Shown: in pieces, positions 1 through 55,953 of the stretch
How positions within the stretch are numbered: position 1 is the first letter of the stretch
How the letters are laid out: each line of letters opens with the position of its first letter
Source: a virus
Strand: one strand, 5' to 3'
DNA length: 55,953 nt
Virus record (IMG/VR): IMGVR_UViG_3300009136_000007
Span: 1-55,953 of that record
Program-made: the position numbers and the translations under genes
Notes under the pieces: generated by a model
Database searches by the model: none
Seen by the model: the letters and a program-made list of their open reading frames with translations, nothing else
What the model was told of the DNA's origin: nothing

Positions 1-187
1 ATCAAAGAGTGGCCGTAATAAGTTTGCAAGAAATATATAGAAAAGAAGAGCGAAGTGCAGAGTTTCTACGGAGTGCTATACACAAGGTGCATTACCTTGA
101 GTTTGTTGTAGGACGGAGTCTACTCTTCCGATTCTATTTCAAGATCAGGCCAATATGTTTTATTAGATTATCTTACGAGTGTAGTAG
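1..187. other. Unassigned left end, possible structured non-coding segment
   Basis: No convincing gene was found here. The plus-strand open frame at 9-191 has an unlikely composition and no leader like the real genes. A perfect 6-bp inverted repeat, CAAGGT/ACCTTG, lies at 83-99. The stretch looks less A/T-skewed than the neighbouring spacers. If the genome is circular, this is the gap in the leftward operon between the gene at 188-418 and the gene whose ATG spans the junction. It could be an untranslated RNA region or simple spacer; nothing decides between them. Confidence 0.3.
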
Positions 188-418
188 TTAGTCTGTAATT
201 AATACAGATCTAACACTCACTGGAATACTACTTGAAGATGTATATGATTTATACTTTTCCCAGCAATTCATAGCATTTAGCTTTTCTTTCATAACTTCAT
301 ATGCTTCATCATGCGCATACTTCGCAGTCTTTCCATTCTTGAATGTTACTTCAATAATAGTGTTAGTGTTGATTAGAGATTTTCTGACTAAGAATCTTTT
401 TGATTGTAGAGTTTTCAT
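188..418 (-). CDS. Small hypothetical protein (76 aa)
   Basis: A 76-residue protein on the leftward strand. Its core reads like a short beta-strand domain (IIEVTFKNGKTAKYAHDEAYEV), loosely resembling KTSC-type miniproteins such as the one at 54953-55177, but the similarity is too weak to assign a family. It is the first leftward gene after the divergent spacer 419-798. If the molecule is circular, it opens the leftward operon that continues at 55953. Start: the only Met near the 5' end, behind a pure A/T leader. It is probably a real gene because its composition matches the other leftward genes; the function is unknown. Confidence 0.6.
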   Translation of the reverse strand: MKTLQSKRFLVRKSLINTNTIIEVTFKNGKTAKYAHDEAYEVMKEKLNAMNCWEKYKSYTSSSSIPVSVRSVLITD

Positions 419-798
419 AAGTAAAATATTTAAAGTTATTATTAAGTTAGTATTAATTAGTTACATAGATATTATCAATGTGATATCGTAAAAAGTTAGT
501 ATAAAAAAAGATAAATAAAATGTTAAAAAGATATTGTGTAATGTATTGGAAATCAAGTATATATATGCAAAAATCTTAAAAAACAAGGGGGGCCCGTAAT
601 TTGAAAACGTAAAAGGTAAAACGCTGAAAACCAGGAAGTTAGGGGGCAACGCTATGGTTCCCTATATCTAATAAGTTTTAAAAACAGTGACATAAGCCTG
701 TTAAGGTTATATAGTAAGGGGCTATTGTCACACTTTTAGTATTGTTAAACCGTAGTTGCAAGAACAAGTAAATAACCGCTTTTTCGTGTAAGTATATA
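419..798. other. Divergent intergenic control region
   Basis: About 380 bases without a credible gene, lying between the leftward gene at 188-418 and the rightward arm starting at 799. It contains G-runs (ggggggccc near 590-596, agggggc near 645), a weak hairpin around 644-666, and the long dyad element at 687-731. This is the only large spacer in the window. By position it should hold the promoters for both arms and possibly a replication origin; this is inference. The minus-strand frame at 461-649 is hydrophobic low-complexity sequence and was rejected as a gene. Confidence 0.6.
687..731 (+). promoter_or_regulatory. 45-bp dyad element, left copy
   Basis: Imperfect inverted repeat GTGACA-TA-AGCC ... 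GGGGCT-AT-TGTCAC with an A/T-rich centre. It ends 67 bases before the ATG at 799. Read in the direction of the downstream gene, its right half closely matches the element at 54091-54134 read on the minus strand: 21 of 24 bases agree over the stretch ending in TGTCAC. Likely an operator for a dimeric DNA-binding protein, a structured 5' leader RNA, or an origin motif. The HTH protein encoded beside the other copy is an obvious candidate ligand (inference). Confidence 0.6.
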
Positions 799-1419
799 AT
801 GTATAACACTAACATTAATACTATGGCTTATAAAAAAGAAAGTCCGATATACATGTATGCTAATACAAATAGTATGGACGAAAAAAACAAAGTTGGACCT
901 AAGGTAGGTGGTTCAGTAAGTGGTAAAACATTTTCAAAGAAAAGAATACAGGAATACAAAGATAGAAACTGGGCTATGGATCACACGACCCATTCTGCAA
1001 TTGCAGCCCCAAAACCACCACAGGCAAAGAACAATATTACGCCGACACCATATTTTCCTGATAACAAAGCTAAAACCCCTGAAACTAAAGCTACTAAAGT
1101 CGAAGCTACTGAAGTCAAAGCTACTAAAGGTTTGGTAAAGCAAAAAGCTAAAGCTATTGAAACTGTAAAGTCAACAAGTATAACAGGAGTAGCTCAAAGA
1201 CCAAAAGCAGAGTCTATTAAGTTAGCGAGCCCAAAGCAAGGATTAGTAGGTAAAAAAGATACAATAGTCAAATCAAAGGCTCCAAAATCTACAAAACTTA
1301 CTAGATCTCAGAAATTAAGAGCTAAGGGAGAAGAGGCTTTAGCTAGTGGTAATAAATTAAAAGCTAGAAGAATCAGAAAAAGATACGATAGAGCAGTTGC
1401 TCGTGAAGCTAAAAAATAA
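799..1419 (+). CDS. Lys/Ala-rich basic protein, unknown function
   Basis: A 206-residue, strongly basic, low-complexity protein. Its middle holds Thr/Lys/Ala repeats (KATKVEATEVKATKG), and it has a basic C-terminus (KLKARRIRKRYDRAVAREAKK). It is the first gene of the rightward arm. An internal ATG at 823 gives MAYKKESP, which resembles the start of the miniprotein at 11803 (MYGKKESP) and may be the true start. There are no membrane segments or enzyme motifs. Such a basic composition fits a virion-packaged or nucleic-acid-binding protein, but this is inference. The next gene follows after 5 bases. Confidence 0.7.
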   Translation: MYNTNINTMAYKKESPIYMYANTNSMDEKNKVGPKVGGSVSGKTFSKKRIQEYKDRNWAMDHTTHSAIAAPKPPQAKNNITPTPYFPDNKAKTPETKATKVEATEVKATKGLVKQKAKAIETVKSTSITGVAQRPKAESIKLASPKQGLVGKKDTIVKSKAPKSTKLTRSQKLRAKGEEALASGNKLKARRIRKRYDRAVAREAKK

Positions 1420-1424
1420 TAACG

Positions 1425-1697
1425 ATGGGTAAACAGAAGTTATCACCTAAAGCTTCAGCAGCTAAAAAGAAACGCGACTTAGCAGCAGCTAATTCAGATG
1501 ACAGGAAAGCTAAAAGAGCTGACAGTCAGAAGAAGCGTAGAGAAGCTACTAAAAAGCATGGTGCAAACTGGCTGAAAGGTAAAGACTACGATCACAACAC
1601 CGGAAAATTTACATCGGCAGCTCACAACAGAGGCGGGACACAGTGTAGGAGTAAAAAAGATGGTACAAAAGCAGAAAAGAAACAATCAAGAAAATAA
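1425..1697 (+). CDS. Small basic hypothetical protein (90 aa)
   Basis: A 90-residue, very Lys/Arg-rich protein (KASAAKKKRDLAAANSDD at its start) with a more ordered part around residues 45-75 that includes HGANWLKGKDYDHNTGKFT and one Cys. It belongs to the group of small basic proteins scattered through the rightward arm (also 799, 11517, 12256, 42162, 42317). It sits 5 bases after the preceding gene and 3 before the tail-fibre gene, so all three are cotranscribed. Function not recognised. Confidence 0.75.
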   Translation: MGKQKLSPKASAAKKKRDLAAANSDDRKAKRADSQKKRREATKKHGANWLKGKDYDHNTGKFTSAAHNRGGTQCRSKKDGTKAEKKQSRK

Positions 1698-1700
1698 GAC

Positions 1701-3080
1701 ATGGCAGATATATCAACATACAGAGTAGTCACACCGAAAGCTAGTGACATAGTACTAGGTACACAAACCTACAAAGCTACCGATCCTAACCCTATTATAG
1801 GTAACCCAACAGTTAACTTCACAGTATCGTCGCTATTAAGTTCAGGTATATCTAGTTATATAAATGGTACAGTTAATACTATACCGATATTCACTAGTAC
1901 AAACGTTATAGGTGATTCTATAATAACTCAAAACGCTAGTAAAATAGGTATCGATGTTACAGTACCTAGTTATAAGCTATCTGTACAAGGAGATATTTCA
2001 TTAGTTGGCGGTGGAGAAAACTACGGTATACTATCACCAATTAGTCAGGGTATGCAAATCGCTGTAGGAGATGGGGCAAGTGTATCAACACCTCTAGCTA
2101 CTTTCGACGGGGTAAACCAAAGAGTAGGTATTGGAACTAATACACCAACACAAAAATTGCATGTTAATGGTGCTGCTAGAGTAACTGGTGGGTACTACGA
2201 CTCTAGTAACTCACAGGGAACTTCTGGTCAAGTCCTATCTTCCACTGGTACTGCAACTAGTTGGATAGATGGTTCAGCAATACCAGGTGCTTTATCTGGC
2301 TCTGGAACCGTTAACCGTGTACCTCGATTTACAGGTTCAGATATTTTAGCTAATGGATCTATTTTAGATAATGGTACAAACGTTTCTATAAGAGACACAT
2401 CTAATTCCCCCGGCTCTAATGTTTTAACAGTTAGCTCACAGCTAGGTGTTGGGTACGATGGTATATTTATAAAAGATCCTTTTGCTGGTACAAACCGTTT
2501 TGTTAGCTCTAATAACCCAATGTTGTCACTAGGTACTTCTACAGATAACGGTGCTACCGCAGCTATTTATTTAGGTAAAAGCGCTACAGCTGATGGGCAA
2601 GATGCTAAGATAGAGTACAACACCGCATCTGGTAGCTTTGGTAGCTTAAGTGTTTTCTTCAAAGGGCAAGGAACGTATAGAAAGCACCTTGAATTCGGTA
2701 ACATTAGCTCTTCTACTCCTAGATCAGTATTCTTTGGAAATGTTGGTATAGGCACAACTTCACCTGCATCACCACTAGATGTAACTGGAGCTGTAAAAGT
2801 AAGAGGTCAGATTGAGGTACTTGCTGGGAATAATAAAGTTTTACAACTTTTCTCTTCAGGAGGAACTGCAGCTTATATAAACACTGGAAGTTCTGGTGGA
2901 ATTATTCAGTTTGGAGCGCCTGCTTCAAACGTTACTAATATTAATGTTCAGGGTACATCATCTGCTGAAGAATTAGAAAGCACAGTATCTGCTAACGGTT
3001 TAATACTTAAATCACCAGACGGTACTAGATACAGAGTTACAGTAGCAAACGGAGGGACGTTGAGCGTTTCCGCAGTATAA
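1701..3080 (+). CDS. Tail fibre / receptor-binding protein with GIGT repeats
   Basis: A 459-residue virion appendage protein. The N-terminus (about residues 1-50, DIVLGTQTYKATDPNPI...NFTVSSLLS) resembles that of the next gene and is probably the virion attachment domain. The rest is Ser/Thr/Gly-rich beta structure with two copies of the fibre motif (VGIGTNTPTQKLHV, VGIGTTSPASPLDV), typical of trimeric beta-helical fibres in Bacteroidota phages. No S74 chaperone domain is present, unlike the fibre at 5267. First of four adjacent adhesion-type genes; it acts at the cell surface in host recognition (inferred from family features). Confidence 0.75.
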   Translation: MADISTYRVVTPKASDIVLGTQTYKATDPNPIIGNPTVNFTVSSLLSSGISSYINGTVNTIPIFTSTNVIGDSIITQNASKIGIDVTVPSYKLSVQGDISLVGGGENYGILSPISQGMQIAVGDGASVSTPLATFDGVNQRVGIGTNTPTQKLHVNGAARVTGGYYDSSNSQGTSGQVLSSTGTATSWIDGSAIPGALSGSGTVNRVPRFTGSDILANGSILDNGTNVSIRDTSNSPGSNVLTVSSQLGVGYDGIFIKDPFAGTNRFVSSNNPMLSLGTSTDNGATAAIYLGKSATADGQDAKIEYNTASGSFGSLSVFFKGQGTYRKHLEFGNISSSTPRSVFFGNVGIGTTSPASPLDVTGAVKVRGQIEVLAGNNKVLQLFSSGGTAAYINTGSSGGIIQFGAPASNVTNINVQGTSSAEELESTVSANGLILKSPDGTRYRVTVANGGTLSVSAV

Positions 3081-3100
3081 ATTAAATAAAACATCGATAA

Positions 3101-3805
3101 ATGCCAATAATTAGTTCTTATCCATATGATATAACGATTCAAGACAACGATGCTTGGATAGGTACTGACTCTACTAATAGGCAAACCAAACAGTATACTG
3201 CTAAAGCTGTAGCTAACTACCTAAACACTAATGGTAAGGTTTCAGTTGGTGGTCAAATGGTATATAAATTTTCTACCATACCATTAAATGAGTTTGGTAC
3301 TTTTGCTTTACCATCTGGAGGAGGTAGCGGAACAGGTTTTTCTGCGATATCTACATTAAAAATATCAATAACAGAAAAATCGGGGCAAAATGTTGTACCT
3401 TGGTTAGAATACTTGGTGGGTGATCAGGTATTGATTAGTTCCCAAGAAGAGGTTGGTTCCTTTGGGCATTACACGGTTTTATCTTACTCAGTAGATTCAG
3501 GCAATAGCTCTTTCTACAGTTTAGAGCTAGGCTATATAGGGGGCAACGGAAATATAATAGCCGATAAATATTACGACATTATTAATTTTGCTTTATCAGG
3601 TGACTCCAGCGATAAAACATTTGTGTATAACCAGGGCACGCCTTCAGCTGTTTGGACCATACAACATAACTTAGGTAAATTTCCTTCAGTAACAGCTGTA
3701 AACTCAAACAACATACAGGGTTTCGGAGAAGTACAATACATAGACTCAAACAATTTAACAATAACTTTCTCAGCAGGCTTCTCAGGTAAGGCCTACCTGA
3801 ATTAA
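3101..3805 (+). CDS. Probable tail appendage / fibre accessory protein
   Basis: A 234-residue protein whose first 45 residues (ISSYPYDITIQDNDAWIGTD, then a conserved NYL) parallel the N-terminus of the upstream fibre: a D-x-x-[IL]-GT core followed by a strand and a short helix. The C-terminal part (about residues 170-234) is a compact beta domain with WTIQHNLGKFPSVTAVNSN, a pattern typical of phage appendage tips. It lies between two fibre genes, so a role as a second receptor-binding protein or fibre connector is likely. No enzyme motifs were seen. Confidence 0.65.
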   Translation: MPIISSYPYDITIQDNDAWIGTDSTNRQTKQYTAKAVANYLNTNGKVSVGGQMVYKFSTIPLNEFGTFALPSGGGSGTGFSAISTLKISITEKSGQNVVPWLEYLVGDQVLISSQEEVGSFGHYTVLSYSVDSGNSSFYSLELGYIGGNGNIIADKYYDIINFALSGDSSDKTFVYNQGTPSAVWTIQHNLGKFPSVTAVNSNNIQGFGEVQYIDSNNLTITFSAGFSGKAYLN

Positions 3806-3824
3806 ACTAAAAAAAACAAAAAAA

Positions 3825-5246
3825 ATGGCAATTAACTTTTTAAACAGCATTGATCTTAATCAACTAGAGTTGATTCACGCAGCAATAGAAAACCAAGCTA
3901 CAGATGCTCTCGCTGGTACCGGTGTAGACGGTCAACTGTATTACAACACAACTGATAACGACTTAAAAGTATGGACTGGCTCAGCGTGGTCTACAATCGT
4001 AACAACTGGATCTGGGGATGCAGTAGAATCTATAACAGGAGGTGATGGTATTGCTGTAACTGGTACAGCTGCCGTTCCTATAGTAAGCGTAGATTATGCA
4101 GCAGGAGCTGATAACTTAATTTCCGCAGCAACATTATATTCAGCTGGTACGATTCCAGTAAGTGCATACACGCCATATATTTTAGTATCCAATGATACCC
4201 CAGGTGTTGCAAATGACGAGGTTCTAAAAATAAGACTTCAAAACATACCACTTGATCGCTTTGGAGTTCCAACGAACAACGTGGCTTTTAACAGCAAGAA
4301 AATAACTGGTTTGGCGGACCCAACAGGTACTCAAGATGCTGCTACTAAAGCTTACGTCGATGCTGCTACAGTTGGTGGTCTTATTTATCAAGGAGGATAC
4401 AATGCTAGTACCAATGCTCCAAACCTAGATACAGCTGTTAGTATATCAGCACTTGGTAGCGGTAGTGGATCATTCACCGGTACAGTAGGTACTTCAGGTG
4501 GTTCTGGGGTTGGAATGACCGTGTTTGCTCAAACAAATGCATCTGGTGCACTGGTTTTAGCTAGAGTAGTTAACGGTGGTACTGGTTATACAGCTGGTGA
4601 CACAATACAAGTTGTAATAACAGGACACACGGGCCAAGGCATAACCGTTAGTTCTGTACCTATTGCTAATATTGAAGTAGGATGGACTTACACTGTAACA
4701 ACTGGCGGTTACTTTTACAATGAATTAGTAGCACCTGGTGATGTGCTTATAGCGGAGGTTAACGTTCCTACAGAGCAAGATGCTTGGACTAAGGTACAGA
4801 ACAACATCGACTTAGCTTCTTCTGTTCAAGTAGGTATTGGAAACGTGGTAACTGGATCTAGTGGAACTATAACTGCTCCGTACACGAATGGTACAGCTGC
4901 ATTAGATGTTGTTGATTCAAATCCTTCTCAAAAAGGTGCTGTTATCGTTGCTGGTGGAACTGGTATTGGTGTTACTTATTCAAGTGGTACAGCTACTGTT
5001 AATTTAAATAAAATATCATTCACTAACACAGGGCCAGCAACAATAGGAACAAGTTACGCTATACCTGGTTCTACTCACCTTTTAGGAAACGACTCATCTA
5101 TTATAATGGTTCAATTAGTAGAAGTTGCAACAGGTGAAACAGTACATGCGGATGTAACTAGAGGAGCTACTGGGTTAATAACCATAACGTTTGCTGAGAA
5201 TCAAGCGGTTAACGCTTTCAGAGCTTTATTACAGAAAATAGTATAA
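3825..5246 (+). CDS. Tail fibre protein
   Basis: A 473-residue fibre-type protein. It starts MAINFLNSIDLNQLEL, matching the start of the next fibre (MAIKFLNTVD), so the two probably share an attachment peptide. Residues 30-60 carry GQLYYNTTDNDLKVWTGSAW, a common fibre motif. TQDAATKAYVDAATV (about residue 168) is a typical trimeric fibre repeat, and a Gly-rich NGGTGYTAGDTIQV segment follows. There is no S74 domain. It is preceded by an A-only leader (aaaaaaaacaaaaaaa) rather than a Shine-Dalgarno sequence. Confidence 0.75.
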   Translation: MAINFLNSIDLNQLELIHAAIENQATDALAGTGVDGQLYYNTTDNDLKVWTGSAWSTIVTTGSGDAVESITGGDGIAVTGTAAVPIVSVDYAAGADNLISAATLYSAGTIPVSAYTPYILVSNDTPGVANDEVLKIRLQNIPLDRFGVPTNNVAFNSKKITGLADPTGTQDAATKAYVDAATVGGLIYQGGYNASTNAPNLDTAVSISALGSGSGSFTGTVGTSGGSGVGMTVFAQTNASGALVLARVVNGGTGYTAGDTIQVVITGHTGQGITVSSVPIANIEVGWTYTVTTGGYFYNELVAPGDVLIAEVNVPTEQDAWTKVQNNIDLASSVQVGIGNVVTGSSGTITAPYTNGTAALDVVDSNPSQKGAVIVAGGTGIGVTYSSGTATVNLNKISFTNTGPATIGTSYAIPGSTHLLGNDSSIIMVQLVEVATGETVHADVTRGATGLITITFAENQAVNAFRALLQKIV

Positions 5247-5266
5247 TTAAAATTAAATAAAATTAA

Positions 5267-7567
5267 ATGGCAATAAAATTCTTAAATACTGTTGATACTG
5301 ACGTTGCTTTTGTTTCTAAAGGTGGAAGCTATAGCGCCACAATTGATACAAAAACAGACGTTGCTATCTCGGTGCTTCAAAATAATAAAATTTATAGCGA
5401 AACATCAAGTGGTTACTTGAGAAATTTAATGTACCATGATTCAAATGGATCTATTCAGATTGGCCAAGATGGTACGGCGTTAATAACTGATATAATTATG
5501 AAGCCAGGTACTTCTGGTAACGTGATTTTTAGAACACAAAGCAACTCAGAGACAGTGCGTATCAGTAGTAACGGCAACGTCGGGATCGGAACGACTAGTC
5601 CTGGGTCTAAATTAACTGTTGCCACTTCCATGCTATCTGGAGGAACGGATTTTGATTTTTTACAATTAGCCTTTAACGGTGGATGGATTGGAAATGTAGG
5701 GGGTTTAGCAGCTATTAACTTTACTGACAGTATAACATCAACCAATACAGTAGGAAGAATTGGCGTTACATATACCGGAAGTCAAGGTAAGTTTGTAGTC
5801 ACAGATTTATATTCTGGAGGATATGGTGCAAGCGGCGACGTTTTTACAATACAAGCAGATGGTCAAACCTATATTAAAGGTAACGTAGGTATCGGCACGA
5901 CTAGTCCTAGCCAAAAACTTGAAGTCGACGAAGGATATATAAACGTTACTGGTGCTGGAACATCACATGGGTACGAACTAGAAAGAGATGGTTTTGATAC
6001 ATATAGGCTTAGGCATTTAGATGGTGGACTTACTATATATAATAGTACTGACGCCAGAAAAGAAATGACATTTGACGGCGCTGGCAACGTCGGCATCGGG
6101 ACGACTAGTCCTTCGCAAAAACTAGAAGTTAGTACTGACGCAGAAATAGTTTCTAAATTCGTAGGTAATACAGACGACGGAACAGGCTTTGTTGGAGCTG
6201 TTGTAGAAATCGAAACAAATAATGACGCTAGGGGTAGGGGTATATATCTAACTCATAGGGATAGTAGTGATACTAGCGATAGCGAGTGGTATATGGGAAC
6301 ACCTTACAATGGAGGTGGTCTTAGTATTGGTAATGCAGCTTATGGCACATCGGTAAACTCAGCTACAGGACCAGCCCATAAAGACCAGTCAAAACTATTT
6401 GTTACAGAAGCTGGCAACGTTGGGATCGGGACAACTACTCCTGATGCGAAGTTAGATATTTCTCAAGGCGCAGGAGGAACAGCACAAAACGTTATTAATT
6501 CTGGTGAAGTAGCTTTTAGGTTTTCTACTAAAGTAGAAGATACTAGTATTAATACAGCTGTATTTAGACAAGGCATATACTATAATAATGTTGAAAACGC
6601 AACAATAGCTTTTTATAGAGGAAGTAGCACTGTTGGTGGTTTCTTGACATTTACCACAAATAATGGTAACGAAAGAATGCGTATCACCAGCGCAGGTAAC
6701 GTCGGCATCGGGGATACTAGTCCTAGTTACCCGTTAGCGGTAAATGGAACTTCTGCTGCTAATAAATTCTACGTTCCTAACGTTACAGCCACAACCGCTT
6801 GGGCATTTCAAGCTAGAAACAGCGCTAACACAGCAGACAGCGGATTATATTTTGAAAACGGAGACGCTCAATTATTACTTAGAGATGATTCAAATAATCT
6901 TAATGTTAGAATAAATGCAGATACTAATAGCTACATTAATGGAGGTAGCTTAGGTCTAGGAACTACCAGCCCTAACTTGAAACTTGATGTAATATCGGGA
7001 ACCAATAATGGTATTAGAATATCAGCAACAGATACTACTAGTAACTGGAGAGATATTGACATAAGATCATACGTATCGCAGGCTCAGGCAAATGCTTTGC
7101 CAGACGGGTCAGCCATATACACTACAAACCCAGCGTCTCAAACAGAAACGGCTTTTTCTAAATTTGGTGGATTAGTTCTTCAAGGTAGAGATGACGGTAA
7201 CTCTAGTTTCGCTATTAGATTAGGTAACGGTAATGGCTACGCTACTAGAATGTTCATGGGCGCAACTGGTGCTACTGTTTTTTCAAATACGGTTACAGCT
7301 ACAAATTTCATATTATCCTCAGATGAAAGACTAAAAGAAAATGTTGAAAAAGTATGTGATAATAGAGTTAAAGCAGATTGGAAAACTTTTGAATTAAAAA
7401 CAGAAAAAGGAGAAAAAAGATACGGAGTTATAGCTCAAGAGCTAGAAGAAAACCATCCTGAATTTGTTAAAACAGACGATGAAGGCTTTAAGTCAGTAAA
7501 GTATATAGATTTATTAATCGCTAAGATAGCTGAGTTAGAAGCAAGATTAGAAAAACTAGAAAAATAA
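5267..7567 (+). CDS. Tail fibre with C-terminal peptidase S74 chaperone
   Basis: A 766-residue fibre. The N-terminal MAIKFLN peptide is shared with the previous gene. Six NVGIGTTSP-like repeats divide the shaft into blocks of roughly 70-110 residues. The last 80 or so residues are an intramolecular chaperone of the S74 family: SDERLKEN starts at S685, with K690 completing the expected Ser-Lys pair, then YGVIAQELEENHPEFV and a C-terminal coiled coil (KIAELEARLEKLEK). In this family the chaperone trimerises the fibre and then cuts itself off just before the Ser. Main candidate for host-receptor binding. Its stop overlaps the next start (TAATG). Confidence 0.85.
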   Translation: MAIKFLNTVDTDVAFVSKGGSYSATIDTKTDVAISVLQNNKIYSETSSGYLRNLMYHDSNGSIQIGQDGTALITDIIMKPGTSGNVIFRTQSNSETVRISSNGNVGIGTTSPGSKLTVATSMLSGGTDFDFLQLAFNGGWIGNVGGLAAINFTDSITSTNTVGRIGVTYTGSQGKFVVTDLYSGGYGASGDVFTIQADGQTYIKGNVGIGTTSPSQKLEVDEGYINVTGAGTSHGYELERDGFDTYRLRHLDGGLTIYNSTDARKEMTFDGAGNVGIGTTSPSQKLEVSTDAEIVSKFVGNTDDGTGFVGAVVEIETNNDARGRGIYLTHRDSSDTSDSEWYMGTPYNGGGLSIGNAAYGTSVNSATGPAHKDQSKLFVTEAGNVGIGTTTPDAKLDISQGAGGTAQNVINSGEVAFRFSTKVEDTSINTAVFRQGIYYNNVENATIAFYRGSSTVGGFLTFTTNNGNERMRITSAGNVGIGDTSPSYPLAVNGTSAANKFYVPNVTATTAWAFQARNSANTADSGLYFENGDAQLLLRDDSNNLNVRINADTNSYINGGSLGLGTTSPNLKLDVISGTNNGIRISATDTTSNWRDIDIRSYVSQAQANALPDGSAIYTTNPASQTETAFSKFGGLVLQGRDDGNSSFAIRLGNGNGYATRMFMGATGATVFSNTVTATNFILSSDERLKENVEKVCDNRVKADWKTFELKTEKGEKRYGVIAQELEENHPEFVKTDDEGFKSVKYIDLLIAKIAELEARLEKLEK
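5573..6972 (+). repeat. Dispersed DNA repeats coding for GNVGIGTTSP
   Basis: Six near-identical units of about 27-30 bases (consensus aacgtcggcatcgggacgac then tagtcct) start near 5573, 5882, 6083, 6413, 6694 and 6945 inside the fibre gene. They are strongly conserved at the DNA level, including less common GC-rich codons. Two weaker relatives lie in the first fibre gene near 2127 and 2738. The repeats are protein-structural but may also serve as recombination points for swapping fibre blocks. Confidence 0.7.
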
Positions 7568-8133
7568 TGAGTGTACCTAATACAACAACATTCGATTTAC
7601 AAACAGTTGTAAATGTAGTGAATTCAACAACAGATGATTTAGTTGATTGTTTTGCAGACGCTGTAGCTAGTAAGTTTGACTCTAACTATGGGCCTGGAGA
7701 TGAAAGCAATTTGTTGCAATTTAGAAATTATGATGCTGGAACAACAAATACCTTGGTAATCTCTACACAAAGTATCGGGGATTTTAATTACGCAAATATA
7801 GGTAATTTTAGCGATGGTACTCAAACTATTAGTTACACATGGAAGTATGTTCAAAAAATATCTGGTACTGGAACTGTTACTATTAGTTACGATGGTGTAG
7901 CAAGGGCTGAGGGATATACAACACCTACTATAACTGGATCTATAAATCAAATAGGAGGTAGTAATACCGCTGGAAGATTTTTTCCTCGTAACACTTTTGA
8001 CATTTCGCCAACTAACAGCGATTGGGAAGCGGAATTTGAGTTCACCTTACTTATAACAACATATGATACAGTTCCAACAAGTCCAGATAATAAAACAACT
8101 TTTACTACTTACATTGGCGATGCGCCGCAGTAG
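7567..8133 (+). CDS. Hypothetical protein in the fibre cluster (188 aa)
   Basis: A 188-residue protein translationally coupled to the S74 fibre by a TAATG overlap. It is acidic and Ser/Thr/Asn-rich, with predicted beta structure throughout. Its first 60 residues (NTTTFDLQTVVNVVNSTTDD) look like a helical attachment segment followed by an LLQFRNYDA motif. No catalytic motifs or membrane segments are visible. Its position suggests a virion appendage or fibre-assembly protein; the family was not recognised. Confidence 0.65.
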   Translation: MSVPNTTTFDLQTVVNVVNSTTDDLVDCFADAVASKFDSNYGPGDESNLLQFRNYDAGTTNTLVISTQSIGDFNYANIGNFSDGTQTISYTWKYVQKISGTGTVTISYDGVARAEGYTTPTITGSINQIGGSNTAGRFFPRNTFDISPTNSDWEAEFEFTLLITTYDTVPTSPDNKTTFTTYIGDAPQ

Positions 8134-8159
8134 CTTAATAAATAAATAAATAAATAAAA

Positions 8160-8510
8160 ATGGCAATTACTTACAAATGGGATATCCCAACAATGAATGC
8201 TCACATTCAATCACAAGGTGAAGACAATGTAATCTACACAGTGCATTACAGATACACAGGTTCTGAAGAATCAAATGGTAAAACTTATTCATCAACTAAT
8301 ATTGGTACTCAAAGCTACACTTACGAAGCTGGAACTCCTTTTACGCCTTACGAAAACACTGAAGCTTTTGAAGCTATAGTTGTCGGGTGGTTAGAAAGTT
8401 CTTTAGATGTAGATCAAATGCAAGCTACTATAAATGCAGACATACAGTCTCAAATCGAGCCAGTTAACGAAGATTTGTATTTTACTTGGCAAAACCCACC
8501 AAGCGTGTAA
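8160..8510 (+). CDS. Hypothetical appendage-associated protein (116 aa)
   Basis: A 116-residue protein starting MAITYKWDIPTMNAHIQ, with a beta-sandwich-like middle (NVIYTVHYRYTGSEE) and a helical C-terminal half with DVDQMQATINADIQSQIEP. This layout resembles small proteins that many phages encode next to fibre genes. The leader before its ATG is a run of AAAT repeats (8139-8159). Last gene of the adhesion cluster before the chaperonin genes. Function unknown. Confidence 0.65.
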   Translation: MAITYKWDIPTMNAHIQSQGEDNVIYTVHYRYTGSEESNGKTYSSTNIGTQSYTYEAGTPFTPYENTEAFEAIVVGWLESSLDVDQMQATINADIQSQIEPVNEDLYFTWQNPPSV

Positions 8511-8543
8511 AAAAGAGTAATTTCAAGTGATGATATAAATATA

Positions 8544-8569
8544 TCAATTAAATTAAATCAAATTAAATT
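8544..8569 (+). promoter_or_regulatory. A/T-only leader of groEL, repeated elsewhere
   Basis: The 19-mer TCAATTAAATTAAATCAAA at 8544-8562 occurs again at 12950-12968, directly before the ATG at 12969. A sister repeat of TAAAT units precedes the primase-helicase gene on the minus strand (50727-50754). These leaders lack a Shine-Dalgarno sequence and are likely unstructured ribosome-entry stretches, as expected in Bacteroidota. Confidence 0.5.
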
Positions 8570-10126
8570 ATGTCAGACAAAATTGTCAAAAACCTCAATT
8601 TTGGGGAAGACGCCAAGACAACGGTGTTTAAGGGAATAAAAAAGCTAACAAAAGCTGTTAGCTCTACTTTAGGGGCTAGTGGTAAATGCGTTATCTTAGA
8701 AGATGGTAGTGGTAAACCAGTTATCACCAAGGACGGTGTAACAGTTGCTGACTCAATAGTCTTGCTGGATCCTGTGGAAAACATGGGAGCAACTCTTCTA
8801 AAAGAAGCAGCTAGAAAAACAGTTAAAGAAGCTGGTGACGGAACAACTACAGCTACCGTACTTGCTCACTCAATACTTAAGCAAGCTTACAAACTAGACA
8901 AAGACTATAACAGCAGAGATTTAAAAAACGGTATTAACAACGCTGTTGAAAAAGTAGTCAAGTACTTAGAGAAAAACTCTATTCAAGTAACAGGTGATAT
9001 GATTGACTCTGTGGCTACTATATCAACAAACAACGATCCAGTTTTAGGTAAGGTTATTGGAGATGCTTTTAGGTCAGTAGGAGAGACCGGAGTGGTTATG
9101 ATGGAGCCAACTAATGAATCTGAGACTTATGTTGACGTTGTTGATGGTGTTCAATACGATAAAGGGTTAACAAATTCTAACTTTGTAACTAACAAATCAA
9201 CAAAAGAAGCTGTGCTTGATAATCCTTTAGTGTTACTAGTAGATTCACCTATTGAAAGTATTAGACAAATACAGTCAGTTCTTGAATATGTTATTAAAAA
9301 TACAAAGTCACTACTTATTGTTGCTGATATAGATCAACCGGTTTTATCAGCTTTAGCCATGAACAAGGTAAAGGGTAATATAAAAGTAAACGTTATTAAT
9401 GCGCCTACTTTTGGTATCAACAAAAAAGATACACTAACGGACTTATCTATGTTAACTGGAGCTACTGTCATCAACGAAGATCTTGGAGATGATTTAGATC
9501 TTATATCGGTAGACAAACTAGGAGAATGTGTTAGAAGTGTAACTGGTGAACAAGATACTATTATACAAATAAAAGAAACACCAGAGGAAGTAAATGAGCT
9601 TATTCGCAAAATTAAAGAACAGCTTGAGACTGAAAAATCTCCTGCAAATGTTATACGACTTGAAACTAGACTTGCACGTTTATCTGCTAAGGTTGCAATT
9701 GTCAAGGTTGGAGCGAACTCAGACATTGAACTTAAAGAAAAAACAGACAGAGTCGAAGACGCTATCTGCGCTACAAAAGCCGCAATCAAAGAAGGTATAA
9801 TCCCAGGAGGAGGTATTGCTCTGCTCAACGCGTCTACATATACAAAAGCTAAAAGCAAAGGTGAAGAAGTTTTACTAGAAGCTATAAAAGCTCCTTACGA
9901 AACTATTCTTTCCAATGCTGGTTTAGAATTAGTTTATCCTGACAAGAAAAATAGAGGGCTAAATGTGGTTACAGGAAAAGACGTAAATATGGTACGAGCT
10001 GGTATTATCGATCCATTACTGGTTACTAAGAGTGCTTTAAAGAACGCGGCTTCAGTAGCTACAACCATACTATCAACCGATTGTGTAATCAATAACTTAA
10101 GAGTAGGAGATGAAAGCAATAGGTAG
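8570..10126 (+). CDS. groEL: Chaperonin GroEL (60 kDa, phage-encoded)
   Basis: A 518-residue group I chaperonin covering the full length of the family except the C-terminal tail. It keeps the ATPase signatures TKDGVTVA (53-60), GDGTTTAT (89-96; D90 matches the catalytic Asp87 of E. coli GroEL), RVEDAICATKAAIKEG and IPGGG, plus the late GIIDPLLVTKSAL segment. It lacks the flexible Gly-Gly-Met tail of bacterial GroEL and is about 25-30 residues shorter. It forms the folding ring for virion or replication proteins in the cytoplasm. Unusually, it lies before groES and overlaps it by 17 bases; bacterial operons normally have groES first. Confidence 0.95.
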   Translation: MSDKIVKNLNFGEDAKTTVFKGIKKLTKAVSSTLGASGKCVILEDGSGKPVITKDGVTVADSIVLLDPVENMGATLLKEAARKTVKEAGDGTTTATVLAHSILKQAYKLDKDYNSRDLKNGINNAVEKVVKYLEKNSIQVTGDMIDSVATISTNNDPVLGKVIGDAFRSVGETGVVMMEPTNESETYVDVVDGVQYDKGLTNSNFVTNKSTKEAVLDNPLVLLVDSPIESIRQIQSVLEYVIKNTKSLLIVADIDQPVLSALAMNKVKGNIKVNVINAPTFGINKKDTLTDLSMLTGATVINEDLGDDLDLISVDKLGECVRSVTGEQDTIIQIKETPEEVNELIRKIKEQLETEKSPANVIRLETRLARLSAKVAIVKVGANSDIELKEKTDRVEDAICATKAAIKEGIIPGGGIALLNASTYTKAKSKGEEVLLEAIKAPYETILSNAGLELVYPDKKNRGLNVVTGKDVNMVRAGIIDPLLVTKSALKNAASVATTILSTDCVINNLRVGDESNR

Positions 10127-10370
10127 AAATTTAATTATAAAGAAAACAAAAGAAGGGACCACTAAAACTAAAGGTGGTCTACTTCTTGCTGAGTCACACA
10201 GAGAAGATATAAGGTATATAAAAGCTAGTGTAATTTCTATTGGAAGTGACGTGGTTGGCGTAAAAGAAAATGATGACATATTCTTTGATAGACACGCCGG
10301 TCACAAAATAGAAATAGGTAAAGAATCTTATCACGTTATTAAACTAGAAGATATAGTTGTTGTTTTATGA
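10110..10370 (+). CDS. groES: Co-chaperonin GroES
   Basis: An 86-residue GroES homologue. A basic N-terminal strand (MKAIGRNLIIKK) is followed by a mobile loop with GGLLL at residues 22-26, matching the hydrophobic GGIVL tripeptide region that docks to GroEL. The rest follows the family pattern of VISIGSDV, a Gly-Asp turn replaced by KENDDIFFD, then a closing strand (YHVIKLEDIVVVL). It starts inside the groEL coding sequence and ends on an ATGA overlap with the next gene, so all three are tightly coupled. It caps the chaperonin ring, presumably that of the neighbouring phage GroEL and perhaps also the host's. Confidence 0.9.
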   Translation: MKAIGRNLIIKKTKEGTTKTKGGLLLAESHREDIRYIKASVISIGSDVVGVKENDDIFFDRHAGHKIEIGKESYHVIKLEDIVVVL

Positions 10371-10813
10371 AAAGGCTAGACGCAAGAGACATAAAAGATA
10401 TGAACTTGCTAAAACATTACCGTATAATACGCAAATGGGCCTGTAAAAACAACAATCTAAATGACGCTGATTTAGAGCTTTTAATATATCTTGATTGTAT
10501 GGAGTATTTTTCAAAGCAAGACTTTAAAACCGGCTCTTACTCTTACAGTTGGGATAATAGACGCTGGAACAAACTCTTAAAAGCTGACTGGATAAAAGTA
10601 TGGAGAAAGAGGAATAGAACTACTCAATTATACAATATATATCAAATATCCTTCAAAGGAAAACAGCTTATAAATAGGATGTACAGGACTATGTTAGGCG
10701 AAGAAGATATACCAACTAGTTCAAGAAGAAATAAAATAATAAGCGGTAATAGTTATACGGACAAAGTTTTAACTACAGCCATATATAATGTTAACAACGA
10801 TAAAGAAAGATAA
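10367..10813 (+). CDS. Possible winged-helix protein (148 aa)
   Basis: A 148-residue basic protein overlapping groES by ATGA. Residues 10-60 are helical (LKHYRIIRKWACKNNNLNDADLELLIYLD). Residues 65-105 contain WNKLLKADWIKVWRKRNRTTQLYNIYQIS, with an aromatic strand pair typical of the wing of MarR-like winged helices, followed by FKGKQLINRMYRTMLGEE. A DNA-binding role is plausible, but similar proteins also occur among virion proteins of Bacteroidota phages. The C-terminal 40 residues are polar and probably disordered. Confidence 0.6.
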   Translation: MKRLDARDIKDMNLLKHYRIIRKWACKNNNLNDADLELLIYLDCMEYFSKQDFKTGSYSYSWDNRRWNKLLKADWIKVWRKRNRTTQLYNIYQISFKGKQLINRMYRTMLGEEDIPTSSRRNKIISGNSYTDKVLTTAIYNVNNDKER

Positions 10814-10815
10814 CT

Positions 10816-11148
10816 ATGCCTACTTACAAACAAGACTTAAAAGCTACAACAGGCAATGCACCTGCAAAGTATATTGACCCGTTAACTGGACAAGAAATTC
10901 CAGACCAACAATTAACGTATGCTCCACCTACACCTGGAAACCAAATGGGTGTTGCTAAACCACTATTTAATGACTCTGTCGTTAACGCTGGTAATCAAAT
11001 ATTTGGAGGCGTTGATCAAAGACAAAGATCGCTGCAAAACCAATCCGGCGTGATTCAATCTCCTATGTATTTCAAAGATCAAACAGGTGATGGCAAGATA
11101 ACTAGAGCAGATGTTATTAAAGCTAGAGTAGAAGGATATAAAAAATAA
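10816..11148 (+). CDS. Hypothetical protein with EF-hand-like loop
   Basis: A 110-residue protein rich in Pro, Gln and Asn with little predicted structure. Its C-terminus contains DQTGDGKITRADVIKARVEG (about residues 87-107), a good match to a calcium-binding EF-hand or dockerin loop (D-x-T-G-D-G-x-I-x-x-x-D) followed by a helix. The N-terminal part (TGQEIPDQQLTYAPPTPGNQ) looks disordered. No neighbour-based function can be assigned; a calcium-dependent virion or assembly role is possible. Confidence 0.65.
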   Translation: MPTYKQDLKATTGNAPAKYIDPLTGQEIPDQQLTYAPPTPGNQMGVAKPLFNDSVVNAGNQIFGGVDQRQRSLQNQSGVIQSPMYFKDQTGDGKITRADVIKARVEGYKK

Positions 11149-11160
11149 AAATAAAAAATT

Positions 11161-11361
11161 ATGGCAAAAAAAGTAACAAAAGCTGATACTAACGCCGGAG
11201 GCGTAGTTGGTGAAAACACTATTTGGGACGGACCACTAAGTCAAGTTGGTAGACCACACGGTAAAGGATCTAGTAGCGGATCTAAAGGTATGAAATTAAA
11301 ACTAGCTGATTGTAGTTGTGATTCCTTGAAGGGACCAATTACTCAAAGAGCTAAGGGATAG
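11161..11361 (+). CDS. Small hypothetical protein (66 aa)
   Basis: A 66-residue Gly/Lys-rich protein with two Cys near the end (LADCSCDSLKGPITQRAKG). It has no recognisable domain. It sits in a run of small genes with near-zero spacing and is preceded by an A-rich leader. Gly/Ser content in the middle (HGKGSSSGSKGMK) suggests a flexible peptide. Function unknown. Confidence 0.6.
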   Translation: MAKKVTKADTNAGGVVGENTIWDGPLSQVGRPHGKGSSSGSKGMKLKLADCSCDSLKGPITQRAKG

Positions 11362-11362
11362 T

Positions 11363-11515
11363 ATGTTTTCAATGGGAGATATAAAATTGTATATGTTAAA
11401 TGTAAGTGCGTTTGCTGTGTCGATGTCTAGTATAGACGTTGTACTTAAATTGACCCTTTTAGCTGTTTCTATCGGTTACACTGTTCAGAAATGGTACAAC
11501 TTAAATAAAAAATAA
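11363..11515 (+). CDS. Single-pass membrane miniprotein (50 aa), holin-like candidate
   Basis: A 50-residue gene lying one base after the preceding stop codon. A polar N-terminus (MFSMGDIKLYMLNVSAFAVS) leads into one hydrophobic segment at about residues 22-41 (IDVVLKLTLLAVSIGYT) and a basic aromatic tail (VQKWYNLNKK). This layout fits a small inner-membrane protein such as a holin or antiholin. A clearer holin lies 1 kb downstream at 12537. Tight spacing on both sides (stop at 11515, next ATG at 11517) supports it as a real gene. Confidence 0.55.
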   Translation: MFSMGDIKLYMLNVSAFAVSMSSIDVVLKLTLLAVSIGYTVQKWYNLNKK

Positions 11516-11516
11516 A

Positions 11517-11789
11517 ATGGCAAAGTTAGATAAATCTAAAATGGCTTGTAATAAGCCTAAAAAAACACCAAGTCACGCGACTAAGTCTCACGCAGTGAAA
11601 GCTTGCTCCGGTGGTAAGGAAAAAATAATTAGATTTGGACAACAAGGTGTTAGCACTGCTGGTAAACCTAAAAAAGGTGAATCAGCTAAGCAAAAAGCTA
11701 GACGTGCTAGTTTCAAAGCTAGACATGCTAAGAATATAAAGAAAGGTAAAATGTCTGCCGCTTATTGGGCAGATAAAGTTAAATGGTAA
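11517..11789 (+). CDS. Small basic protein, Cys-containing (90 aa)
   Basis: A 90-residue very basic protein with Cys11 and Cys31 and a conserved-looking C-terminal block: IIRFGQQGVSTAGKPKKGES followed by KQKARRASFKARHAKNIKKG and AAYWADKVKW. The block is ordered enough to suggest a nucleic-acid-binding module, perhaps packaged in the virion. I recognise the type as common in marine phages but cannot assign a function. Confidence 0.7.
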   Translation: MAKLDKSKMACNKPKKTPSHATKSHAVKACSGGKEKIIRFGQQGVSTAGKPKKGESAKQKARRASFKARHAKNIKKGKMSAAYWADKVKW

Positions 11790-11802
11790 AAACAAAGTAA
11801 TT

Positions 11803-11937
11803 ATGTACGGAAAAAAAGAATCACCAGCTAAAATGAGCTACGGGAAATCACCAGTTAAAAAGAAAGGATCTTTCGTTTCTAAACACTGCACACCTACTTC
11901 TCCACTACAAAAGAAAGGTTGTAAAAAGAAGTATTAA
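11803..11937 (+). CDS. Lys-rich miniprotein (44 aa)
   Basis: A 44-residue gene. The product starts MYGKKESPAKMSYGKSPVKK and ends CTPTSPLQKKGCKKKY, with two Cys. The MxYxKKESP start resembles residues 9-16 of the protein at 799, so the two may be related. It lies between two genes with one base separating its stop from the next ATG at 11939, which supports it as real. Function unknown. Confidence 0.55.
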   Translation: MYGKKESPAKMSYGKSPVKKKGSFVSKHCTPTSPLQKKGCKKKY

Positions 11938-11938
11938 T

Positions 11939-12244
11939 ATGGCTTTTAAACTTAATCCACCGTTCAAGTGTGATAACACTCCGGTTTACCGAGTAGATAC
12001 AGAGGATGGTGTTCTAGGTTTAGCTAACAACAATGGGACGATACTAATCAATAAGTATTTAAGTCCAGCTAAAGCAAAAGAAGTTATTGACCACGAAATG
12101 GTTCACGTAGATCAAATGAAACGTGGAGACCTGGACTACGATGATAACAACGTATACTGGAAAGGTAAGAAGTACTCTAGAAAGTCTATGGACGAAGGGG
12201 CTAAAAACCTACCTTGGGAAAAAGAAGCGTATAAAAAATCATAA
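11939..12244 (+). CDS. Putative zinc metallopeptidase (HExxH), 101 aa
   Basis: A 101-residue protein with HEMVH at residues 52-56 on a predicted helix (KEVIDHEMVHVDQMKRGD), and EKEAY at 94-98 supplying a possible third metal ligand. The HExxH plus ExEAY pairing is the pattern of small gluzincin-type metallopeptidases. The same pairing occurs in the otherwise different protein at 48646. The substrate is unknown; it lies next to basic miniproteins and upstream of the holin, so cell-wall or virion processing are both possible. Metal-site motif seen; activity inferred. Confidence 0.6.
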   Translation: MAFKLNPPFKCDNTPVYRVDTEDGVLGLANNNGTILINKYLSPAKAKEVIDHEMVHVDQMKRGDLDYDDNNVYWKGKKYSRKSMDEGAKNLPWEKEAYKKS

Positions 12245-12255
12245 ACAAAATAAAA

Positions 12256-12540
12256 ATGGCAAAAATTAAAAAACCAAGTAAAACACCTTTTTACAAGACT
12301 GGGCCTATTGACCCTAACCCAAAAGAAAAACAACCAAAAGCTAAAGCAGGTGAAATACCTGGGTTACAGGAGATTAAGCAAAGGTTCAAGGGCAAGTATG
12401 AAGTTACAGCTAAAAAAGGTAAACTTAATAAATATACTTTAACAGATAAGAGTGGTAATTCAGTTTCTTATTCTGCTGGGCCAAAAAGCAAAAAAGAAAA
12501 AAGAACTCTTGCTGACGCTATAAACGAATCAATGAAATGA
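12256..12540 (+). CDS. Small basic hypothetical protein (94 aa)
   Basis: A 94-residue protein. The N-terminal 35 residues are Lys/Pro-rich and probably disordered (KKPSKTPFYKTGPIDPNPKE). The C-terminal part looks folded: EIKQRFKGKYEVTAKKGKLN and LTDKSGNSVSYSAGPKSK, resembling a small beta domain, then a helix. Its stop overlaps the start of the holin gene (ATGA at 12537). Unknown function, likely translated with the holin. Confidence 0.65.
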   Translation: MAKIKKPSKTPFYKTGPIDPNPKEKQPKAKAGEIPGLQEIKQRFKGKYEVTAKKGKLNKYTLTDKSGNSVSYSAGPKSKKEKRTLADAINESMK

Positions 12541-12941
12541 AAAAAATATTCCAATGGCTTACTGGCGGAGTAATAAAAGAAGTTGGTAATGTTATTGATA
12601 AGCTTACAACAACTAAAGAAGAAAAACTAGAGGCTCAAAGACTAATACAAGAAATATTAGAAAAAGCTGACAGCGAGGCTCAAGCGCAAGTTACTGATCG
12701 TTGGAAAGCTGATATGAATAGTGATAGTTGGTTATCTAAAAACATAAGACCTATGGTTTTGATATATCTAACATTCGTGTTTAGTGTTTTATCTTTTGCA
12801 GATGGTAATATAGGTAACTTTAAAGTAGATGAATCTTACACGCCTATATTCCAATCGTTATTAATAACAGTGTATGGCGCTTACTTTGTTGGCCGTACTT
12901 GGGAAAAAAATAAAAAATCAAGTGATAATAAAAATAAGTAG
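12537..12941 (+). CDS. Holin, 3TM/GTA-holin type
   Basis: A 134-residue membrane protein. An amphipathic N-terminus (residues 1-50) is followed by the family hallmark DRWKADMNSDSWLSKNIRP (54-72), a hydrophobic segment at 72-88, a loop, a second at 103-119, and a charged Lys-rich tail. The DRWxADMxSDSWLSKxxRP block is characteristic of the phage holin_3TM / GTA holin family. It should form lesions in the inner membrane to release or activate the endolysin (candidate at 41379). Holin and endolysin are separated by almost 29 kb here. Confidence 0.75.
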   Translation: MKKIFQWLTGGVIKEVGNVIDKLTTTKEEKLEAQRLIQEILEKADSEAQAQVTDRWKADMNSDSWLSKNIRPMVLIYLTFVFSVLSFADGNIGNFKVDESYTPIFQSLLITVYGAYFVGRTWEKNKKSSDNKNK

Positions 12942-12968
12942 AAATATAATCAATTAAATTAAATCAAA

Positions 12969-13235
12969 ATGTCAAAAATTAAAAAAGAACAATTAAAAAC
13001 TATTCAAGAGCAGCAGAGTAAACTACAAGGTGTTTTAACTGATATCGGTGTTATCGAAGTACGTAAACACGAAGTTTTACATGCTCAAGCTTTAATTACT
13101 CAAGAAATTGAAGCTACAAAAAAAGAACTTGAAGAGGAGTATGGTGCTATCAATATTAACATGAGCGACGGTTCTTATACTGAAATTGAAGAAAAAGACG
13201 ACTCTGACTTGACAGTAGTTAAATCTGAGGACTAA
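12969..13235 (+). CDS. Small coiled-coil protein (88 aa)
   Basis: An 88-residue acidic protein. Residues 1-60 form a likely coiled coil (EQLKTIQEQQSKLQGVLTDI ... QEIEATKKELEEEYG) and the tail is very acidic (EIEEKDDSDLTVVKSED). The leader 12950-12968 is the same 19-mer found before groEL, suggesting comparable strong translation. Its stop and the next ATG overlap (TAATG). It could be a chaperone or scaffold-like adaptor; function not recognised. Confidence 0.65.
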   Translation: MSKIKKEQLKTIQEQQSKLQGVLTDIGVIEVRKHEVLHAQALITQEIEATKKELEEEYGAININMSDGSYTEIEEKDDSDLTVVKSED

Positions 13236-13462
13236 TGAACTCTGTAGTTAGAAAAATAAGTATAGGTTCTGATTACAAAAATGATGCAATGCATTACGCT
13301 GTAGGTCAGCAAGTTTACGGGGGTCATACTATATCGGCTATACTGTATTCTGAAGACGACAGCTCTTACAGCATATACATTAAAAAGAAAGACGAGGTAA
13401 TGCCATGGAAGAAGTTTAATTCTAACATGGCTATATCCGTTGAGTATGATCTAGAATATTAA
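13235..13462 (+). CDS. Small hypothetical protein (75 aa)
   Basis: A 75-residue protein coupled at both ends by TAATG overlaps (upstream at 13235, downstream at 13462). Predicted to be mainly beta: YAVGQQVYGGHTISAILYSE then YSIYIKKKDEVMPWKKF. It could be a small beta-barrel subunit acting with its coupled neighbours, the second of which is GroES-like. No motif assigns a function. Confidence 0.6.
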   Translation: MNSVVRKISIGSDYKNDAMHYAVGQQVYGGHTISAILYSEDDSSYSIYIKKKDEVMPWKKFNSNMAISVEYDLEY

Positions 13463-14067
13463 TGAAAAGTTTATTTGACTTTATCGTAAAACCAATTAAT
13501 AAGAGGTACGATACAGAGGTTAAAGTAGGTGACAAAAGCCTAATAACTAACACTAATACTGAAGACTTTAAAGCCGTAAGTAATAAAGCGATAGTAGTTT
13601 CAACTCCTTCAGCTTATTCAACACCTATAAAAAAGGGTGACGTGGTCATTATACACCACAATGTTTTTAGAAGTTTTTTTGATATTAGAGGCAAACGTAA
13701 AGACAGTAGGTCTAAATTCATAGATGATTTATACTTTTGTTCGCCTGACCAAATATACTTATACAATAGTGACGACACTTGGAATTCTTTTCAAGACCGT
13801 TGCTTTGTAAAACCGCTGTTAGATAACAATGATCTAACGCTGGATAAAGAGAGAAAGCTTATAGGAATACTAAAATATGGTAATAGTTCCTTAGAAGCTC
13901 TTAAAATCGTTCCTGGTGACCTAATAGGTTATACTCCGTATGGTGAGTTTGAATTTGTGATTGATGGTGAACGATTATATTGTATGAAATCAAATGATAT
14001 TGCAATCAAATATGAATATAAAGGAGACGAAAAAGAATATAATCCTAGCTGGGCAAAAAGCGGTTGA
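13462..14067 (+). CDS. Two-domain GroES-like protein (possible second co-chaperonin)
   Basis: A 201-residue protein that looks like two GroES-type folds in tandem. Repeat 1 (about residues 8-103): a VKPINKRYDTEV opening strand, AIVVSTP, IKKGDVVIIHHNV, and a closing DQIYLY. Repeat 2 (about 112-187): DRCFVKPL, LIGILKYG, IVPGDLIGYTPYGEFEFVID and LYCMKSNDIAIKYEY. This follows the GroES order: strand, variable loop, VxxGDxVxF, then dG-x-x-[YL]-x-x-x-x-x-x-DI. No canonical GGIxL mobile loop is evident in either half. It may be an alternative cap for the GroEL ring, a T4 gp31-like factor, or a structural use of the fold. Assignment is by pattern only; the TAATG start is coupled to the previous gene. 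Confidence 0.5.
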   Translation: MKSLFDFIVKPINKRYDTEVKVGDKSLITNTNTEDFKAVSNKAIVVSTPSAYSTPIKKGDVVIIHHNVFRSFFDIRGKRKDSRSKFIDDLYFCSPDQIYLYNSDDTWNSFQDRCFVKPLLDNNDLTLDKERKLIGILKYGNSSLEALKIVPGDLIGYTPYGEFEFVIDGERLYCMKSNDIAIKYEYKGDEKEYNPSWAKSG

Positions 14068-14287
14068 GGAATTAATTCAAGTAGCTAAGGAAAAAATAGT
14101 TGACTCAGATGATGATATATCTGCTGATAGATTAAAAAACGCTGCAGCTACAAAGAAGCTAGCTATTTTCGATGCTTTTGAAATACTTAGTAGAATAGAA
14201 GAGGAAGAAAAGCTTTTGGAAGAAAAACCAAAAGATGCTAAACAAGAAAAATCTTTTAGAGGTTTTGCTGAAGGTAGATCTAAGTAA
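13994..14287 (+). CDS. Probable terminase small subunit
   Basis: A 97-residue acidic helical protein directly upstream of the large terminase, sharing one base with it (TAATG at 14287). It overlaps the previous gene by 74 bases if the first ATG is used; a second Met (MNIKETKK, 14009) shortens this. The core AADRLKNAAATKKLAIFDAF-like helix pair (residues about 45-70) and acidic C-terminus fit a DNA-recognition subunit, but there is no clear HTH. The call rests mainly on position. Confidence 0.5.
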   Translation: MILQSNMNIKETKKNIILAGQKAVEELIQVAKEKIVDSDDDISADRLKNAAATKKLAIFDAFEILSRIEEEEKLLEEKPKDAKQEKSFRGFAEGRSK

Positions 14288-16512
14288 TGTATAAGCAAAC
14301 GCTAGTACGTACCGTAAAAGATCACATAAAGCCAAAGGTACTCAAAAGAAACAATAGATATAAAAAGTGGGAAAAAGGCTATAACCCTGAGCACGATGTA
14401 GTTATAATAAGTAGCGATGGAACTATAGGTGAGATTATAGAAATTCAAAACTTAAAAATAGCATTACCGTTAAAACCTAAGAACGTTCACAAATGTTCTC
14501 AGGATAAAAAAGATCAAGTTTGGACGAAGTTGGAATATCCAAAAGAACTATCTAAGATAAAGAGTGTTTTTGATTGGGAAAAATATCCAACTGATTTTAA
14601 AGAAGAGTGGTACGAATACATAGACAAAGAGTTTGAAAAAAGAGAAAAAGGTTTTTGGTTTTATAACAATGGTAATCCAACTTACATCACTGGTACTCAT
14701 TACATGTACTTGCAGTGGTCCAAGATTGATGTTGGGGCAGCAGATTATAGGGAATCAAATAGAATATTCTTCATATTCTGGGAAGCTTGTAAAGCAGACA
14801 AGAGGTGTTATGGAATGTCGTATCTCAAGAATAGACGTTCAGGATTTTCATTCATGGCGTCTGGGGAGACAGTTAACATGGCAACGATATCAACGGATTC
14901 ACGGTTTGGGATATTGTCCAAATCTGGCTCCGATGCTAAGAAAATGTTCACAGATAAAGTTGTACCCATCTCTATTAACTACCCGTTCTTCTTCAAACCA
15001 ATACAAGACGGAATGGATCGCCCAAAAACGGAGCTCGCTTATAGAGTACCCGCGTCAAGGCTCACCAGACGTAAACTTAACGAAGGTGAAACCGAGGAGG
15101 AACTAGAAGGATTAGATACAACTATTGACTGGAAGAACACAGGAGACAACTCCTATGATGGTGAAAAATTAAAACTATTAGTACACGATGAAAGTGGAAA
15201 ATGGGAACGGCCAGATAACATACTAAATAACTGGCGAGTTACAAAAACTTGTTTAAGGCTAGGTAGTAGGATCGTTGGTAAATGCATGATGGGCTCAACC
15301 TCTAACGCTTTAGAAAAAGGTGGTGGAAACTTTAAAAAACTTTACTATGCTTCAAATGTCGAAAAAAGAAACCGCAACGGACAGACTAGTTCGGGATTAT
15401 ATAGTTTGTTCATTCCTATGGAATGGAACTACGAAGGATTCATCGATGCTTATGGGCTACCTGTATTCGACAACCCCAAGAAAGAAACTAGAGACCCCAG
15501 CGGTGAAATAATAACTAACGGAGTAATAGAGCATTGGCATAACGAAGTTGAGGGTCTAAAAGATGATCAAGACGGCTTAAATGAATACTATCGTCAATTT
15601 CCTCGAACAGAGGAACACGCTTTTAGAGACGAGGCAAAAGAATCTTTATTTAATTTAACAAAGATATACGAACAAATAGATTACAACGCTGATCTACATA
15701 ACACAGCTACCATTACAACCGGTAGCTTCATGTGGGAAAATGGTGTTAAAGATAGTAGGGTTTTATTCTACCCAAACAAAGATGGTAGATTCAAAATATC
15801 TTGGGTTCCACCAGTTAGTTTACAGAATAGAATAATAGTTAAAAACGGTGTAAAGCACGCGGGTAACGAGCATTGCGGAGCATTCGGTTGTGATAGCTAT
15901 GATATATCAGGTACAGTTGATAAGAGAGGTTCTAACGGATCTCTACACGGCTTAACAAAGTTTTCAATGGAAAACGTACCACCAAACTTATTTTTCTTGG
16001 AATACATAGCTAGACCTCAAACAGCTGAAATATTTTTCGAAGACGTGTTGATGGCTTGTGTATTCTACGGAATGCCTATATTGTGCGAGAACAACAAACC
16101 TAGATTACTATACCACTTCAAAAGAAGAGGTTACAGAGGTTTCGCAATGAATAGACCAGATAAGGTGTATAACAAATTATCTGTTACAGAAAGAGAAATA
16201 GGTGGAGTGCCGAACTCCAGTGAAGATATGAAGCAAGCTCACGCAGCTGCTATTGAAACATATGTAGAAGAAAACGTTGGTAATACACCTAACGGTTACG
16301 GTAACATGTATTTTCAAAGAACATTAGAAGACTGGGCTAAGTTTAACATAAATAACAGAACAAAGCATGATGCTTCTATTAGCTCTGGTTTAGCTATAAT
16401 GGCTTGTAACAAAAACAGATATACTCCTGTGGCTAAAAAAGAATACAAGAAAATAAATTTAGGTATAAAACGATACGATAACAAAGGTACATCGTCAAAA
16501 ATTATAAGATAA
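14287..16512 (+). CDS. Terminase large subunit
   Basis: A 741-residue packaging motor. ATPase part: YLKNRRSGFS (179-188) is a variant Walker A, and LKLLVHDES (295-303) is Walker B with the following acidic residue. Nuclease part: CDSYDIS (535-541) provides the first acidic cluster of the RNase H-like fold, with further acidic candidates around ILCENN (599-603). The N-terminal 150 residues include a GFWFYNNGNPTYITGTHYMY motif typical of this terminase group in Bacteroidota phages. It cuts concatemers and drives DNA into the prohead through the portal, encoded one base downstream. Confidence 0.85.
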   Translation: MYKQTLVRTVKDHIKPKVLKRNNRYKKWEKGYNPEHDVVIISSDGTIGEIIEIQNLKIALPLKPKNVHKCSQDKKDQVWTKLEYPKELSKIKSVFDWEKYPTDFKEEWYEYIDKEFEKREKGFWFYNNGNPTYITGTHYMYLQWSKIDVGAADYRESNRIFFIFWEACKADKRCYGMSYLKNRRSGFSFMASGETVNMATISTDSRFGILSKSGSDAKKMFTDKVVPISINYPFFFKPIQDGMDRPKTELAYRVPASRLTRRKLNEGETEEELEGLDTTIDWKNTGDNSYDGEKLKLLVHDESGKWERPDNILNNWRVTKTCLRLGSRIVGKCMMGSTSNALEKGGGNFKKLYYASNVEKRNRNGQTSSGLYSLFIPMEWNYEGFIDAYGLPVFDNPKKETRDPSGEIITNGVIEHWHNEVEGLKDDQDGLNEYYRQFPRTEEHAFRDEAKESLFNLTKIYEQIDYNADLHNTATITTGSFMWENGVKDSRVLFYPNKDGRFKISWVPPVSLQNRIIVKNGVKHAGNEHCGAFGCDSYDISGTVDKRGSNGSLHGLTKFSMENVPPNLFFLEYIARPQTAEIFFEDVLMACVFYGMPILCENNKPRLLYHFKRRGYRGFAMNRPDKVYNKLSVTEREIGGVPNSSEDMKQAHAAAIETYVEENVGNTPNGYGNMYFQRTLEDWAKFNINNRTKHDASISSGLAIMACNKNRYTPVAKKEYKKINLGIKRYDNKGTSSKIIR

Positions 16513-18918
16513 ATGAAAGTATACACCAATACTAATAGCTCTTTCCCTAGCCAAGTGGTTAGTGATGAAGTTAAAGCAAGCTTAGATTACGGGATTCAAG
16601 TCGCTAGAGCTATCGAAGGAGAGTGGTTTCAAGAGGGTCGTTCTGGAAACAGATATGCTCAAAGCTATAGTAATTTTCACCAACTTAGATTATATGCTAG
16701 AGGTGAACAATCAATAGCTAAATATAAAGACGAGTTATCAATAAATGGAGATTTATCTTATCTAAACTTAGACTGGAAGCCCGTACCAGTTATACCTAAG
16801 TTTGTAGATATTGTTGTCAACGGAATGTCTAACAAGTCATACGATATTCAAACGGTTGCTCAAGATCCTTTTTCTGTAGAACAAAAATCAAAATACGCTA
16901 AAGCTGTTTCTAGAGATGTCAATATGAGACAAACTTTAGAAAACTTCAAGAGTGATCTTGGATTAGATCTATATAATGTTTCAAACCCTAGCGATTTACC
17001 TGCTAGTCAAGAAGAACTAGATCTTTACATGCAGATGAGTTATAAGCAAACTGTTGAGATAGCAGAAGAAGAACTTATAGACAATACGTTGGCTGTAAAT
17101 AAATATGAGCAAACTAAAAAGAGATTAGCTTACGATTTAACTGTTTTAGGGATATGTTCTACTAAAACAAATTTTAATAAAGCCGAAGGTATCAAGGTTG
17201 AATATGTTGATCCAGCTTACATGGTTTATTCGTATACTGAAGATCCAAACTTTGAAGATATTTATTATGTCGGAGAAGTTAAATCAATAACTATTGCTGA
17301 ACTAAAGAAACAGTTTCCAGATATATCCGATGAAGAACTTCAGAAAATACAATCAATGCCTGGTAATTCTCAGTACGTAACAGGCTGGGGTAATTACGAT
17401 TCAAACACTGTGCAGGTAATGTACTTCGAATATAAAACGTATCAAGATCAAGTTTTTAAAATTAAAAGAACAGAGAATGGTTTAGAGAAAGCTATACAAA
17501 AAACAAGTGATTTCAACCCTCCAGTTAACGACAATTTTGAAAGAGTTTCAAGAACTATAGAGGTCTTATATACCGGAGCCAAAGTGCTAGGTAACAATCA
17601 TATGTTAGAGTGGAAGCTGGCGGAGAACATGACGAGACCAATTGCAGATTCTACTAAAGTAGAAATGAACTACTGTATTTCAGCTCCTAGAATGTATAAA
17701 GGTAGAATTGAGTCTATTGTAAGCAGAATAACTGGCTTTGCTGATATGATTCAGTTAACCCACTTAAAACTTCAACAAGTAATGTCTAGGATAGTGCCAG
17801 ATGGTGTTTTCTTAGATATGGACGGTTTAGCTGAGGTTGATCTAGGTAATGGGACAAACTATAATCCAGCAGAAGCGCTTAACATGTATTTCCAAACAGG
17901 TAGCGTTGTTGGTAGATCTTTAACTCAAGAAGGAGGTATGAATGCTGGTAAAGTACCAGTACAAGAATTAGCTTCTTCATCTGGCCAAGGTAAAATACAA
18001 AGTTTAATTGGTACATATGAGTATTACTTAAAAATGATTAGAGACGTAACTGGTCTTAACGAAGCCAGAGATGGTTCTATGCCTGATAAAGATTCTTTAC
18101 TAGGATTACAGAAGTTAGCAGCTAACGCGTCTAACACGGCTACTAGACATATACTGAGTTCTTTATTATATGTAGGTCTTAGAGTTTGTGAAAACATTAG
18201 TTTAAAAGCGGCTGATGTTCTCAAGAACCCTTTGCTTAGAAATTCTTTAGCTAATTCTATAAGCACTTTCAATACTAACACGTTGCAAGAGCTTGTAAGT
18301 CTACAGCTTCATGATTTTGGTATAAGCTTAGAATTAGAGCCTGAAGAGGAAGAAAAAGCTAAATTAGAGCAAAATGTTCAAATGGCTTTACAAACTCAAG
18401 CGATATCTTTATCTGATGCTATTGATATAAGAGAAATAAAAAATACTAAGCTGGCTAATAAATATATAAAGCTTAGACAACAACAAAAACAACAAAGAGA
18501 GCAGGAACAAGCTCAGGCTAATATACAAGCTCAAGCGCAGGCTAACGCTCAAGCTAGTGAAGCTGCTGCTATGGCTGAGGTTCAAAAACAACAAGCTCTT
18601 ACTCAAGAAAAAGTTAGTATAGAGCAAGCTAAATCTCAGTTCGAGATACAGCGTATGCAAACAGAGGCTCAAATAAAAAGAGAGTTGATGGCTGAAGAGT
18701 TTAGCTACCAGTTACAGCTAGCAAAAGCTAGAGCTGACGTAGAGAAAAATAAAGAGTCTGAGATTGAGAATCGCAAGGACGAAAGAACTAGAATACAAGC
18801 TACTCAACAGTCTGAACTTATAGCTCAGAGACAAAACGATGAGCTACCTAAAAACTTTGAATCTGCCGGGTTTGACAACCTCGGTGGTTTTGGACTAGAA
18901 CAGTTCAACCCTAAGTAA
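16513..18918 (+). CDS. Portal protein
   Basis: An 801-residue protein directly after terL. Residues 1-620 fit a podovirus-type portal: an alpha/beta core with PKFVDIVVNGM, a ring segment rich in aromatic strands, and a crown region with GSVVGRSLTQEGGMNAGKVP and helical RDVTGLNEARDGSMPDKDSL (a common portal motif). The last 180 residues are a long Gln/Ala-rich coiled coil (QQQKQQREQEQAQANIQAQA) that could form the barrel. Twelve copies would sit at one capsid vertex. Identified by size, gene order and the RDVTG motif rather than a diagnostic site. Confidence 0.8.
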   Translation: MKVYTNTNSSFPSQVVSDEVKASLDYGIQVARAIEGEWFQEGRSGNRYAQSYSNFHQLRLYARGEQSIAKYKDELSINGDLSYLNLDWKPVPVIPKFVDIVVNGMSNKSYDIQTVAQDPFSVEQKSKYAKAVSRDVNMRQTLENFKSDLGLDLYNVSNPSDLPASQEELDLYMQMSYKQTVEIAEEELIDNTLAVNKYEQTKKRLAYDLTVLGICSTKTNFNKAEGIKVEYVDPAYMVYSYTEDPNFEDIYYVGEVKSITIAELKKQFPDISDEELQKIQSMPGNSQYVTGWGNYDSNTVQVMYFEYKTYQDQVFKIKRTENGLEKAIQKTSDFNPPVNDNFERVSRTIEVLYTGAKVLGNNHMLEWKLAENMTRPIADSTKVEMNYCISAPRMYKGRIESIVSRITGFADMIQLTHLKLQQVMSRIVPDGVFLDMDGLAEVDLGNGTNYNPAEALNMYFQTGSVVGRSLTQEGGMNAGKVPVQELASSSGQGKIQSLIGTYEYYLKMIRDVTGLNEARDGSMPDKDSLLGLQKLAANASNTATRHILSSLLYVGLRVCENISLKAADVLKNPLLRNSLANSISTFNTNTLQELVSLQLHDFGISLELEPEEEEKAKLEQNVQMALQTQAISLSDAIDIREIKNTKLANKYIKLRQQQKQQREQEQAQANIQAQAQANAQASEAAAMAEVQKQQALTQEKVSIEQAKSQFEIQRMQTEAQIKRELMAEEFSYQLQLAKARADVEKNKESEIENRKDERTRIQATQQSELIAQRQNDELPKNFESAGFDNLGGFGLEQFNPK

Positions 18919-18951
18919 GAATAAATTTTAACTATTTAATTATATTATATT

Positions 18952-20157
18952 ATGTCACAAGAAAAGAAAGAGGGAGAGTTCTCTTTAAAAGGTAAAAAAA
19001 CAAAACCTAAAAATTTAGGTGAAAAACAAGATGGACCTATCAAGGTCGATTTATCTACACCAGTAGAGAAAAAAAATGAAGAACAAGAAGTTACCAAAGT
19101 GGTAATTGGTTCAGAAGAAAAACAATCTGAAGAAAATGCCAATACAGAGCAAGAAGCAGCAAACGTGGTTGAAGATCAACGAGCCGGAGCTGTACAAGAA
19201 GTGGGTGAACAAGTATCATCAGGGGAAAGCTCCATTCAAGATGAAAACCCAATTATTCAAGAAATAACAGAAGAAGAAGTAAAAGAAGTTAAGCAAGAAG
19301 TAGAAGAAGCTATTAGAGATAATAAAGTAGCTGGAACTCCTCTTCCTGAAAACATTGAAAAACTTGTTACGTTTATGAACGAGACAGGTGGGACGTTAGA
19401 AGATTACGTTAGACTAAATGCTGATTATTCTAACATAGATAACAATACTTTACTTAAAGAATATTATAGTAAAACAAAGCCTTACTTAGACAGTGAGGAT
19501 GTAAGTCTCTTACTTGAGGATTTTTCATACGATGAAGATCTAGACGAGGAAAGAGACATCCGCAAGAAAAAGCTTGCGTTCAAAGAAGAAGTTGCAAAAG
19601 CCAAGAACTTTCTAGAGCAAACAAAGAGTAAATACTACGACGATATCAAGTTGAGACCGGGCGTAACTCAAGAGCAAAAGAAAGCTACTGACTTTTTCAA
19701 TAGATATAACGAAGAGCAAGGTAAAGCCGAGCAACAACACGAGGCATTTAAAAGCCAAACTAAAAAATTATTCTCAGAAGATTTCAAAGGTTTTGATTTC
19801 AATTTAGGAGAAAAGAAATTTAGATATGGTGTAAAAGATCCTAGTAAGGTTGCAGAAAACCAATCAAACATTAACAATATTGTAGGAAAGTTTCTTGACA
19901 ATGACGGTAATGTTAAAGATCCGACTGGTTATCACAAAGCTATGTACGCCGCTGCTAACGTAGATACTATTGCTAATCATTTTTACGAACAAGGAAAAGC
20001 CGATGCTGTCAAACAAGTAATAGACGGTTCAAAAAATCCAAGTCAAACTGTAAGGCAAGCGCCTCAAACAGGTTTTAAAGATGGTATCAAGGTAAAAGTG
20101 TTAGGTGAAAACACTCTAAGTTCATCGAAACTAAAGATTAAAAAAATAAAAATTTAA
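18952..20157 (+). CDS. Probable capsid scaffolding protein
   Basis: A 401-residue, highly charged, acidic, mostly helical protein between portal and major capsid genes, the usual place for the scaffold. It has a disordered N-terminus (residues 1-100, Glu/Gln-rich), long helices, and a basic C-terminus (GENTLSSSKLKIKKIKI) of the sort that binds capsid protein in other phages. The leader before ATG (ATTATATTATATT) is repeated before the gene at 21688. No protease motif was noticed. Confidence 0.65.
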   Translation: MSQEKKEGEFSLKGKKTKPKNLGEKQDGPIKVDLSTPVEKKNEEQEVTKVVIGSEEKQSEENANTEQEAANVVEDQRAGAVQEVGEQVSSGESSIQDENPIIQEITEEEVKEVKQEVEEAIRDNKVAGTPLPENIEKLVTFMNETGGTLEDYVRLNADYSNIDNNTLLKEYYSKTKPYLDSEDVSLLLEDFSYDEDLDEERDIRKKKLAFKEEVAKAKNFLEQTKSKYYDDIKLRPGVTQEQKKATDFFNRYNEEQGKAEQQHEAFKSQTKKLFSEDFKGFDFNLGEKKFRYGVKDPSKVAENQSNINNIVGKFLDNDGNVKDPTGYHKAMYAAANVDTIANHFYEQGKADAVKQVIDGSKNPSQTVRQAPQTGFKDGIKVKVLGENTLSSSKLKIKKIKI

Positions 20158-20175
20158 CATTTAAAATTATTCAAA

Positions 20176-21600
20176 ATGGCATTAAACAATGCATTCGGTT
20201 CAATTAAGCCGAGTCAAAAACAACAATTATTGTCTGACAACTACTTAAGTTTTACAGACGGATCAGGAAACGATTTTGCACAACAATATCTACCTGAAAT
20301 TTACGAACAAGAAGTAGAGCGTTACGGAAACAGAACTTTGTCTGGATTCTTGCGCATGGTAGGAGCTGAAATGCCTATGACTTCTGATCAAGTAGTATGG
20401 TCTGAGCAAAACAGATTGCACGTTGCTTACAACGATGTAACTGTAGCTACTGCTACCACTTTGACCTTTGTACTAGATGCTGCTAATGGAGCTAACTTTG
20501 TAGGGAATGTAATCTCTAAAAATGATACTATCGTAGTTATGGATCCAGCAACTGGAGTTGAAGTAACCGCTTTGGTAACAAGCAGTGTTGATACATCTGC
20601 TACTTTAGCTACTCTTACTGTGGCTACTTATACTGGAGCTAATCTTGCTGCTACTTTCACCGTTGCTGATACTGGACTTAAGATCTTTGTATACGGTTCT
20701 GAGTACGCTAAAGGAACTGGAGATGCTGACATCAAGTCAATCACTCCTTCTTTTACACAATTCTCTAACTCACCTATCATCATTAAAGACAAATACGCTA
20801 TCTCTGGATCTGACGCTGCTCAGATTGGATGGGTTGAAGTTGCTACTGAAGATGGAACTGGAGGATATTTGTGGTACTTGAAAGCTGAGTCTGAAACTAG
20901 ACTACGTTTTGAGGATTACTTAGAAATGTCTGTAGTAGAAGGAACTCTAGCTGCTACTGGATCTGGAGCTTTGGCTGCTGGTAAAAAAGGTACTGAAGGT
21001 CTTTTTGCTGCTGTAAAATCAAGAGGAAATACTTTCTCTGCGTTTGCACCTGCTGCTGGAGATTTGACTGACTTCGACGCTATTCTTAAGAACTTAGACA
21101 CTCAAGGAGCAATTGAAGAAAACATGTTGTTCGTTAATCGTCAACTTTCTTTAACTATCGATAACATGCTAGGCGGAGTATCTGCTGGAGCTAACGGTGG
21201 TGTTGCTTACGGATTGTTTGAAAACTCTGAAGATATGGCACTTAACCTAGGTTTCTCTGGATTCAGAAGAGGTTCTTATGACTTCTACAAAACTGACTGG
21301 AAATACTTGAACGACGCATCTACTCGTGGAGCTGTTGCTGATTCAGGTATCGAAGGAATCTTAGTACCAGCTGGAACTTCTACAGTTTACGATCAAATTT
21401 TGGGAACTAACATCAGACGTCCATTCTTGCACGTACGATACAGAGCATCTCAAACTGATGACCGTAGAATGAAGTCTTGGTTGACTGGATCTGTTGGAGG
21501 AGCTTACACTTCTGATCTTGACGCAATGGAAGTACACTTCCTATCTGAAAGATGTTTATGTGTTCAAGCTGCAAACAACTTCGTATTATTCACTGACTAA
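20176..21600 (+). CDS. Major capsid protein
   Basis: A 474-residue shell protein. Residues 1-90 (SDNYLSFTDGSGNDFAQQYL, RFLRM-like helix, MTSDQVVWSEQNR) match the N-arm of HK97-fold proteins of this phage group. A Thr/Ala-rich insertion (about 90-185) may be a surface domain. The C-terminal part carries YRASQTDDRRMKSWLTGS and ends LCVQAANNFVLFTD. Its codon choice differs from its neighbours (GGA, TCT, AAC and TTG dominate), as expected for the most highly expressed gene. A strong hairpin terminator follows at 21626. Confidence 0.85.
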   Translation: MALNNAFGSIKPSQKQQLLSDNYLSFTDGSGNDFAQQYLPEIYEQEVERYGNRTLSGFLRMVGAEMPMTSDQVVWSEQNRLHVAYNDVTVATATTLTFVLDAANGANFVGNVISKNDTIVVMDPATGVEVTALVTSSVDTSATLATLTVATYTGANLAATFTVADTGLKIFVYGSEYAKGTGDADIKSITPSFTQFSNSPIIIKDKYAISGSDAAQIGWVEVATEDGTGGYLWYLKAESETRLRFEDYLEMSVVEGTLAATGSGALAAGKKGTEGLFAAVKSRGNTFSAFAPAAGDLTDFDAILKNLDTQGAIEENMLFVNRQLSLTIDNMLGGVSAGANGGVAYGLFENSEDMALNLGFSGFRRGSYDFYKTDWKYLNDASTRGAVADSGIEGILVPAGTSTVYDQILGTNIRRPFLHVRYRASQTDDRRMKSWLTGSVGGAYTSDLDAMEVHFLSERCLCVQAANNFVLFTD

Positions 21601-21625
21601 TACAAGAGTAAATTACTGTAATTCT

Positions 21626-21650
21626 TACCCTCGTTATATCAACGGGGGTA
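21626..21650 (+). terminator. Hairpin terminator after the capsid gene
   Basis: A 10-bp stem TACCCTCGTT / AACGGGGGTA with a 5-base loop, one G-T pair, and a T-rich tail, 25 bases after the capsid stop. It probably caps abundant capsid mRNA or protects its 3' end, with partial read-through into the tail genes. Confidence 0.75.
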
Positions 21651-21687
21651 ATTATTACTTTTATTAACATTTTTATTATATTATATT

Positions 21688-22515
21688 ATGGCAAATCAAG
21701 CTAAAAAAGCAGTAGCTAAAACCGAGGTTGCACCTCAACCAATTACTACAAAAAAAGTAAAAGTAGAACCAGCTAAACCTAGCTGGGAAATTAAAGATAG
21801 AACCTATATTTTAAAAGGTTCGTTTACTCCACTAACATCAACATTACCATCTAGGCATTCTGCTAGATTCCCTTTATTGTGGTTCGATGAAGAAACTGGA
21901 GAACAAAAAGAATTAAGATATGCTACAAATCAAAACTCACCACTAGTAGAAGAACAAAAGGGTGAATCAACACTTGGGCATGTTATATTTAAAAACGGTA
22001 CTTTATTTGTACCTAAACAAAAACAAAATTTACAGAAACTATTATCTATTTACCACCCAGCCCTAAACAAAAAATACTACGAGTTTAGCAAGGTGGAAAA
22101 AGCTGTTGATGATCTTGTTTATTTAGAAATGGAAATTGAAGCTTTAAACGCGGCTAAGTCTATGGATATTGATCAAGCAGAAGCTATATTAAGAGTAGAA
22201 GTAGGATCTGAAGTATCTAAAATGACTAGTAGAGAAATAAAAAGAGATCTTCTTATGTTCGCTAAGAATAATCCAGATTTATTTATTGATCTAGCTAATG
22301 ATGAAAACGTACAACTAAGAAACTTTGCTATTAAAGCAACGGAATCAGCTATAATTAAGCTGTCTGCAGACCAAAGAACATTTGTTTGGGCTTCTAACGG
22401 AAAGAAACTTATGACTGTACCTTTTGATGAGCACCCATACTCAGCTATGGCGGCTTTCTTTAAGACAGATGAAGGCTTAGAAGTTTTCAAGTCTATAGAG
22501 AAAAAGTTTCTATAA
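21688..22515 (+). CDS. Hypothetical head-associated protein (275 aa)
   Basis: A 275-residue protein between the capsid terminator and a second hairpin. Lys/Pro-rich N-terminus (residues 1-35), then a beta domain (SWEIKDRTYILKGSFTPLTS, FPLLWFDEETGEQKELRY), and a helical C-terminal half. It is flanked by hairpins on both sides, so it may form its own transcription unit. Likely a minor head or maturation protein by position; the family was not recognised. Confidence 0.65.
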   Translation: MANQAKKAVAKTEVAPQPITTKKVKVEPAKPSWEIKDRTYILKGSFTPLTSTLPSRHSARFPLLWFDEETGEQKELRYATNQNSPLVEEQKGESTLGHVIFKNGTLFVPKQKQNLQKLLSIYHPALNKKYYEFSKVEKAVDDLVYLEMEIEALNAAKSMDIDQAEAILRVEVGSEVSKMTSREIKRDLLMFAKNNPDLFIDLANDENVQLRNFAIKATESAIIKLSADQRTFVWASNGKKLMTVPFDEHPYSAMAAFFKTDEGLEVFKSIEKKFL

Positions 22516-22533
22516 CATGTAATACTAATATAT

Positions 22534-22557
22534 AGGAGATCGCTTCGGCGGTCTTCT
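22534..22557 (+). terminator. Hairpin with UUCG loop
   Basis: Stem AGGAGATCGC / GCGGTCTTCT closed by a TTCG tetraloop, about 10 pairs with two G-T pairs. No strict T-run follows, so it may act as an attenuator or RNA-end stabiliser rather than a full terminator. Confidence 0.6.
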
Positions 22558-22583
22558 CTGTATTATAATAAAAAAACTAACAA

Positions 22584-23276
22584 ATGGCAATAAGTGTAGA
22601 CACGGTTTATAAAACAGTCTTATTAATACTAAATAAAGAACAACGAGGCTATATGACGCCTGACGAGTTCAATAAGATAGCTACTCAAGTTCAGCTTGAA
22701 ACTTTTGAAAACTACTTTGAAAGTTTAAACCAACAACTTAGAGTGCCAGATAACGATAGCGAGTATGCTGATCGTATAAAAAATATTGATGAAAAAATAG
22801 CTATATTCAAAAAATATGCAACAGCTAGTTATTCAACAGACCACTTCACATTACCGACAGAACTATATAGATTAGGTACTGTTATTTATAAAGATGAAAT
22901 AGAAGCTCAGTTAATTCAAAGAAACGATCTTCTGTATGTTAACCAATCACCTTTAACCAAACCCACTGAGCAATACCCGTTATATTTATACGAGGACAAC
23001 AAGCTTTACTTGAAGCCCAACGATATACAAGCTAATATCAGTGTGTCTTACGTTAAGAAGCCAGCTGATGTTATTTGGAATTTTGAAATTCCAGCAGGTC
23101 AAAACTACTACCAATACATAGTTAGTGGTTCTCAAGACTTCGAACTAGATGTATCAGAACAACCTGAGGTTATAATAAAGATATTATTATATGCTGGAGT
23201 AGTCGTGAAAGATTACAACCTAGTAAATCTAGCTGCTCAACAAATACAAGCAGAACAAATAAATCAAAAAAGCTAA
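22584..23276 (+). CDS. Head-tail connector / ring protein candidate
   Basis: A 230-residue protein that begins MAISVDTVYKTVLLILNKEQ, then RGYMTPDEFNKIATQVQLET, an N-terminal pattern I associate with connector-type structural proteins in podoviruses of Bacteroidota. The middle is a beta domain (YRLGTVIYKDEIEAQLIQRN), and the C-terminal helix (LAAQQIQAEQINQKS) is Gln-rich. It stands first in the tail module, after the head genes, supporting a connector role. Not verified by a family-specific motif. Confidence 0.6.
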   Translation: MAISVDTVYKTVLLILNKEQRGYMTPDEFNKIATQVQLETFENYFESLNQQLRVPDNDSEYADRIKNIDEKIAIFKKYATASYSTDHFTLPTELYRLGTVIYKDEIEAQLIQRNDLLYVNQSPLTKPTEQYPLYLYEDNKLYLKPNDIQANISVSYVKKPADVIWNFEIPAGQNYYQYIVSGSQDFELDVSEQPEVIIKILLYAGVVVKDYNLVNLAAQQIQAEQINQKS

Positions 23277-23282
23277 TAAACT

Positions 23283-24506
23283 ATGCCTACACCTAATGGA
23301 GGTTTAATAACCGAAAATAATCGTCAGTACTACGCGGGAGCGCAAAGCTTTTTATCTACCGCTAACCAGACAGTATTTGGACCAACAACATTTGATACAA
23401 ATTTAGTTTTTGGTAGCTATAACCCTGTAGAGCCTAACTACTCTTTAAACAATTATAAACTATACACTGCTGCCCCTGGAGATCTCGTGTACACAGAGTA
23501 CACAGCTAACTATAGTATCACTGATAATAAAATAACCTTCGCTACTGGTCTAGCTTTAAATACAGCTGTAGCTGTTCAACTAAAGTCACAAACAGGTGGT
23601 AGCTACGGAAACAAAGATGCGGTTGGAAATACTGTTGAGGAAAACTGGGGATCTTATTCTTATACTAAGCTAAACGACGTTATTAGTAACTTCATGGTTG
23701 CATACGTTGGAACTGGTAAAATAATATCTGACGTAAAAAGAACAGATGTTGTTTTCTTTGCTAAAAGAGCAATGCAAGAGTTTAGCTATGACACACTAAA
23801 AAGCGTTAAGTCGCAAGAATTAAGTATACCACCTAGTTTAAGTGTGCCTATGCCACAAGACTACGTTAATTATGTTAACATGTCTTGGATAGACCGCTCT
23901 GGTATTAAGCATATTATATACCCAACAACGTTAACAAGTAACCCAACAGCTATACCATTACAGGACAGCAGTGGTGTACCAACTCAAGATAACTTTAACG
24001 ATAACACTCAGGGTACCTCTATTACAGAGGAAAGATGGGACACTAACGGAATCGGGGTAATAAACAATCAACTACAAGATGGATCACCTGTGTGGGCTAA
24101 TATATATGGTGGAGGTTTTGGTCAAGGTTTTGCTTGGCAAAATGGCTTCTACGGAATACAACCAGAGGTTAGTCAGATAAATGGTTGGTTTACTATAAAT
24201 GAAAGAGAAAATACTTTTTCTTTTTCAAACGATCTAGTTGACCGTATAATCATTTTAGAGTACATTTCTGATGGTTTAGCTTATGACTTAGATACTAGAG
24301 TCCCTAAGATGGCTGAAGAAGCTATGTATGCTTATATTTTACACGCTATAGTTTCTACTAGAGCTAATCAACCAGAGTACTTAGTACAAAGACTACGTCA
24401 AGAAAAAAGTGCTAAATTAAGAAATGCTAAAATAAGATTATCAAACATTAAACTTGACGAGTTTGTGCAAGTTATGAGAGGTAAATCTAAATGGATAAAA
24501 CACTAG
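23283..24506 (+). CDS. Tail/connector structural protein (407 aa)
   Basis: A 407-residue protein six bases after the previous gene. The N-terminal 110 residues are Tyr/Asn-rich beta sheet. A middle segment (DVVFFAKRAMQEFSYDTLKS) and a helical C-terminus (AEEAMYAYILHAIVSTRANQ, then RLRQEKSAKLRNAKIRLSN) resemble podovirus head-completion or tail-tubular proteins. An intervening Gly/Asn-rich region (residues 225-300) may be an inserted surface loop. Assigned from position and general architecture. Confidence 0.6.
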   Translation: MPTPNGGLITENNRQYYAGAQSFLSTANQTVFGPTTFDTNLVFGSYNPVEPNYSLNNYKLYTAAPGDLVYTEYTANYSITDNKITFATGLALNTAVAVQLKSQTGGSYGNKDAVGNTVEENWGSYSYTKLNDVISNFMVAYVGTGKIISDVKRTDVVFFAKRAMQEFSYDTLKSVKSQELSIPPSLSVPMPQDYVNYVNMSWIDRSGIKHIIYPTTLTSNPTAIPLQDSSGVPTQDNFNDNTQGTSITEERWDTNGIGVINNQLQDGSPVWANIYGGGFGQGFAWQNGFYGIQPEVSQINGWFTINERENTFSFSNDLVDRIIILEYISDGLAYDLDTRVPKMAEEAMYAYILHAIVSTRANQPEYLVQRLRQEKSAKLRNAKIRLSNIKLDEFVQVMRGKSKWIKH

Positions 24507-24512
24507 AATTAA

Positions 24513-27500
24513 ATGGCTGAGATTAAAAATACTTTTCTAAAGTCTAAGATGAATAAAGACTTAGATGATAGACTTATACCTAATGGTGAGTATCGCGACG
24601 CACAGAATATATCTGTAGGCAAATCAGAGGACGCTGATGTTGGTGCTTTGGAAAACATGATAGGTAATGCTAGTGTAACTAGTATTTTACCTTACGACTC
24701 TAGCTGTGAAATTATAGGTTATTTTTCTGACGCTAGAAATAACAGGATAATAACATTTGTAACTAATTACACTGATCAAGATCCAGCTAGCCCAACGTAT
24801 GTTTCAGACTTTAACACGGCTAATCCTAGTCCACTTAAAGAGTGTCACATATGTGTTTACGACCAAAATAATCCTAATTACCAAAAAGTAGTGAGTGGTG
24901 AGTTTTTGAATTTTTCTACCACTAATAAAGTTTTAGGAGTTAGTCTAATAGAAAATTTGCTGTTTTTTACTGACGATAGAAATCAACCTAGAAAAATAAA
25001 CATTAATACAGCTATAGATAATACTAGTTATTACACTACGGAAGATACTATATCCGTAGCTAAGTATAATCCATATGAGCCTATAAGTTTACTTAAAAAG
25101 GTTGAACAAGAAACAACTGCGGCGTCTTCAGGTGTTGATTCTCTAACTCTGGATGATGCTAGTAATGTTGAAGTGGGAATGATTGTTGTAGCAAAAAACT
25201 TAGATCAAACAGCAGCTATTTCAGGTTCAGACTTTGTCACTGTTGGAGGTAAATCAGGTAACACGGTTACACTAGTCACTCAAGTCGGGGCTACAACCGT
25301 ACCAGTGCAGTATCTTGCTACAGTTAGTGATAATGCTAATGTTACTTTCTTAAAATCTACAATGACTAAAGAAGACCCCTCGACTGGTTGGCCAGGTGAT
25401 CCTGATCTGCTAGAAGAGGAGTATGTAAGGTTTTCTTATAGGTTTAAGTTTGATGACGGTGAGTATTCTATAATGGCACCGTTTACTCAAATAGCATATG
25501 TACCAAAACAAAAAGGTTATTTTCACGAAGGAGACGAAGAAACTGCTTTTAAGTCTACTATTTTAGACTTCATGGAGAATGAAATGAATAACATGGAGCT
25601 ATTGATACCTTTACCATCTAAAGGAGTGGACATAGAGTCTGAATATAAAATAACGTCTATAGATGTATTATACAAGGAATCAGATTCTTTAATTGTTAAA
25701 GTGTTAGAGAGTTTAACTATAGGATCTATACCTTCCGCAAGTTTACAAACTAGCACATACTCTTATCAATATCAATCAAGAAAACCATACAAAACACTAC
25801 CTCAATCTGAGATAATTAGAGTTTACGACAAGGTTCCTATTAGAGCTTTGTCTCAAGAAACTACCGGTAATAGAGTGATGTATGGTAACTTCTACGACAG
25901 ATATTCATCACCGGACTCTATAGATTACTACGTTGGGGCTTTTGCTAGAAACACTAACAACTTCGATTCTTGGGTTGAATACCCAAACCATAATATTAAA
26001 CAGAATAGAAACTACCAAGTAGGTTTTATTTTAGCTGATAAATTTGGTAGACAAACACCTGTTATATTATCACCAGTAGATTTGACTGGTTTAGATGCTG
26101 GTACATTGGAGTTTAAAGGTGGTTCAACTGTCTACAGACCCTACTATGACGGAAGTACTCAACCCAATATTCAACAATGGTTTGGAGATGCTATCCAGGT
26201 AGTTATTAGAAATAAAATATCAAGTGGATTAAACGATAAAAATACTTTAAGCGAAGCTGGTTTATATGCTATTCAATACCAAGATCCTACTTTTTCAGGA
26301 ATTGGTTTTTCTATAGATTCAGCATCATTTACTAATAGCTCTCAAACCCAGTTGCTGTTCACGTTAGACGCTACATACCCTAACAACGCTAGTGTGCCTA
26401 GAGTTGGAGATTACCTAAGAGGTGAATACAGAGACTATGTAAAAGTTACATCGATATCACTATTAGCTGGTAATTACACAGTAGATGCTGATGGAGCTAT
26501 AAACGACTCATACCTATATAAACAATACTTATTAAACGATTTAAAATTTGCTTATACTATAAACCAAATTGGATGGTATTCTTATAAGGTTGTCGTAAAG
26601 CAAACAGAACAAGAATACTACAATGTGTACTCTGCTGGTGCTATGAAAGGTCTTCCATATAATTACGATTCTTTGTCAGTGTCGCCAATTCTTGATGAAG
26701 ATACTTCTTTTATAACTTTACTAGGTGATAACATAAATAAAGTACCTAGAGACTTAACCGAGGTTGGGCCACAGGATAAATCTTTTAGAAGTTCTATAGG
26801 GTTATATGGAAGAGTTCAAAATCATAATGGAAATAATAGTCAGTTTTTTCCAGGTAGAACAACTTTTAACACTACATCAATAGAGGACTTGTTCACGTTG
26901 TTCGATATCAGTAATTTTACAAATAGTTTCAATAACCCTATACCTATAACAAACCCGCTTAATGCTTTTCATGGTTTCTTCAAGTCTGAATCGGATCCTT
27001 TCGTAGCCGAAATAAGTACCTCTAAAGACTCTAATTTACAGTTTGGTGCTAATAACAGTGTTTCAACACAAGCGGGTGGGGCTAACGTTAACGGTAATAG
27101 CGTAACAAATTCAATAACTTTACCAGTCGATACCGTTACTGGTGTCATAGAAATAGGTAGTGTTATAACTACTATTGCAGGTGTTCCGCAGACCGGAACA
27201 GTTGACTACGTTGTTGTTAATACTACAGGTGATTCTAGTCCTACCTTAACGCTTAATAGAGAGATAACATTATCAAACAACGATCCTCTAGTGTTTTCAT
27301 TAGATACATACAAAGATATTGCTACTTTAGCTGTTTTAGAAACACCACCCGTTGAATCCTTGTTGGATATATTTTGGGAAACTACAACTACTGGTTTAAT
27401 CTCTGATCTAAATGAAGATATATTAACTGGATCTGATGCTCCAGTAGGTTTAACTAGTTTAGGTTTTATTTATAAAGAAAATCAAAACCCAAACGGTACT

Positions 27501-29273
27501 GGTATTGGAACTGGTGATACTAATTCACCCTATATAACAGATGCTTTCTTCCCGCTTTCACCAGAAGGAGTTTCATTGCAAAATACACTTTTAAGTAGTT
27601 TTACTGTAACAGATAACAACTCACCAACTAACGACGTAAGCTCGTTCTTTGATGTTATACAAGAAACAACTCCTGGAGCCACGTTTGGTTCGTATAGGTT
27701 TAAGTTGAACTCTAATTCTTATAATTACTTTTCTAATACTTTCGCGACAAGTGGTAGTTATAATTTCTCCATAAGCGTTAAAGACATCAATGGTGATATA
27801 GTTGCTTTACCTTTTACAGGTTCTTTAACTAACATTGACCCATATATATCTCCATTTACGCCACCTATAATTGTGCCCGCTAGTTCACCATTACCTTTAA
27901 TAACGGTAAAGCGAGTAGACGGTTCTAGTGACAGCCTACGAATAGGAGACGTTGGTACTATCGTCAATGGTTCTTTTAGAATAGATGAAGCAGTAAACCA
28001 AGTTGGTGTATTCTTTACTAGTGTACCTCCAGTGCCTGTTAGTAACATACAAAATTCCGTAACTATAAATCACGAAACAGGACTTGCTTTTAGAGGTTAT
28101 GACTGGGCTGAAGGTTATTATGATTTGGATCTAGAAGTAAAAGATGCTTTAGTTTCTTTTTCGTCTGGACAAAATGGTATAGCTTCTCAACCTACAGAGT
28201 CTAGTGGAACAGCAACTAGTATAAACTATGAACAACCTGTTAGAGTTATACCTGGTGATTGCAACTTAGATACTGGTTGCCAGTTTGATCCTGCTAGTGG
28301 AACTAGAGAGCAATCATTCCCAGTCCAGGTGCCTGGAGGAAGGGTTTTTAAAGATTATGGCTGGAGATTTGGTTCTACAACCGGAGGCGTTCCTACTGGT
28401 TTTGTTACTGAAACAGGTAATGTTTCTACTCTTTCCAATGATGGTCTTAAACAAGGTACTGTTTTATTTGATTTAATGGTAGAGGCTGAAAAGAACACCG
28501 CTAATTTAACTGGTTATTTCAAATGGAGAATATGGTATAGATCTAGCAGTTCTAACGCTTGGTCTATAAGTAACGTTATAGATACCAATGGAGTTGATCT
28601 TAATACTAGCAACGGAGAAGTAGGTAATAACAACGGTTGGATTCAACCTGGCGCAAGTAATGATTTTGCATGTGTATCTAGTTCAGCAGGTACCGTTTCA
28701 CAAATACATATACCCGTAGCTTTAATCAAAAAAGGAGAATACTTTATACAAGTTAGAGGCTACAAAGATGTAAACTCTGGATCAGTTACCACTTGGATAA
28801 ACGCTACAGATGCTAACTACCCTACATGTGTACCTGTTAAAAGTACAAATATGATAAGTGGCACTGGTAGAGATGCTGATTGGTTCCAGTACAACTTGGC
28901 TACTACTGGAAATTCAGACACTTCTATATCGTGCGCTGCATCACTAACCGACACTGTTTACGCTAGAACTCCATACTCTCACGTAATGGGTCAGCTGTTT
29001 ACAACTCTTGATTTAACTATTGGTAAAACCGATATTGAAAATTTTGGTGAAAAATACTCTTACGAGTATGCTCCGGATGTTAGTAACACGCTTGGTGCTG
29101 ATATAGCTGCTCAATACGCTGCTGAGTTTATTAGTGATATAAACAATTCTAGCACAGGTAAAACTATACGCGGTGTCGTTAAAAACATCACAGGCATAGA
29201 TAGACTTCCTTGTAATACTTCAGGAGCATATCAAGATTTAGAAGTAAAAGTGTATTACAACACTAATTACTAG
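24513..29273 (+). CDS. Large tail tubular / hub protein (1586 aa)
   Basis: A 1586-residue beta-rich virion protein. The start KNTFLKSKMNKDLDDRLIPN and GEYRDAQNISVGKSEDADVG matches the opening of T7 gp12 / P22 gp10-like tail tubular proteins (a short motif about laying out values per node, then VGALENMIGN). Beyond residue 900 it continues as Ig- or cadherin-like repeats (NFSISVKDINGD, YDLDLEVKDALV) and a Cys-containing C-terminus. Probably forms the lower tail tube with added surface domains. The neighbour at 29309 shows complementary tubular-protein features, so the two may be parts of one ancestral gene. Confidence 0.65.
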   Translation: MAEIKNTFLKSKMNKDLDDRLIPNGEYRDAQNISVGKSEDADVGALENMIGNASVTSILPYDSSCEIIGYFSDARNNRIITFVTNYTDQDPASPTYVSDFNTANPSPLKECHICVYDQNNPNYQKVVSGEFLNFSTTNKVLGVSLIENLLFFTDDRNQPRKININTAIDNTSYYTTEDTISVAKYNPYEPISLLKKVEQETTAASSGVDSLTLDDASNVEVGMIVVAKNLDQTAAISGSDFVTVGGKSGNTVTLVTQVGATTVPVQYLATVSDNANVTFLKSTMTKEDPSTGWPGDPDLLEEEYVRFSYRFKFDDGEYSIMAPFTQIAYVPKQKGYFHEGDEETAFKSTILDFMENEMNNMELLIPLPSKGVDIESEYKITSIDVLYKESDSLIVKVLESLTIGSIPSASLQTSTYSYQYQSRKPYKTLPQSEIIRVYDKVPIRALSQETTGNRVMYGNFYDRYSSPDSIDYYVGAFARNTNNFDSWVEYPNHNIKQNRNYQVGFILADKFGRQTPVILSPVDLTGLDAGTLEFKGGSTVYRPYYDGSTQPNIQQWFGDAIQVVIRNKISSGLNDKNTLSEAGLYAIQYQDPTFSGIGFSIDSASFTNSSQTQLLFTLDATYPNNASVPRVGDYLRGEYRDYVKVTSISLLAGNYTVDADGAINDSYLYKQYLLNDLKFAYTINQIGWYSYKVVVKQTEQEYYNVYSAGAMKGLPYNYDSLSVSPILDEDTSFITLLGDNINKVPRDLTEVGPQDKSFRSSIGLYGRVQNHNGNNSQFFPGRTTFNTTSIEDLFTLFDISNFTNSFNNPIPITNPLNAFHGFFKSESDPFVAEISTSKDSNLQFGANNSVSTQAGGANVNGNSVTNSITLPVDTVTGVIEIGSVITTIAGVPQTGTVDYVVVNTTGDSSPTLTLNREITLSNNDPLVFSLDTYKDIATLAVLETPPVESLLDIFWETTTTGLISDLNEDILTGSDAPVGLTSLGFIYKENQNPNGTGIGTGDTNSPYITDAFFPLSPEGVSLQNTLLSSFTVTDNNSPTNDVSSFFDVIQETTPGATFGSYRFKLNSNSYNYFSNTFATSGSYNFSISVKDINGDIVALPFTGSLTNIDPYISPFTPPIIVPASSPLPLITVKRVDGSSDSLRIGDVGTIVNGSFRIDEAVNQVGVFFTSVPPVPVSNIQNSVTINHETGLAFRGYDWAEGYYDLDLEVKDALVSFSSGQNGIASQPTESSGTATSINYEQPVRVIPGDCNLDTGCQFDPASGTREQSFPVQVPGGRVFKDYGWRFGSTTGGVPTGFVTETGNVSTLSNDGLKQGTVLFDLMVEAEKNTANLTGYFKWRIWYRSSSSNAWSISNVIDTNGVDLNTSNGEVGNNNGWIQPGASNDFACVSSSAGTVSQIHIPVALIKKGEYFIQVRGYKDVNSGSVTTWINATDANYPTCVPVKSTNMISGTGRDADWFQYNLATTGNSDTSISCAASLTDTVYARTPYSHVMGQLFTTLDLTIGKTDIENFGEKYSYEYAPDVSNTLGADIAAQYAAEFISDINNSSTGKTIRGVVKNITGIDRLPCNTSGAYQDLEVKVYYNTNY

Positions 29274-29308
29274 TGTAATATATTAATAAAATAAGTGATA
29301 ATAAGAAT

Positions 29309-30652
29309 ATGTCAGCAACTTTAGAAGTAAAATATTTTAACTCTTTCTGGATAAAGAAGATTAAATCAATAGTCGATGCTGGTAACAACCTAGTAGAAGA
29401 CTTAGTTCCAGGCGCTTACGCAGCAAGCACAGCTACACCTAGCGAAGATTGGTATATTGAAGAATCTAGAATAAGAGGTGGTTACAATAATACCTCTGTT
29501 GACTTTGGTATAAAAGCCTACTTAGTTGAAGAAGAGACGAAACAACAACATAGATTTAACTCTATAATATATTCTGACATATTTAATTCTAGAACAGGAA
29601 TTAATAGAACTAACGTATTCTCTGTAGGTCAAGACATAACTAAATCAGCAGATCCAGCTAACGGTAGTATTCAAAAATTATACGCTGAAGATACTAATTT
29701 AATTTTACTACAAGAAGACAAAGTTAGTAGAGCGTTAATAGATAAAGACGCTATTTACTCTGCTGAAGGAAATGCGGCTATAACATCTTCAACTCAGGTT
29801 GTGGGTCAAATAGTACCTTACGCTGGTAACTATGGTATCAGTACTAACCCAGAGAGCTTTGCTGTCTATGGTTATAGAAAATACTTTACAGATAGAAAAC
29901 GTAACGCTGTTTTAAGGCTATCTATGGACGGTTTGACTGAGATATCTTCTTATGGTATGCAAGATTTTTTTAGAGATGAATTAGGTTCTCTAAACGCTTC
30001 AGATGATATAATTGGAGGTTGGGATATACATAGTAAAAACTATACGGTATCTATACAACAAAATGGAACTTACAAAACTTTAACATTTGACGACAGTGTT
30101 AACGGTTGGACTAGTTTTTTAAGTTTTAAACCTGGTTTTATATTTAGCTTAAATACTTCTTTGTATTCTACTCACGATGGTAAAATATGGCAACATTATA
30201 CTTTTGAAGACAACTCTACTGAAAGAGGTAAGTTTTACGGTGTTTCTAATAACTCAACTGTAACGTTTGTTTTCAATGCTAATCAATCATTAATCAAAAA
30301 CTTTAAAACTATAAACTACGAGGGCGGCAACGATTGGGAGATGCTATCAATGCAAACGTCAACTGACTCTGCTCTACCTATAACTAAAGCTATAAATATA
30401 CTCACTCAAGCTAGTAACTTAATAGATTTACAAAACCAACTATTACAGAATAACTTTAAAGCAAAAGAAAACAAATACTTTGCTAACTTAATAAACAATA
30501 CAATTTCACAACCCGGTGAGGTTCTTTGGGGTCAAGACGCTTCTGGTATCAAAGGTTTCTTTGCTACTGTACAAATGAGTGTTGATAATACCTTGGGTGG
30601 TAAAAAAGAATTATTCGCAGTCTCTACTAATTACGTAGAGTCATCGTACTAA
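29309..30652 (+). CDS. Tail tubular-type structural protein (447 aa)
   Basis: A 447-residue beta-rich protein. The stretch SFAVYGYRKYFTDRKRNAVL, then LSMDGLTEISSYGMQDFF (about residues 190-225), is a propeller-blade motif of the tail-tubular gp12/gp10 type. The helical end (ILTQASNLIDLQNQLLQNNF) suggests oligomerisation. Together with the 1586-residue neighbour it likely builds the distal tail. It lies just before the internal virion genes, as tubular genes do in T7-like maps. Confidence 0.6.
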   Translation: MSATLEVKYFNSFWIKKIKSIVDAGNNLVEDLVPGAYAASTATPSEDWYIEESRIRGGYNNTSVDFGIKAYLVEEETKQQHRFNSIIYSDIFNSRTGINRTNVFSVGQDITKSADPANGSIQKLYAEDTNLILLQEDKVSRALIDKDAIYSAEGNAAITSSTQVVGQIVPYAGNYGISTNPESFAVYGYRKYFTDRKRNAVLRLSMDGLTEISSYGMQDFFRDELGSLNASDDIIGGWDIHSKNYTVSIQQNGTYKTLTFDDSVNGWTSFLSFKPGFIFSLNTSLYSTHDGKIWQHYTFEDNSTERGKFYGVSNNSTVTFVFNANQSLIKNFKTINYEGGNDWEMLSMQTSTDSALPITKAINILTQASNLIDLQNQLLQNNFKAKENKYFANLINNTISQPGEVLWGQDASGIKGFFATVQMSVDNTLGGKKELFAVSTNYVESSY

Positions 30653-30669
30653 TATAAAAAAATAAAAAA

Positions 30670-31497
30670 ATGACAGACGTTTTAATCGCACAACTTCCCG
30701 AAGCAGGAGAGTATGTACAAGGTTGGCTTGGAGCAGCTATAGGTATTGGAGGTAGTTTAATTAGCGGTATCTTTGGAGCTAGTAAAGCTAAAAGTCAAGC
30801 TAGAGCAGCAGCTAAAGAAAAAAGAAGACTATCAAGAGAGTTATCTAACTTGGAAGCGAACAGACAACCAGTAATAAATCCATATGAAGACGTGCAAAGT
30901 GTGGCTGGATTAGCTCAAGACTTAAGCGGTAACATGACAAATCCAATGGCTAACTTAGGAGTTGCTACTCAAGCTGCAGAGATGCAAGCTGAAGAAGCTG
31001 ATATGGCTCTAGCTAATACTTTAGATACTATTAGAGCTACTGGATCAGGTGCTGGTGGTGCAACCGCTCTAGCTCAAGCAGCTTTACAAAGCAAGAAAGG
31101 TGTTTCCGCTAGTATTGAAGCTCAAGAGGCAAACAATGAAAAACTAAGAGCTCAAGGTCAACAAGACCTAGAGAGAAGAAAAATGGCTGAACAGCAAAGA
31201 ATTCAAGGTATTGAAATGTCTGAGGCTCAACGACTACAACAAGCTGACGTGTCTGGTAAACAATTCGTTTATGGTGAAACAGAAGCAAGAGAACTAACAG
31301 CTTTAGATAGAAAACAAACTGAGTTAGAAGGTGCTCAAGCTAGAGAGATGGCGGCTAACCAAGCTAGAACAAGTGCTATAACTGGAGCTATTGGTGGAGT
31401 TGCTAAAGGAATTGGAGGTATGGCTAACGCTGGTGCCTTTGGGTCTAAAGTCATGGGTAGAACCTACAAAGAGCAAGTTGAATATGAAAACAGATAA
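30670..31497 (+). CDS. Internal virion protein candidate (275 aa)
   Basis: A 275-residue protein. The hydrophobic, Gly-rich start (LGAAIGIGGSLISGIFGASK) could insert in a membrane. It is followed by a long Ala/Gln/Glu-rich helix (residues 40-215), ending with a Gly-rich hydrophobic segment (AITGAIGGVAKGIGGMANAG). Membrane-seeking ends around a helical body resemble T7 gp14-type ejection proteins that form a channel through the host envelope. Its position before two further large internal-type genes agrees. Confidence 0.65.
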   Translation: MTDVLIAQLPEAGEYVQGWLGAAIGIGGSLISGIFGASKAKSQARAAAKEKRRLSRELSNLEANRQPVINPYEDVQSVAGLAQDLSGNMTNPMANLGVATQAAEMQAEEADMALANTLDTIRATGSGAGGATALAQAALQSKKGVSASIEAQEANNEKLRAQGQQDLERRKMAEQQRIQGIEMSEAQRLQQADVSGKQFVYGETEARELTALDRKQTELEGAQAREMAANQARTSAITGAIGGVAKGIGGMANAGAFGSKVMGRTYKEQVEYENR

Positions 31498-31507
31498 AAA
31501 TACATAG

Positions 31508-33049
31508 ATGAGTTATAGAAATCCAAAACAATTCGTAGACACAGAAACGTCTAAGTACTATAGTAATCTTCAAAAAACTTTTTCTGGTATTACTGATGAC
31601 TACGTTAAACAGTTGAACGCTAGAAGAGCTGCAGAAGCTAAACGTTTAGCAAAAGCAGCTGAAGAAAACAAGAAACTTATAATAGCTCGTAACAAATACG
31701 AAAACGAAACAGGCGAAGACATTAATGGAGCCATAGCTATAAGACCTGACCTATATGATGATGCTGTTAAGAAAAAAATGAGAGGATCAATAGATATTGC
31801 TGCTGATATATCTACAGACATATTTGCTTCTCAAGAGGATAAAACATATCTGCAAAACACAAATGGTCTTAACGAGGTTATGATAAGAGATCAAACTAAT
31901 TTAGCATCATATAAAGAAGAGTTTGAAGAAGCTTCAAGTAAACAAGGCCAAATGGGTGGTTACTCGGTATATAATGATCCTAATCAAACAGCATTTGTTT
32001 CAGCTGTATTAGGAGGTGGTTTAAAAGGTAAAAGTTCTTTTGACTATGATTTGACTAAACCTGGAGGTGCTGAGACTATGTATACATGGACAGGAGAAGG
32101 ATCTAGCGAAGGATATTCATTATCCGGTAGCATGATAGCTGAAATAGCTGCGAATCCAGACAGAGATTTGCTTATTAGAGTTCCAAATGAGGCTGAAAGC
32201 ATGGAACAAACTATAAATATTTTTGGTAGACAAACCGACGAGAAAGGTGACCCAACTGCCGGTGTACAAGAAGATCTTTATGTTGGTCAAAAAGAAAAAG
32301 TTAGAATTATTAGAGATGGAAACAAAGTAATCAAGCAATATTACGAAGAGCCTAATATGGCATTGCTAGGTGATAAAATAAGACAAAAAGTTGTTGCCAG
32401 CGTTGAAGCTTTAAGCTCTAATAAAGACCTTGTTTCTAACGAACAAATAGCTTTGTACAATTGGTTCCAAGACCAGAAACCAGAGGATAAAAACAACCCA
32501 CCAGATTTACGTGGTTTTAATGAATTCAATGAATCTACTCAAGAAGATAGAGATAAGTTTCTAGATCTTTTATCTACTGAGTATTCAACTTACGCTATGA
32601 AGAAGTACTTTACTGGAAACACAGAGCGCACAACAGGCACAGAAGAGGTTGTAGAACCTAAAGAAGAAAAGTTAACAGAAGGCGCAATAAAAAGAAAAAT
32701 AGCAAACGAAACTGCAAAAACCGTTCTTAACGATATGTTTGAAAGTCCTAAGTCTTATTTTAAAGACAGAAGAATAAACGGTAAGAAAGTATCAGACGTA
32801 AGAATTTTACCTTCTACAATAGGTGAAGGTGGTGAAAAAGAAGGTCGTATACTTGAAATTGGCTATGAATCAGGTACTAGTACTAAGGGAGGAGAAAGAA
32901 CTATATTTACAGATGAAATGACTTTTGACCTAGATGATCCTGTTAGAGTTAGAACCCTTATAGATATGTTACCAGAAGGCGATGCTCTTAAAACAGCTTT
33001 AAAGAAATTAACAGTTAACACAGGTAATCTACCAATAACAAAAAAATAA
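31508..33049 (+). CDS. Internal virion protein candidate (513 aa)
   Basis: A 513-residue acidic, mainly helical protein between the gp14-like candidate and the giant protein. Residues 1-80 form a basic coiled coil (QLNARRAAEAKRLAKAAEEN). The middle holds a mixed alpha/beta domain (residues 150-300). The C-terminal 120 residues (VKVS-like strands, GRILEIGYESGTSTKGGERT) form a beta domain. No catalytic motif. Equivalent in position to T7 gp15; function inferred from context. Confidence 0.6.
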   Translation: MSYRNPKQFVDTETSKYYSNLQKTFSGITDDYVKQLNARRAAEAKRLAKAAEENKKLIIARNKYENETGEDINGAIAIRPDLYDDAVKKKMRGSIDIAADISTDIFASQEDKTYLQNTNGLNEVMIRDQTNLASYKEEFEEASSKQGQMGGYSVYNDPNQTAFVSAVLGGGLKGKSSFDYDLTKPGGAETMYTWTGEGSSEGYSLSGSMIAEIAANPDRDLLIRVPNEAESMEQTINIFGRQTDEKGDPTAGVQEDLYVGQKEKVRIIRDGNKVIKQYYEEPNMALLGDKIRQKVVASVEALSSNKDLVSNEQIALYNWFQDQKPEDKNNPPDLRGFNEFNESTQEDRDKFLDLLSTEYSTYAMKKYFTGNTERTTGTEEVVEPKEEKLTEGAIKRKIANETAKTVLNDMFESPKSYFKDRRINGKKVSDVRILPSTIGEGGEKEGRILEIGYESGTSTKGGERTIFTDEMTFDLDDPVRVRTLIDMLPEGDALKTALKKLTVNTGNLPITKK

Positions 33050-33056
33050 TTAAATT

Positions 33057-36000
33057 ATGTTTGAATTAGAAGGTGAACAATACTCATTAGAGCAAGTAAC
33101 TTCAGCTGCAGATCAATCTAATATGCCTCTTGAAGATTATTTAAAAAAATATAATATTAAAGAGCTAGAGGAAACTGTAGAAACGGTGGAAAAGCCAAAA
33201 GATGTTGTGGAAAAGGATGCAACTGTAACATCGATAGAACCGGAGCAAGCATCCGAGAGTACGGAATTAGAGCAGGTAGATACTTCTTTGGTATCAGAAG
33301 ATCCTGAACCAGTTGTAAGAAGAGGTAGAGCTCAAGTAAGGCAAAAAGAACTCGCTAATAGAAAACAAGCAATAGAGCAAAAAAAGCGTGATGACTTAAT
33401 CGCAGCCGGTATAAAAGCTGAACAATACGAGGAAGCTAAAAAGAACGTAGATGAAACGTTAACTGATGCTGGCTCTAGTATATGGAGCTACTCCCCTGAG
33501 AATATTTCAAATTTATATTCTAAAACAACTGGAGAAGCTCTTGATTACCAAGCTATAGAAAGCATATCTCCAATAGGCTCCTCAATGTCTTATACAGGTG
33601 TTTTTAAGCCTTATGGTAGCTTTTTAACTGGTGGGTTTAGTTACTCTGACTTTGCTGATAACGAAAAAATAAAAGGCATATCTATATCTGAGTTGCAAAA
33701 GGCAGATCAAGCTAACGCTGCTTCTAGTGCTTTAGAAAGTATTTTTGAAGAACATGGAGACAAGTCTGATGAATTTGTTTTAAGTCAAGGACAAGTTATT
33801 TTAAAAGGAAAAGACAAAAAACTTCAAGAACTATACTCTTCTTTAAGAACTTCAAAACCAGAGAACAAGCAACAAATAATAAATGAAATAAAAAAAGTGA
33901 GAGAAGACAACTCGCAAGAGTTGTTTGATATAAATACTGGTAATTTAACTAAGTATGATAAACTGCCTGAAGAGTCTAAAAAACAGTATGACAATATAGT
34001 TGAAAAAGCAGAAGAAAAAGCTTCAACAACAGAAATAGATCAACTAAACAAAGAGCTAACAAATTCTTACTCAAATTTAGTAGGTATATCAAAAAGAATA
34101 TCTAGTTTTATAGATGAAAACGGAGAAGATGAGATAACTAAAAAATCACAAACGACGCCACAGTATTTAGTTAGCGCCGTTAAAGATTTTTTTGGATCTG
34201 AGGAAACTACATATGGAGACTTAAGCAGGGTTCAAGAGATATCTAGAACAGGTGTTCTACCAGAAAACGTAAGTAAAATAAGTGGCGAACATCCATTAGC
34301 TAAAGCGTATAATAAAGCCTTAGAAGAATACGCTATATTAAACAGAGCTGTACAAACAAACACTGATCCGCTTTCAGAAAAACAAGAAGGTTTTTGGGAG
34401 TCAGCTGGAGATGTTTTACTAGAAAAAATAGATATGACTGGTGGTGTTGCGGCGCCTAAGGTAAAAGCCACCGCTAATCAAATATTTGTTGAATCAGTTG
34501 AAAAGGCTGGTTTAGGTAGAATAAATCAAGAAGAGGTTGACGAAGCAGTTTCTCAGAACTGGAAAAGCGTAGTTGGTGGTGGAGCTGTAGATTTAACACT
34601 TTTTGTGGGTGAGGTAGCGTTATTCAAAGGCGGTACAGCTAACAAGATAAGTAAAGGTTTTAAGTACATAGAAAAAACATTTAAAGCTAGTGAAGCTGCA
34701 AAGTCTAGTAAGTTGCTTAGAAAAGCTGGGGACTTTGTTATAAAAGGTATGGATGAAGCTGCTGTTTTTACTGGTCTTGAATCAACGAAAACAAGTCTTG
34801 GCTTGTCCCAACAATCAACTAGAGAACAAGAATGGGCTACGGCTACTTTTGGTTTCGCTTTGGGTGGAGGTAACTCTTTAGGTTCAAGCATTCTTAGAGC
34901 CTTACCAGCTAAAACAATATTTTCACCTATAACAGCTCAATTATCTAAATCAGATCTAGCTAGAAGCGCCGGTAATAGGTTTGTCAACGCTAATGCCGGA
35001 GCGTTTTCTTTTGAGTTTGCTAGAGCTGCAACCGCTGCTTTAGGCGAAGACGAAGAAGGTTATTACGATAGAAACCCAGAAGAGTTTATTAAAGAGTATC
35101 TGGCTGAAGTAGCTAAAATGAGCTTGCTTGGAGCTAAATCTATATTTCACAAGAATGGTGTATATAGAGCCGCCCAAAGAGACATGCGTTTGTTAAACTT
35201 AAACCCTACGTATGTAAATAGAGCTGCTAAAAGAACCGGTATAGATTCTTCATCAATTAAAAAACCTGGTGAAGACACTATAGATCAAATAGACGCTGCT
35301 AGAGCTGACAAAATGTCTGATATAGATGCTAAGCTGAAAACACAGCAAATAACAGGAGAGCAAGCTAAAAAAGAGATAGAAGACGTTAATAAAGACTACA
35401 ATATATTAGAAGCGGAGGTCGAACTAAATTTAGCTAAAAAAAGGTTTGATGCTGAAAGTAAGAGCGCTTTAAAACCAACTGATGAAAGTGTAAGAATACT
35501 TATTCAGAAAATGAAAAAAGGTGATAAATTCAACGATAAAGATAACAACGCTTTAGTTAATACCCCTCTACCTATAATCTACGATAGAATGGGAATAGAC
35601 TCATCTAGTAAAAGTTTAGAAAATAGATGGAATAGAGAGTTTGCTATTGAAGACGTAATGAATAACAATACAGACTTCAAAGCGCCTTATGAGTCAAAAG
35701 AAAGAGCAGATTCTTATAAATTTCTCGATGAAATTTTTGAAATTGGAGGTCAAATACAGCTACTTAAAAAGACGAAAGACAGAAACGAAGCACAAGAAAA
35801 AGAGCTGCAACAGCTTGAAAAAGATTACAAAGTATATGAGCCAGGTGGTTATAAATATGACAAGCTTCAGGACAAGCTAGATCAACTATACTTAAAACAA
35901 AGGTTAGCAAGTAAAGCTCAAGCTGAAGACGTTTTAGGTGCTACGCAGGAAGGTGAATCAGTTTCTGTTAGATCTGCTGAGGATTTCCAGAAGAAGTATG

Positions 36001-39000
36001 AATCTATAAATAAAGACGGGCAAGATGTTAGATCTAGTGATGGTTTTTACGACGCTAAAAATAAAATTTTCTATGTAAACGAACAAGTTGTCGCAGCTAC
36101 TAGAAACACAACCGTTGAAAAACACGAGGTTGGTCATTTTGTATTAAGAGACTCTTTGAAAGATAAAACTGGTAAAGTCACAGATAAAGGTATAAAGGTT
36201 ATAGACGAAGTCTTAAGTGAACTAACTCCTAAGCAAAGAGAAACTGTACAAAAACGTATTGACGATTTTTATAGATATGACGAAAAAGAGATTAACTCTC
36301 TTAGATCTAAACTAAAATCAGCACTTACCGAAGGAAACGCTGAAGAAGCAGAAAGTATAGTTGAAGAAATTGAAAAACTAGAATCTAAACCAAAGAAGGA
36401 AAAAAATAAAAAAGATTACTACGAAGAGTATCTTACTGTGCTATCGGACGCTATAAACGAAAAACAAATAGTATTTAAAGAAAACGTAGGTAACGCTTTT
36501 GAAAAGTTTGTTCCTTTTCTTAGAAAAAGGATGCCAGAACTAGAACTAAATGCTGATACTGGTAAAAATCTATTCGAGCTAATTAAAAGTTATTCTAAAG
36601 GCGAAAAACCTGGTATAGAAGCAGCTAAACAAATGTCTATAGCGGCAGAAGGTAAAGACACTAGCGGTCAAAAAGTTAGTAAATCTACATCTGTAGATTC
36701 TATAGAAAGAAAGTTAGAAGAGCTAGAAGATAAGTATTTTGATCAAGAAATAGATGAGTACCAGTTTGAGCAACAAAGAGATAAACTAGAAAAAGATCTT
36801 GTTAAAGCTGAAGAAGCTACTAAACTAGCTAAAGAAGTTAAGGCTGAGCTAGTAGAAACAGAAACTAAACCAGTAGAGAAAGCTGAAAATGTAGAAAAAG
36901 TAGTAAAAGAGGCTACCACAAAAGTTTTTGAAGCTAAAGAAGTTTCTGACAAAAATAAACAAATAGCAAGAACTAACGATGACATCGTTCAAGAGATGGC
37001 TGATTTGGGAGCTAATAGAATATCAGAAATAAAAGACCCTAAAGCTAAAAAAGCTATAGTTGACAAGTTAGGTGAAAACAATATTGGAGCTGTCACTGAG
37101 CTAGCTAAAAAAGCAGCTGCAACCAGTAGAGATCTACCTATAGACGATAACTTAAAAGTTAACTACGAAGAATTCTTTTTAGGTTTTAGTGAAGAGTTGT
37201 CTGCGCTTATAAACTCCTACAAAGCTAACGTTGACGGCAAGAAAGTTCCTTTTGGAGCTTATATGAACCAAAACCTTAGACTTAGATACGGTAGTATATT
37301 AAACAGGTCTCTAAAAGGTAAGCTTAAAGGTTCTGAAAGCTTGTCTAGCGATAAGAACATAAAAAAAGAGGTTGGATCATTTGTTGAAGAGTCTTCAAGT
37401 GAATCCACTGGTAGAGACGAAGGTAGAGTACTAGAGCAGATAGACGTCAGAAAGTTTGGACCAGCTAAAGATAAAGTTAACGAGATATCTGACATAGTCA
37501 CAGTTGAAGAAGGAAAGAGACCTACATACAAAGAGTTAACTGAGGAGTTTATAGAACCAGTGTCTGTAGAGTTATTCGACGTGCCTGGTAGAAAAATACA
37601 AGGTAAAGCTACTTTAACTGACACTGAAGCTAAGTCTTTGCAAAGATTATTTGTTAGTCCTGACAACGTTAGAAAACTTATAAAAACAATGCCTCCTTAC
37701 AACGTAGCAGGTAGTGAAACTACCATTGGCGAACGAGCAGAGAGTATTGATGTTTCTAAAGACACTAAAGGTAAGTCTATAGGTTTATCCAACAAGTTTA
37801 TAAAACAGTTCTATCAACCAGTCACTAGAGCTATACCTGGTGTCTCTAGCCCGAAAGGTAGAAGTTTAGGTGCTACGAGTCAAGGGCAAGTATACGAGCT
37901 TAAACCAGAGTTTAGAGGTAGAGTATCTAACGAAGCTGTAAAGCAAATTCAGAACAGCGTAGGTGTAACAGAAGCTGGTGTACCTAACGAAAAAATATCC
38001 GCAGCTAACAGAACCAAGTACGGCACCACTTTAACAGGTTTTGCTAAGACTTATATAGCTAATGTCATAAATGTGACAGGTAGATCTAAACAAACTAGCA
38101 AGCAAGAACAAGCAGATACTGGCGCTGGTAAAGCTAGTATTATGTTTAGTAAAACTGCTGAATCAAATGAAGAGTTTTCTAAAAAGTTTAAGTCTAAAGA
38201 AGTTAAGAAACTAGTCGAAGGTAAGTTTGAAAATCTTATAGCAAAAGCAAAGCTACCAGATACAGTAGCGCAGGAGATTAAAAACTTGATAAAAAGTGAG
38301 GATTTAAAACCTATAGAAATGTTTCAGGTTGTTTCAGATATAGCTTCACGGGACTTAAGTTTTACTGCTAAAAGAAGTTTTCAAGAAGGATTAATAACTG
38401 ATTTAATTAAAGCTGAAGGAGGAGACTTTGGATCTGTTCTAGTTCAAAACTTAGGACAAGTTAGAAGAATATTTAAAAAAGAATACGAAGCTATAGGCTT
38501 TGGTACAGAAGTATCACAATTAAAAAAGTCCATAAAAGGTGATAATAAAGAGGTTAGAGACGCTAAAGTTCTTGACTGGTTATTATCGGTATCTAGATCT
38601 GTTAGATCAAGTAGTAATAAGAGTTTATTATACGTTTCTACCAATAAAAAATTATTCGACGCAGAATTGAAAGGTATTCTTGGAAAAGATTCTGACTTTG
38701 AAGCGGTTCAAAAAAAGTTACCTTCTGGAAAAGTAGTATCTTTTATAAAATATAAAGGAAAAGGATTAGAGGGTTTTCAAGATATTACTGAATTAAAATC
38801 TAAAGGTTTTAGAGTTTATGGCGAAAAAGTTTCTGAGCAAGCTGATAAAGCTAGAGAACTTGCTTTAAACAAAATAGATTCACTTAAAGAAAGACTTAAT
38901 AAAAAAGAGATAACTAAGGGTCAGTATGATTCTATGGTTGACTCTTACTTGAGTTTAGTAAGTTTGGATCAAAAAGGTTTAATAAGAAAGATGTCTAAGC

Positions 39001-41378
39001 CAAATGGTGAAATAATAGACGGCTACAGAGCTACTGAACTATACTTGGAGCACAAGATGTCTGCTCAAGAAATAAAAGAGCTATTATCGTCTTACGCTGA
39101 AGGTAAAGTAGAGAAACAAGAAGTACTAGATATTTTAGAGAAAGAAGCATTAGTGAATATAATGCCAAAAGTTTTAGAGAAAAAAATACCTAATTTCGCA
39201 GCAGAAAGAGCAAAAAACCCTAACTACAAAAACTCAGAAGGTTACGAGAGTAAAGAGTATTTAGATGCTTTAGAGCAATATAAACCACTTATCAAAGACA
39301 TGGACGGTAACAGTGTTATGTTTAGTAAGACTCAAAAAGAAGAAAAAGCTAAAAGCTTAGATAGAGCATTTAATGATATTATAGAAAATAAAACAGGTAT
39401 ACCTAGTAAAAAAAGATTTGGTATAGTTGAAGCTACAACTAAAGGCGCTGGTCAAGGTAGACTTAACTTCATTATACCGCCTTCGCAAGAGGACTTTGTC
39501 GGTTTATTATACACCACTCTTGGTAAAAAAGAAGTTGGTGATAGTCAAATGCAATGGTACAAGGACAATTTAATAACTCCTTACGCTAAAGCCATGAACA
39601 AGCTTAGTAAAGCTCGGGTATACATGCTTAACAACTACAAGACGCTTAAAAATCAACTCAATGTAGTTCCTAAAGATCTAGCTAAAAAAGTAGAGGGAAC
39701 TGACTACACTAAAGAAATGGCTGTTAGAGTTTATATATGGAATAAACAAAAAATGGAAGTTCCAGGTATAAGCAAGTCAGACGTTAAAAAATTAAGCAAC
39801 TTCGTTGTAGAAAATGAAAACTTGCAAACTTTTGGTGATCAATTAATAAATCTACAATTAGGCGATGGTTATGTTAAACCAAAAGAAGGTTGGGCAGCTG
39901 GAACTATAACTACGGATATACTTGAAGGTTTAAACACCACAAAAAGATCTAAATATTTAAAAAATTGGCAAGAAAATGCAGACGCTATATTTAGTGAAGA
40001 TAATATGAATAAGTTGCAAGCTGCTTACGGTTTAAACTACGTAAAAGCTATGAAAAACATGCTAGGTAGAATGAAGTCTGGTAGAAACAGAAACTTTCCA
40101 GGTGATAGCGCTACTGGTCGATTCACTGATTGGGTTACAGGTAGTGTTGGTGTTACGATGTTTCTTAACACTAGATCAGCTGTGCTACAAACAATATCTG
40201 CCATAAATTTTATTAATCTTCAAGACAACAATATTTTAGCCGCTGGTAAAGCTTTTGCTAACCAAAAACAGTACTGGAAAGATTTTAGTACGTTAATGAA
40301 TTCAGACTTCTTAAAAGAAAGACGTGGAGGATTACGTATTAATGTCAGCGAGGCAGATATTGCTGATATGGCTAAGAAAGATGGCGCCAAGGGAGCTATA
40401 AGTAAATTACTGCAATTAGGTTTTGCACCTACTCAAATAGCTGATAGTTTCGCTATTGCTTCTGGTGGAGCAAGTTTCTATAGAAACAGGATTAATACTT
40501 ATAAAAAACAAGGTTTATCAGACAAGGAAGCTGAGAAAAAAGCTTTTGAAGATTTTAGAGAAACAGCTGAAGAATCGCAACAGTCTTCTAGAGCCGACAG
40601 AATATCTATGCAGCAAGCTAGTCCAGTAGGAAGATTTGTGTTAGCTTTTGCAAACACCCCAGCTCAATATGCTAGAATAATTAAAAAAGCTGCTAGTGAT
40701 CTTAAAAACGGCCGAGGAGATGCTAAAACTAATATATCTAAGATAATCTATTACGGAGCAGCGCAAAACATACTTTTTAACGCTTTGCAGCAAGCTTTAT
40801 TCGCTACAGCTCTTAGTGATGAAGAGCCTGGAGATGAAGAAAAGGAAAAAAAGTATTTAGGTATTGCTAATGGAATGATGGATTCTTTACTTCGAGGTAC
40901 TGGTATTGGCGGTTCTGTAGTTTCAGTTGGTAAAAACGCTGTTATTAAACTACTTAAAGAGTTGAAGAAAGATAGACCTAAAATGCAAAATGTTGCTTCT
41001 GAATTATTGAAGATATCACCTCCAGTTTCAGGTAAGTATTCAAGACTTGTTCAAGCTGGTAAATCATATGATTGGAATAAGGATGAAATGAGAGAAAAAG
41101 GCTTAAGCTTAGATAACCCCGCTTATTTAGCTAGCGGTAAAGTTATTTCCGCTTTAACAAACATACCTTTAGATAGAGCTATTAAAAAAGCTAACAACGT
41201 TGTTCAAGCTACTACTCAGGATTTAGAAGCTTGGGAACGTATAGCTTTACTAGGTGGTTGGTCTGATTGGGAGCTAGGTATTAAAAAAGATAAAAAAGAT
41301 AAATCTAAATCAAATAAAACTGTAAGAAAATCAGGAGTAATTAGAAAAAAGGTAATAAGAAAAAAAGTAGTAAAGTAA
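33057..41378 (+). CDS. Giant virion polyprotein with HExxH metallopeptidase motif (2773 aa)
   Basis: The largest gene, 2773 residues, taking up about a seventh of the window. N-terminus: acidic, helical, disordered (1-130). Residues 1023-1027 are HEVGH in an EKHEVGHFVLRD helix, a gluzincin-type zinc site. Two internal linkers read SIMFSKT (M1696) and SVMFSKT (M2088). Around 2370-2640 lies a conserved block (NTRSAVLQTISAINFINLQD, GFAPTQIADSFAIASGGASF, VLAFANTPAQYARIIKKA) that I associate with polyvalent, ejected virion proteins of marine phages. The C-terminus is very basic. Likely an ejected internal protein, multi-domain, possibly self-processed. No DxDxD RNA-polymerase motif was found. Confidence 0.7.
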   Translation: MFELEGEQYSLEQVTSAADQSNMPLEDYLKKYNIKELEETVETVEKPKDVVEKDATVTSIEPEQASESTELEQVDTSLVSEDPEPVVRRGRAQVRQKELANRKQAIEQKKRDDLIAAGIKAEQYEEAKKNVDETLTDAGSSIWSYSPENISNLYSKTTGEALDYQAIESISPIGSSMSYTGVFKPYGSFLTGGFSYSDFADNEKIKGISISELQKADQANAASSALESIFEEHGDKSDEFVLSQGQVILKGKDKKLQELYSSLRTSKPENKQQIINEIKKVREDNSQELFDINTGNLTKYDKLPEESKKQYDNIVEKAEEKASTTEIDQLNKELTNSYSNLVGISKRISSFIDENGEDEITKKSQTTPQYLVSAVKDFFGSEETTYGDLSRVQEISRTGVLPENVSKISGEHPLAKAYNKALEEYAILNRAVQTNTDPLSEKQEGFWESAGDVLLEKIDMTGGVAAPKVKATANQIFVESVEKAGLGRINQEEVDEAVSQNWKSVVGGGAVDLTLFVGEVALFKGGTANKISKGFKYIEKTFKASEAAKSSKLLRKAGDFVIKGMDEAAVFTGLESTKTSLGLSQQSTREQEWATATFGFALGGGNSLGSSILRALPAKTIFSPITAQLSKSDLARSAGNRFVNANAGAFSFEFARAATAALGEDEEGYYDRNPEEFIKEYLAEVAKMSLLGAKSIFHKNGVYRAAQRDMRLLNLNPTYVNRAAKRTGIDSSSIKKPGEDTIDQIDAARADKMSDIDAKLKTQQITGEQAKKEIEDVNKDYNILEAEVELNLAKKRFDAESKSALKPTDESVRILIQKMKKGDKFNDKDNNALVNTPLPIIYDRMGIDSSSKSLENRWNREFAIEDVMNNNTDFKAPYESKERADSYKFLDEIFEIGGQIQLLKKTKDRNEAQEKELQQLEKDYKVYEPGGYKYDKLQDKLDQLYLKQRLASKAQAEDVLGATQEGESVSVRSAEDFQKKYESINKDGQDVRSSDGFYDAKNKIFYVNEQVVAATRNTTVEKHEVGHFVLRDSLKDKTGKVTDKGIKVIDEVLSELTPKQRETVQKRIDDFYRYDEKEINSLRSKLKSALTEGNAEEAESIVEEIEKLESKPKKEKNKKDYYEEYLTVLSDAINEKQIVFKENVGNAFEKFVPFLRKRMPELELNADTGKNLFELIKSYSKGEKPGIEAAKQMSIAAEGKDTSGQKVSKSTSVDSIERKLEELEDKYFDQEIDEYQFEQQRDKLEKDLVKAEEATKLAKEVKAELVETETKPVEKAENVEKVVKEATTKVFEAKEVSDKNKQIARTNDDIVQEMADLGANRISEIKDPKAKKAIVDKLGENNIGAVTELAKKAAATSRDLPIDDNLKVNYEEFFLGFSEELSALINSYKANVDGKKVPFGAYMNQNLRLRYGSILNRSLKGKLKGSESLSSDKNIKKEVGSFVEESSSESTGRDEGRVLEQIDVRKFGPAKDKVNEISDIVTVEEGKRPTYKELTEEFIEPVSVELFDVPGRKIQGKATLTDTEAKSLQRLFVSPDNVRKLIKTMPPYNVAGSETTIGERAESIDVSKDTKGKSIGLSNKFIKQFYQPVTRAIPGVSSPKGRSLGATSQGQVYELKPEFRGRVSNEAVKQIQNSVGVTEAGVPNEKISAANRTKYGTTLTGFAKTYIANVINVTGRSKQTSKQEQADTGAGKASIMFSKTAESNEEFSKKFKSKEVKKLVEGKFENLIAKAKLPDTVAQEIKNLIKSEDLKPIEMFQVVSDIASRDLSFTAKRSFQEGLITDLIKAEGGDFGSVLVQNLGQVRRIFKKEYEAIGFGTEVSQLKKSIKGDNKEVRDAKVLDWLLSVSRSVRSSSNKSLLYVSTNKKLFDAELKGILGKDSDFEAVQKKLPSGKVVSFIKYKGKGLEGFQDITELKSKGFRVYGEKVSEQADKARELALNKIDSLKERLNKKEITKGQYDSMVDSYLSLVSLDQKGLIRKMSKPNGEIIDGYRATELYLEHKMSAQEIKELLSSYAEGKVEKQEVLDILEKEALVNIMPKVLEKKIPNFAAERAKNPNYKNSEGYESKEYLDALEQYKPLIKDMDGNSVMFSKTQKEEKAKSLDRAFNDIIENKTGIPSKKRFGIVEATTKGAGQGRLNFIIPPSQEDFVGLLYTTLGKKEVGDSQMQWYKDNLITPYAKAMNKLSKARVYMLNNYKTLKNQLNVVPKDLAKKVEGTDYTKEMAVRVYIWNKQKMEVPGISKSDVKKLSNFVVENENLQTFGDQLINLQLGDGYVKPKEGWAAGTITTDILEGLNTTKRSKYLKNWQENADAIFSEDNMNKLQAAYGLNYVKAMKNMLGRMKSGRNRNFPGDSATGRFTDWVTGSVGVTMFLNTRSAVLQTISAINFINLQDNNILAAGKAFANQKQYWKDFSTLMNSDFLKERRGGLRINVSEADIADMAKKDGAKGAISKLLQLGFAPTQIADSFAIASGGASFYRNRINTYKKQGLSDKEAEKKAFEDFRETAEESQQSSRADRISMQQASPVGRFVLAFANTPAQYARIIKKAASDLKNGRGDAKTNISKIIYYGAAQNILFNALQQALFATALSDEEPGDEEKEKKYLGIANGMMDSLLRGTGIGGSVVSVGKNAVIKLLKELKKDRPKMQNVASELLKISPPVSGKYSRLVQAGKSYDWNKDEMREKGLSLDNPAYLASGKVISALTNIPLDRAIKKANNVVQATTQDLEAWERIALLGGWSDWELGIKKDKKDKSKSNKTVRKSGVIRKKVIRKKVVK

Positions 41379-41840
41379 ATGGGAAAAATAAGCGATCACA
41401 TAACTTTAAAAGAAGGCATTAACTCTTTTACAGCTAAAAGAAAAGGTATAGATAATACACCTAACGAGTACCAAATAACTAATATGTATATTTTAGCCCA
41501 TAAGGTATTTGAGCCTTTACGTAAGTGGGTTGGTGGACCGATAAAAATAAACTCTTTTTTTAGATCACCCGAACTTAACAAAGCTATAGGCGGAAGTTCT
41601 AAGTCACAGCACTGTGAGGGTAGAGCTATGGATATAGATGATGTCTACGGCCACAAGACTAACGCTGAAATGTTTGAATACATAAAAGAAAATTTAGACT
41701 TTGATCAAATGATATGGGAGTTTGGTAGTGATGAAAACCCAGATTGGATCCATGTAAGCTACTGCTCAACAGATGAGAATAGGAAAAGATGTTTAAAAGC
41801 TTACAGAGAAAAAGGTAAAACAAAGTACAAAGTTATATAA
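41379..41840 (+). CDS. Endolysin, peptidase M15-like (D-Ala-D-Ala / L-Ala-D-Glu peptidase type)
   Basis: A 153-residue zinc peptidase. SQHCEGRAMDID (77-88) supplies H78 and D85, and WIHVSY supplies H125, the three metal ligands of the M15 family; E114 in WEFG is a plausible catalytic acid. NSFFRSPELNKAIGGSS before the first ligand is typical as well. It cuts peptide bonds in peptidoglycan and would end infection with the holin at 12537. No signal peptide, so it depends on a holin. It is followed without a gap (TAATG) by a small membrane protein. Confidence 0.85.
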   Translation: MGKISDHITLKEGINSFTAKRKGIDNTPNEYQITNMYILAHKVFEPLRKWVGGPIKINSFFRSPELNKAIGGSSKSQHCEGRAMDIDDVYGHKTNAEMFEYIKENLDFDQMIWEFGSDENPDWIHVSYCSTDENRKRCLKAYREKGKTKYKVI

Positions 41841-42157
41841 TGGGTGCAGAAATTTCAGAAAAATCAAAAGTTTCTTTAGATATAAAAGCGGTTATTGGGG
41901 CTGTAGCTGGTATTATTTCAGTAGCAAGCGTATGGTTTACATTAACAGCGGAAATAGCACAACTAAAGCTAGACATAGTTAGAATGCAAGACGCTGTAAA
42001 GCTAAATGAAGAGTTTAGGATTAAATGGCCTAGAGGTGAAATGGGTGCATTACCTGATGACGCTAAACAAGATTTAAAAATAATATACTTACAAGATGAT
42101 GTCAATCAGCTAAAGTATATCGTAAAAGCACTCGAAATAGATAACGCTAAAAAATAA
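41840..42157 (+). CDS. Membrane-anchored coiled-coil protein, lysis accessory candidate
   Basis: A 105-residue protein overlapping the endolysin stop (TAATG). One hydrophobic segment at residues 16-36 (KAVIGAVAGIISVASVWFTL) is followed by a coiled coil (AEIAQLKLDIVRMQDAVKL) and a C-terminal helix (LQDDVNQLKYIVKALEID). N-in membrane anchor plus periplasmic coiled coil resembles inner-membrane spanin subunits, and small holins share the topology. No outer-membrane lipoprotein partner was seen. Its coupling to the endolysin supports a lysis role. Confidence 0.6.
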   Translation: MGAEISEKSKVSLDIKAVIGAVAGIISVASVWFTLTAEIAQLKLDIVRMQDAVKLNEEFRIKWPRGEMGALPDDAKQDLKIIYLQDDVNQLKYIVKALEIDNAKK

Positions 42158-42161
42158 AAAT

Positions 42162-42317
42162 ATGAAAACACCATTATACGCAAAGATTAGTGGAGCTTGT
42201 AAAACAGCTGCAAAGAAGAAGTTTAAAGTTTGGCCAAGTGCTTACGCTTCCGGTTGGGGAGTAAGATGTACTAAAGCTGGAGGTCCAAGTAAGTTTGGTA
42301 GCAAAAAGAAAAAGTAA
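42162..42317 (+). CDS. Basic miniprotein with WPSAYAS motif (51 aa)
   Basis: A 51-residue gene four bases after the preceding stop. The product starts MKTPLYAKISGACKTAAKKK and contains KVWPSAYASGWGVRCTK, a well-ordered motif common in small marine phage proteins, then a Lys-rich end. Its stop overlaps the next ATG (TAATG at 42317), which strongly supports it as real. The W-P-S-A-Y-A-S segment suggests a compact conserved fold; function unknown. Confidence 0.65.
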   Translation: MKTPLYAKISGACKTAAKKKFKVWPSAYASGWGVRCTKAGGPSKFGSKKKK

Positions 42318-42583
42318 TGATTACACCTTTATTTAAGAAAAGCAAAGTAAAAGGAGGAGGTACCAAGAAGGTATGCTTACCTGCAGCTAAAGTCAGATCA
42401 ATGAGTAAAGCTGAAAAAGAGAAAGTTATTAGATCTAAGCAGACAGCTGCTAAATCAGGTAAGTATAAAAGATCTAGTAAATCAAACGTAAAAGGCGCTC
42501 GAAAGAAAGGAGCTACGCTACGTGACTGGTTTGAAAAAGAAAACTGGGTAAACGTAAGAACAGGTGAAGCCTGTGGAAAATAA
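42317..42583 (+). CDS. Basic protein with DWFEKENWVNV motif (88 aa)
   Basis: An 88-residue basic protein, last gene of the rightward arm. Residues 25-60 form a Lys/Ser-rich helix (AAKVRSMSKAEKEKVIRSKQ). The C-terminus has a conserved-looking LRDWFEKENWVNVRTGEACG block. With its coupled partner at 42162 it forms a pair of small proteins that recur in marine phages. Possibly virion-packaged DNA-binding proteins (inference). A terminator follows at 42637. Confidence 0.65.
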   Translation: MITPLFKKSKVKGGGTKKVCLPAAKVRSMSKAEKEKVIRSKQTAAKSGKYKRSSKSNVKGARKKGATLRDWFEKENWVNVRTGEACGK

Positions 42584-42636
42584 AAGGAACAAACATTAAT
42601 AGGCGTACCATACCTAAAAGTTCCTGTAACCAAGAA

Positions 42637-42664
42637 AGGGCCCTCGTATTGAGAGCCCTTTTTT
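42637..42664 (+). terminator. Terminator between the convergent arms
   Basis: Stem AGGGCCCTC / GAGAGCCCT (one mismatch) with a GTATT loop and TTTTTT tail, following the last rightward gene by about 50 bases. An A-run precedes the stem, so it may also stop leftward transcripts coming from nrdA. It marks the meeting point of the two arms. Confidence 0.85.
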
Positions 42665-42743
42665 AGCATACATGTGTATAGCATACTGAGTTTTTTATGC
42701 ACATTGGTTTTTATATGTATCAAAAAGTCATAACTTTTGGCCT

Positions 42744-44465
42744 TTAGCCATCACAAGCTAGGCAATCTTCATTCATAGCTTTTGCAGCAATATCCCCACG
42801 TAGTACAGATTCAGTTCTAGTATAGTACAATGTTTTAACTCCTTTTTTCCAAGCATCGAAATGAACTTTGTTTATCCATTTAGGAGTTGCTTCTGATGGA
42901 AAAGCTAAGTTTAAACTAACAGACTGATCTATGTATTGTTGGCGTAGACCAGCTTGGTTAACTAGCTCTAATTGATTTATCTCTTTAAAAGTTTTAAATA
43001 TTTCTTTTAAAGGTATATCGTGATCACCAATCAACACTTTGTCTAAAGCGTCTATATCCTGTACTGATCCTCCATCTTCTAGTATTTTACTCCACACTTC
43101 AGAGGTATTTAATCCAGCATCTTCTAAGCATTGCTCTAATGTAGGATTCTTTCTAATGAAGGTACCTTTAGCTGATTGCTCTGTAAAAACGTTAGCTGCC
43201 CAAGGTTCAATACCAGGGCTTACGTTTCCTGAGAGTTTGCTATTACTGACGGTAGGAGCAACGGCACGCAAATGAGTGTTACGCATACCAGTACCAGAAC
43301 ACCAAAGAGGCTCGCCATAACTTTCAGCAAGATCCATAGAAGCTCTTTCACTTTCGATTTTAAGCTGCGAAAAAATCTTCCTAGTCTCAAACTGAGCAAG
43401 TAGACCTTCGAAAGGAATACCCTTTTCCTGCAAATAAGTGTGCCATCCGAGGACACCAAGTCCAAGGGCTCGTCCTTTTTGAGCAGAACGAATACTGTTT
43501 TCGAAACCTCTAAGACCTTTGGCTCTCTGAATAAATTCCTCCATAACCCCATCAAGAAACCAAGTGGCGTCGTATATAAGATTAGTATCTTTCCATTCTT
43601 CATATTTAGCTAGATTTAACGATGATAAGCAGCATACAAAGCTATGTGACTCATCTGTATGTAATGTTATCTCACTACAGATATTAGTCATATGTACTTT
43701 TAGTCCGTTTTCTTTGTAAGCTGGCGGATTAACTTTATTCGTATTTCCCTTAAAGAGGATGTAAGGCTCGCCAGTTGCTTTGCGCTTTTGTAACAACTTA
43801 CCCCAGCGCTTTCTAGCATCAACATCTCCTGCTTCAAGTCTTCGCATGAACTTATCACCAACGACAGCGCATTGGTGTATATTAAGGGATTGCCTGTTAA
43901 CATCTCCTTTTGGTTCTCTAATTTCGAGCCATTCTTCAAAATCACCGTGCTCAATATTGATATTAACGCTTGCTGCGCCTCTGCGGACTGATCCTTGATT
44001 AGTGGCAAGAATTGTTGAGTCGTAGATCTTACAAAAAGGGACAACTCCATCGCTTGTTCCATTACCTGTTATTTTAGAGCCAGCGGGTCTTATTTGATTA
44101 ATTCCGATACCAACTCCACCGCCGTGCTTCGCGAGTAGCATCATTTCTAAATTCTTACCACCAATGTCTTGTATTGAATCTGCTACATCAATACCAAAGC
44201 AGCTAATAGGTAAACCTCTATCTGTACCCGTGTTTGATAACACTGGGGAAGCTAAGCAAAGCCAGCCTTTCCATATGTGATCAAAAAACGTTTCCGCTAA
44301 CTCAGGCCTGGAAAGCCTACGAGCGACAGTGCTAGCAACACGACGATAAGCATCACGAGGAGATTCACCGTCCAGAAGATAACCGCCCCCGATGGTTTTT
44401 TTATACACTTCAGTATCTCCCCAACCAGGGAAATCTTTTCCTTTAATCCATTCATTGTTCCACAT
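42744..44465 (-). CDS. nrdA: Ribonucleotide reductase, class I large subunit
   Basis: A 573-residue alpha subunit that reduces ribonucleoside diphosphates to deoxy forms. Active-site pieces present: C89 in SCFGID, N261/C263/E265 in NICSEI, C278-C279 as the second redox Cys region, Y547-Y548 of the radical-transfer path (LYYTRTES), and the C-terminal redox pair C568/C571 (CLACDG). Compared with the roughly 760 residues of E. coli NrdA it lacks the N-terminal ATP-cone that mediates dATP shut-off. It pairs with nrdB at 44913; two small genes lie between. Confidence 0.93.
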   Translation of the reverse strand: MWNNEWIKGKDFPGWGDTEVYKKTIGGGYLLDGESPRDAYRRVASTVARRLSRPELAETFFDHIWKGWLCLASPVLSNTGTDRGLPISCFGIDVADSIQDIGGKNLEMMLLAKHGGGVGIGINQIRPAGSKITGNGTSDGVVPFCKIYDSTILATNQGSVRRGAASVNINIEHGDFEEWLEIREPKGDVNRQSLNIHQCAVVGDKFMRRLEAGDVDARKRWGKLLQKRKATGEPYILFKGNTNKVNPPAYKENGLKVHMTNICSEITLHTDESHSFVCCLSSLNLAKYEEWKDTNLIYDATWFLDGVMEEFIQRAKGLRGFENSIRSAQKGRALGLGVLGWHTYLQEKGIPFEGLLAQFETRKIFSQLKIESERASMDLAESYGEPLWCSGTGMRNTHLRAVAPTVSNSKLSGNVSPGIEPWAANVFTEQSAKGTFIRKNPTLEQCLEDAGLNTSEVWSKILEDGGSVQDIDALDKVLIGDHDIPLKEIFKTFKEINQLELVNQAGLRQQYIDQSVSLNLAFPSEATPKWINKVHFDAWKKGVKTLYYTRTESVLRGDIAAKAMNEDCLACDG

Positions 44466-44468
44466 ATA

Positions 44469-44747
44469 TTATTTAAAAAATAGCATGGCATAAGCCATCA
44501 TTACATTTAGGTTAACTATCACTAAGTTCCATTGTTTAGCTACAAATACTTGAGGCAAGGAAAATAATCCAGCCATGAAATATATAACTAAACCAGGAGT
44601 GTCTGGTAACATATGAGGAGCAGTTACAAAAAAACCAGTCCCCATATACCCAAGCCTATTTGCTATCCTCTCCGAAGGAGTTAGCTTCCTCTGTTTTACC
44701 AGACTCTTCAATAGCTTTATTTTTAAGCTTTTCGATTGCTTCTTCAT
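44469..44747 (-). CDS. Small membrane protein between nrdA and nrdB
   Basis: A 92-residue protein. The basic N-terminus (residues 1-30) overlaps the preceding gene by 92 bases. The stretch RLGYMGTGFFVTAPHMLPDT then opens a mainly hydrophobic part: PGLVIYFMAGLFSLPQVFVA (51-70) and NLVIVNLNVMMAYAMLFF (74-91). The long overlap suggests that translation may begin at a later, non-ATG or internal Met (residue 35). Function unknown; sited in the nucleotide-reduction operon. Confidence 0.55.
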   Translation of the reverse strand: MKKQSKSLKIKLLKSLVKQRKLTPSERIANRLGYMGTGFFVTAPHMLPDTPGLVIYFMAGLFSLPQVFVAKQWNLVIVNLNVMMAYAMLFFK

Positions 44748-44895
44748 AATTTGGCATTAATTTAATCGTTTCTAATGTACCTACAGATAAGTCTTTTAGA
44801 TACGCGTTTTCGTCTAGTAGTTGTTGAACAACTCTTATGAGCGCTTCTATTTTCTTTTCTAGCAAATCAACTCTACTTTGTTTTTGTCCTGTCAT
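44656..44895 (-). CDS. Small coiled-coil hypothetical protein (79 aa)
   Basis: A 79-residue protein just after nrdB in the leftward direction. Residues 8-35 form a coiled coil (VDLLEKKIEALIRVVQQLLD), and the tail is acidic (EESGKTEEANSFGEDSK). An A/T-rich leader precedes the ATG. No known function; it could be an adaptor or oligomerisation peptide. Confidence 0.6.
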   Translation of the reverse strand: MTGQKQSRVDLLEKKIEALIRVVQQLLDENAYLKDLSVGTLETIKLMPNYEEAIEKLKNKAIEESGKTEEANSFGEDSK

Positions 44896-44912
44896 TTTTT
44901 ATAATTTATTTG

Positions 44913-45881
44913 TTACCATATATCTTCGAAATCTTCTCCTTCGTTTGCTTTTGAATAATCTGTTGGGCGCATCGCGAAAAAATCAGTATGAGTAACCCCG
45001 CCGGTAAGATGGTAGAACCAATCAAGATTAGCTGCTGCTTTTTCGTCATACGGGAAATACGATCCCAAGTCGACATAACCAAGCTCCACAAGTTTTTCAT
45101 TTGCGCGTTTTTTTATAAAATGTTTTAAATCACTGGACTTGATACCTTCAATGTCACCCATCTCAAACATCTTGTCGATATACTTTGCTTCTAATACTAC
45201 CATTGTTTCAGCAGCTTTAATTATATCTTCTCTACACAAGCTTTGTAACTGTGAATCTTCTTCACACATGTGTCTGAATAATTGGCAACCCATTTTACTA
45301 TGCAACGACTCATCTCTTACAGACCACTTCATTTGTTGACCTATACCTTTTAAAAGATTTCTCATTTGAAAAGAATATAGTACAGCAAAAGCAGAGTAAA
45401 GACTAACACCTTCTGCAAAAGCACTAAATACAGCAAGAGAACAACCAATACCACGATGATTATTTCCTTCATACGCAACCAAGTTATCAAAACGTTTAGC
45501 CGTCGCAGGCTCGTGTAAGAAAGCTTCATAGTCTTCAAGTCCTAATGTTTCGTTTAAGTAACTATAAGCTACTGCATGAATAGTCTCTTGTGATCCAAAC
45601 ATCATAGCCATTTGTTGAATCTCGTGTTTAGGAAACCATCCCACTACCTTCTGAGTCCAGTAGTCTGATACCGCACATTCAGTTTGAGCAAAACCCAGTA
45701 GTATATTACCTACTAAGCTTTTTTCTTTATCAGTTAGCTTTTCGTTCCAGTCTTTAACATCTCCAGACATTGATATTTCTGTGTGCAGCCAAAATGCTTG
45801 TGCTTGCTTCATCCAGCCTTCTGTAAAATACTCTGGATATTCAAAAGGTTTGTACGCTACGCGCTCATCAAACAATCCCAT
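44913..45881 (-). CDS. nrdB: Ribonucleotide reductase, class I small subunit
   Basis: A 322-residue beta subunit that holds the metal and radical site. Ligands by alignment to E. coli NrdB: E68 (where E. coli has Asp84), E99 and H102 (ETIH), radical Tyr Y106, E157, E191 and H194 (RDESLH). The Tyr is retained, so a tyrosyl radical is possible, but the Asp to Glu change at the first ligand is a feature more often linked to class Ic-like enzymes. The C-terminus (EGEDFEDIW) is the acidic tail that docks to NrdA. The start overlaps the stop of a 49-residue gene (TAATG). Confidence 0.92.
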   Translation of the reverse strand: MGLFDERVAYKPFEYPEYFTEGWMKQAQAFWLHTEISMSGDVKDWNEKLTDKEKSLVGNILLGFAQTECAVSDYWTQKVVGWFPKHEIQQMAMMFGSQETIHAVAYSYLNETLGLEDYEAFLHEPATAKRFDNLVAYEGNNHRGIGCSLAVFSAFAEGVSLYSAFAVLYSFQMRNLLKGIGQQMKWSVRDESLHSKMGCQLFRHMCEEDSQLQSLCREDIIKAAETMVVLEAKYIDKMFEMGDIEGIKSSDLKHFIKKRANEKLVELGYVDLGSYFPYDEKAAANLDWFYHLTGGVTHTDFFAMRPTDYSKANEGEDFEDIW

Positions 45882-46030
45882 TATTTATCTACTTCAATAG
45901 CTATATCAATAAATGGCATATATATCACATGTGTGTTATATGTTTTTTCCTCGTATGTTCTAAATCCTAGCAATATGCCCGGGTATAAACCCAGAGATAT
46001 AGCCCATCCTTTTTTCTCATTAACTTCCAT
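45881..46030 (-). CDS. Small hypothetical protein coupled to nrdB (49 aa)
   Basis: A 49-residue gene upstream of nrdB; its TAA shares bases with the nrdB ATG (TAATG). It reads MEVNEKKGWAISLGLYPGIL with a GFRTYEEKTYNTHVIYMPFI continuation: a Gly/hydrophobic start, an acidic turn and a beta-rich end. It overlaps the 58-residue gene before it by 11 bases. Such tight packing on both sides argues for a real gene; the function is unknown. Confidence 0.6.
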   Translation of the reverse strand: MEVNEKKGWAISLGLYPGILLGFRTYEEKTYNTHVIYMPFIDIAIEVDK

Positions 46031-46196
46031 AAACTTTTATATTGTATTTGTTATGTATTTCTACTAATTCTTTATAAATCATTTTACCCCTAACGTCAAT
46101 AGTCCACTTTATCCATTTTTCTATTTGACGTTCAGCATACTTTTCCCTTGCTAATCTCTTTGCTTCGAAAGGATTAATCTTACGGTCTCGTCGCAT
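46020..46196 (-). CDS. Small basic helical protein (58 aa)
   Basis: A 58-residue gene that starts inside the end of the resolvase-like gene and overlaps the next one at its stop. MRRDRKINPFEAKRLAREKY and AERQIEKWIKWTID form an amphipathic basic helix; the C-terminus is YNIKVYGS. Possibly a nucleic-acid-binding or adaptor peptide. Low information, but consistent spacing and codons support it. Confidence 0.5.
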   Translation of the reverse strand: MRRDRKINPFEAKRLAREKYAERQIEKWIKWTIDVRGKMIYKELVEIHNKYNIKVYGS

Positions 46197-46624
46197 TCTT
46201 TTTGGTTTTGTGGTTTGTACAGTGTTGTGTTTGGAAACTGTCTCATTACTAATTGTTTAAATAGCTTCCAGCGCATAGGGAAAGATTCATTAGCTCTACC
46301 TTTTGTTTCTATTATAAAATCCTCACCGATAAAATCCGGTGTATACTTTATAGGTAGTATACGTTTGCAGCCTCTGTTCTTATATTCACCTTTTCCGTTT
46401 GACTGTCTCTCATAAACCTCGTTTTCAAAATGAAAGCCGTTAAGCAATACAAAAGTTTCTCCTTCGTATTTAGATTTAATCTTAGCTTTTTTTAGAGCCA
46501 TATACATATACTTCTCTAGGCCAGACGCAAAGTTAATACCATCATATGATACCTTCTTTGCTTGTACTGGTCCTTTCTTTTTAGATCTTCGTTTCTTAAA
46601 CATAACCTTTTTATTTATCTCCAC
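46151..46624 (-). CDS. PD-(D/E)XK endonuclease, resolvase-like
   Basis: A 157-residue nuclease. Basic N-terminus, then SGLEKYMYMALKKAKI (E37), a variable middle, and PDFIGEDFIIETKGR, giving D97, E106 and K108 of the PD-(D/E)XK core. The layout is like the DUF1064 / phage T7 endonuclease I type that cuts Holliday junctions and branched DNA. It would resolve recombination or replication intermediates before packaging, in keeping with the ERF and exonuclease genes of the same arm. A second Met at residue 8 is an alternative start. Confidence 0.75.
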   Translation of the reverse strand: MEINKKVMFKKRRSKKKGPVQAKKVSYDGINFASGLEKYMYMALKKAKIKSKYEGETFVLLNGFHFENEVYERQSNGKGEYKNRGCKRILPIKYTPDFIGEDFIIETKGRANESFPMRWKLFKQLVMRQFPNTTLYKPQNQKECDETVRLILSKQRD

Positions 46625-46997
46625 CTAATATGATGTCACCTGGGTACATCCTCTGTGGCTTAGAATAATGTTTACCTGTGTTACCATTTTGTGCGATAAC
46701 TTTCATTCGTTCTTCATCTTCTTCAAAAGCATGTGCATTACAAGGAGCTACTGGTTCTGAACGTTTAAGCATAGCTTCTTCAATCTCATCAGATAAACAA
46801 CGTTTAGCAGCTTCAATATAAAGCAAAGCATCCATCAACTCTTCTTGAACATCAACAAGAAAACGATTAAGATCTTTTTCCTGGCCTTCAATCTCTTCCA
46901 TCATTGTGGCACCATATTTTTCTTGACCAATTAAACTACGTTGATCCATTTTCTTTAATACAGCTAATACAATTTCATCTTTAGTGTCTATTCTCAT
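46611..46997 (-). CDS. MazG/DUF550-like NTP pyrophosphohydrolase candidate
   Basis: A 128-residue protein. The first 68 residues are helical with RSLIGQEKYGATMM and DVQEELMDALLYIEAAKRCL; E52/E53 and D56 form a possible metal site of the EExxD type used by all-alpha nucleotide pyrophosphohydrolases. The rest is polar and possibly disordered. Overlaps the MazG-fusion gene by ATGA at 46994. It might clear dCTP or other triphosphates for DNA modification, as T4 gp56 does; this is inferred from the neighbouring dCMP hydroxymethylase-like gene. Confidence 0.6.
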   Translation of the reverse strand: MRIDTKDEIVLAVLKKMDQRSLIGQEKYGATMMEEIEGQEKDLNRFLVDVQEELMDALLYIEAAKRCLSDEIEEAMLKRSEPVAPCNAHAFEEDEERMKVIAQNGNTGKHYSKPQRMYPGDIILGGDK

Positions 46998-47767
46998 TTT
47001 AAATTTCTTTTAATAAACGTTCCATTTTTCATTGATCCTTTTCTATCTTTGATCTCATCGTAAGCGCTTGTTATACAGTCTTCTACTTTCATCTGCTCTA
47101 AGTGAGCTAGATTAGTTACAACGACTATAATATCGCCAATAGCATCTTTGATCTCTGCTTTATCGTTCTTGAGTATACCTTGAGCAAGCTCACCTACCTC
47201 TTCAACCAGTTTAGCAAACTGCGTTTTAGAATCACCAGAATTGTATATTCCACGAACTTGAGCCCAGTCTCTTATTAAGTCAAAGACATTTACTTCATTA
47301 GGCTCGTAAAAGCTTTTTTGTTTATCAACATTTAACTCCATTAGCTTTTTGTTATATACAAAACACCTGTTATTGTTAAACATAGAAGTTACAGCGTTTT
47401 TATATACCTCTTTGTAGTTCTCTTTAGTTAATTCGAACTCACCGAAAGTTGTCTTCCATTTAAAACCTATAGCGTCCTCAAGACGATCTTTTAGTTTTTT
47501 TAACGGCATTGGAAACGTAGTTGTTTGGTCTGTTATATTTATCTTCATTTCATTAGATTTAATTAAATTTTTATAGCTTTGTCTGTCAACTTTGTAGCCG
47601 TAAGACTTTTGAAGTTCTATTTCCATGTTAGATACCTTGTCGATATCGTCGCTAGTAAGTAGAACTTCGTATTCGTCTGGAGCATAACCTTGTTGCTCCG
47701 TAACCCTGCTATTAAGATTACGTGTTACACCTATCTTTTTACCTGGTATGTGATATAAATAATACAT
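46994..47767 (-). CDS. GIY-YIG-like domain fused to MazG pyrophosphohydrolase
   Basis: A 257-residue two-part protein. N-terminus (about 1-60): YYLYHIPGKKIGVTRNLNSR, a match to the YI-G-x-T-x-x-L-x-x-R core of GIY-YIG nucleases, with a Glu (E49/E51) on the next helix. Residues 65-165 form a linker domain. C-terminus (about 180-250): MazG motif EEVGE (189-193), E205/D208 and D212, in the EExxE...ExxD order. MazG enzymes hydrolyse nucleoside triphosphates to monophosphates. The fusion joins DNA-cleavage-type and nucleotide-cleansing domains; either half may be degenerate. Confidence 0.7.
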   Translation of the reverse strand: MYYLYHIPGKKIGVTRNLNSRVTEQQGYAPDEYEVLLTSDDIDKVSNMEIELQKSYGYKVDRQSYKNLIKSNEMKINITDQTTTFPMPLKKLKDRLEDAIGFKWKTTFGEFELTKENYKEVYKNAVTSMFNNNRCFVYNKKLMELNVDKQKSFYEPNEVNVFDLIRDWAQVRGIYNSGDSKTQFAKLVEEVGELAQGILKNDKAEIKDAIGDIIVVVTNLAHLEQMKVEDCITSAYDEIKDRKGSMKNGTFIKRNLK

Positions 47768-47769
47768 AG

Positions 47770-48420
47770 TTAAATTTTATCGTTATACAAATGTAGATTA
47801 TGTGCGTGATGATAATACCAACCCGTCTCAATAGACAGCCTGTCTGCAACCATTTGTTGCAATGATGCAAACTGATACTGATCATTACAGAAACCGTACC
47901 AGAGATCATTAGAACGCATATAAACAGACATACAGAGTTTGTTATCTACAATGCTAAATTGAACTGCATATGTACACGGAGTATCGTATGTGTATTTATG
48001 ATGTTCTTTAGCATCGTATATACTTATAGCTGCATGTCTTGTGTCTGGGTTTTCCCTCAGTTTATTTACTACATACTCTAATTGATGATCTCTTTGCCAT
48101 TGATAACCATAGTTAGAATTAACTTCACCGTGCTTATCCGCCATACGTTTCCATATAGGAGGTATACTGCCGTTTAATTCACCCAGCTTGCTAATATTAG
48201 GATCACCAGATAAATACCAAGCCCATTCAGCTGCAGCATATTTTTGATTCCATTTTCTATACCTAGCTTTTATCTGTTTGTCAGATGGGTTGTGGATATA
48301 AAACCCTACGTTAAACAAAGCTTTAGTGTTATCAAAATCTACTCCTTTATTTTTGATCTTGATATACATATAATCAAAAGCCTCACTCGCTGTTTTAAAA
48401 TTACTTTTTGTGCTTATCAT
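47770..48420 (-). CDS. dCMP hydroxymethylase-type thymidylate synthase homologue
   Basis: A 216-residue enzyme of the ThyA/dCMP hydroxymethylase superfamily. Catalytic C149 lies in DTPCTYAVQF and the phosphate-binding Arg in MRSND (R169). The residue 31 positions after the Cys, which is Asn177 in E. coli thymidylate synthase and Asp179 in T4 dCMP hydroxymethylase, is D180 here (GFCND). The same 31-residue spacing in all three supports the alignment. Asp at this site favours dCMP over dUMP, so 5-hydroxymethyl-dCMP is the likely product. Shorter than ThyA (264 aa); the HNLHLY end is retained. Confidence 0.7.
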   Translation of the reverse strand: MISTKSNFKTASEAFDYMYIKIKNKGVDFDNTKALFNVGFYIHNPSDKQIKARYRKWNQKYAAAEWAWYLSGDPNISKLGELNGSIPPIWKRMADKHGEVNSNYGYQWQRDHQLEYVVNKLRENPDTRHAAISIYDAKEHHKYTYDTPCTYAVQFSIVDNKLCMSVYMRSNDLWYGFCNDQYQFASLQQMVADRLSIETGWYYHHAHNLHLYNDKI

Positions 48421-48646
48421 AATAGTATCTGCAATATTCGTAATACTTCTCCCAAATAGTATCTTTTACGAAAGCTTTTGGGGATCTGTTAGTTACTCCG
48501 TTTATAGTTATTTCTATGCACCAACTACCTTCTCTTAGAGCTAGAGGCGATATGTATATATTATTTCTTATACACCATACGTTAGCCTCGTAGTCTTGTT
48601 TAGTTGGTTTGTACTCACCCATATTAAATGGGCTTCTTTTTGCCAT
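48401..48646 (-). CDS. Hypothetical protein (81 aa)
   Basis: An 81-residue protein overlapping the start of the dCMP hydroxymethylase-like gene by 20 bases. It contains NVWCIRNNIYISPLALREGS and CIEITINGVTNRSPKAFVKD, and ends in an aromatic/basic helix (YYEYCRYYYDKHKK). The pattern suggests a small alpha/beta protein and is well ordered. Neither enzyme motif nor membrane segment is seen. Sharing an operon with the modification genes is the only clue to its role. Confidence 0.6.
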   Translation of the reverse strand: MAKRSPFNMGEYKPTKQDYEANVWCIRNNIYISPLALREGSWCIEITINGVTNRSPKAFVKDTIWEKYYEYCRYYYDKHKK

Positions 48647-49029
48647 TAATTAATTATTCTTTTAAACCACGCGTAGTTTTTTCTTTTATTTAAGTACGTC
48701 CACTTTCTTTGATTACTATAAGCTTCTCTCTCGAAAGAAATATTGTAATAAGCTTTCTTAAACGACTTATAAATTATAGATTTAACTAGCCACTCTAATA
48801 CATACAACACGTAAAAAGGTATAACTAATAACTCTTGTTGTTGTTTGATATGTATAGACTCGTGGTTTACAATTCTCTTAGAGTTACCCTTTAAGTATTT
48901 TTCTCTCATAACAACAAATGGATATACAGTTATACCACCTACTTTCATAAATATACTTATACTATTAAGGAACTTGTCATTGTATTTAATAATTGGTGTT
49001 TTCATCTTAATTGTTTTTAACTTTCCCAT
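48646..49029 (-). CDS. Small membrane-associated HExxH metallopeptidase candidate
   Basis: A 127-residue protein with HESIH (56-60) in an NHESIHIKQQQEL helix, a hydrophobic segment right after it (LLVIPFYVLYVLEWLVKSII, about 68-87), and EREAY (100-104) as a likely third ligand region. This is the HExxH/ExEAY layout of M48/M56-like membrane peptidases, in miniature. Overlaps the primase-helicase end by 13 bases; a Met at residue 9 could be the real start. The substrate is unknown; envelope or host-protein processing is possible. Confidence 0.6.
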   Translation of the reverse strand: MGKLKTIKMKTPIIKYNDKFLNSISIFMKVGGITVYPFVVMREKYLKGNSKRIVNHESIHIKQQQELLVIPFYVLYVLEWLVKSIIYKSFKKAYYNISFEREAYSNQRKWTYLNKRKNYAWFKRIIN

Positions 49030-50726
49030 GGCATTTTATCTTCTGATCCTGCTTGTACGTGTGGTAAGAAGCAACCTGATTTTGGCTCCCATTTGAAATG
49101 TGATTCTGCTCCATTTTCCCCAAGGTTTTGGAATTTGACTTTAAGTACTTTGCATTTAACAGTCTTTTCCTCATAATTTCTGTGAACCAGTAAACCATGA
49201 TAAGAAGCATCATACCACTCACCACCACCTTTAATGTTGTACATAGTAGGCTCTTCAATTTTTCCATCTTTATCTTTATACATTTTAGTTGGATGTGCTA
49301 CAATAAATACTAACACGTCATACTTCTTAGCAAAGATTTCAATCTTACTTAAGTATTCCATTGTATACCTATTAACGTCTTCAGTTTTACATTCAGTATC
49401 TCTTACCTTATTGAAAGGATCTATAACTAAACATTTAATACCTTTACGTTTTACTAGCTCTGCACCCTTTTTTAACACTGACTCTAACGTATAACGTTCC
49501 ATGTCTATATGGAAAAAGTTACTGTTACAATGATCAGCTATTTGATTCCATCTATCACTACCAATATCCGCTTTAGTTGGCATACCTTGCCATACTTTAC
49601 GCATTAACTTATGCGCGTGTAAATATGTTGGCACATTTTCCGGCGAAGCAAAAGCTGTTTTCCAACCATAATTCGCATTGTAGCCGACAACCATTTGGTC
49701 GACGAAATCACTTTTACCGGAACTAGGTATACCAGTGACAGTAATAAACTGACCAGTATAAGTTGAAAATATCGAATCAAAATGCTCAAGACCAACTTGA
49801 AACCCTGGCTTGAAGCCGTTTTCAACAAAGTCTGTAATCTCGCCCTCGATATCTCGGAAAGTTGTAACATTTTCCAATGGTACAGGCTTAGCTCCTGATA
49901 TACGTTCTGAAAGTTTTTCTTTACCATGCTTTAATAGGTATTCGTTAGCGTCTTTACAATCTTGAAAGGTAGCTATGTGACATACTTCGGAACCTAACCT
50001 ACGTATAAGCTCTGCTTGTAAAGCTTGACCAGCCTCATCAGAGTCTACTGCTAGTACGATTTTTTCTTTGTCTTCAAAGTAATCTATACAACTATCTAAA
50101 TAGTCAAGATTGTTAGAATTTAATGTTGCACCGTTTGGAACTGAGATCGCGTTAGTTATACCTGCTTCATGCAGAGCTAATACATCCATTTCGCCTTCAA
50201 CGATTACACAGTATTCAAAACCTACAACACTATCAATATTGTAAAATACTTTTTCTGCTCCTTTGTACAGTTTAAAGTTTTTTCTTCCATCTCGGTATTT
50301 AACATTGGTTAAGTTACCACCCATGAAATAATTAAACTTTATTACGTTCTCGGTTTTTTGTGTTTGCGGCATCCATTCAGGACCTTCGGTGACTTTTAAA
50401 TCATCGAGGGTCTTCTTGGAAATACCTCTTGCTTTAAACCAGTCTTCAACTTTAGTACCAGGCTCTTCGTACTTGTAAGCATCAGGTTTTGTATATATTT
50501 TTTCTGAGCTACCTTTACGTTTGTAGGTGTGTAGTTGAAAACTAGTGTTGCAATTGTGACAAGTACCGAGACCACGATCCCAATCATAGGAAGCACATTT
50601 GGCTTTCTGATTCTTGGGTTTCCTGTCGTGAGAACAAACAGGGCATACACCCTGCTTATTACCCTCTTCAAGCTTATGCACATTGAACTCGTCAATTGCA
50701 AACCCATTGATCTCTACTTCTTGCAT
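49017..50726 (-). CDS. Primase-helicase (T7 gp4 / Twinkle-like)
   Basis: A 569-residue replication enzyme. Zinc ribbon: CPVC (28-31) and CHNC (56-59). TOPRIM primase core: VEGEMD (176-181), AVDSDEAG (226-233) and CKDANEYL (257-264). RecA-type helicase: Walker A GIPSSGKS (332-339), Walker B with D436 (CLVIDP), and a downstream ATPase motif set including FIVAHPTK. It primes and unwinds the fork. No phage DNA polymerase was found in the window, so the host polymerase is probably used. Preceded by five TAAAT repeats rather than a Shine-Dalgarno sequence. Confidence 0.9.
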   Translation of the reverse strand: MQEVEINGFAIDEFNVHKLEEGNKQGVCPVCSHDRKPKNQKAKCASYDWDRGLGTCHNCNTSFQLHTYKRKGSSEKIYTKPDAYKYEEPGTKVEDWFKARGISKKTLDDLKVTEGPEWMPQTQKTENVIKFNYFMGGNLTNVKYRDGRKNFKLYKGAEKVFYNIDSVVGFEYCVIVEGEMDVLALHEAGITNAISVPNGATLNSNNLDYLDSCIDYFEDKEKIVLAVDSDEAGQALQAELIRRLGSEVCHIATFQDCKDANEYLLKHGKEKLSERISGAKPVPLENVTTFRDIEGEITDFVENGFKPGFQVGLEHFDSIFSTYTGQFITVTGIPSSGKSDFVDQMVVGYNANYGWKTAFASPENVPTYLHAHKLMRKVWQGMPTKADIGSDRWNQIADHCNSNFFHIDMERYTLESVLKKGAELVKRKGIKCLVIDPFNKVRDTECKTEDVNRYTMEYLSKIEIFAKKYDVLVFIVAHPTKMYKDKDGKIEEPTMYNIKGGGEWYDASYHGLLVHRNYEEKTVKCKVLKVKFQNLGENGAESHFKWEPKSGCFLPHVQAGSEDKMPWES

Positions 50727-50754
50727 TTAATTTAATTTAATTTAATTTAATTTA
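50727..50754 (-). promoter_or_regulatory. Tandem TAAAT leader of the primase-helicase gene
   Basis: Read in the gene direction, five units of TAAAT run directly into the ATG. A matching A/T leader precedes groEL (8544) and the gene at 12969. Probably an unstructured ribosome-entry leader; a tandem repeat of this length is also prone to slippage, which could tune expression. Confidence 0.45.
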
Positions 50755-50791
50755 CTGTTCTTGTAACGAATCGTTTAGTTGCTTCCAAAAT

Positions 50792-50878
50792 TCATTGCTC
50801 TAAGCACTCTGGACATATATCGCAATAATCAAAGTCACACTTAGTCATGACTTCGCCACACATTTCACATTGTTCCAT
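50792..50878 (-). CDS. Six-cysteine zinc-ribbon-like micropeptide (28 aa)
   Basis: A 28-residue gene whose ATG overlaps the ssb stop codon (TAATG). It encodes MEQCEMCGEVMTKCDFDYCD then ICPECLEQ: Cys at 4, 7, 14, 19, 22 and 25. CxxC at each end is a typical zinc-binding pattern. Fits a zinc-ribbon micropeptide acting with SSB or the primase, but it may be too small for a stable fold unless it dimerises. Its position, coupling and Cys spacing support it as real. Confidence 0.6.
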   Translation of the reverse strand: MEQCEMCGEVMTKCDFDYCDICPECLEQ

Positions 50879-51189
50879 TAGAACGGTAGATCATCTACTG
50901 GTGCTGGCGCTGCTGCTTGAGCTTGTTGAGGTTGATCGTCTCTAGGAGCTGTAGCAACGTTGTCACCGTTAGTCCATACTACTTGAACGTTACCTAAGTA
51001 AGTTTTAGCTGTTTTAGCTTCTCTTTCTTCTTTTGACTGAGCTACAACTATAGGACCTTGGTTACCGAACTGATCAGGCTCGTCGTTTAGTGTAATGGTA
51101 ATTGGTAGATACTTACCTTTTTTACCTTCAATGATCTTTGTTTTATCAATATTGTTAAGATTGATACTTGCTTTAATAATACTTGCCAT
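50878..51189 (-). CDS. ssb: Single-stranded DNA-binding protein
   Basis: A 103-residue protein. The beta-rich OB-type body (residues 1-75) includes IIKASINLNNIDKTKIIEG, YLPITITLND and NVQVVW. It is followed by a Gln/Ala/Pro-rich linker and the acidic tail DDLPF, the hallmark by which SSBs recruit partner proteins. Shorter than the usual 150-180 residues. It protects single-stranded DNA during replication and recombination. Lies downstream of one of two copies of a likely promoter and is coupled to a 28-residue zinc micropeptide. Confidence 0.8.
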   Translation of the reverse strand: MASIIKASINLNNIDKTKIIEGKKGKYLPITITLNDEPDQFGNQGPIVVAQSKEEREAKTAKTYLGNVQVVWTNGDNVATAPRDDQPQQAQAAAPAPVDDLPF

Positions 51190-51222
51190 AATTTAATTGT
51201 TTTTGTTTGTTGTATTTATTAT

Positions 51223-51248
51223 CTTTAGTGATTCGTATTTTGTTTGTA
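51223..51248 (-). promoter_or_regulatory. Putative early promoter/operator, copy A (ssb)
   Basis: In the gene direction: TACAAACAAAATACGAATC then ACTAAAG and GATAAT, ending 33 bases before the ssb ATG. Copy B at 55492-55516 differs only by one missing base in 26. A 25-base match in two upstream regions is unlikely by chance and points to a promoter or operator, possibly read by the phage sigma factor or bound by the HTH protein. The host-like TAnnTTTG box is not evident. Confidence 0.6.
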
Positions 51249-51252
51249 TAAA

Positions 51253-51993
51253 CTATAAAGTTTTAGTTACACAATACTGAGCTGGGTTAAAATCTTTGTC
51301 TTTGTAAAATAACCTGTATTGATCTATAGCTTGCTCAACCTTATCTTTACCTCTCTGTAAAAACTGTGGAGAACAATCAAATATACCTATTTGACCACTA
51401 AGCTTATCGACAACTACAAAAACCATATCCATATTAAAATAACTAGAGTATATGTAGGCTTGACTATCATAGTTGTACTCTCTTGCTGAGTAAGCAAACT
51501 TATCTAAGTTAGATGTAGTTTTTAAATCTACTACTAACTTCTGAGTGTTATTAACAATATCAGCTTTTAACTTCCACCATTCGCCACCTAGCTCTAATAT
51601 ACCAGGTATTTCGTACTCAACATCGATATCTTGTATTAAATCTCTACACATGTCGTTAGCCATTAACTTGTCTCTTAAAACCTGTAGCTCATCTGCTTCT
51701 TTTTGTAGGAGACACATTTCACCGCCACTTAGATCTTTATAAACCTTTGAATTTCTAGTAGCAGCTTCTATAATCTTGTATTGCTCTAGCTTATCAGGTT
51801 CAAGGACCAACGTATGAAAGTAACCTCCTTTAATCAAGTTTGGATTACCTGTTATAGGCTTTTTAAAACTCATTGGATCTCTAATCAAAGATCTTATATC
51901 TGAGTTACTTAAGTACTGTTTACCAAAGTCTCCATAATAATCTTCATCATTATCTAATCTTTTTAAGATCTCCTTTTTTTCTTTATTTGTCAT
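51253..51993 (-). CDS. Exonuclease of the RecE/Cas4 (PD-(D/E)XK) type
   Basis: A 246-residue nuclease. GGYFHTLVLEP (H60) is followed by EWWKLKADIV (D145), the core DLKTT (D156, K158), and YNYDSQAYIYSSYF, the Y/QxxxY motif of this family. Similar to exonuclease VIII / DUF3799 and phage exonucleases, which resect double-stranded ends 5' to 3' to leave tails for annealing. It overlaps the ERF annealing gene by ATGA, forming a two-component recombinase pair with SSB in the same operon. Confidence 0.8.
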   Translation of the reverse strand: MTNKEKKEILKRLDNDEDYYGDFGKQYLSNSDIRSLIRDPMSFKKPITGNPNLIKGGYFHTLVLEPDKLEQYKIIEAATRNSKVYKDLSGGEMCLLQKEADELQVLRDKLMANDMCRDLIQDIDVEYEIPGILELGGEWWKLKADIVNNTQKLVVDLKTTSNLDKFAYSAREYNYDSQAYIYSSYFNMDMVFVVVDKLSGQIGIFDCSPQFLQRGKDKVEQAIDQYRLFYKDKDFNPAQYCVTKTL

Positions 51994-52517
51994 AAGGTCT
52001 TTAAGGTTGCAGCAGGTATTTCATATTTTCCTTTAATAGCATCTAAACTTCCCCCTGCTTTTAAGAAAGCTTTAGCTTTTTCTAACGCTTGACCCTCTAA
52101 TTTAGGTTTTGCTTTAGCTGTTTTACCGTGACTATTCACGGCATCACTGTCTTGAGTATCATCAATTAGAAATAAATTTCCAAGAGCATACTTTTTTCCA
52201 TAACTAGAAGCACTACCAAACTTCTGAGGCATTTGCATACCTTTCTGATCTAAATCAATACCGACGACAGCAGTCGCGTGTATAGCATTACTTTGACCAT
52301 CAGTTACAGTAGCTTTAGACTCTAATATTGGAAATGGATCCGTAGATATTAATGACTCGCTAATTGTAACTGATACTCCTAACTCTAATAGAAAGGGCTT
52401 TGTTGCTTCAAGAATGTCTTCGGCTGATCTGAAGTTGTATTTACCGAAGGAGTTAAATCTGGATTTTTTAGATTTAAACTTTGTTTGGATAGTAGCTAAT
52501 TTTTCGTTTATATTCAT
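51990..52517 (-). CDS. ERF-family single-strand annealing protein
   Basis: A 175-residue recombinase. It starts MNINEKLATIQTKFKSKKSR, then the family core FRSAEDILEATKPFLLELG (29-47) and the diagnostic KFGSASSYGKKYALGNLFLI with DDTQD (99-123). The C-terminus is a short helical domain. ERF proteins anneal complementary single strands, circularising or concatemerising phage DNA. Coupled (ATGA) with the exonuclease; together a Red-like system that helps replication of a genome with redundant ends. Confidence 0.85.
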   Translation of the reverse strand: MNINEKLATIQTKFKSKKSRFNSFGKYNFRSAEDILEATKPFLLELGVSVTISESLISTDPFPILESKATVTDGQSNAIHATAVVGIDLDQKGMQMPQKFGSASSYGKKYALGNLFLIDDTQDSDAVNSHGKTAKAKPKLEGQALEKAKAFLKAGGSLDAIKGKYEIPAATLKTL

Positions 52518-52591
52518 TCGTTTGTTTTTAAATTGCTTATTATTATAATTACATATTTTGATTAAGTTTTACGGCTTATTTTGCATTTAAC

Positions 52592-53353
52592 TTAAAGATA
52601 ATCAAGCACTTGCGAGTGATCTACATTATCAATTAGTTTTTGTACTGCCGACTTTTTTAGCTCACTTACACGTACATAATTACTGTTACCTTCTATATTT
52701 AATTCTGCCGCTATTTCTTTAGCAGAATGCTTTTCACAGTCTAAACCGTAACTTAATCTTAATACCTCGTATTCTTTTTCGTTTAGATGTTTTTGCAATA
52801 AACCTTTTAAGTATATATTTAACAACTGTATATTGTAAGGTTCTGACTTATCAGGTATTTGATACATCATATTCTCGTCATCGTCATTAGTAACTTGAGC
52901 GTCTATAGATAAAAATACGGAATTAAAAAACATAGCAACCATTTTTTTATCTTTAGGGTTTTTACGTATCTCATTTAGTTTATGTTCTGGTATACGTATG
53001 TCTCCCCTATTGATGTCTATACGTCTTCTAATGGCTCCTTTTATACGTTTCGACAGAAAGCTTTTCAAAGTTTTTTCTGGATCATCAGACTCAACAACTC
53101 TTAGTATCTCTAATTTGTCAACAGCTTTAACTAAAGCTTCACTACCTATTTGTATTAAATCATTTATAGATAAAACACCTGAAGCTTGCTGTGATGTTGA
53201 AAACTTTCGAGCTAAATTTTCTACTAATGGTAAAAACTTAACTATAAGTTCGTCTCTAGTATACTCGTCCCAGAATTTACCTTCGATATTTACTATAGAT
53301 GTTTTAACATCTTCTTTATATCTGATGTAGTTTTGTATGTTATATTTCTTCAT
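52592..53353 (-). CDS. RNA polymerase sigma factor, sigma-70 family
   Basis: A 253-residue phage sigma factor. Region 2 (about 34-112): FLPLVENLARKF, DLIQIGSEALVKAVDKLE, FLSKRIKGAIRRRI. A RIPEH motif (120-124) marks the following sigma-3-like linker. Region 4 (about 183-242): helix-turn-helix with LNEKEYEVLRLSYGLDCEKH and SAKEIAAELNIEGNSNYVRV. It should redirect host RNA polymerase to phage promoters. No phage RNA polymerase was found, so it is a central timing factor. The start overlaps the end of a 46-residue gene. Confidence 0.85.
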   Translation of the reverse strand: MKKYNIQNYIRYKEDVKTSIVNIEGKFWDEYTRDELIVKFLPLVENLARKFSTSQQASGVLSINDLIQIGSEALVKAVDKLEILRVVESDDPEKTLKSFLSKRIKGAIRRRIDINRGDIRIPEHKLNEIRKNPKDKKMVAMFFNSVFLSIDAQVTNDDDENMMYQIPDKSEPYNIQLLNIYLKGLLQKHLNEKEYEVLRLSYGLDCEKHSAKEIAAELNIEGNSNYVRVSELKKSAVQKLIDNVDHSQVLDYL

Positions 53354-53480
53354 AATTAACTGGTAAGTTATTAATAATATCTTGTTCTAGTTTTTCTACT
53401 TTATTTATCAAGTATGTGTTATCTGATTGTACTACTTTTAATATAGTTTTTATTTCCTCTATTCTTTCTAAAGTAGTCAT
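53340..53480 (-). CDS. Small coiled-coil protein (46 aa)
   Basis: A 46-residue gene bridging the HTH gene (ATGA overlap at 53477-53480) and the sigma gene (14-base overlap). MTTLERIEEIKTILKVVQSD with INKVEKLEQDIINNL forms an amphipathic helix. A possible sigma-binding peptide or anti-sigma by position, but nothing in the sequence proves it. Overlaps at both ends support it as real. Confidence 0.55.
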   Translation of the reverse strand: MTTLERIEEIKTILKVVQSDNTYLINKVEKLEQDIINNLPVNYEEI

Positions 53481-54097
53481 AGTTGCTGATTTAAAAGTTC
53501 TTTTTCTTTCTTAAGTTCATTACTCATGTTTCTATGTATTGTTCTAGCCGAGCAACTAAGTAAATTAGCTAGTCTAGTTATTGTTATTTTTTTACCTAAT
53601 TCATTAATATCTAACATGCATTGATATATATCATCTTCATGTATCTTTTTACTTTTACCGACCATAGCTCCAACTATAATCATTTTTTCCTTGGTAGATA
53701 AACCGCTACCATCTCTGAATATTATTTTTCTTAATTTATTCTTTGGTGGTTGTTCTAAATCTAACATGCTAACCTCATAAACTATACTATTTAAACTATG
53801 TTTATTAATAGTAAAAGTTACAAAGCCAGAGATCTTGTTACAGATATGTTTAGCTAAATCATTAAAGCCGTCAGGATCTAGCTGAGGGTTTAAATACCAT
53901 AAAACCAATAGATGCCATTTTAAACTACGGTATGTAGTTATTTTAGCTTTACTCCTAAACAACTCGTAACATTGATAAGTCCCATCTACGTAGTAACTAC
54001 CCCAAGAATAAACTTCAGTAGGTTTATCTGTTGTAGGACTACGTCTGTAGACTATCTTTCTTCGATGTAAGTATTCTAGGTTTCTTATGTGTGACAT
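53477..54097 (-). CDS. HTH DNA-binding protein, possible regulator or replication initiator
   Basis: A 206-residue basic protein. The C-terminus (about 170-205) has a clear helix-turn-helix: KKITITRLANLLSCSARTIH followed by RNMSNELKKE. The N-terminal part includes an aromatic, Arg-rich stretch (YLHRRKIVYRRSPTTDKPTE) and a folded middle. The ATG sits inside the dyad element 54091-54134, and a second copy of that element precedes the rightward arm. It may therefore regulate itself and the late arm, or start replication at the dyads. The function is inferred; the motif is seen. Confidence 0.65.
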   Translation of the reverse strand: MSHIRNLEYLHRRKIVYRRSPTTDKPTEVYSWGSYYVDGTYQCYELFRSKAKITTYRSLKWHLLVLWYLNPQLDPDGFNDLAKHICNKISGFVTFTINKHSLNSIVYEVSMLDLEQPPKNKLRKIIFRDGSGLSTKEKMIIVGAMVGKSKKIHEDDIYQCMLDINELGKKITITRLANLLSCSARTIHRNMSNELKKEKELLNQQL

Positions 54098-54134
54098 TAG
54101 CCCCCTACTATTTAATATTAGGGGCTGTTGTCAC
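54091..54134 (-). promoter_or_regulatory. 44-bp dyad element over the HTH start codon, right copy
   Basis: On the minus strand: GTGACA-AC-AGCCCC, an A/T-rich centre, GGGGCT-AA-TGTCAC; two 6-bp arms on each side of a 2x2 mismatch. In RNA, the HTH AUG (54097) would lie in the 3' arm and the stop of the 45-residue upstream gene in the loop. It shares 21 of 24 bases with the left copy (687-731) in the conserved half. Operator, autoregulatory RNA hairpin or origin are all possible. Confidence 0.65.
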
Positions 54135-54245
54135 AGTTCCTGTTTTATTTAAGTTACAGAAAATAATATTTTCTTTTAAGAAAATTGTTTTAGACTGTAA
54201 TTCTTCCTGTCTTAACTTTTCGAATAATTGTTTTGTTTTACCCAT
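54108..54245 (-). CDS. Leader-like small protein (45 aa)
   Basis: A 45-residue gene directly ahead of the HTH gene. MGKTKQLFEKLRQEELQSKT, then a hydrophobic/aromatic IFLKENIIFCN, and a Thr-rich end. Its last codons form the 5' arm and loop of the dyad element, and its TAG lies 10 bases before the HTH ATG. Ribosomes finishing it would open the hairpin and could allow translation of the HTH gene, a classic coupling layout. Whether the peptide itself matters is unknown. Confidence 0.5.
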   Translation of the reverse strand: MGKTKQLFEKLRQEELQSKTIFLKENIIFCNLNKTGTVTTAPNIK

Positions 54246-54249
54246 TTTT

Positions 54250-54471
54250 TCAAAATGTTATTAGTTTTAATCTTCTATTATATTTAGTTAAAAGCTTTGC
54301 TTTTACCTCTATGTTACCGCTTATGATAGTTATATTCTTGTTGTAACTATATTCGCTTCTTAAAGACGCGTTAACTATCTCGTTATGTAGAGACGTTATT
54401 CTGCTGCTCAGAAACTCTACGTGGTTTGCTTTTCTTTTTTTGTGTTTGTACCTTTGTATTAACCTTTGCAT
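54250..54471 (-). CDS. Small basic hypothetical protein (73 aa)
   Basis: A 73-residue Lys/Arg-rich protein. Basic N-terminal helix (MQRLIQRYKHKKRKANHVEF), then VNASLRSEYSYNKNITIISG and a C-terminal strand (KYNRRLKLITF). It overlaps the glycosylase gene by 13 bases. The charge suggests nucleic-acid binding; no family recognised. Confidence 0.55.
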   Translation of the reverse strand: MQRLIQRYKHKKRKANHVEFLSSRITSLHNEIVNASLRSEYSYNKNITIISGNIEVKAKLLTKYNRRLKLITF

Positions 54472-54953
54472 AATTCGTTGATGTTAGATGGACGTATAAT
54501 TTTCTGCTCATTTTTGTTTCTTATGTTTTGTTTTTCTTGTTCGTAATAATTCCAGTAAGCTAACAGGCTATTGTCACTTACTTTGTACTCTTCAGGCATA
54601 CACTGTGGTGGTTCTGTAAAACCGTTATCAGGCATACCAACAGGCGGTTTAGCCAATGCTTCACGACATTTTTCAATACTCATATGATACTTATTGTATC
54701 TAACTGTGTATTCTTTGCCGATAGCAAGCATGTGCTCATATAACCAGTTGTAATGATGTATACTTTCCCGCACCCAAATTGTAGACGGATGGTTTAGATG
54801 TGCTTTTTTATAAGGTACATTATCTCCATTGTCATATGCGTGATGCGCCGTGCAAAGCATTTGAGCACATTCTAAGATCATTTTGACTTTGTGTTTGTCA
54901 TAGAAGTAGCTAGCAGCTTTAACTGGGTTTGGGTGTAGGTAAAATATATTCAT
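54459..54953 (-). CDS. Pyrimidine-dimer DNA glycosylase/lyase family protein
   Basis: A 164-residue protein of the endonuclease V / pyrimidine-dimer glycosylase type. MNIFYLHPNPVKAASYFYDK is followed by HKVKMILECAQMLCTAHHA, the family start (no residue after the leader Met before the active N-terminal segment). NHPSTIWVRESIHHYNWLYE (about 53-72) is the central helix. Such enzymes excise UV damage and are common in sunlit marine phages. Related proteins also act on other lesions, so the exact substrate is not certain. Overlaps its neighbours at both ends by a few bases. Confidence 0.75.
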   Translation of the reverse strand: MNIFYLHPNPVKAASYFYDKHKVKMILECAQMLCTAHHAYDNGDNVPYKKAHLNHPSTIWVRESIHHYNWLYEHMLAIGKEYTVRYNKYHMSIEKCREALAKPPVGMPDNGFTEPPQCMPEEYKVSDNSLLAYWNYYEQEKQNIRNKNEQKIIRPSNINELCKG

Positions 54954-55177
54954 TATAGCTTTTTAAAGTTAGAGTTGTTAAATATGTATTTATGGAAAGC
55001 TTTGCCAATAGACTTTGCTTTTCTTATTTTCTTAATGATTTTAGGGTTCACATCGTCGTATTCGTATGAAGCTCCGCTTTTATAAAATACTAATAATTTT
55101 CGTGATGCATAAGTATATCGTAGTGATGATACAAAGCTTGATTCAACTCCTAGGTATTCTGTTTTAACTTTTGTCAT
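54953..55177 (-). CDS. KTSC-domain protein (74 aa)
   Basis: A 74-residue protein with the KTSC pattern: ESSFVSSLRYTYASRKLLVF, YKSGASYEYDDV, then KSIGKAFHKYI. KTSC miniproteins are frequent in phages and bacteria; a role in RNA/DNA binding has been suggested but not proven here. Coupled by ATGA to the gene at 55174. Confidence 0.75.
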   Translation of the reverse strand: MTKVKTEYLGVESSFVSSLRYTYASRKLLVFYKSGASYEYDDVNPKIIKKIRKAKSIGKAFHKYIFNNSNFKKL

Positions 55178-55464
55178 AATCTTTCTAGTTTATCTATTAA
55201 TTTATTTAGTTTATCGTTTACTTTAATTGCTTTTTCATACTCTTCATTTTCTTCACACTGTGACAATAGCTTGCTAAGATCAGCTATTTCTTGTTGTAGT
55301 ATTTCTTTTTGATCCATACCGAAAATTTTATCACCGTACTCAACCTCAAGACTACCGCCAGATTGTTTTACTTGCTCGATAAATTGCTTATCAAACTCTG
55401 CTTGTCTTGTTAACAACTTTTGGAAAATAATTTCCGCAAGCTTTTCCATTTGTTCTTCTGTCAT
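55174..55464 (-). CDS. Coiled-coil hypothetical protein (96 aa)
   Basis: A 96-residue acidic helical protein, MTEEQMEKLAEIIFQKLLTR at the start and KEILQQEIADLSKLLSQCEE near the middle, ending with NDKLNKLIDKLERL. Preceded by copy B of the repeated promoter-like element (55492-55516), 27 bases before the ATG, so it probably heads a transcription unit that includes the KTSC and glycosylase genes. Function unknown. Confidence 0.65.
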   Translation of the reverse strand: MTEEQMEKLAEIIFQKLLTRQAEFDKQFIEQVKQSGGSLEVEYGDKIFGMDQKEILQQEIADLSKLLSQCEENEEYEKAIKVNDKLNKLIDKLERL

Positions 55465-55491
55465 TTAATATATTTTTATACCTATATTATC

Positions 55492-55516
55492 CTTTAGTGA
55501 TCGTATTTTGTTTGTA
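55492..55516 (-). promoter_or_regulatory. Putative early promoter/operator, copy B
   Basis: In the gene direction: TACAAACAAAATACGATCAC then TAAAG and GATAAT, 27 bases before the ATG at 55464. It matches copy A (51223-51248) at all but one inserted base. The flanking ATAAT is also shared. Likely recognised by one specific regulator or sigma factor. Confidence 0.6.
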
Positions 55517-55571
55517 AACGTAATTGTTTACTTTTTTATAATTTTGTAAGTATATATGTTTACTTTGCAAA

Positions 55572-55742
55572 TTATTCTTCATAAAAATCTTTTATTGTTT
55601 TAGGGTGGTAACCCATAGCTCTTACTATTTCTATCCATAGCTCATGAAGTTCTTCAAGCTTTACATCTGAATGATCTACTTGAGTAGATATTTCTTTATT
55701 ATAGTAATTTAATGTTATTTTTAATGGTTGTTGTTCGCTCAT
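55572..55742 (-). CDS. Small acidic hypothetical protein (56 aa)
   Basis: A 56-residue gene: MSEQQPLKITLNYYNKEIST, an acidic helix (VDHSDVKLEELHELWIEIVR), and AMGYHPKTIKDFYEE. The strand-helix-helix pattern and the A/T leader (ATAAAATT before ATG) support a real gene. It ends about 55 bases before promoter copy B. Not recognised as any known family. Confidence 0.6.
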   Translation of the reverse strand: MSEQQPLKITLNYYNKEISTQVDHSDVKLEELHELWIEIVRAMGYHPKTIKDFYEE

Positions 55743-55754
55743 AATTTTATTATT

Positions 55755-55953
55755 TTAGTGAAATATTAATCCTACTTTGTTTGTCTTGTTGAACCACTTT
55801 GTTGCCATTAAGTCAACAGATGAAGCATCAGTATAACCAGCAGATAAAAGATCGCTGACATTAGAAAATATTTTGGTGTGTCTGTGTTTTCTTTCATTTA
55901 CTAAGTGTTTTTGTTTACCTGAATCGCTGAATATAATGTCAAAGTTACTAGGC
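55755..55953 (-). CDS. Small hypothetical protein, cut by the window edge (66 aa if circular)
   Basis: An open frame without a start codon in the window, reading PSNFDIIFSDSGKQKHLVNE in, and ending TKWFNKTNKVGLIFH. If base 55953 is joined to base 1, the codon made from bases 2, 1 and 55953 on the minus strand is ATG, giving a 66-residue protein MPSNF.... It is basic, with a short helix (SDLLSAGYTDASSVDLMAT). Function unknown; its value lies in linking the two ends of the sequence. Confidence 0.6.
   Translation of the reverse strand, partial: PSNFDIIFSDSGKQKHLVNERKHRHTKIFSNVSDLLSAGYTDASSVDLMATKWFNKTNKVGLIFH

Follow-up and report, generated by a model that had tools for sequence, protein, structure and literature searches.

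A conserved inverted-repeat element in phage genomes, the putative operator of an HTH protein encoded next to a phage sigma factor

An inverted-repeat DNA element is present twice in the virus DNA of IMG/VR record IMGVR_UViG_3300009136_000007 (positions 1-55,953, the whole stretch analysed and hereafter called the window), once at the start of an HTH gene and once 5' of a late operon. The element is not private to this window. It belongs to an operator system widely conserved in a large group of uncultured Bacteroidota phages and is probably a binding site by which the phage controls when its genes are expressed. On balance, and as read from the sequences, we favour the element being an operator read by the phage-encoded HTH protein, which would autoregulate the HTH-sigma gene pair at one copy (B) and control, probably activate, the late promoter at the other (A).

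Table 1. Features of the window that bear on the element, with strand and the basis or content of each
Feature	Position	Strand	Details
Element copy A	687-731	+	45 bp, GTGACATAAGCCTGTTAAGGTTATATAGTAAGGGGCTATTGTCAC; PWM 49.1 bits
Element copy B	54091-54134	-	44 bp, read on the minus strand GTGACAACAGCCCCTAATATTAAATAGTAGGGGGCTAATGTCAC; PWM 50.0 bits
Conserved block beside copy A	641-686	- (leftward)	TTAnATATAGGGgTATAGtGTTGCCCCC; TTAnATATAGGGGTATAGTGTTGCCCCC block; alignment of 51 left flanks
Putative late promoter	768-798	+	GTAAA (768-772)-N14-TGTAAGTATATA (787-798); 29.7 bits
First gene of rightward late operon	823-1419	+	No known family
43-aa ORF, MGKTKQLFEKL...	54114-54245	-	Extends into left half of copy B
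HTH protein gene, proposed element binder	53477-54097	-	206 aa; alignment, AF2 model
Sigma-70-family factor, behind HTH gene	52592-53353	-	Regions 2 and 4; Pfam, PHROG_351
Promoter motif behind sigma gene	52544-52572	-	GTAAA-N14-TGTAATTATA; 19.5 bits; no element there in the window

Both dyads lie where an earlier note on this DNA had placed them (Table 1), and its count of 21 identical bases among the outer 24 holds, with 10 of 12 on one side and 11 of 12 on the other. Copy A is an inverted pair of half-sites, GTGACANNAGCCTRTTA followed by its reverse complement, 5' of the late operon, and the dyad of copy B overlaps the ATG of the HTH gene. With up to one mismatch, GTGACANNAGCC is matched 7 times in the window against 1.5 expected, a number reached in none of 100 shuffles; the full dyad is found twice, and 60 copies of the window generated by a Markov model contain none. 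A matrix (PWM) built from 103 distinct element copies was used both for scanning and for orientation. It locates exactly two copies in the window, A and B. The copies of its training set score about 34-57 bits, and 2 Mb of random sequence, searched on both strands, gave no match above 18 bits. The element is internally asymmetric and both copies point to their downstream gene, so A and B are divergent; the common orientation that had been claimed for them, each relative to its own downstream gene, is borne out by the orientation matrix. Isolated exact half-sites GTGACANNAGCC were also observed within genes, at 54566-54577 (-), where the site extends as AGCCTGTTA, 17 bp matching a half-site, and at 13529-13540 (+).

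Within IMG/VR, an exact-pattern scan places the element in at least 118 viral stretches. All of the listed matches are 44-46 bp long, though 29-59 was permitted, and copies recovered with a relaxed regular expression are likewise 44-46 bp. HTH protein relatives were collected independently, the motif playing no part in their selection, and these loci pooled with those of the pattern scan gave 142 HTH genes with sufficient upstream sequence. The element is at the start of the HTH gene in 139 of the 142; the motif thus recurs in related phages next to genes homologous to the HTH gene, which had been set beforehand as a test. Taken alone, the protein-fetched loci carry the element nearly universally at the HTH gene, often in diverged form. 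The three exceptions represent one virus type with one common insertion, which leaves the element 1.1 kb upstream of the HTH gene. Between the two in these loci (L188, L190 and L194, ~8864-9990) lie two ORFs, one of them an HNH-type endonuclease gene, and the HTH start is fused to inserted sequence.

Copies are few in each whole record, only two or three, consisting of one at the HTH gene (B) and one or two of the A type; scans over the full length of five whole records (60-64 kb) gave one to three elements each. Eleven element-bearing records of at least 58 kb were searched for the HTH gene, with a positive result in ten. The eleventh, G029, has a single element and ends inside its sigma gene, so that the HTH gene would lie beyond the record; it was set aside as a case of an element without HTH. 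In G040 the same copy stands at both ends of the record, as in a circular genome, and the two end copies therefore count as one. Copy A is positioned between leftward early genes and rightward late genes, and in relatives A and B are 6-8 kb apart. L131, L145, L148, L153, L171, L185 and others have a second A copy among early genes, at 0.2-2.9 kb from the other one and often without the late promoter motif. A degenerate copy also occurs directly behind the HTH gene, ahead of the next gene, at L128 4117 and L129 6129 (+).

Downstream of many A copies a bipartite promoter-like motif, GTAAA-N14-TGTRAKTATA, is found. It occurs within 100 b of A in 71 of 149 distinct A copies, against 5% in shuffled sequence, with a mode at 22-26 b; about half of the A-type copies, many second A copies among them, are without a recognised promoter nearby. 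The best promoter site of the window is that behind copy A, at 55 bases, which is longer than usual. Measured from the end of A to the GTAAA box, the commonest arrangement has 3-7 bp and the window 36 bp. From the promoter and from relatives, the late ORF that follows probably starts at 823 rather than at 799. Helical phasing of the element-promoter distances, striking in the raw data, is driven by the main mode and after clustering is not significant for distances of at least 28 (p 0.12-0.35); it is only suggestive. Behind the sigma gene the motif recurs in 93 of 123 loci, at no more than 230 b and mostly at 20-60 b, whereas shuffled sequence has none; it there heads recombination and replication genes, i.e. 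Erf, exonuclease VIII and primase/helicase.

Four related isolates, Elemovirus, Panino, phi38:1 and MW202828, are without the HTH gene, the sigma gene and the element, no copy of the last being detected in them even at 12 bits. A weak profile match in Elemovirus (E 0.0009, high bias) was dismissed as probably spurious. Promoter sites of at least 15 bits are absent from three of these isolates and number one in Panino. That isolates without HTH, sigma and element are also nearly without the promoter supports the reading of the element as an operator.

Other conserved blocks lie around copy A. The block to its left (Table 1) is possibly, on sequence grounds, a leftward early promoter with a 5' hairpin. 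It is followed on the leftward strand, beside copy A, by a GGGCCCCC-TTGTTTTTT block at 583-600. A conserved unit, GGAGTCTACTCTTCCGAnnCTATTTCAAnGTCAGGC, is found at window 107-155 (+), often with TGCTATACAC nearby, and L046, L049, L161, L170 and L171 have it close to second A copies; it is possibly a terminator, a small RNA or a promoter repeat.

The HTH of the protein encoded at copy B is C-terminal, at about residues 165-206, with R185, T186 and R189 invariant, and the AF2 model has a pLDDT of 91.7. In an alignment of 89 members HTH_11 is matched at the C-terminus of 87, at E up to 1, and generic HTH models match weakly. The window protein is assigned to no Pfam or PHROG family at E 0.001. 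No close sequence was found for it in PDB, and a PDB fold search with the model gave no match at E <0.001; the BFVD fold match is one viral relative (E 1.4e-9). Neither CI/Cro nor replication-initiator families are matched by the protein. Its gene was not found in isolate phages, and in bacterial genomes relatives are present only on MAG contigs, mostly short. Residues of the recognition helix, which hardly varies, were not found to covary with the operator, and the highest-ranking columns resemble lineage markers. The sigma factor has FliA as its best PDB match (E 1.6e-6). Its gene is downstream of the HTH gene on the same strand in all 133 loci with room for it, at no more than 600 b in 117.

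Sigma factors encoded by phages direct the polymerase of the host to promoters of the phage, a dyad just 5' of a -35 box is in the usual place for an activator, and a dyad that covers the start of the regulator gene itself is in the usual place for autoregulation. From these usual roles, the sigma factor would redirect host RNA polymerase to the GTAAA-N14-TGTRAKTATA promoters and open them, the middle ones heading replication genes and the late one heading the late operon. The HTH protein, as a dimer or a dimer of dimers, would bind the two inverted half-sites of about 17 bp that flank a 10-12 bp centre. At A it would activate, i.e. gate, the late promoter from upstream, and at B, which covers the start of the HTH gene and thus the head of the HTH-sigma gene pair, it would limit its own expression and that of the sigma gene. 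At A it may also hinder the leftward early promoter; if the conserved block beside A is such a promoter, binding could shut it off, in the manner of phi29 p4. With activation on the late side and hindrance on the early side, one protein would tie the end of early expression to the onset of late expression. The preference for activation over repression at A is a reading of the position of the site. Tentatively, and with doubt remaining on the larger side, the whole may be an undescribed module made up of an HTH activator of unknown fold, an unusually long single operator of two such half-sites and a sigma factor, in which element plus promoter would mark late genes and promoter alone middle genes.

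The same operator could instead be used by an HTH protein that is mainly a repressor at all copies, the late operon remaining off until displacement as in a lambda-like switch. We regard this as unlikely. It would agree with the overlap of B and the protein's own ATG, typical of autorepression, and with the place of A next to both the early-direction block and the late promoter. However, A ends 5' of the GTAAA box at the distances given above, so the late promoter is uncovered, and no sign of lysogeny was seen, with bacterial HTH relatives confined to MAG contigs and an integrase search that covered part of the ORFs. Distinctly unlikely is a binder other than the HTH protein, whether from the phage (its sigma factor or a further protein) or a regulator of the host, in which case the HTH gene would adjoin the element through operon layout only. 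The sigma gene is equally conserved and is also missing from the isolates that have no element, yet what recurs behind it is the promoter motif and not the element; a host regulator would not explain the restriction of the element to phages with the HTH gene.

Binding of a protein to DNA, rather than a role in RNA, is indicated by the way in which the two arms vary. In pair counts over the copies, the paired fraction at arm positions equals the shuffled value nearly throughout, C-A and A-C mismatches between the arms are common, and the two-base inner column pairs (NN/NN) are mostly unpaired. Constraint in each arm is concentrated on the core GAC...AG...TTA, which fits recognition of two half-sites, each about 17 bp long, by a protein. 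Judged from these alignments, the arms evolve as two independent DNA half-sites of that size and not as an RNA stem. Covariation in the stems had been proposed earlier as the check that would separate an RNA from a DNA role; with none above the shuffled level, it comes out for DNA. An RNA hairpin in a 5' leader, serving as a translational operator or as a put/nut-type antitermination element, is accordingly very improbable. As RNA, the window copies do form stable folds (-16.2 and -20.2 kcal/mol, z -3.9 and -5.8), because the DNA is symmetric, and B overlaps an ATG, but of three diverged copies two reach only moderate stability (z -2.0 and -2.9), A is 5' of the putative promoter and so would lie outside the late transcript, and Rfam has no match in the window. 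Despite the good folding of the window copies, the stem was rejected on the pair counts.

Half-sites of A and B are more alike within a genome (0.699) than across genomes (0.661, sd 0.0065; 0 of 2000 permutations), which fits a single trans-acting reader. Shared ancestry may contribute to this likeness. In several lineages position 6 has changed from A to G in the left arm of B and in A alike, the right arm of B retaining its A because that base belongs to the ATG. B lies partly within ORFs in most genomes, and coding constraint thus contributes there: in 98 of 139 copies B is entered from upstream by an ORF that has 20 codons or more.

Of the two roles that the earlier note had offered, the operator pair is supported by the presence of the element at the HTH start across loci and by arms that behave as DNA half-sites, while the phage-specific origin gains no support, given one copy at an ORF start, others 5' of a promoter and an HTH protein with no replication-initiator match. 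A replication origin, an initiator iteron or a recombination or packaging site is very improbable: the dyad is near the point of transcription divergence and inverted copies flank the early region, but B is 6-8 kb away in relatives, late-side A and B keep their relative orientation in the listed loci so that no segment inversion is seen, the half-sites are 20-22 bp apart, unlike tyrosine-recombinase cores, and the terminase gene is about 14 kb off.

Known phage switches resemble parts of the favoured arrangement of operator, HTH protein and sigma factor. Lambda CI and Cro act at clustered 17-bp operators. As with the lambda pair, the regulator gene adjoins operators that would control divergent programmes; unlike lambda, the sites are single, of 44-46 bp and kilobases apart, no CI/Cro family match exists and lysogeny is not indicated by the ORFs scanned. 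The p4 protein of Bacillus phage phi29 binds imperfect, pseudo-symmetric inverted repeats between early and late promoters (A2c-A2b-A3), where it activates the late promoter and represses the early ones; its sites are CTTTTT-15 bp-AAAATG, and p4, a novel fold forming an elongated dimer with an N-hook, works with p6 (PMC3100819). Here too an inverted-repeat site lies between early and late promoters, the early one being putative. The consensus of the 103 copies differs from CTTTTT-15-AAAATG, with half-sites of about 17 bp and G/C cores, and the protein has a C-terminal HTH and no p4 fold match in the PDB fold search. In contrast to phi29, the start codon of the regulator itself is covered by a copy, and the phage encodes a sigma factor. 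By analogy, the closest functional parallel to the module would be phi29 p4 joined to the sigma system of a phage; no sequence relation to p4 is claimed.

In the phiEco32-like phage 7-11, the late promoters of sigma gp47 are GTAAtg-(16)-aCTA (PMC8948821). The two systems share a phage-encoded sigma-70-family protein and a bipartite promoter with a GTAA -35 part and late genes behind it, and a repeated phage-specific promoter motif 5' of late genes is present here. GTAAA-N14-TGTRAKTATA is similar to the 7-11 promoter in its -35 part. The abstract on 7-11 describes no upstream dyad operator; in the present phages, HTH and sigma genes invariably come as a pair.

In the open-access literature no description of the element, the HTH protein or the promoter was found. 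To our knowledge, very little has been established about how uncultured Bacteroidota phages control transcription. The present analysis yields an operator together with a candidate regulator, and a promoter consensus together with a candidate sigma factor, across more than 118 genomic stretches. Since operator, regulator, sigma factor and promoter recur across phages, early, middle and late genes become predictable from sequence. The system would be a second phage solution to the early/late switch, unrelated to that of phi29 p4.
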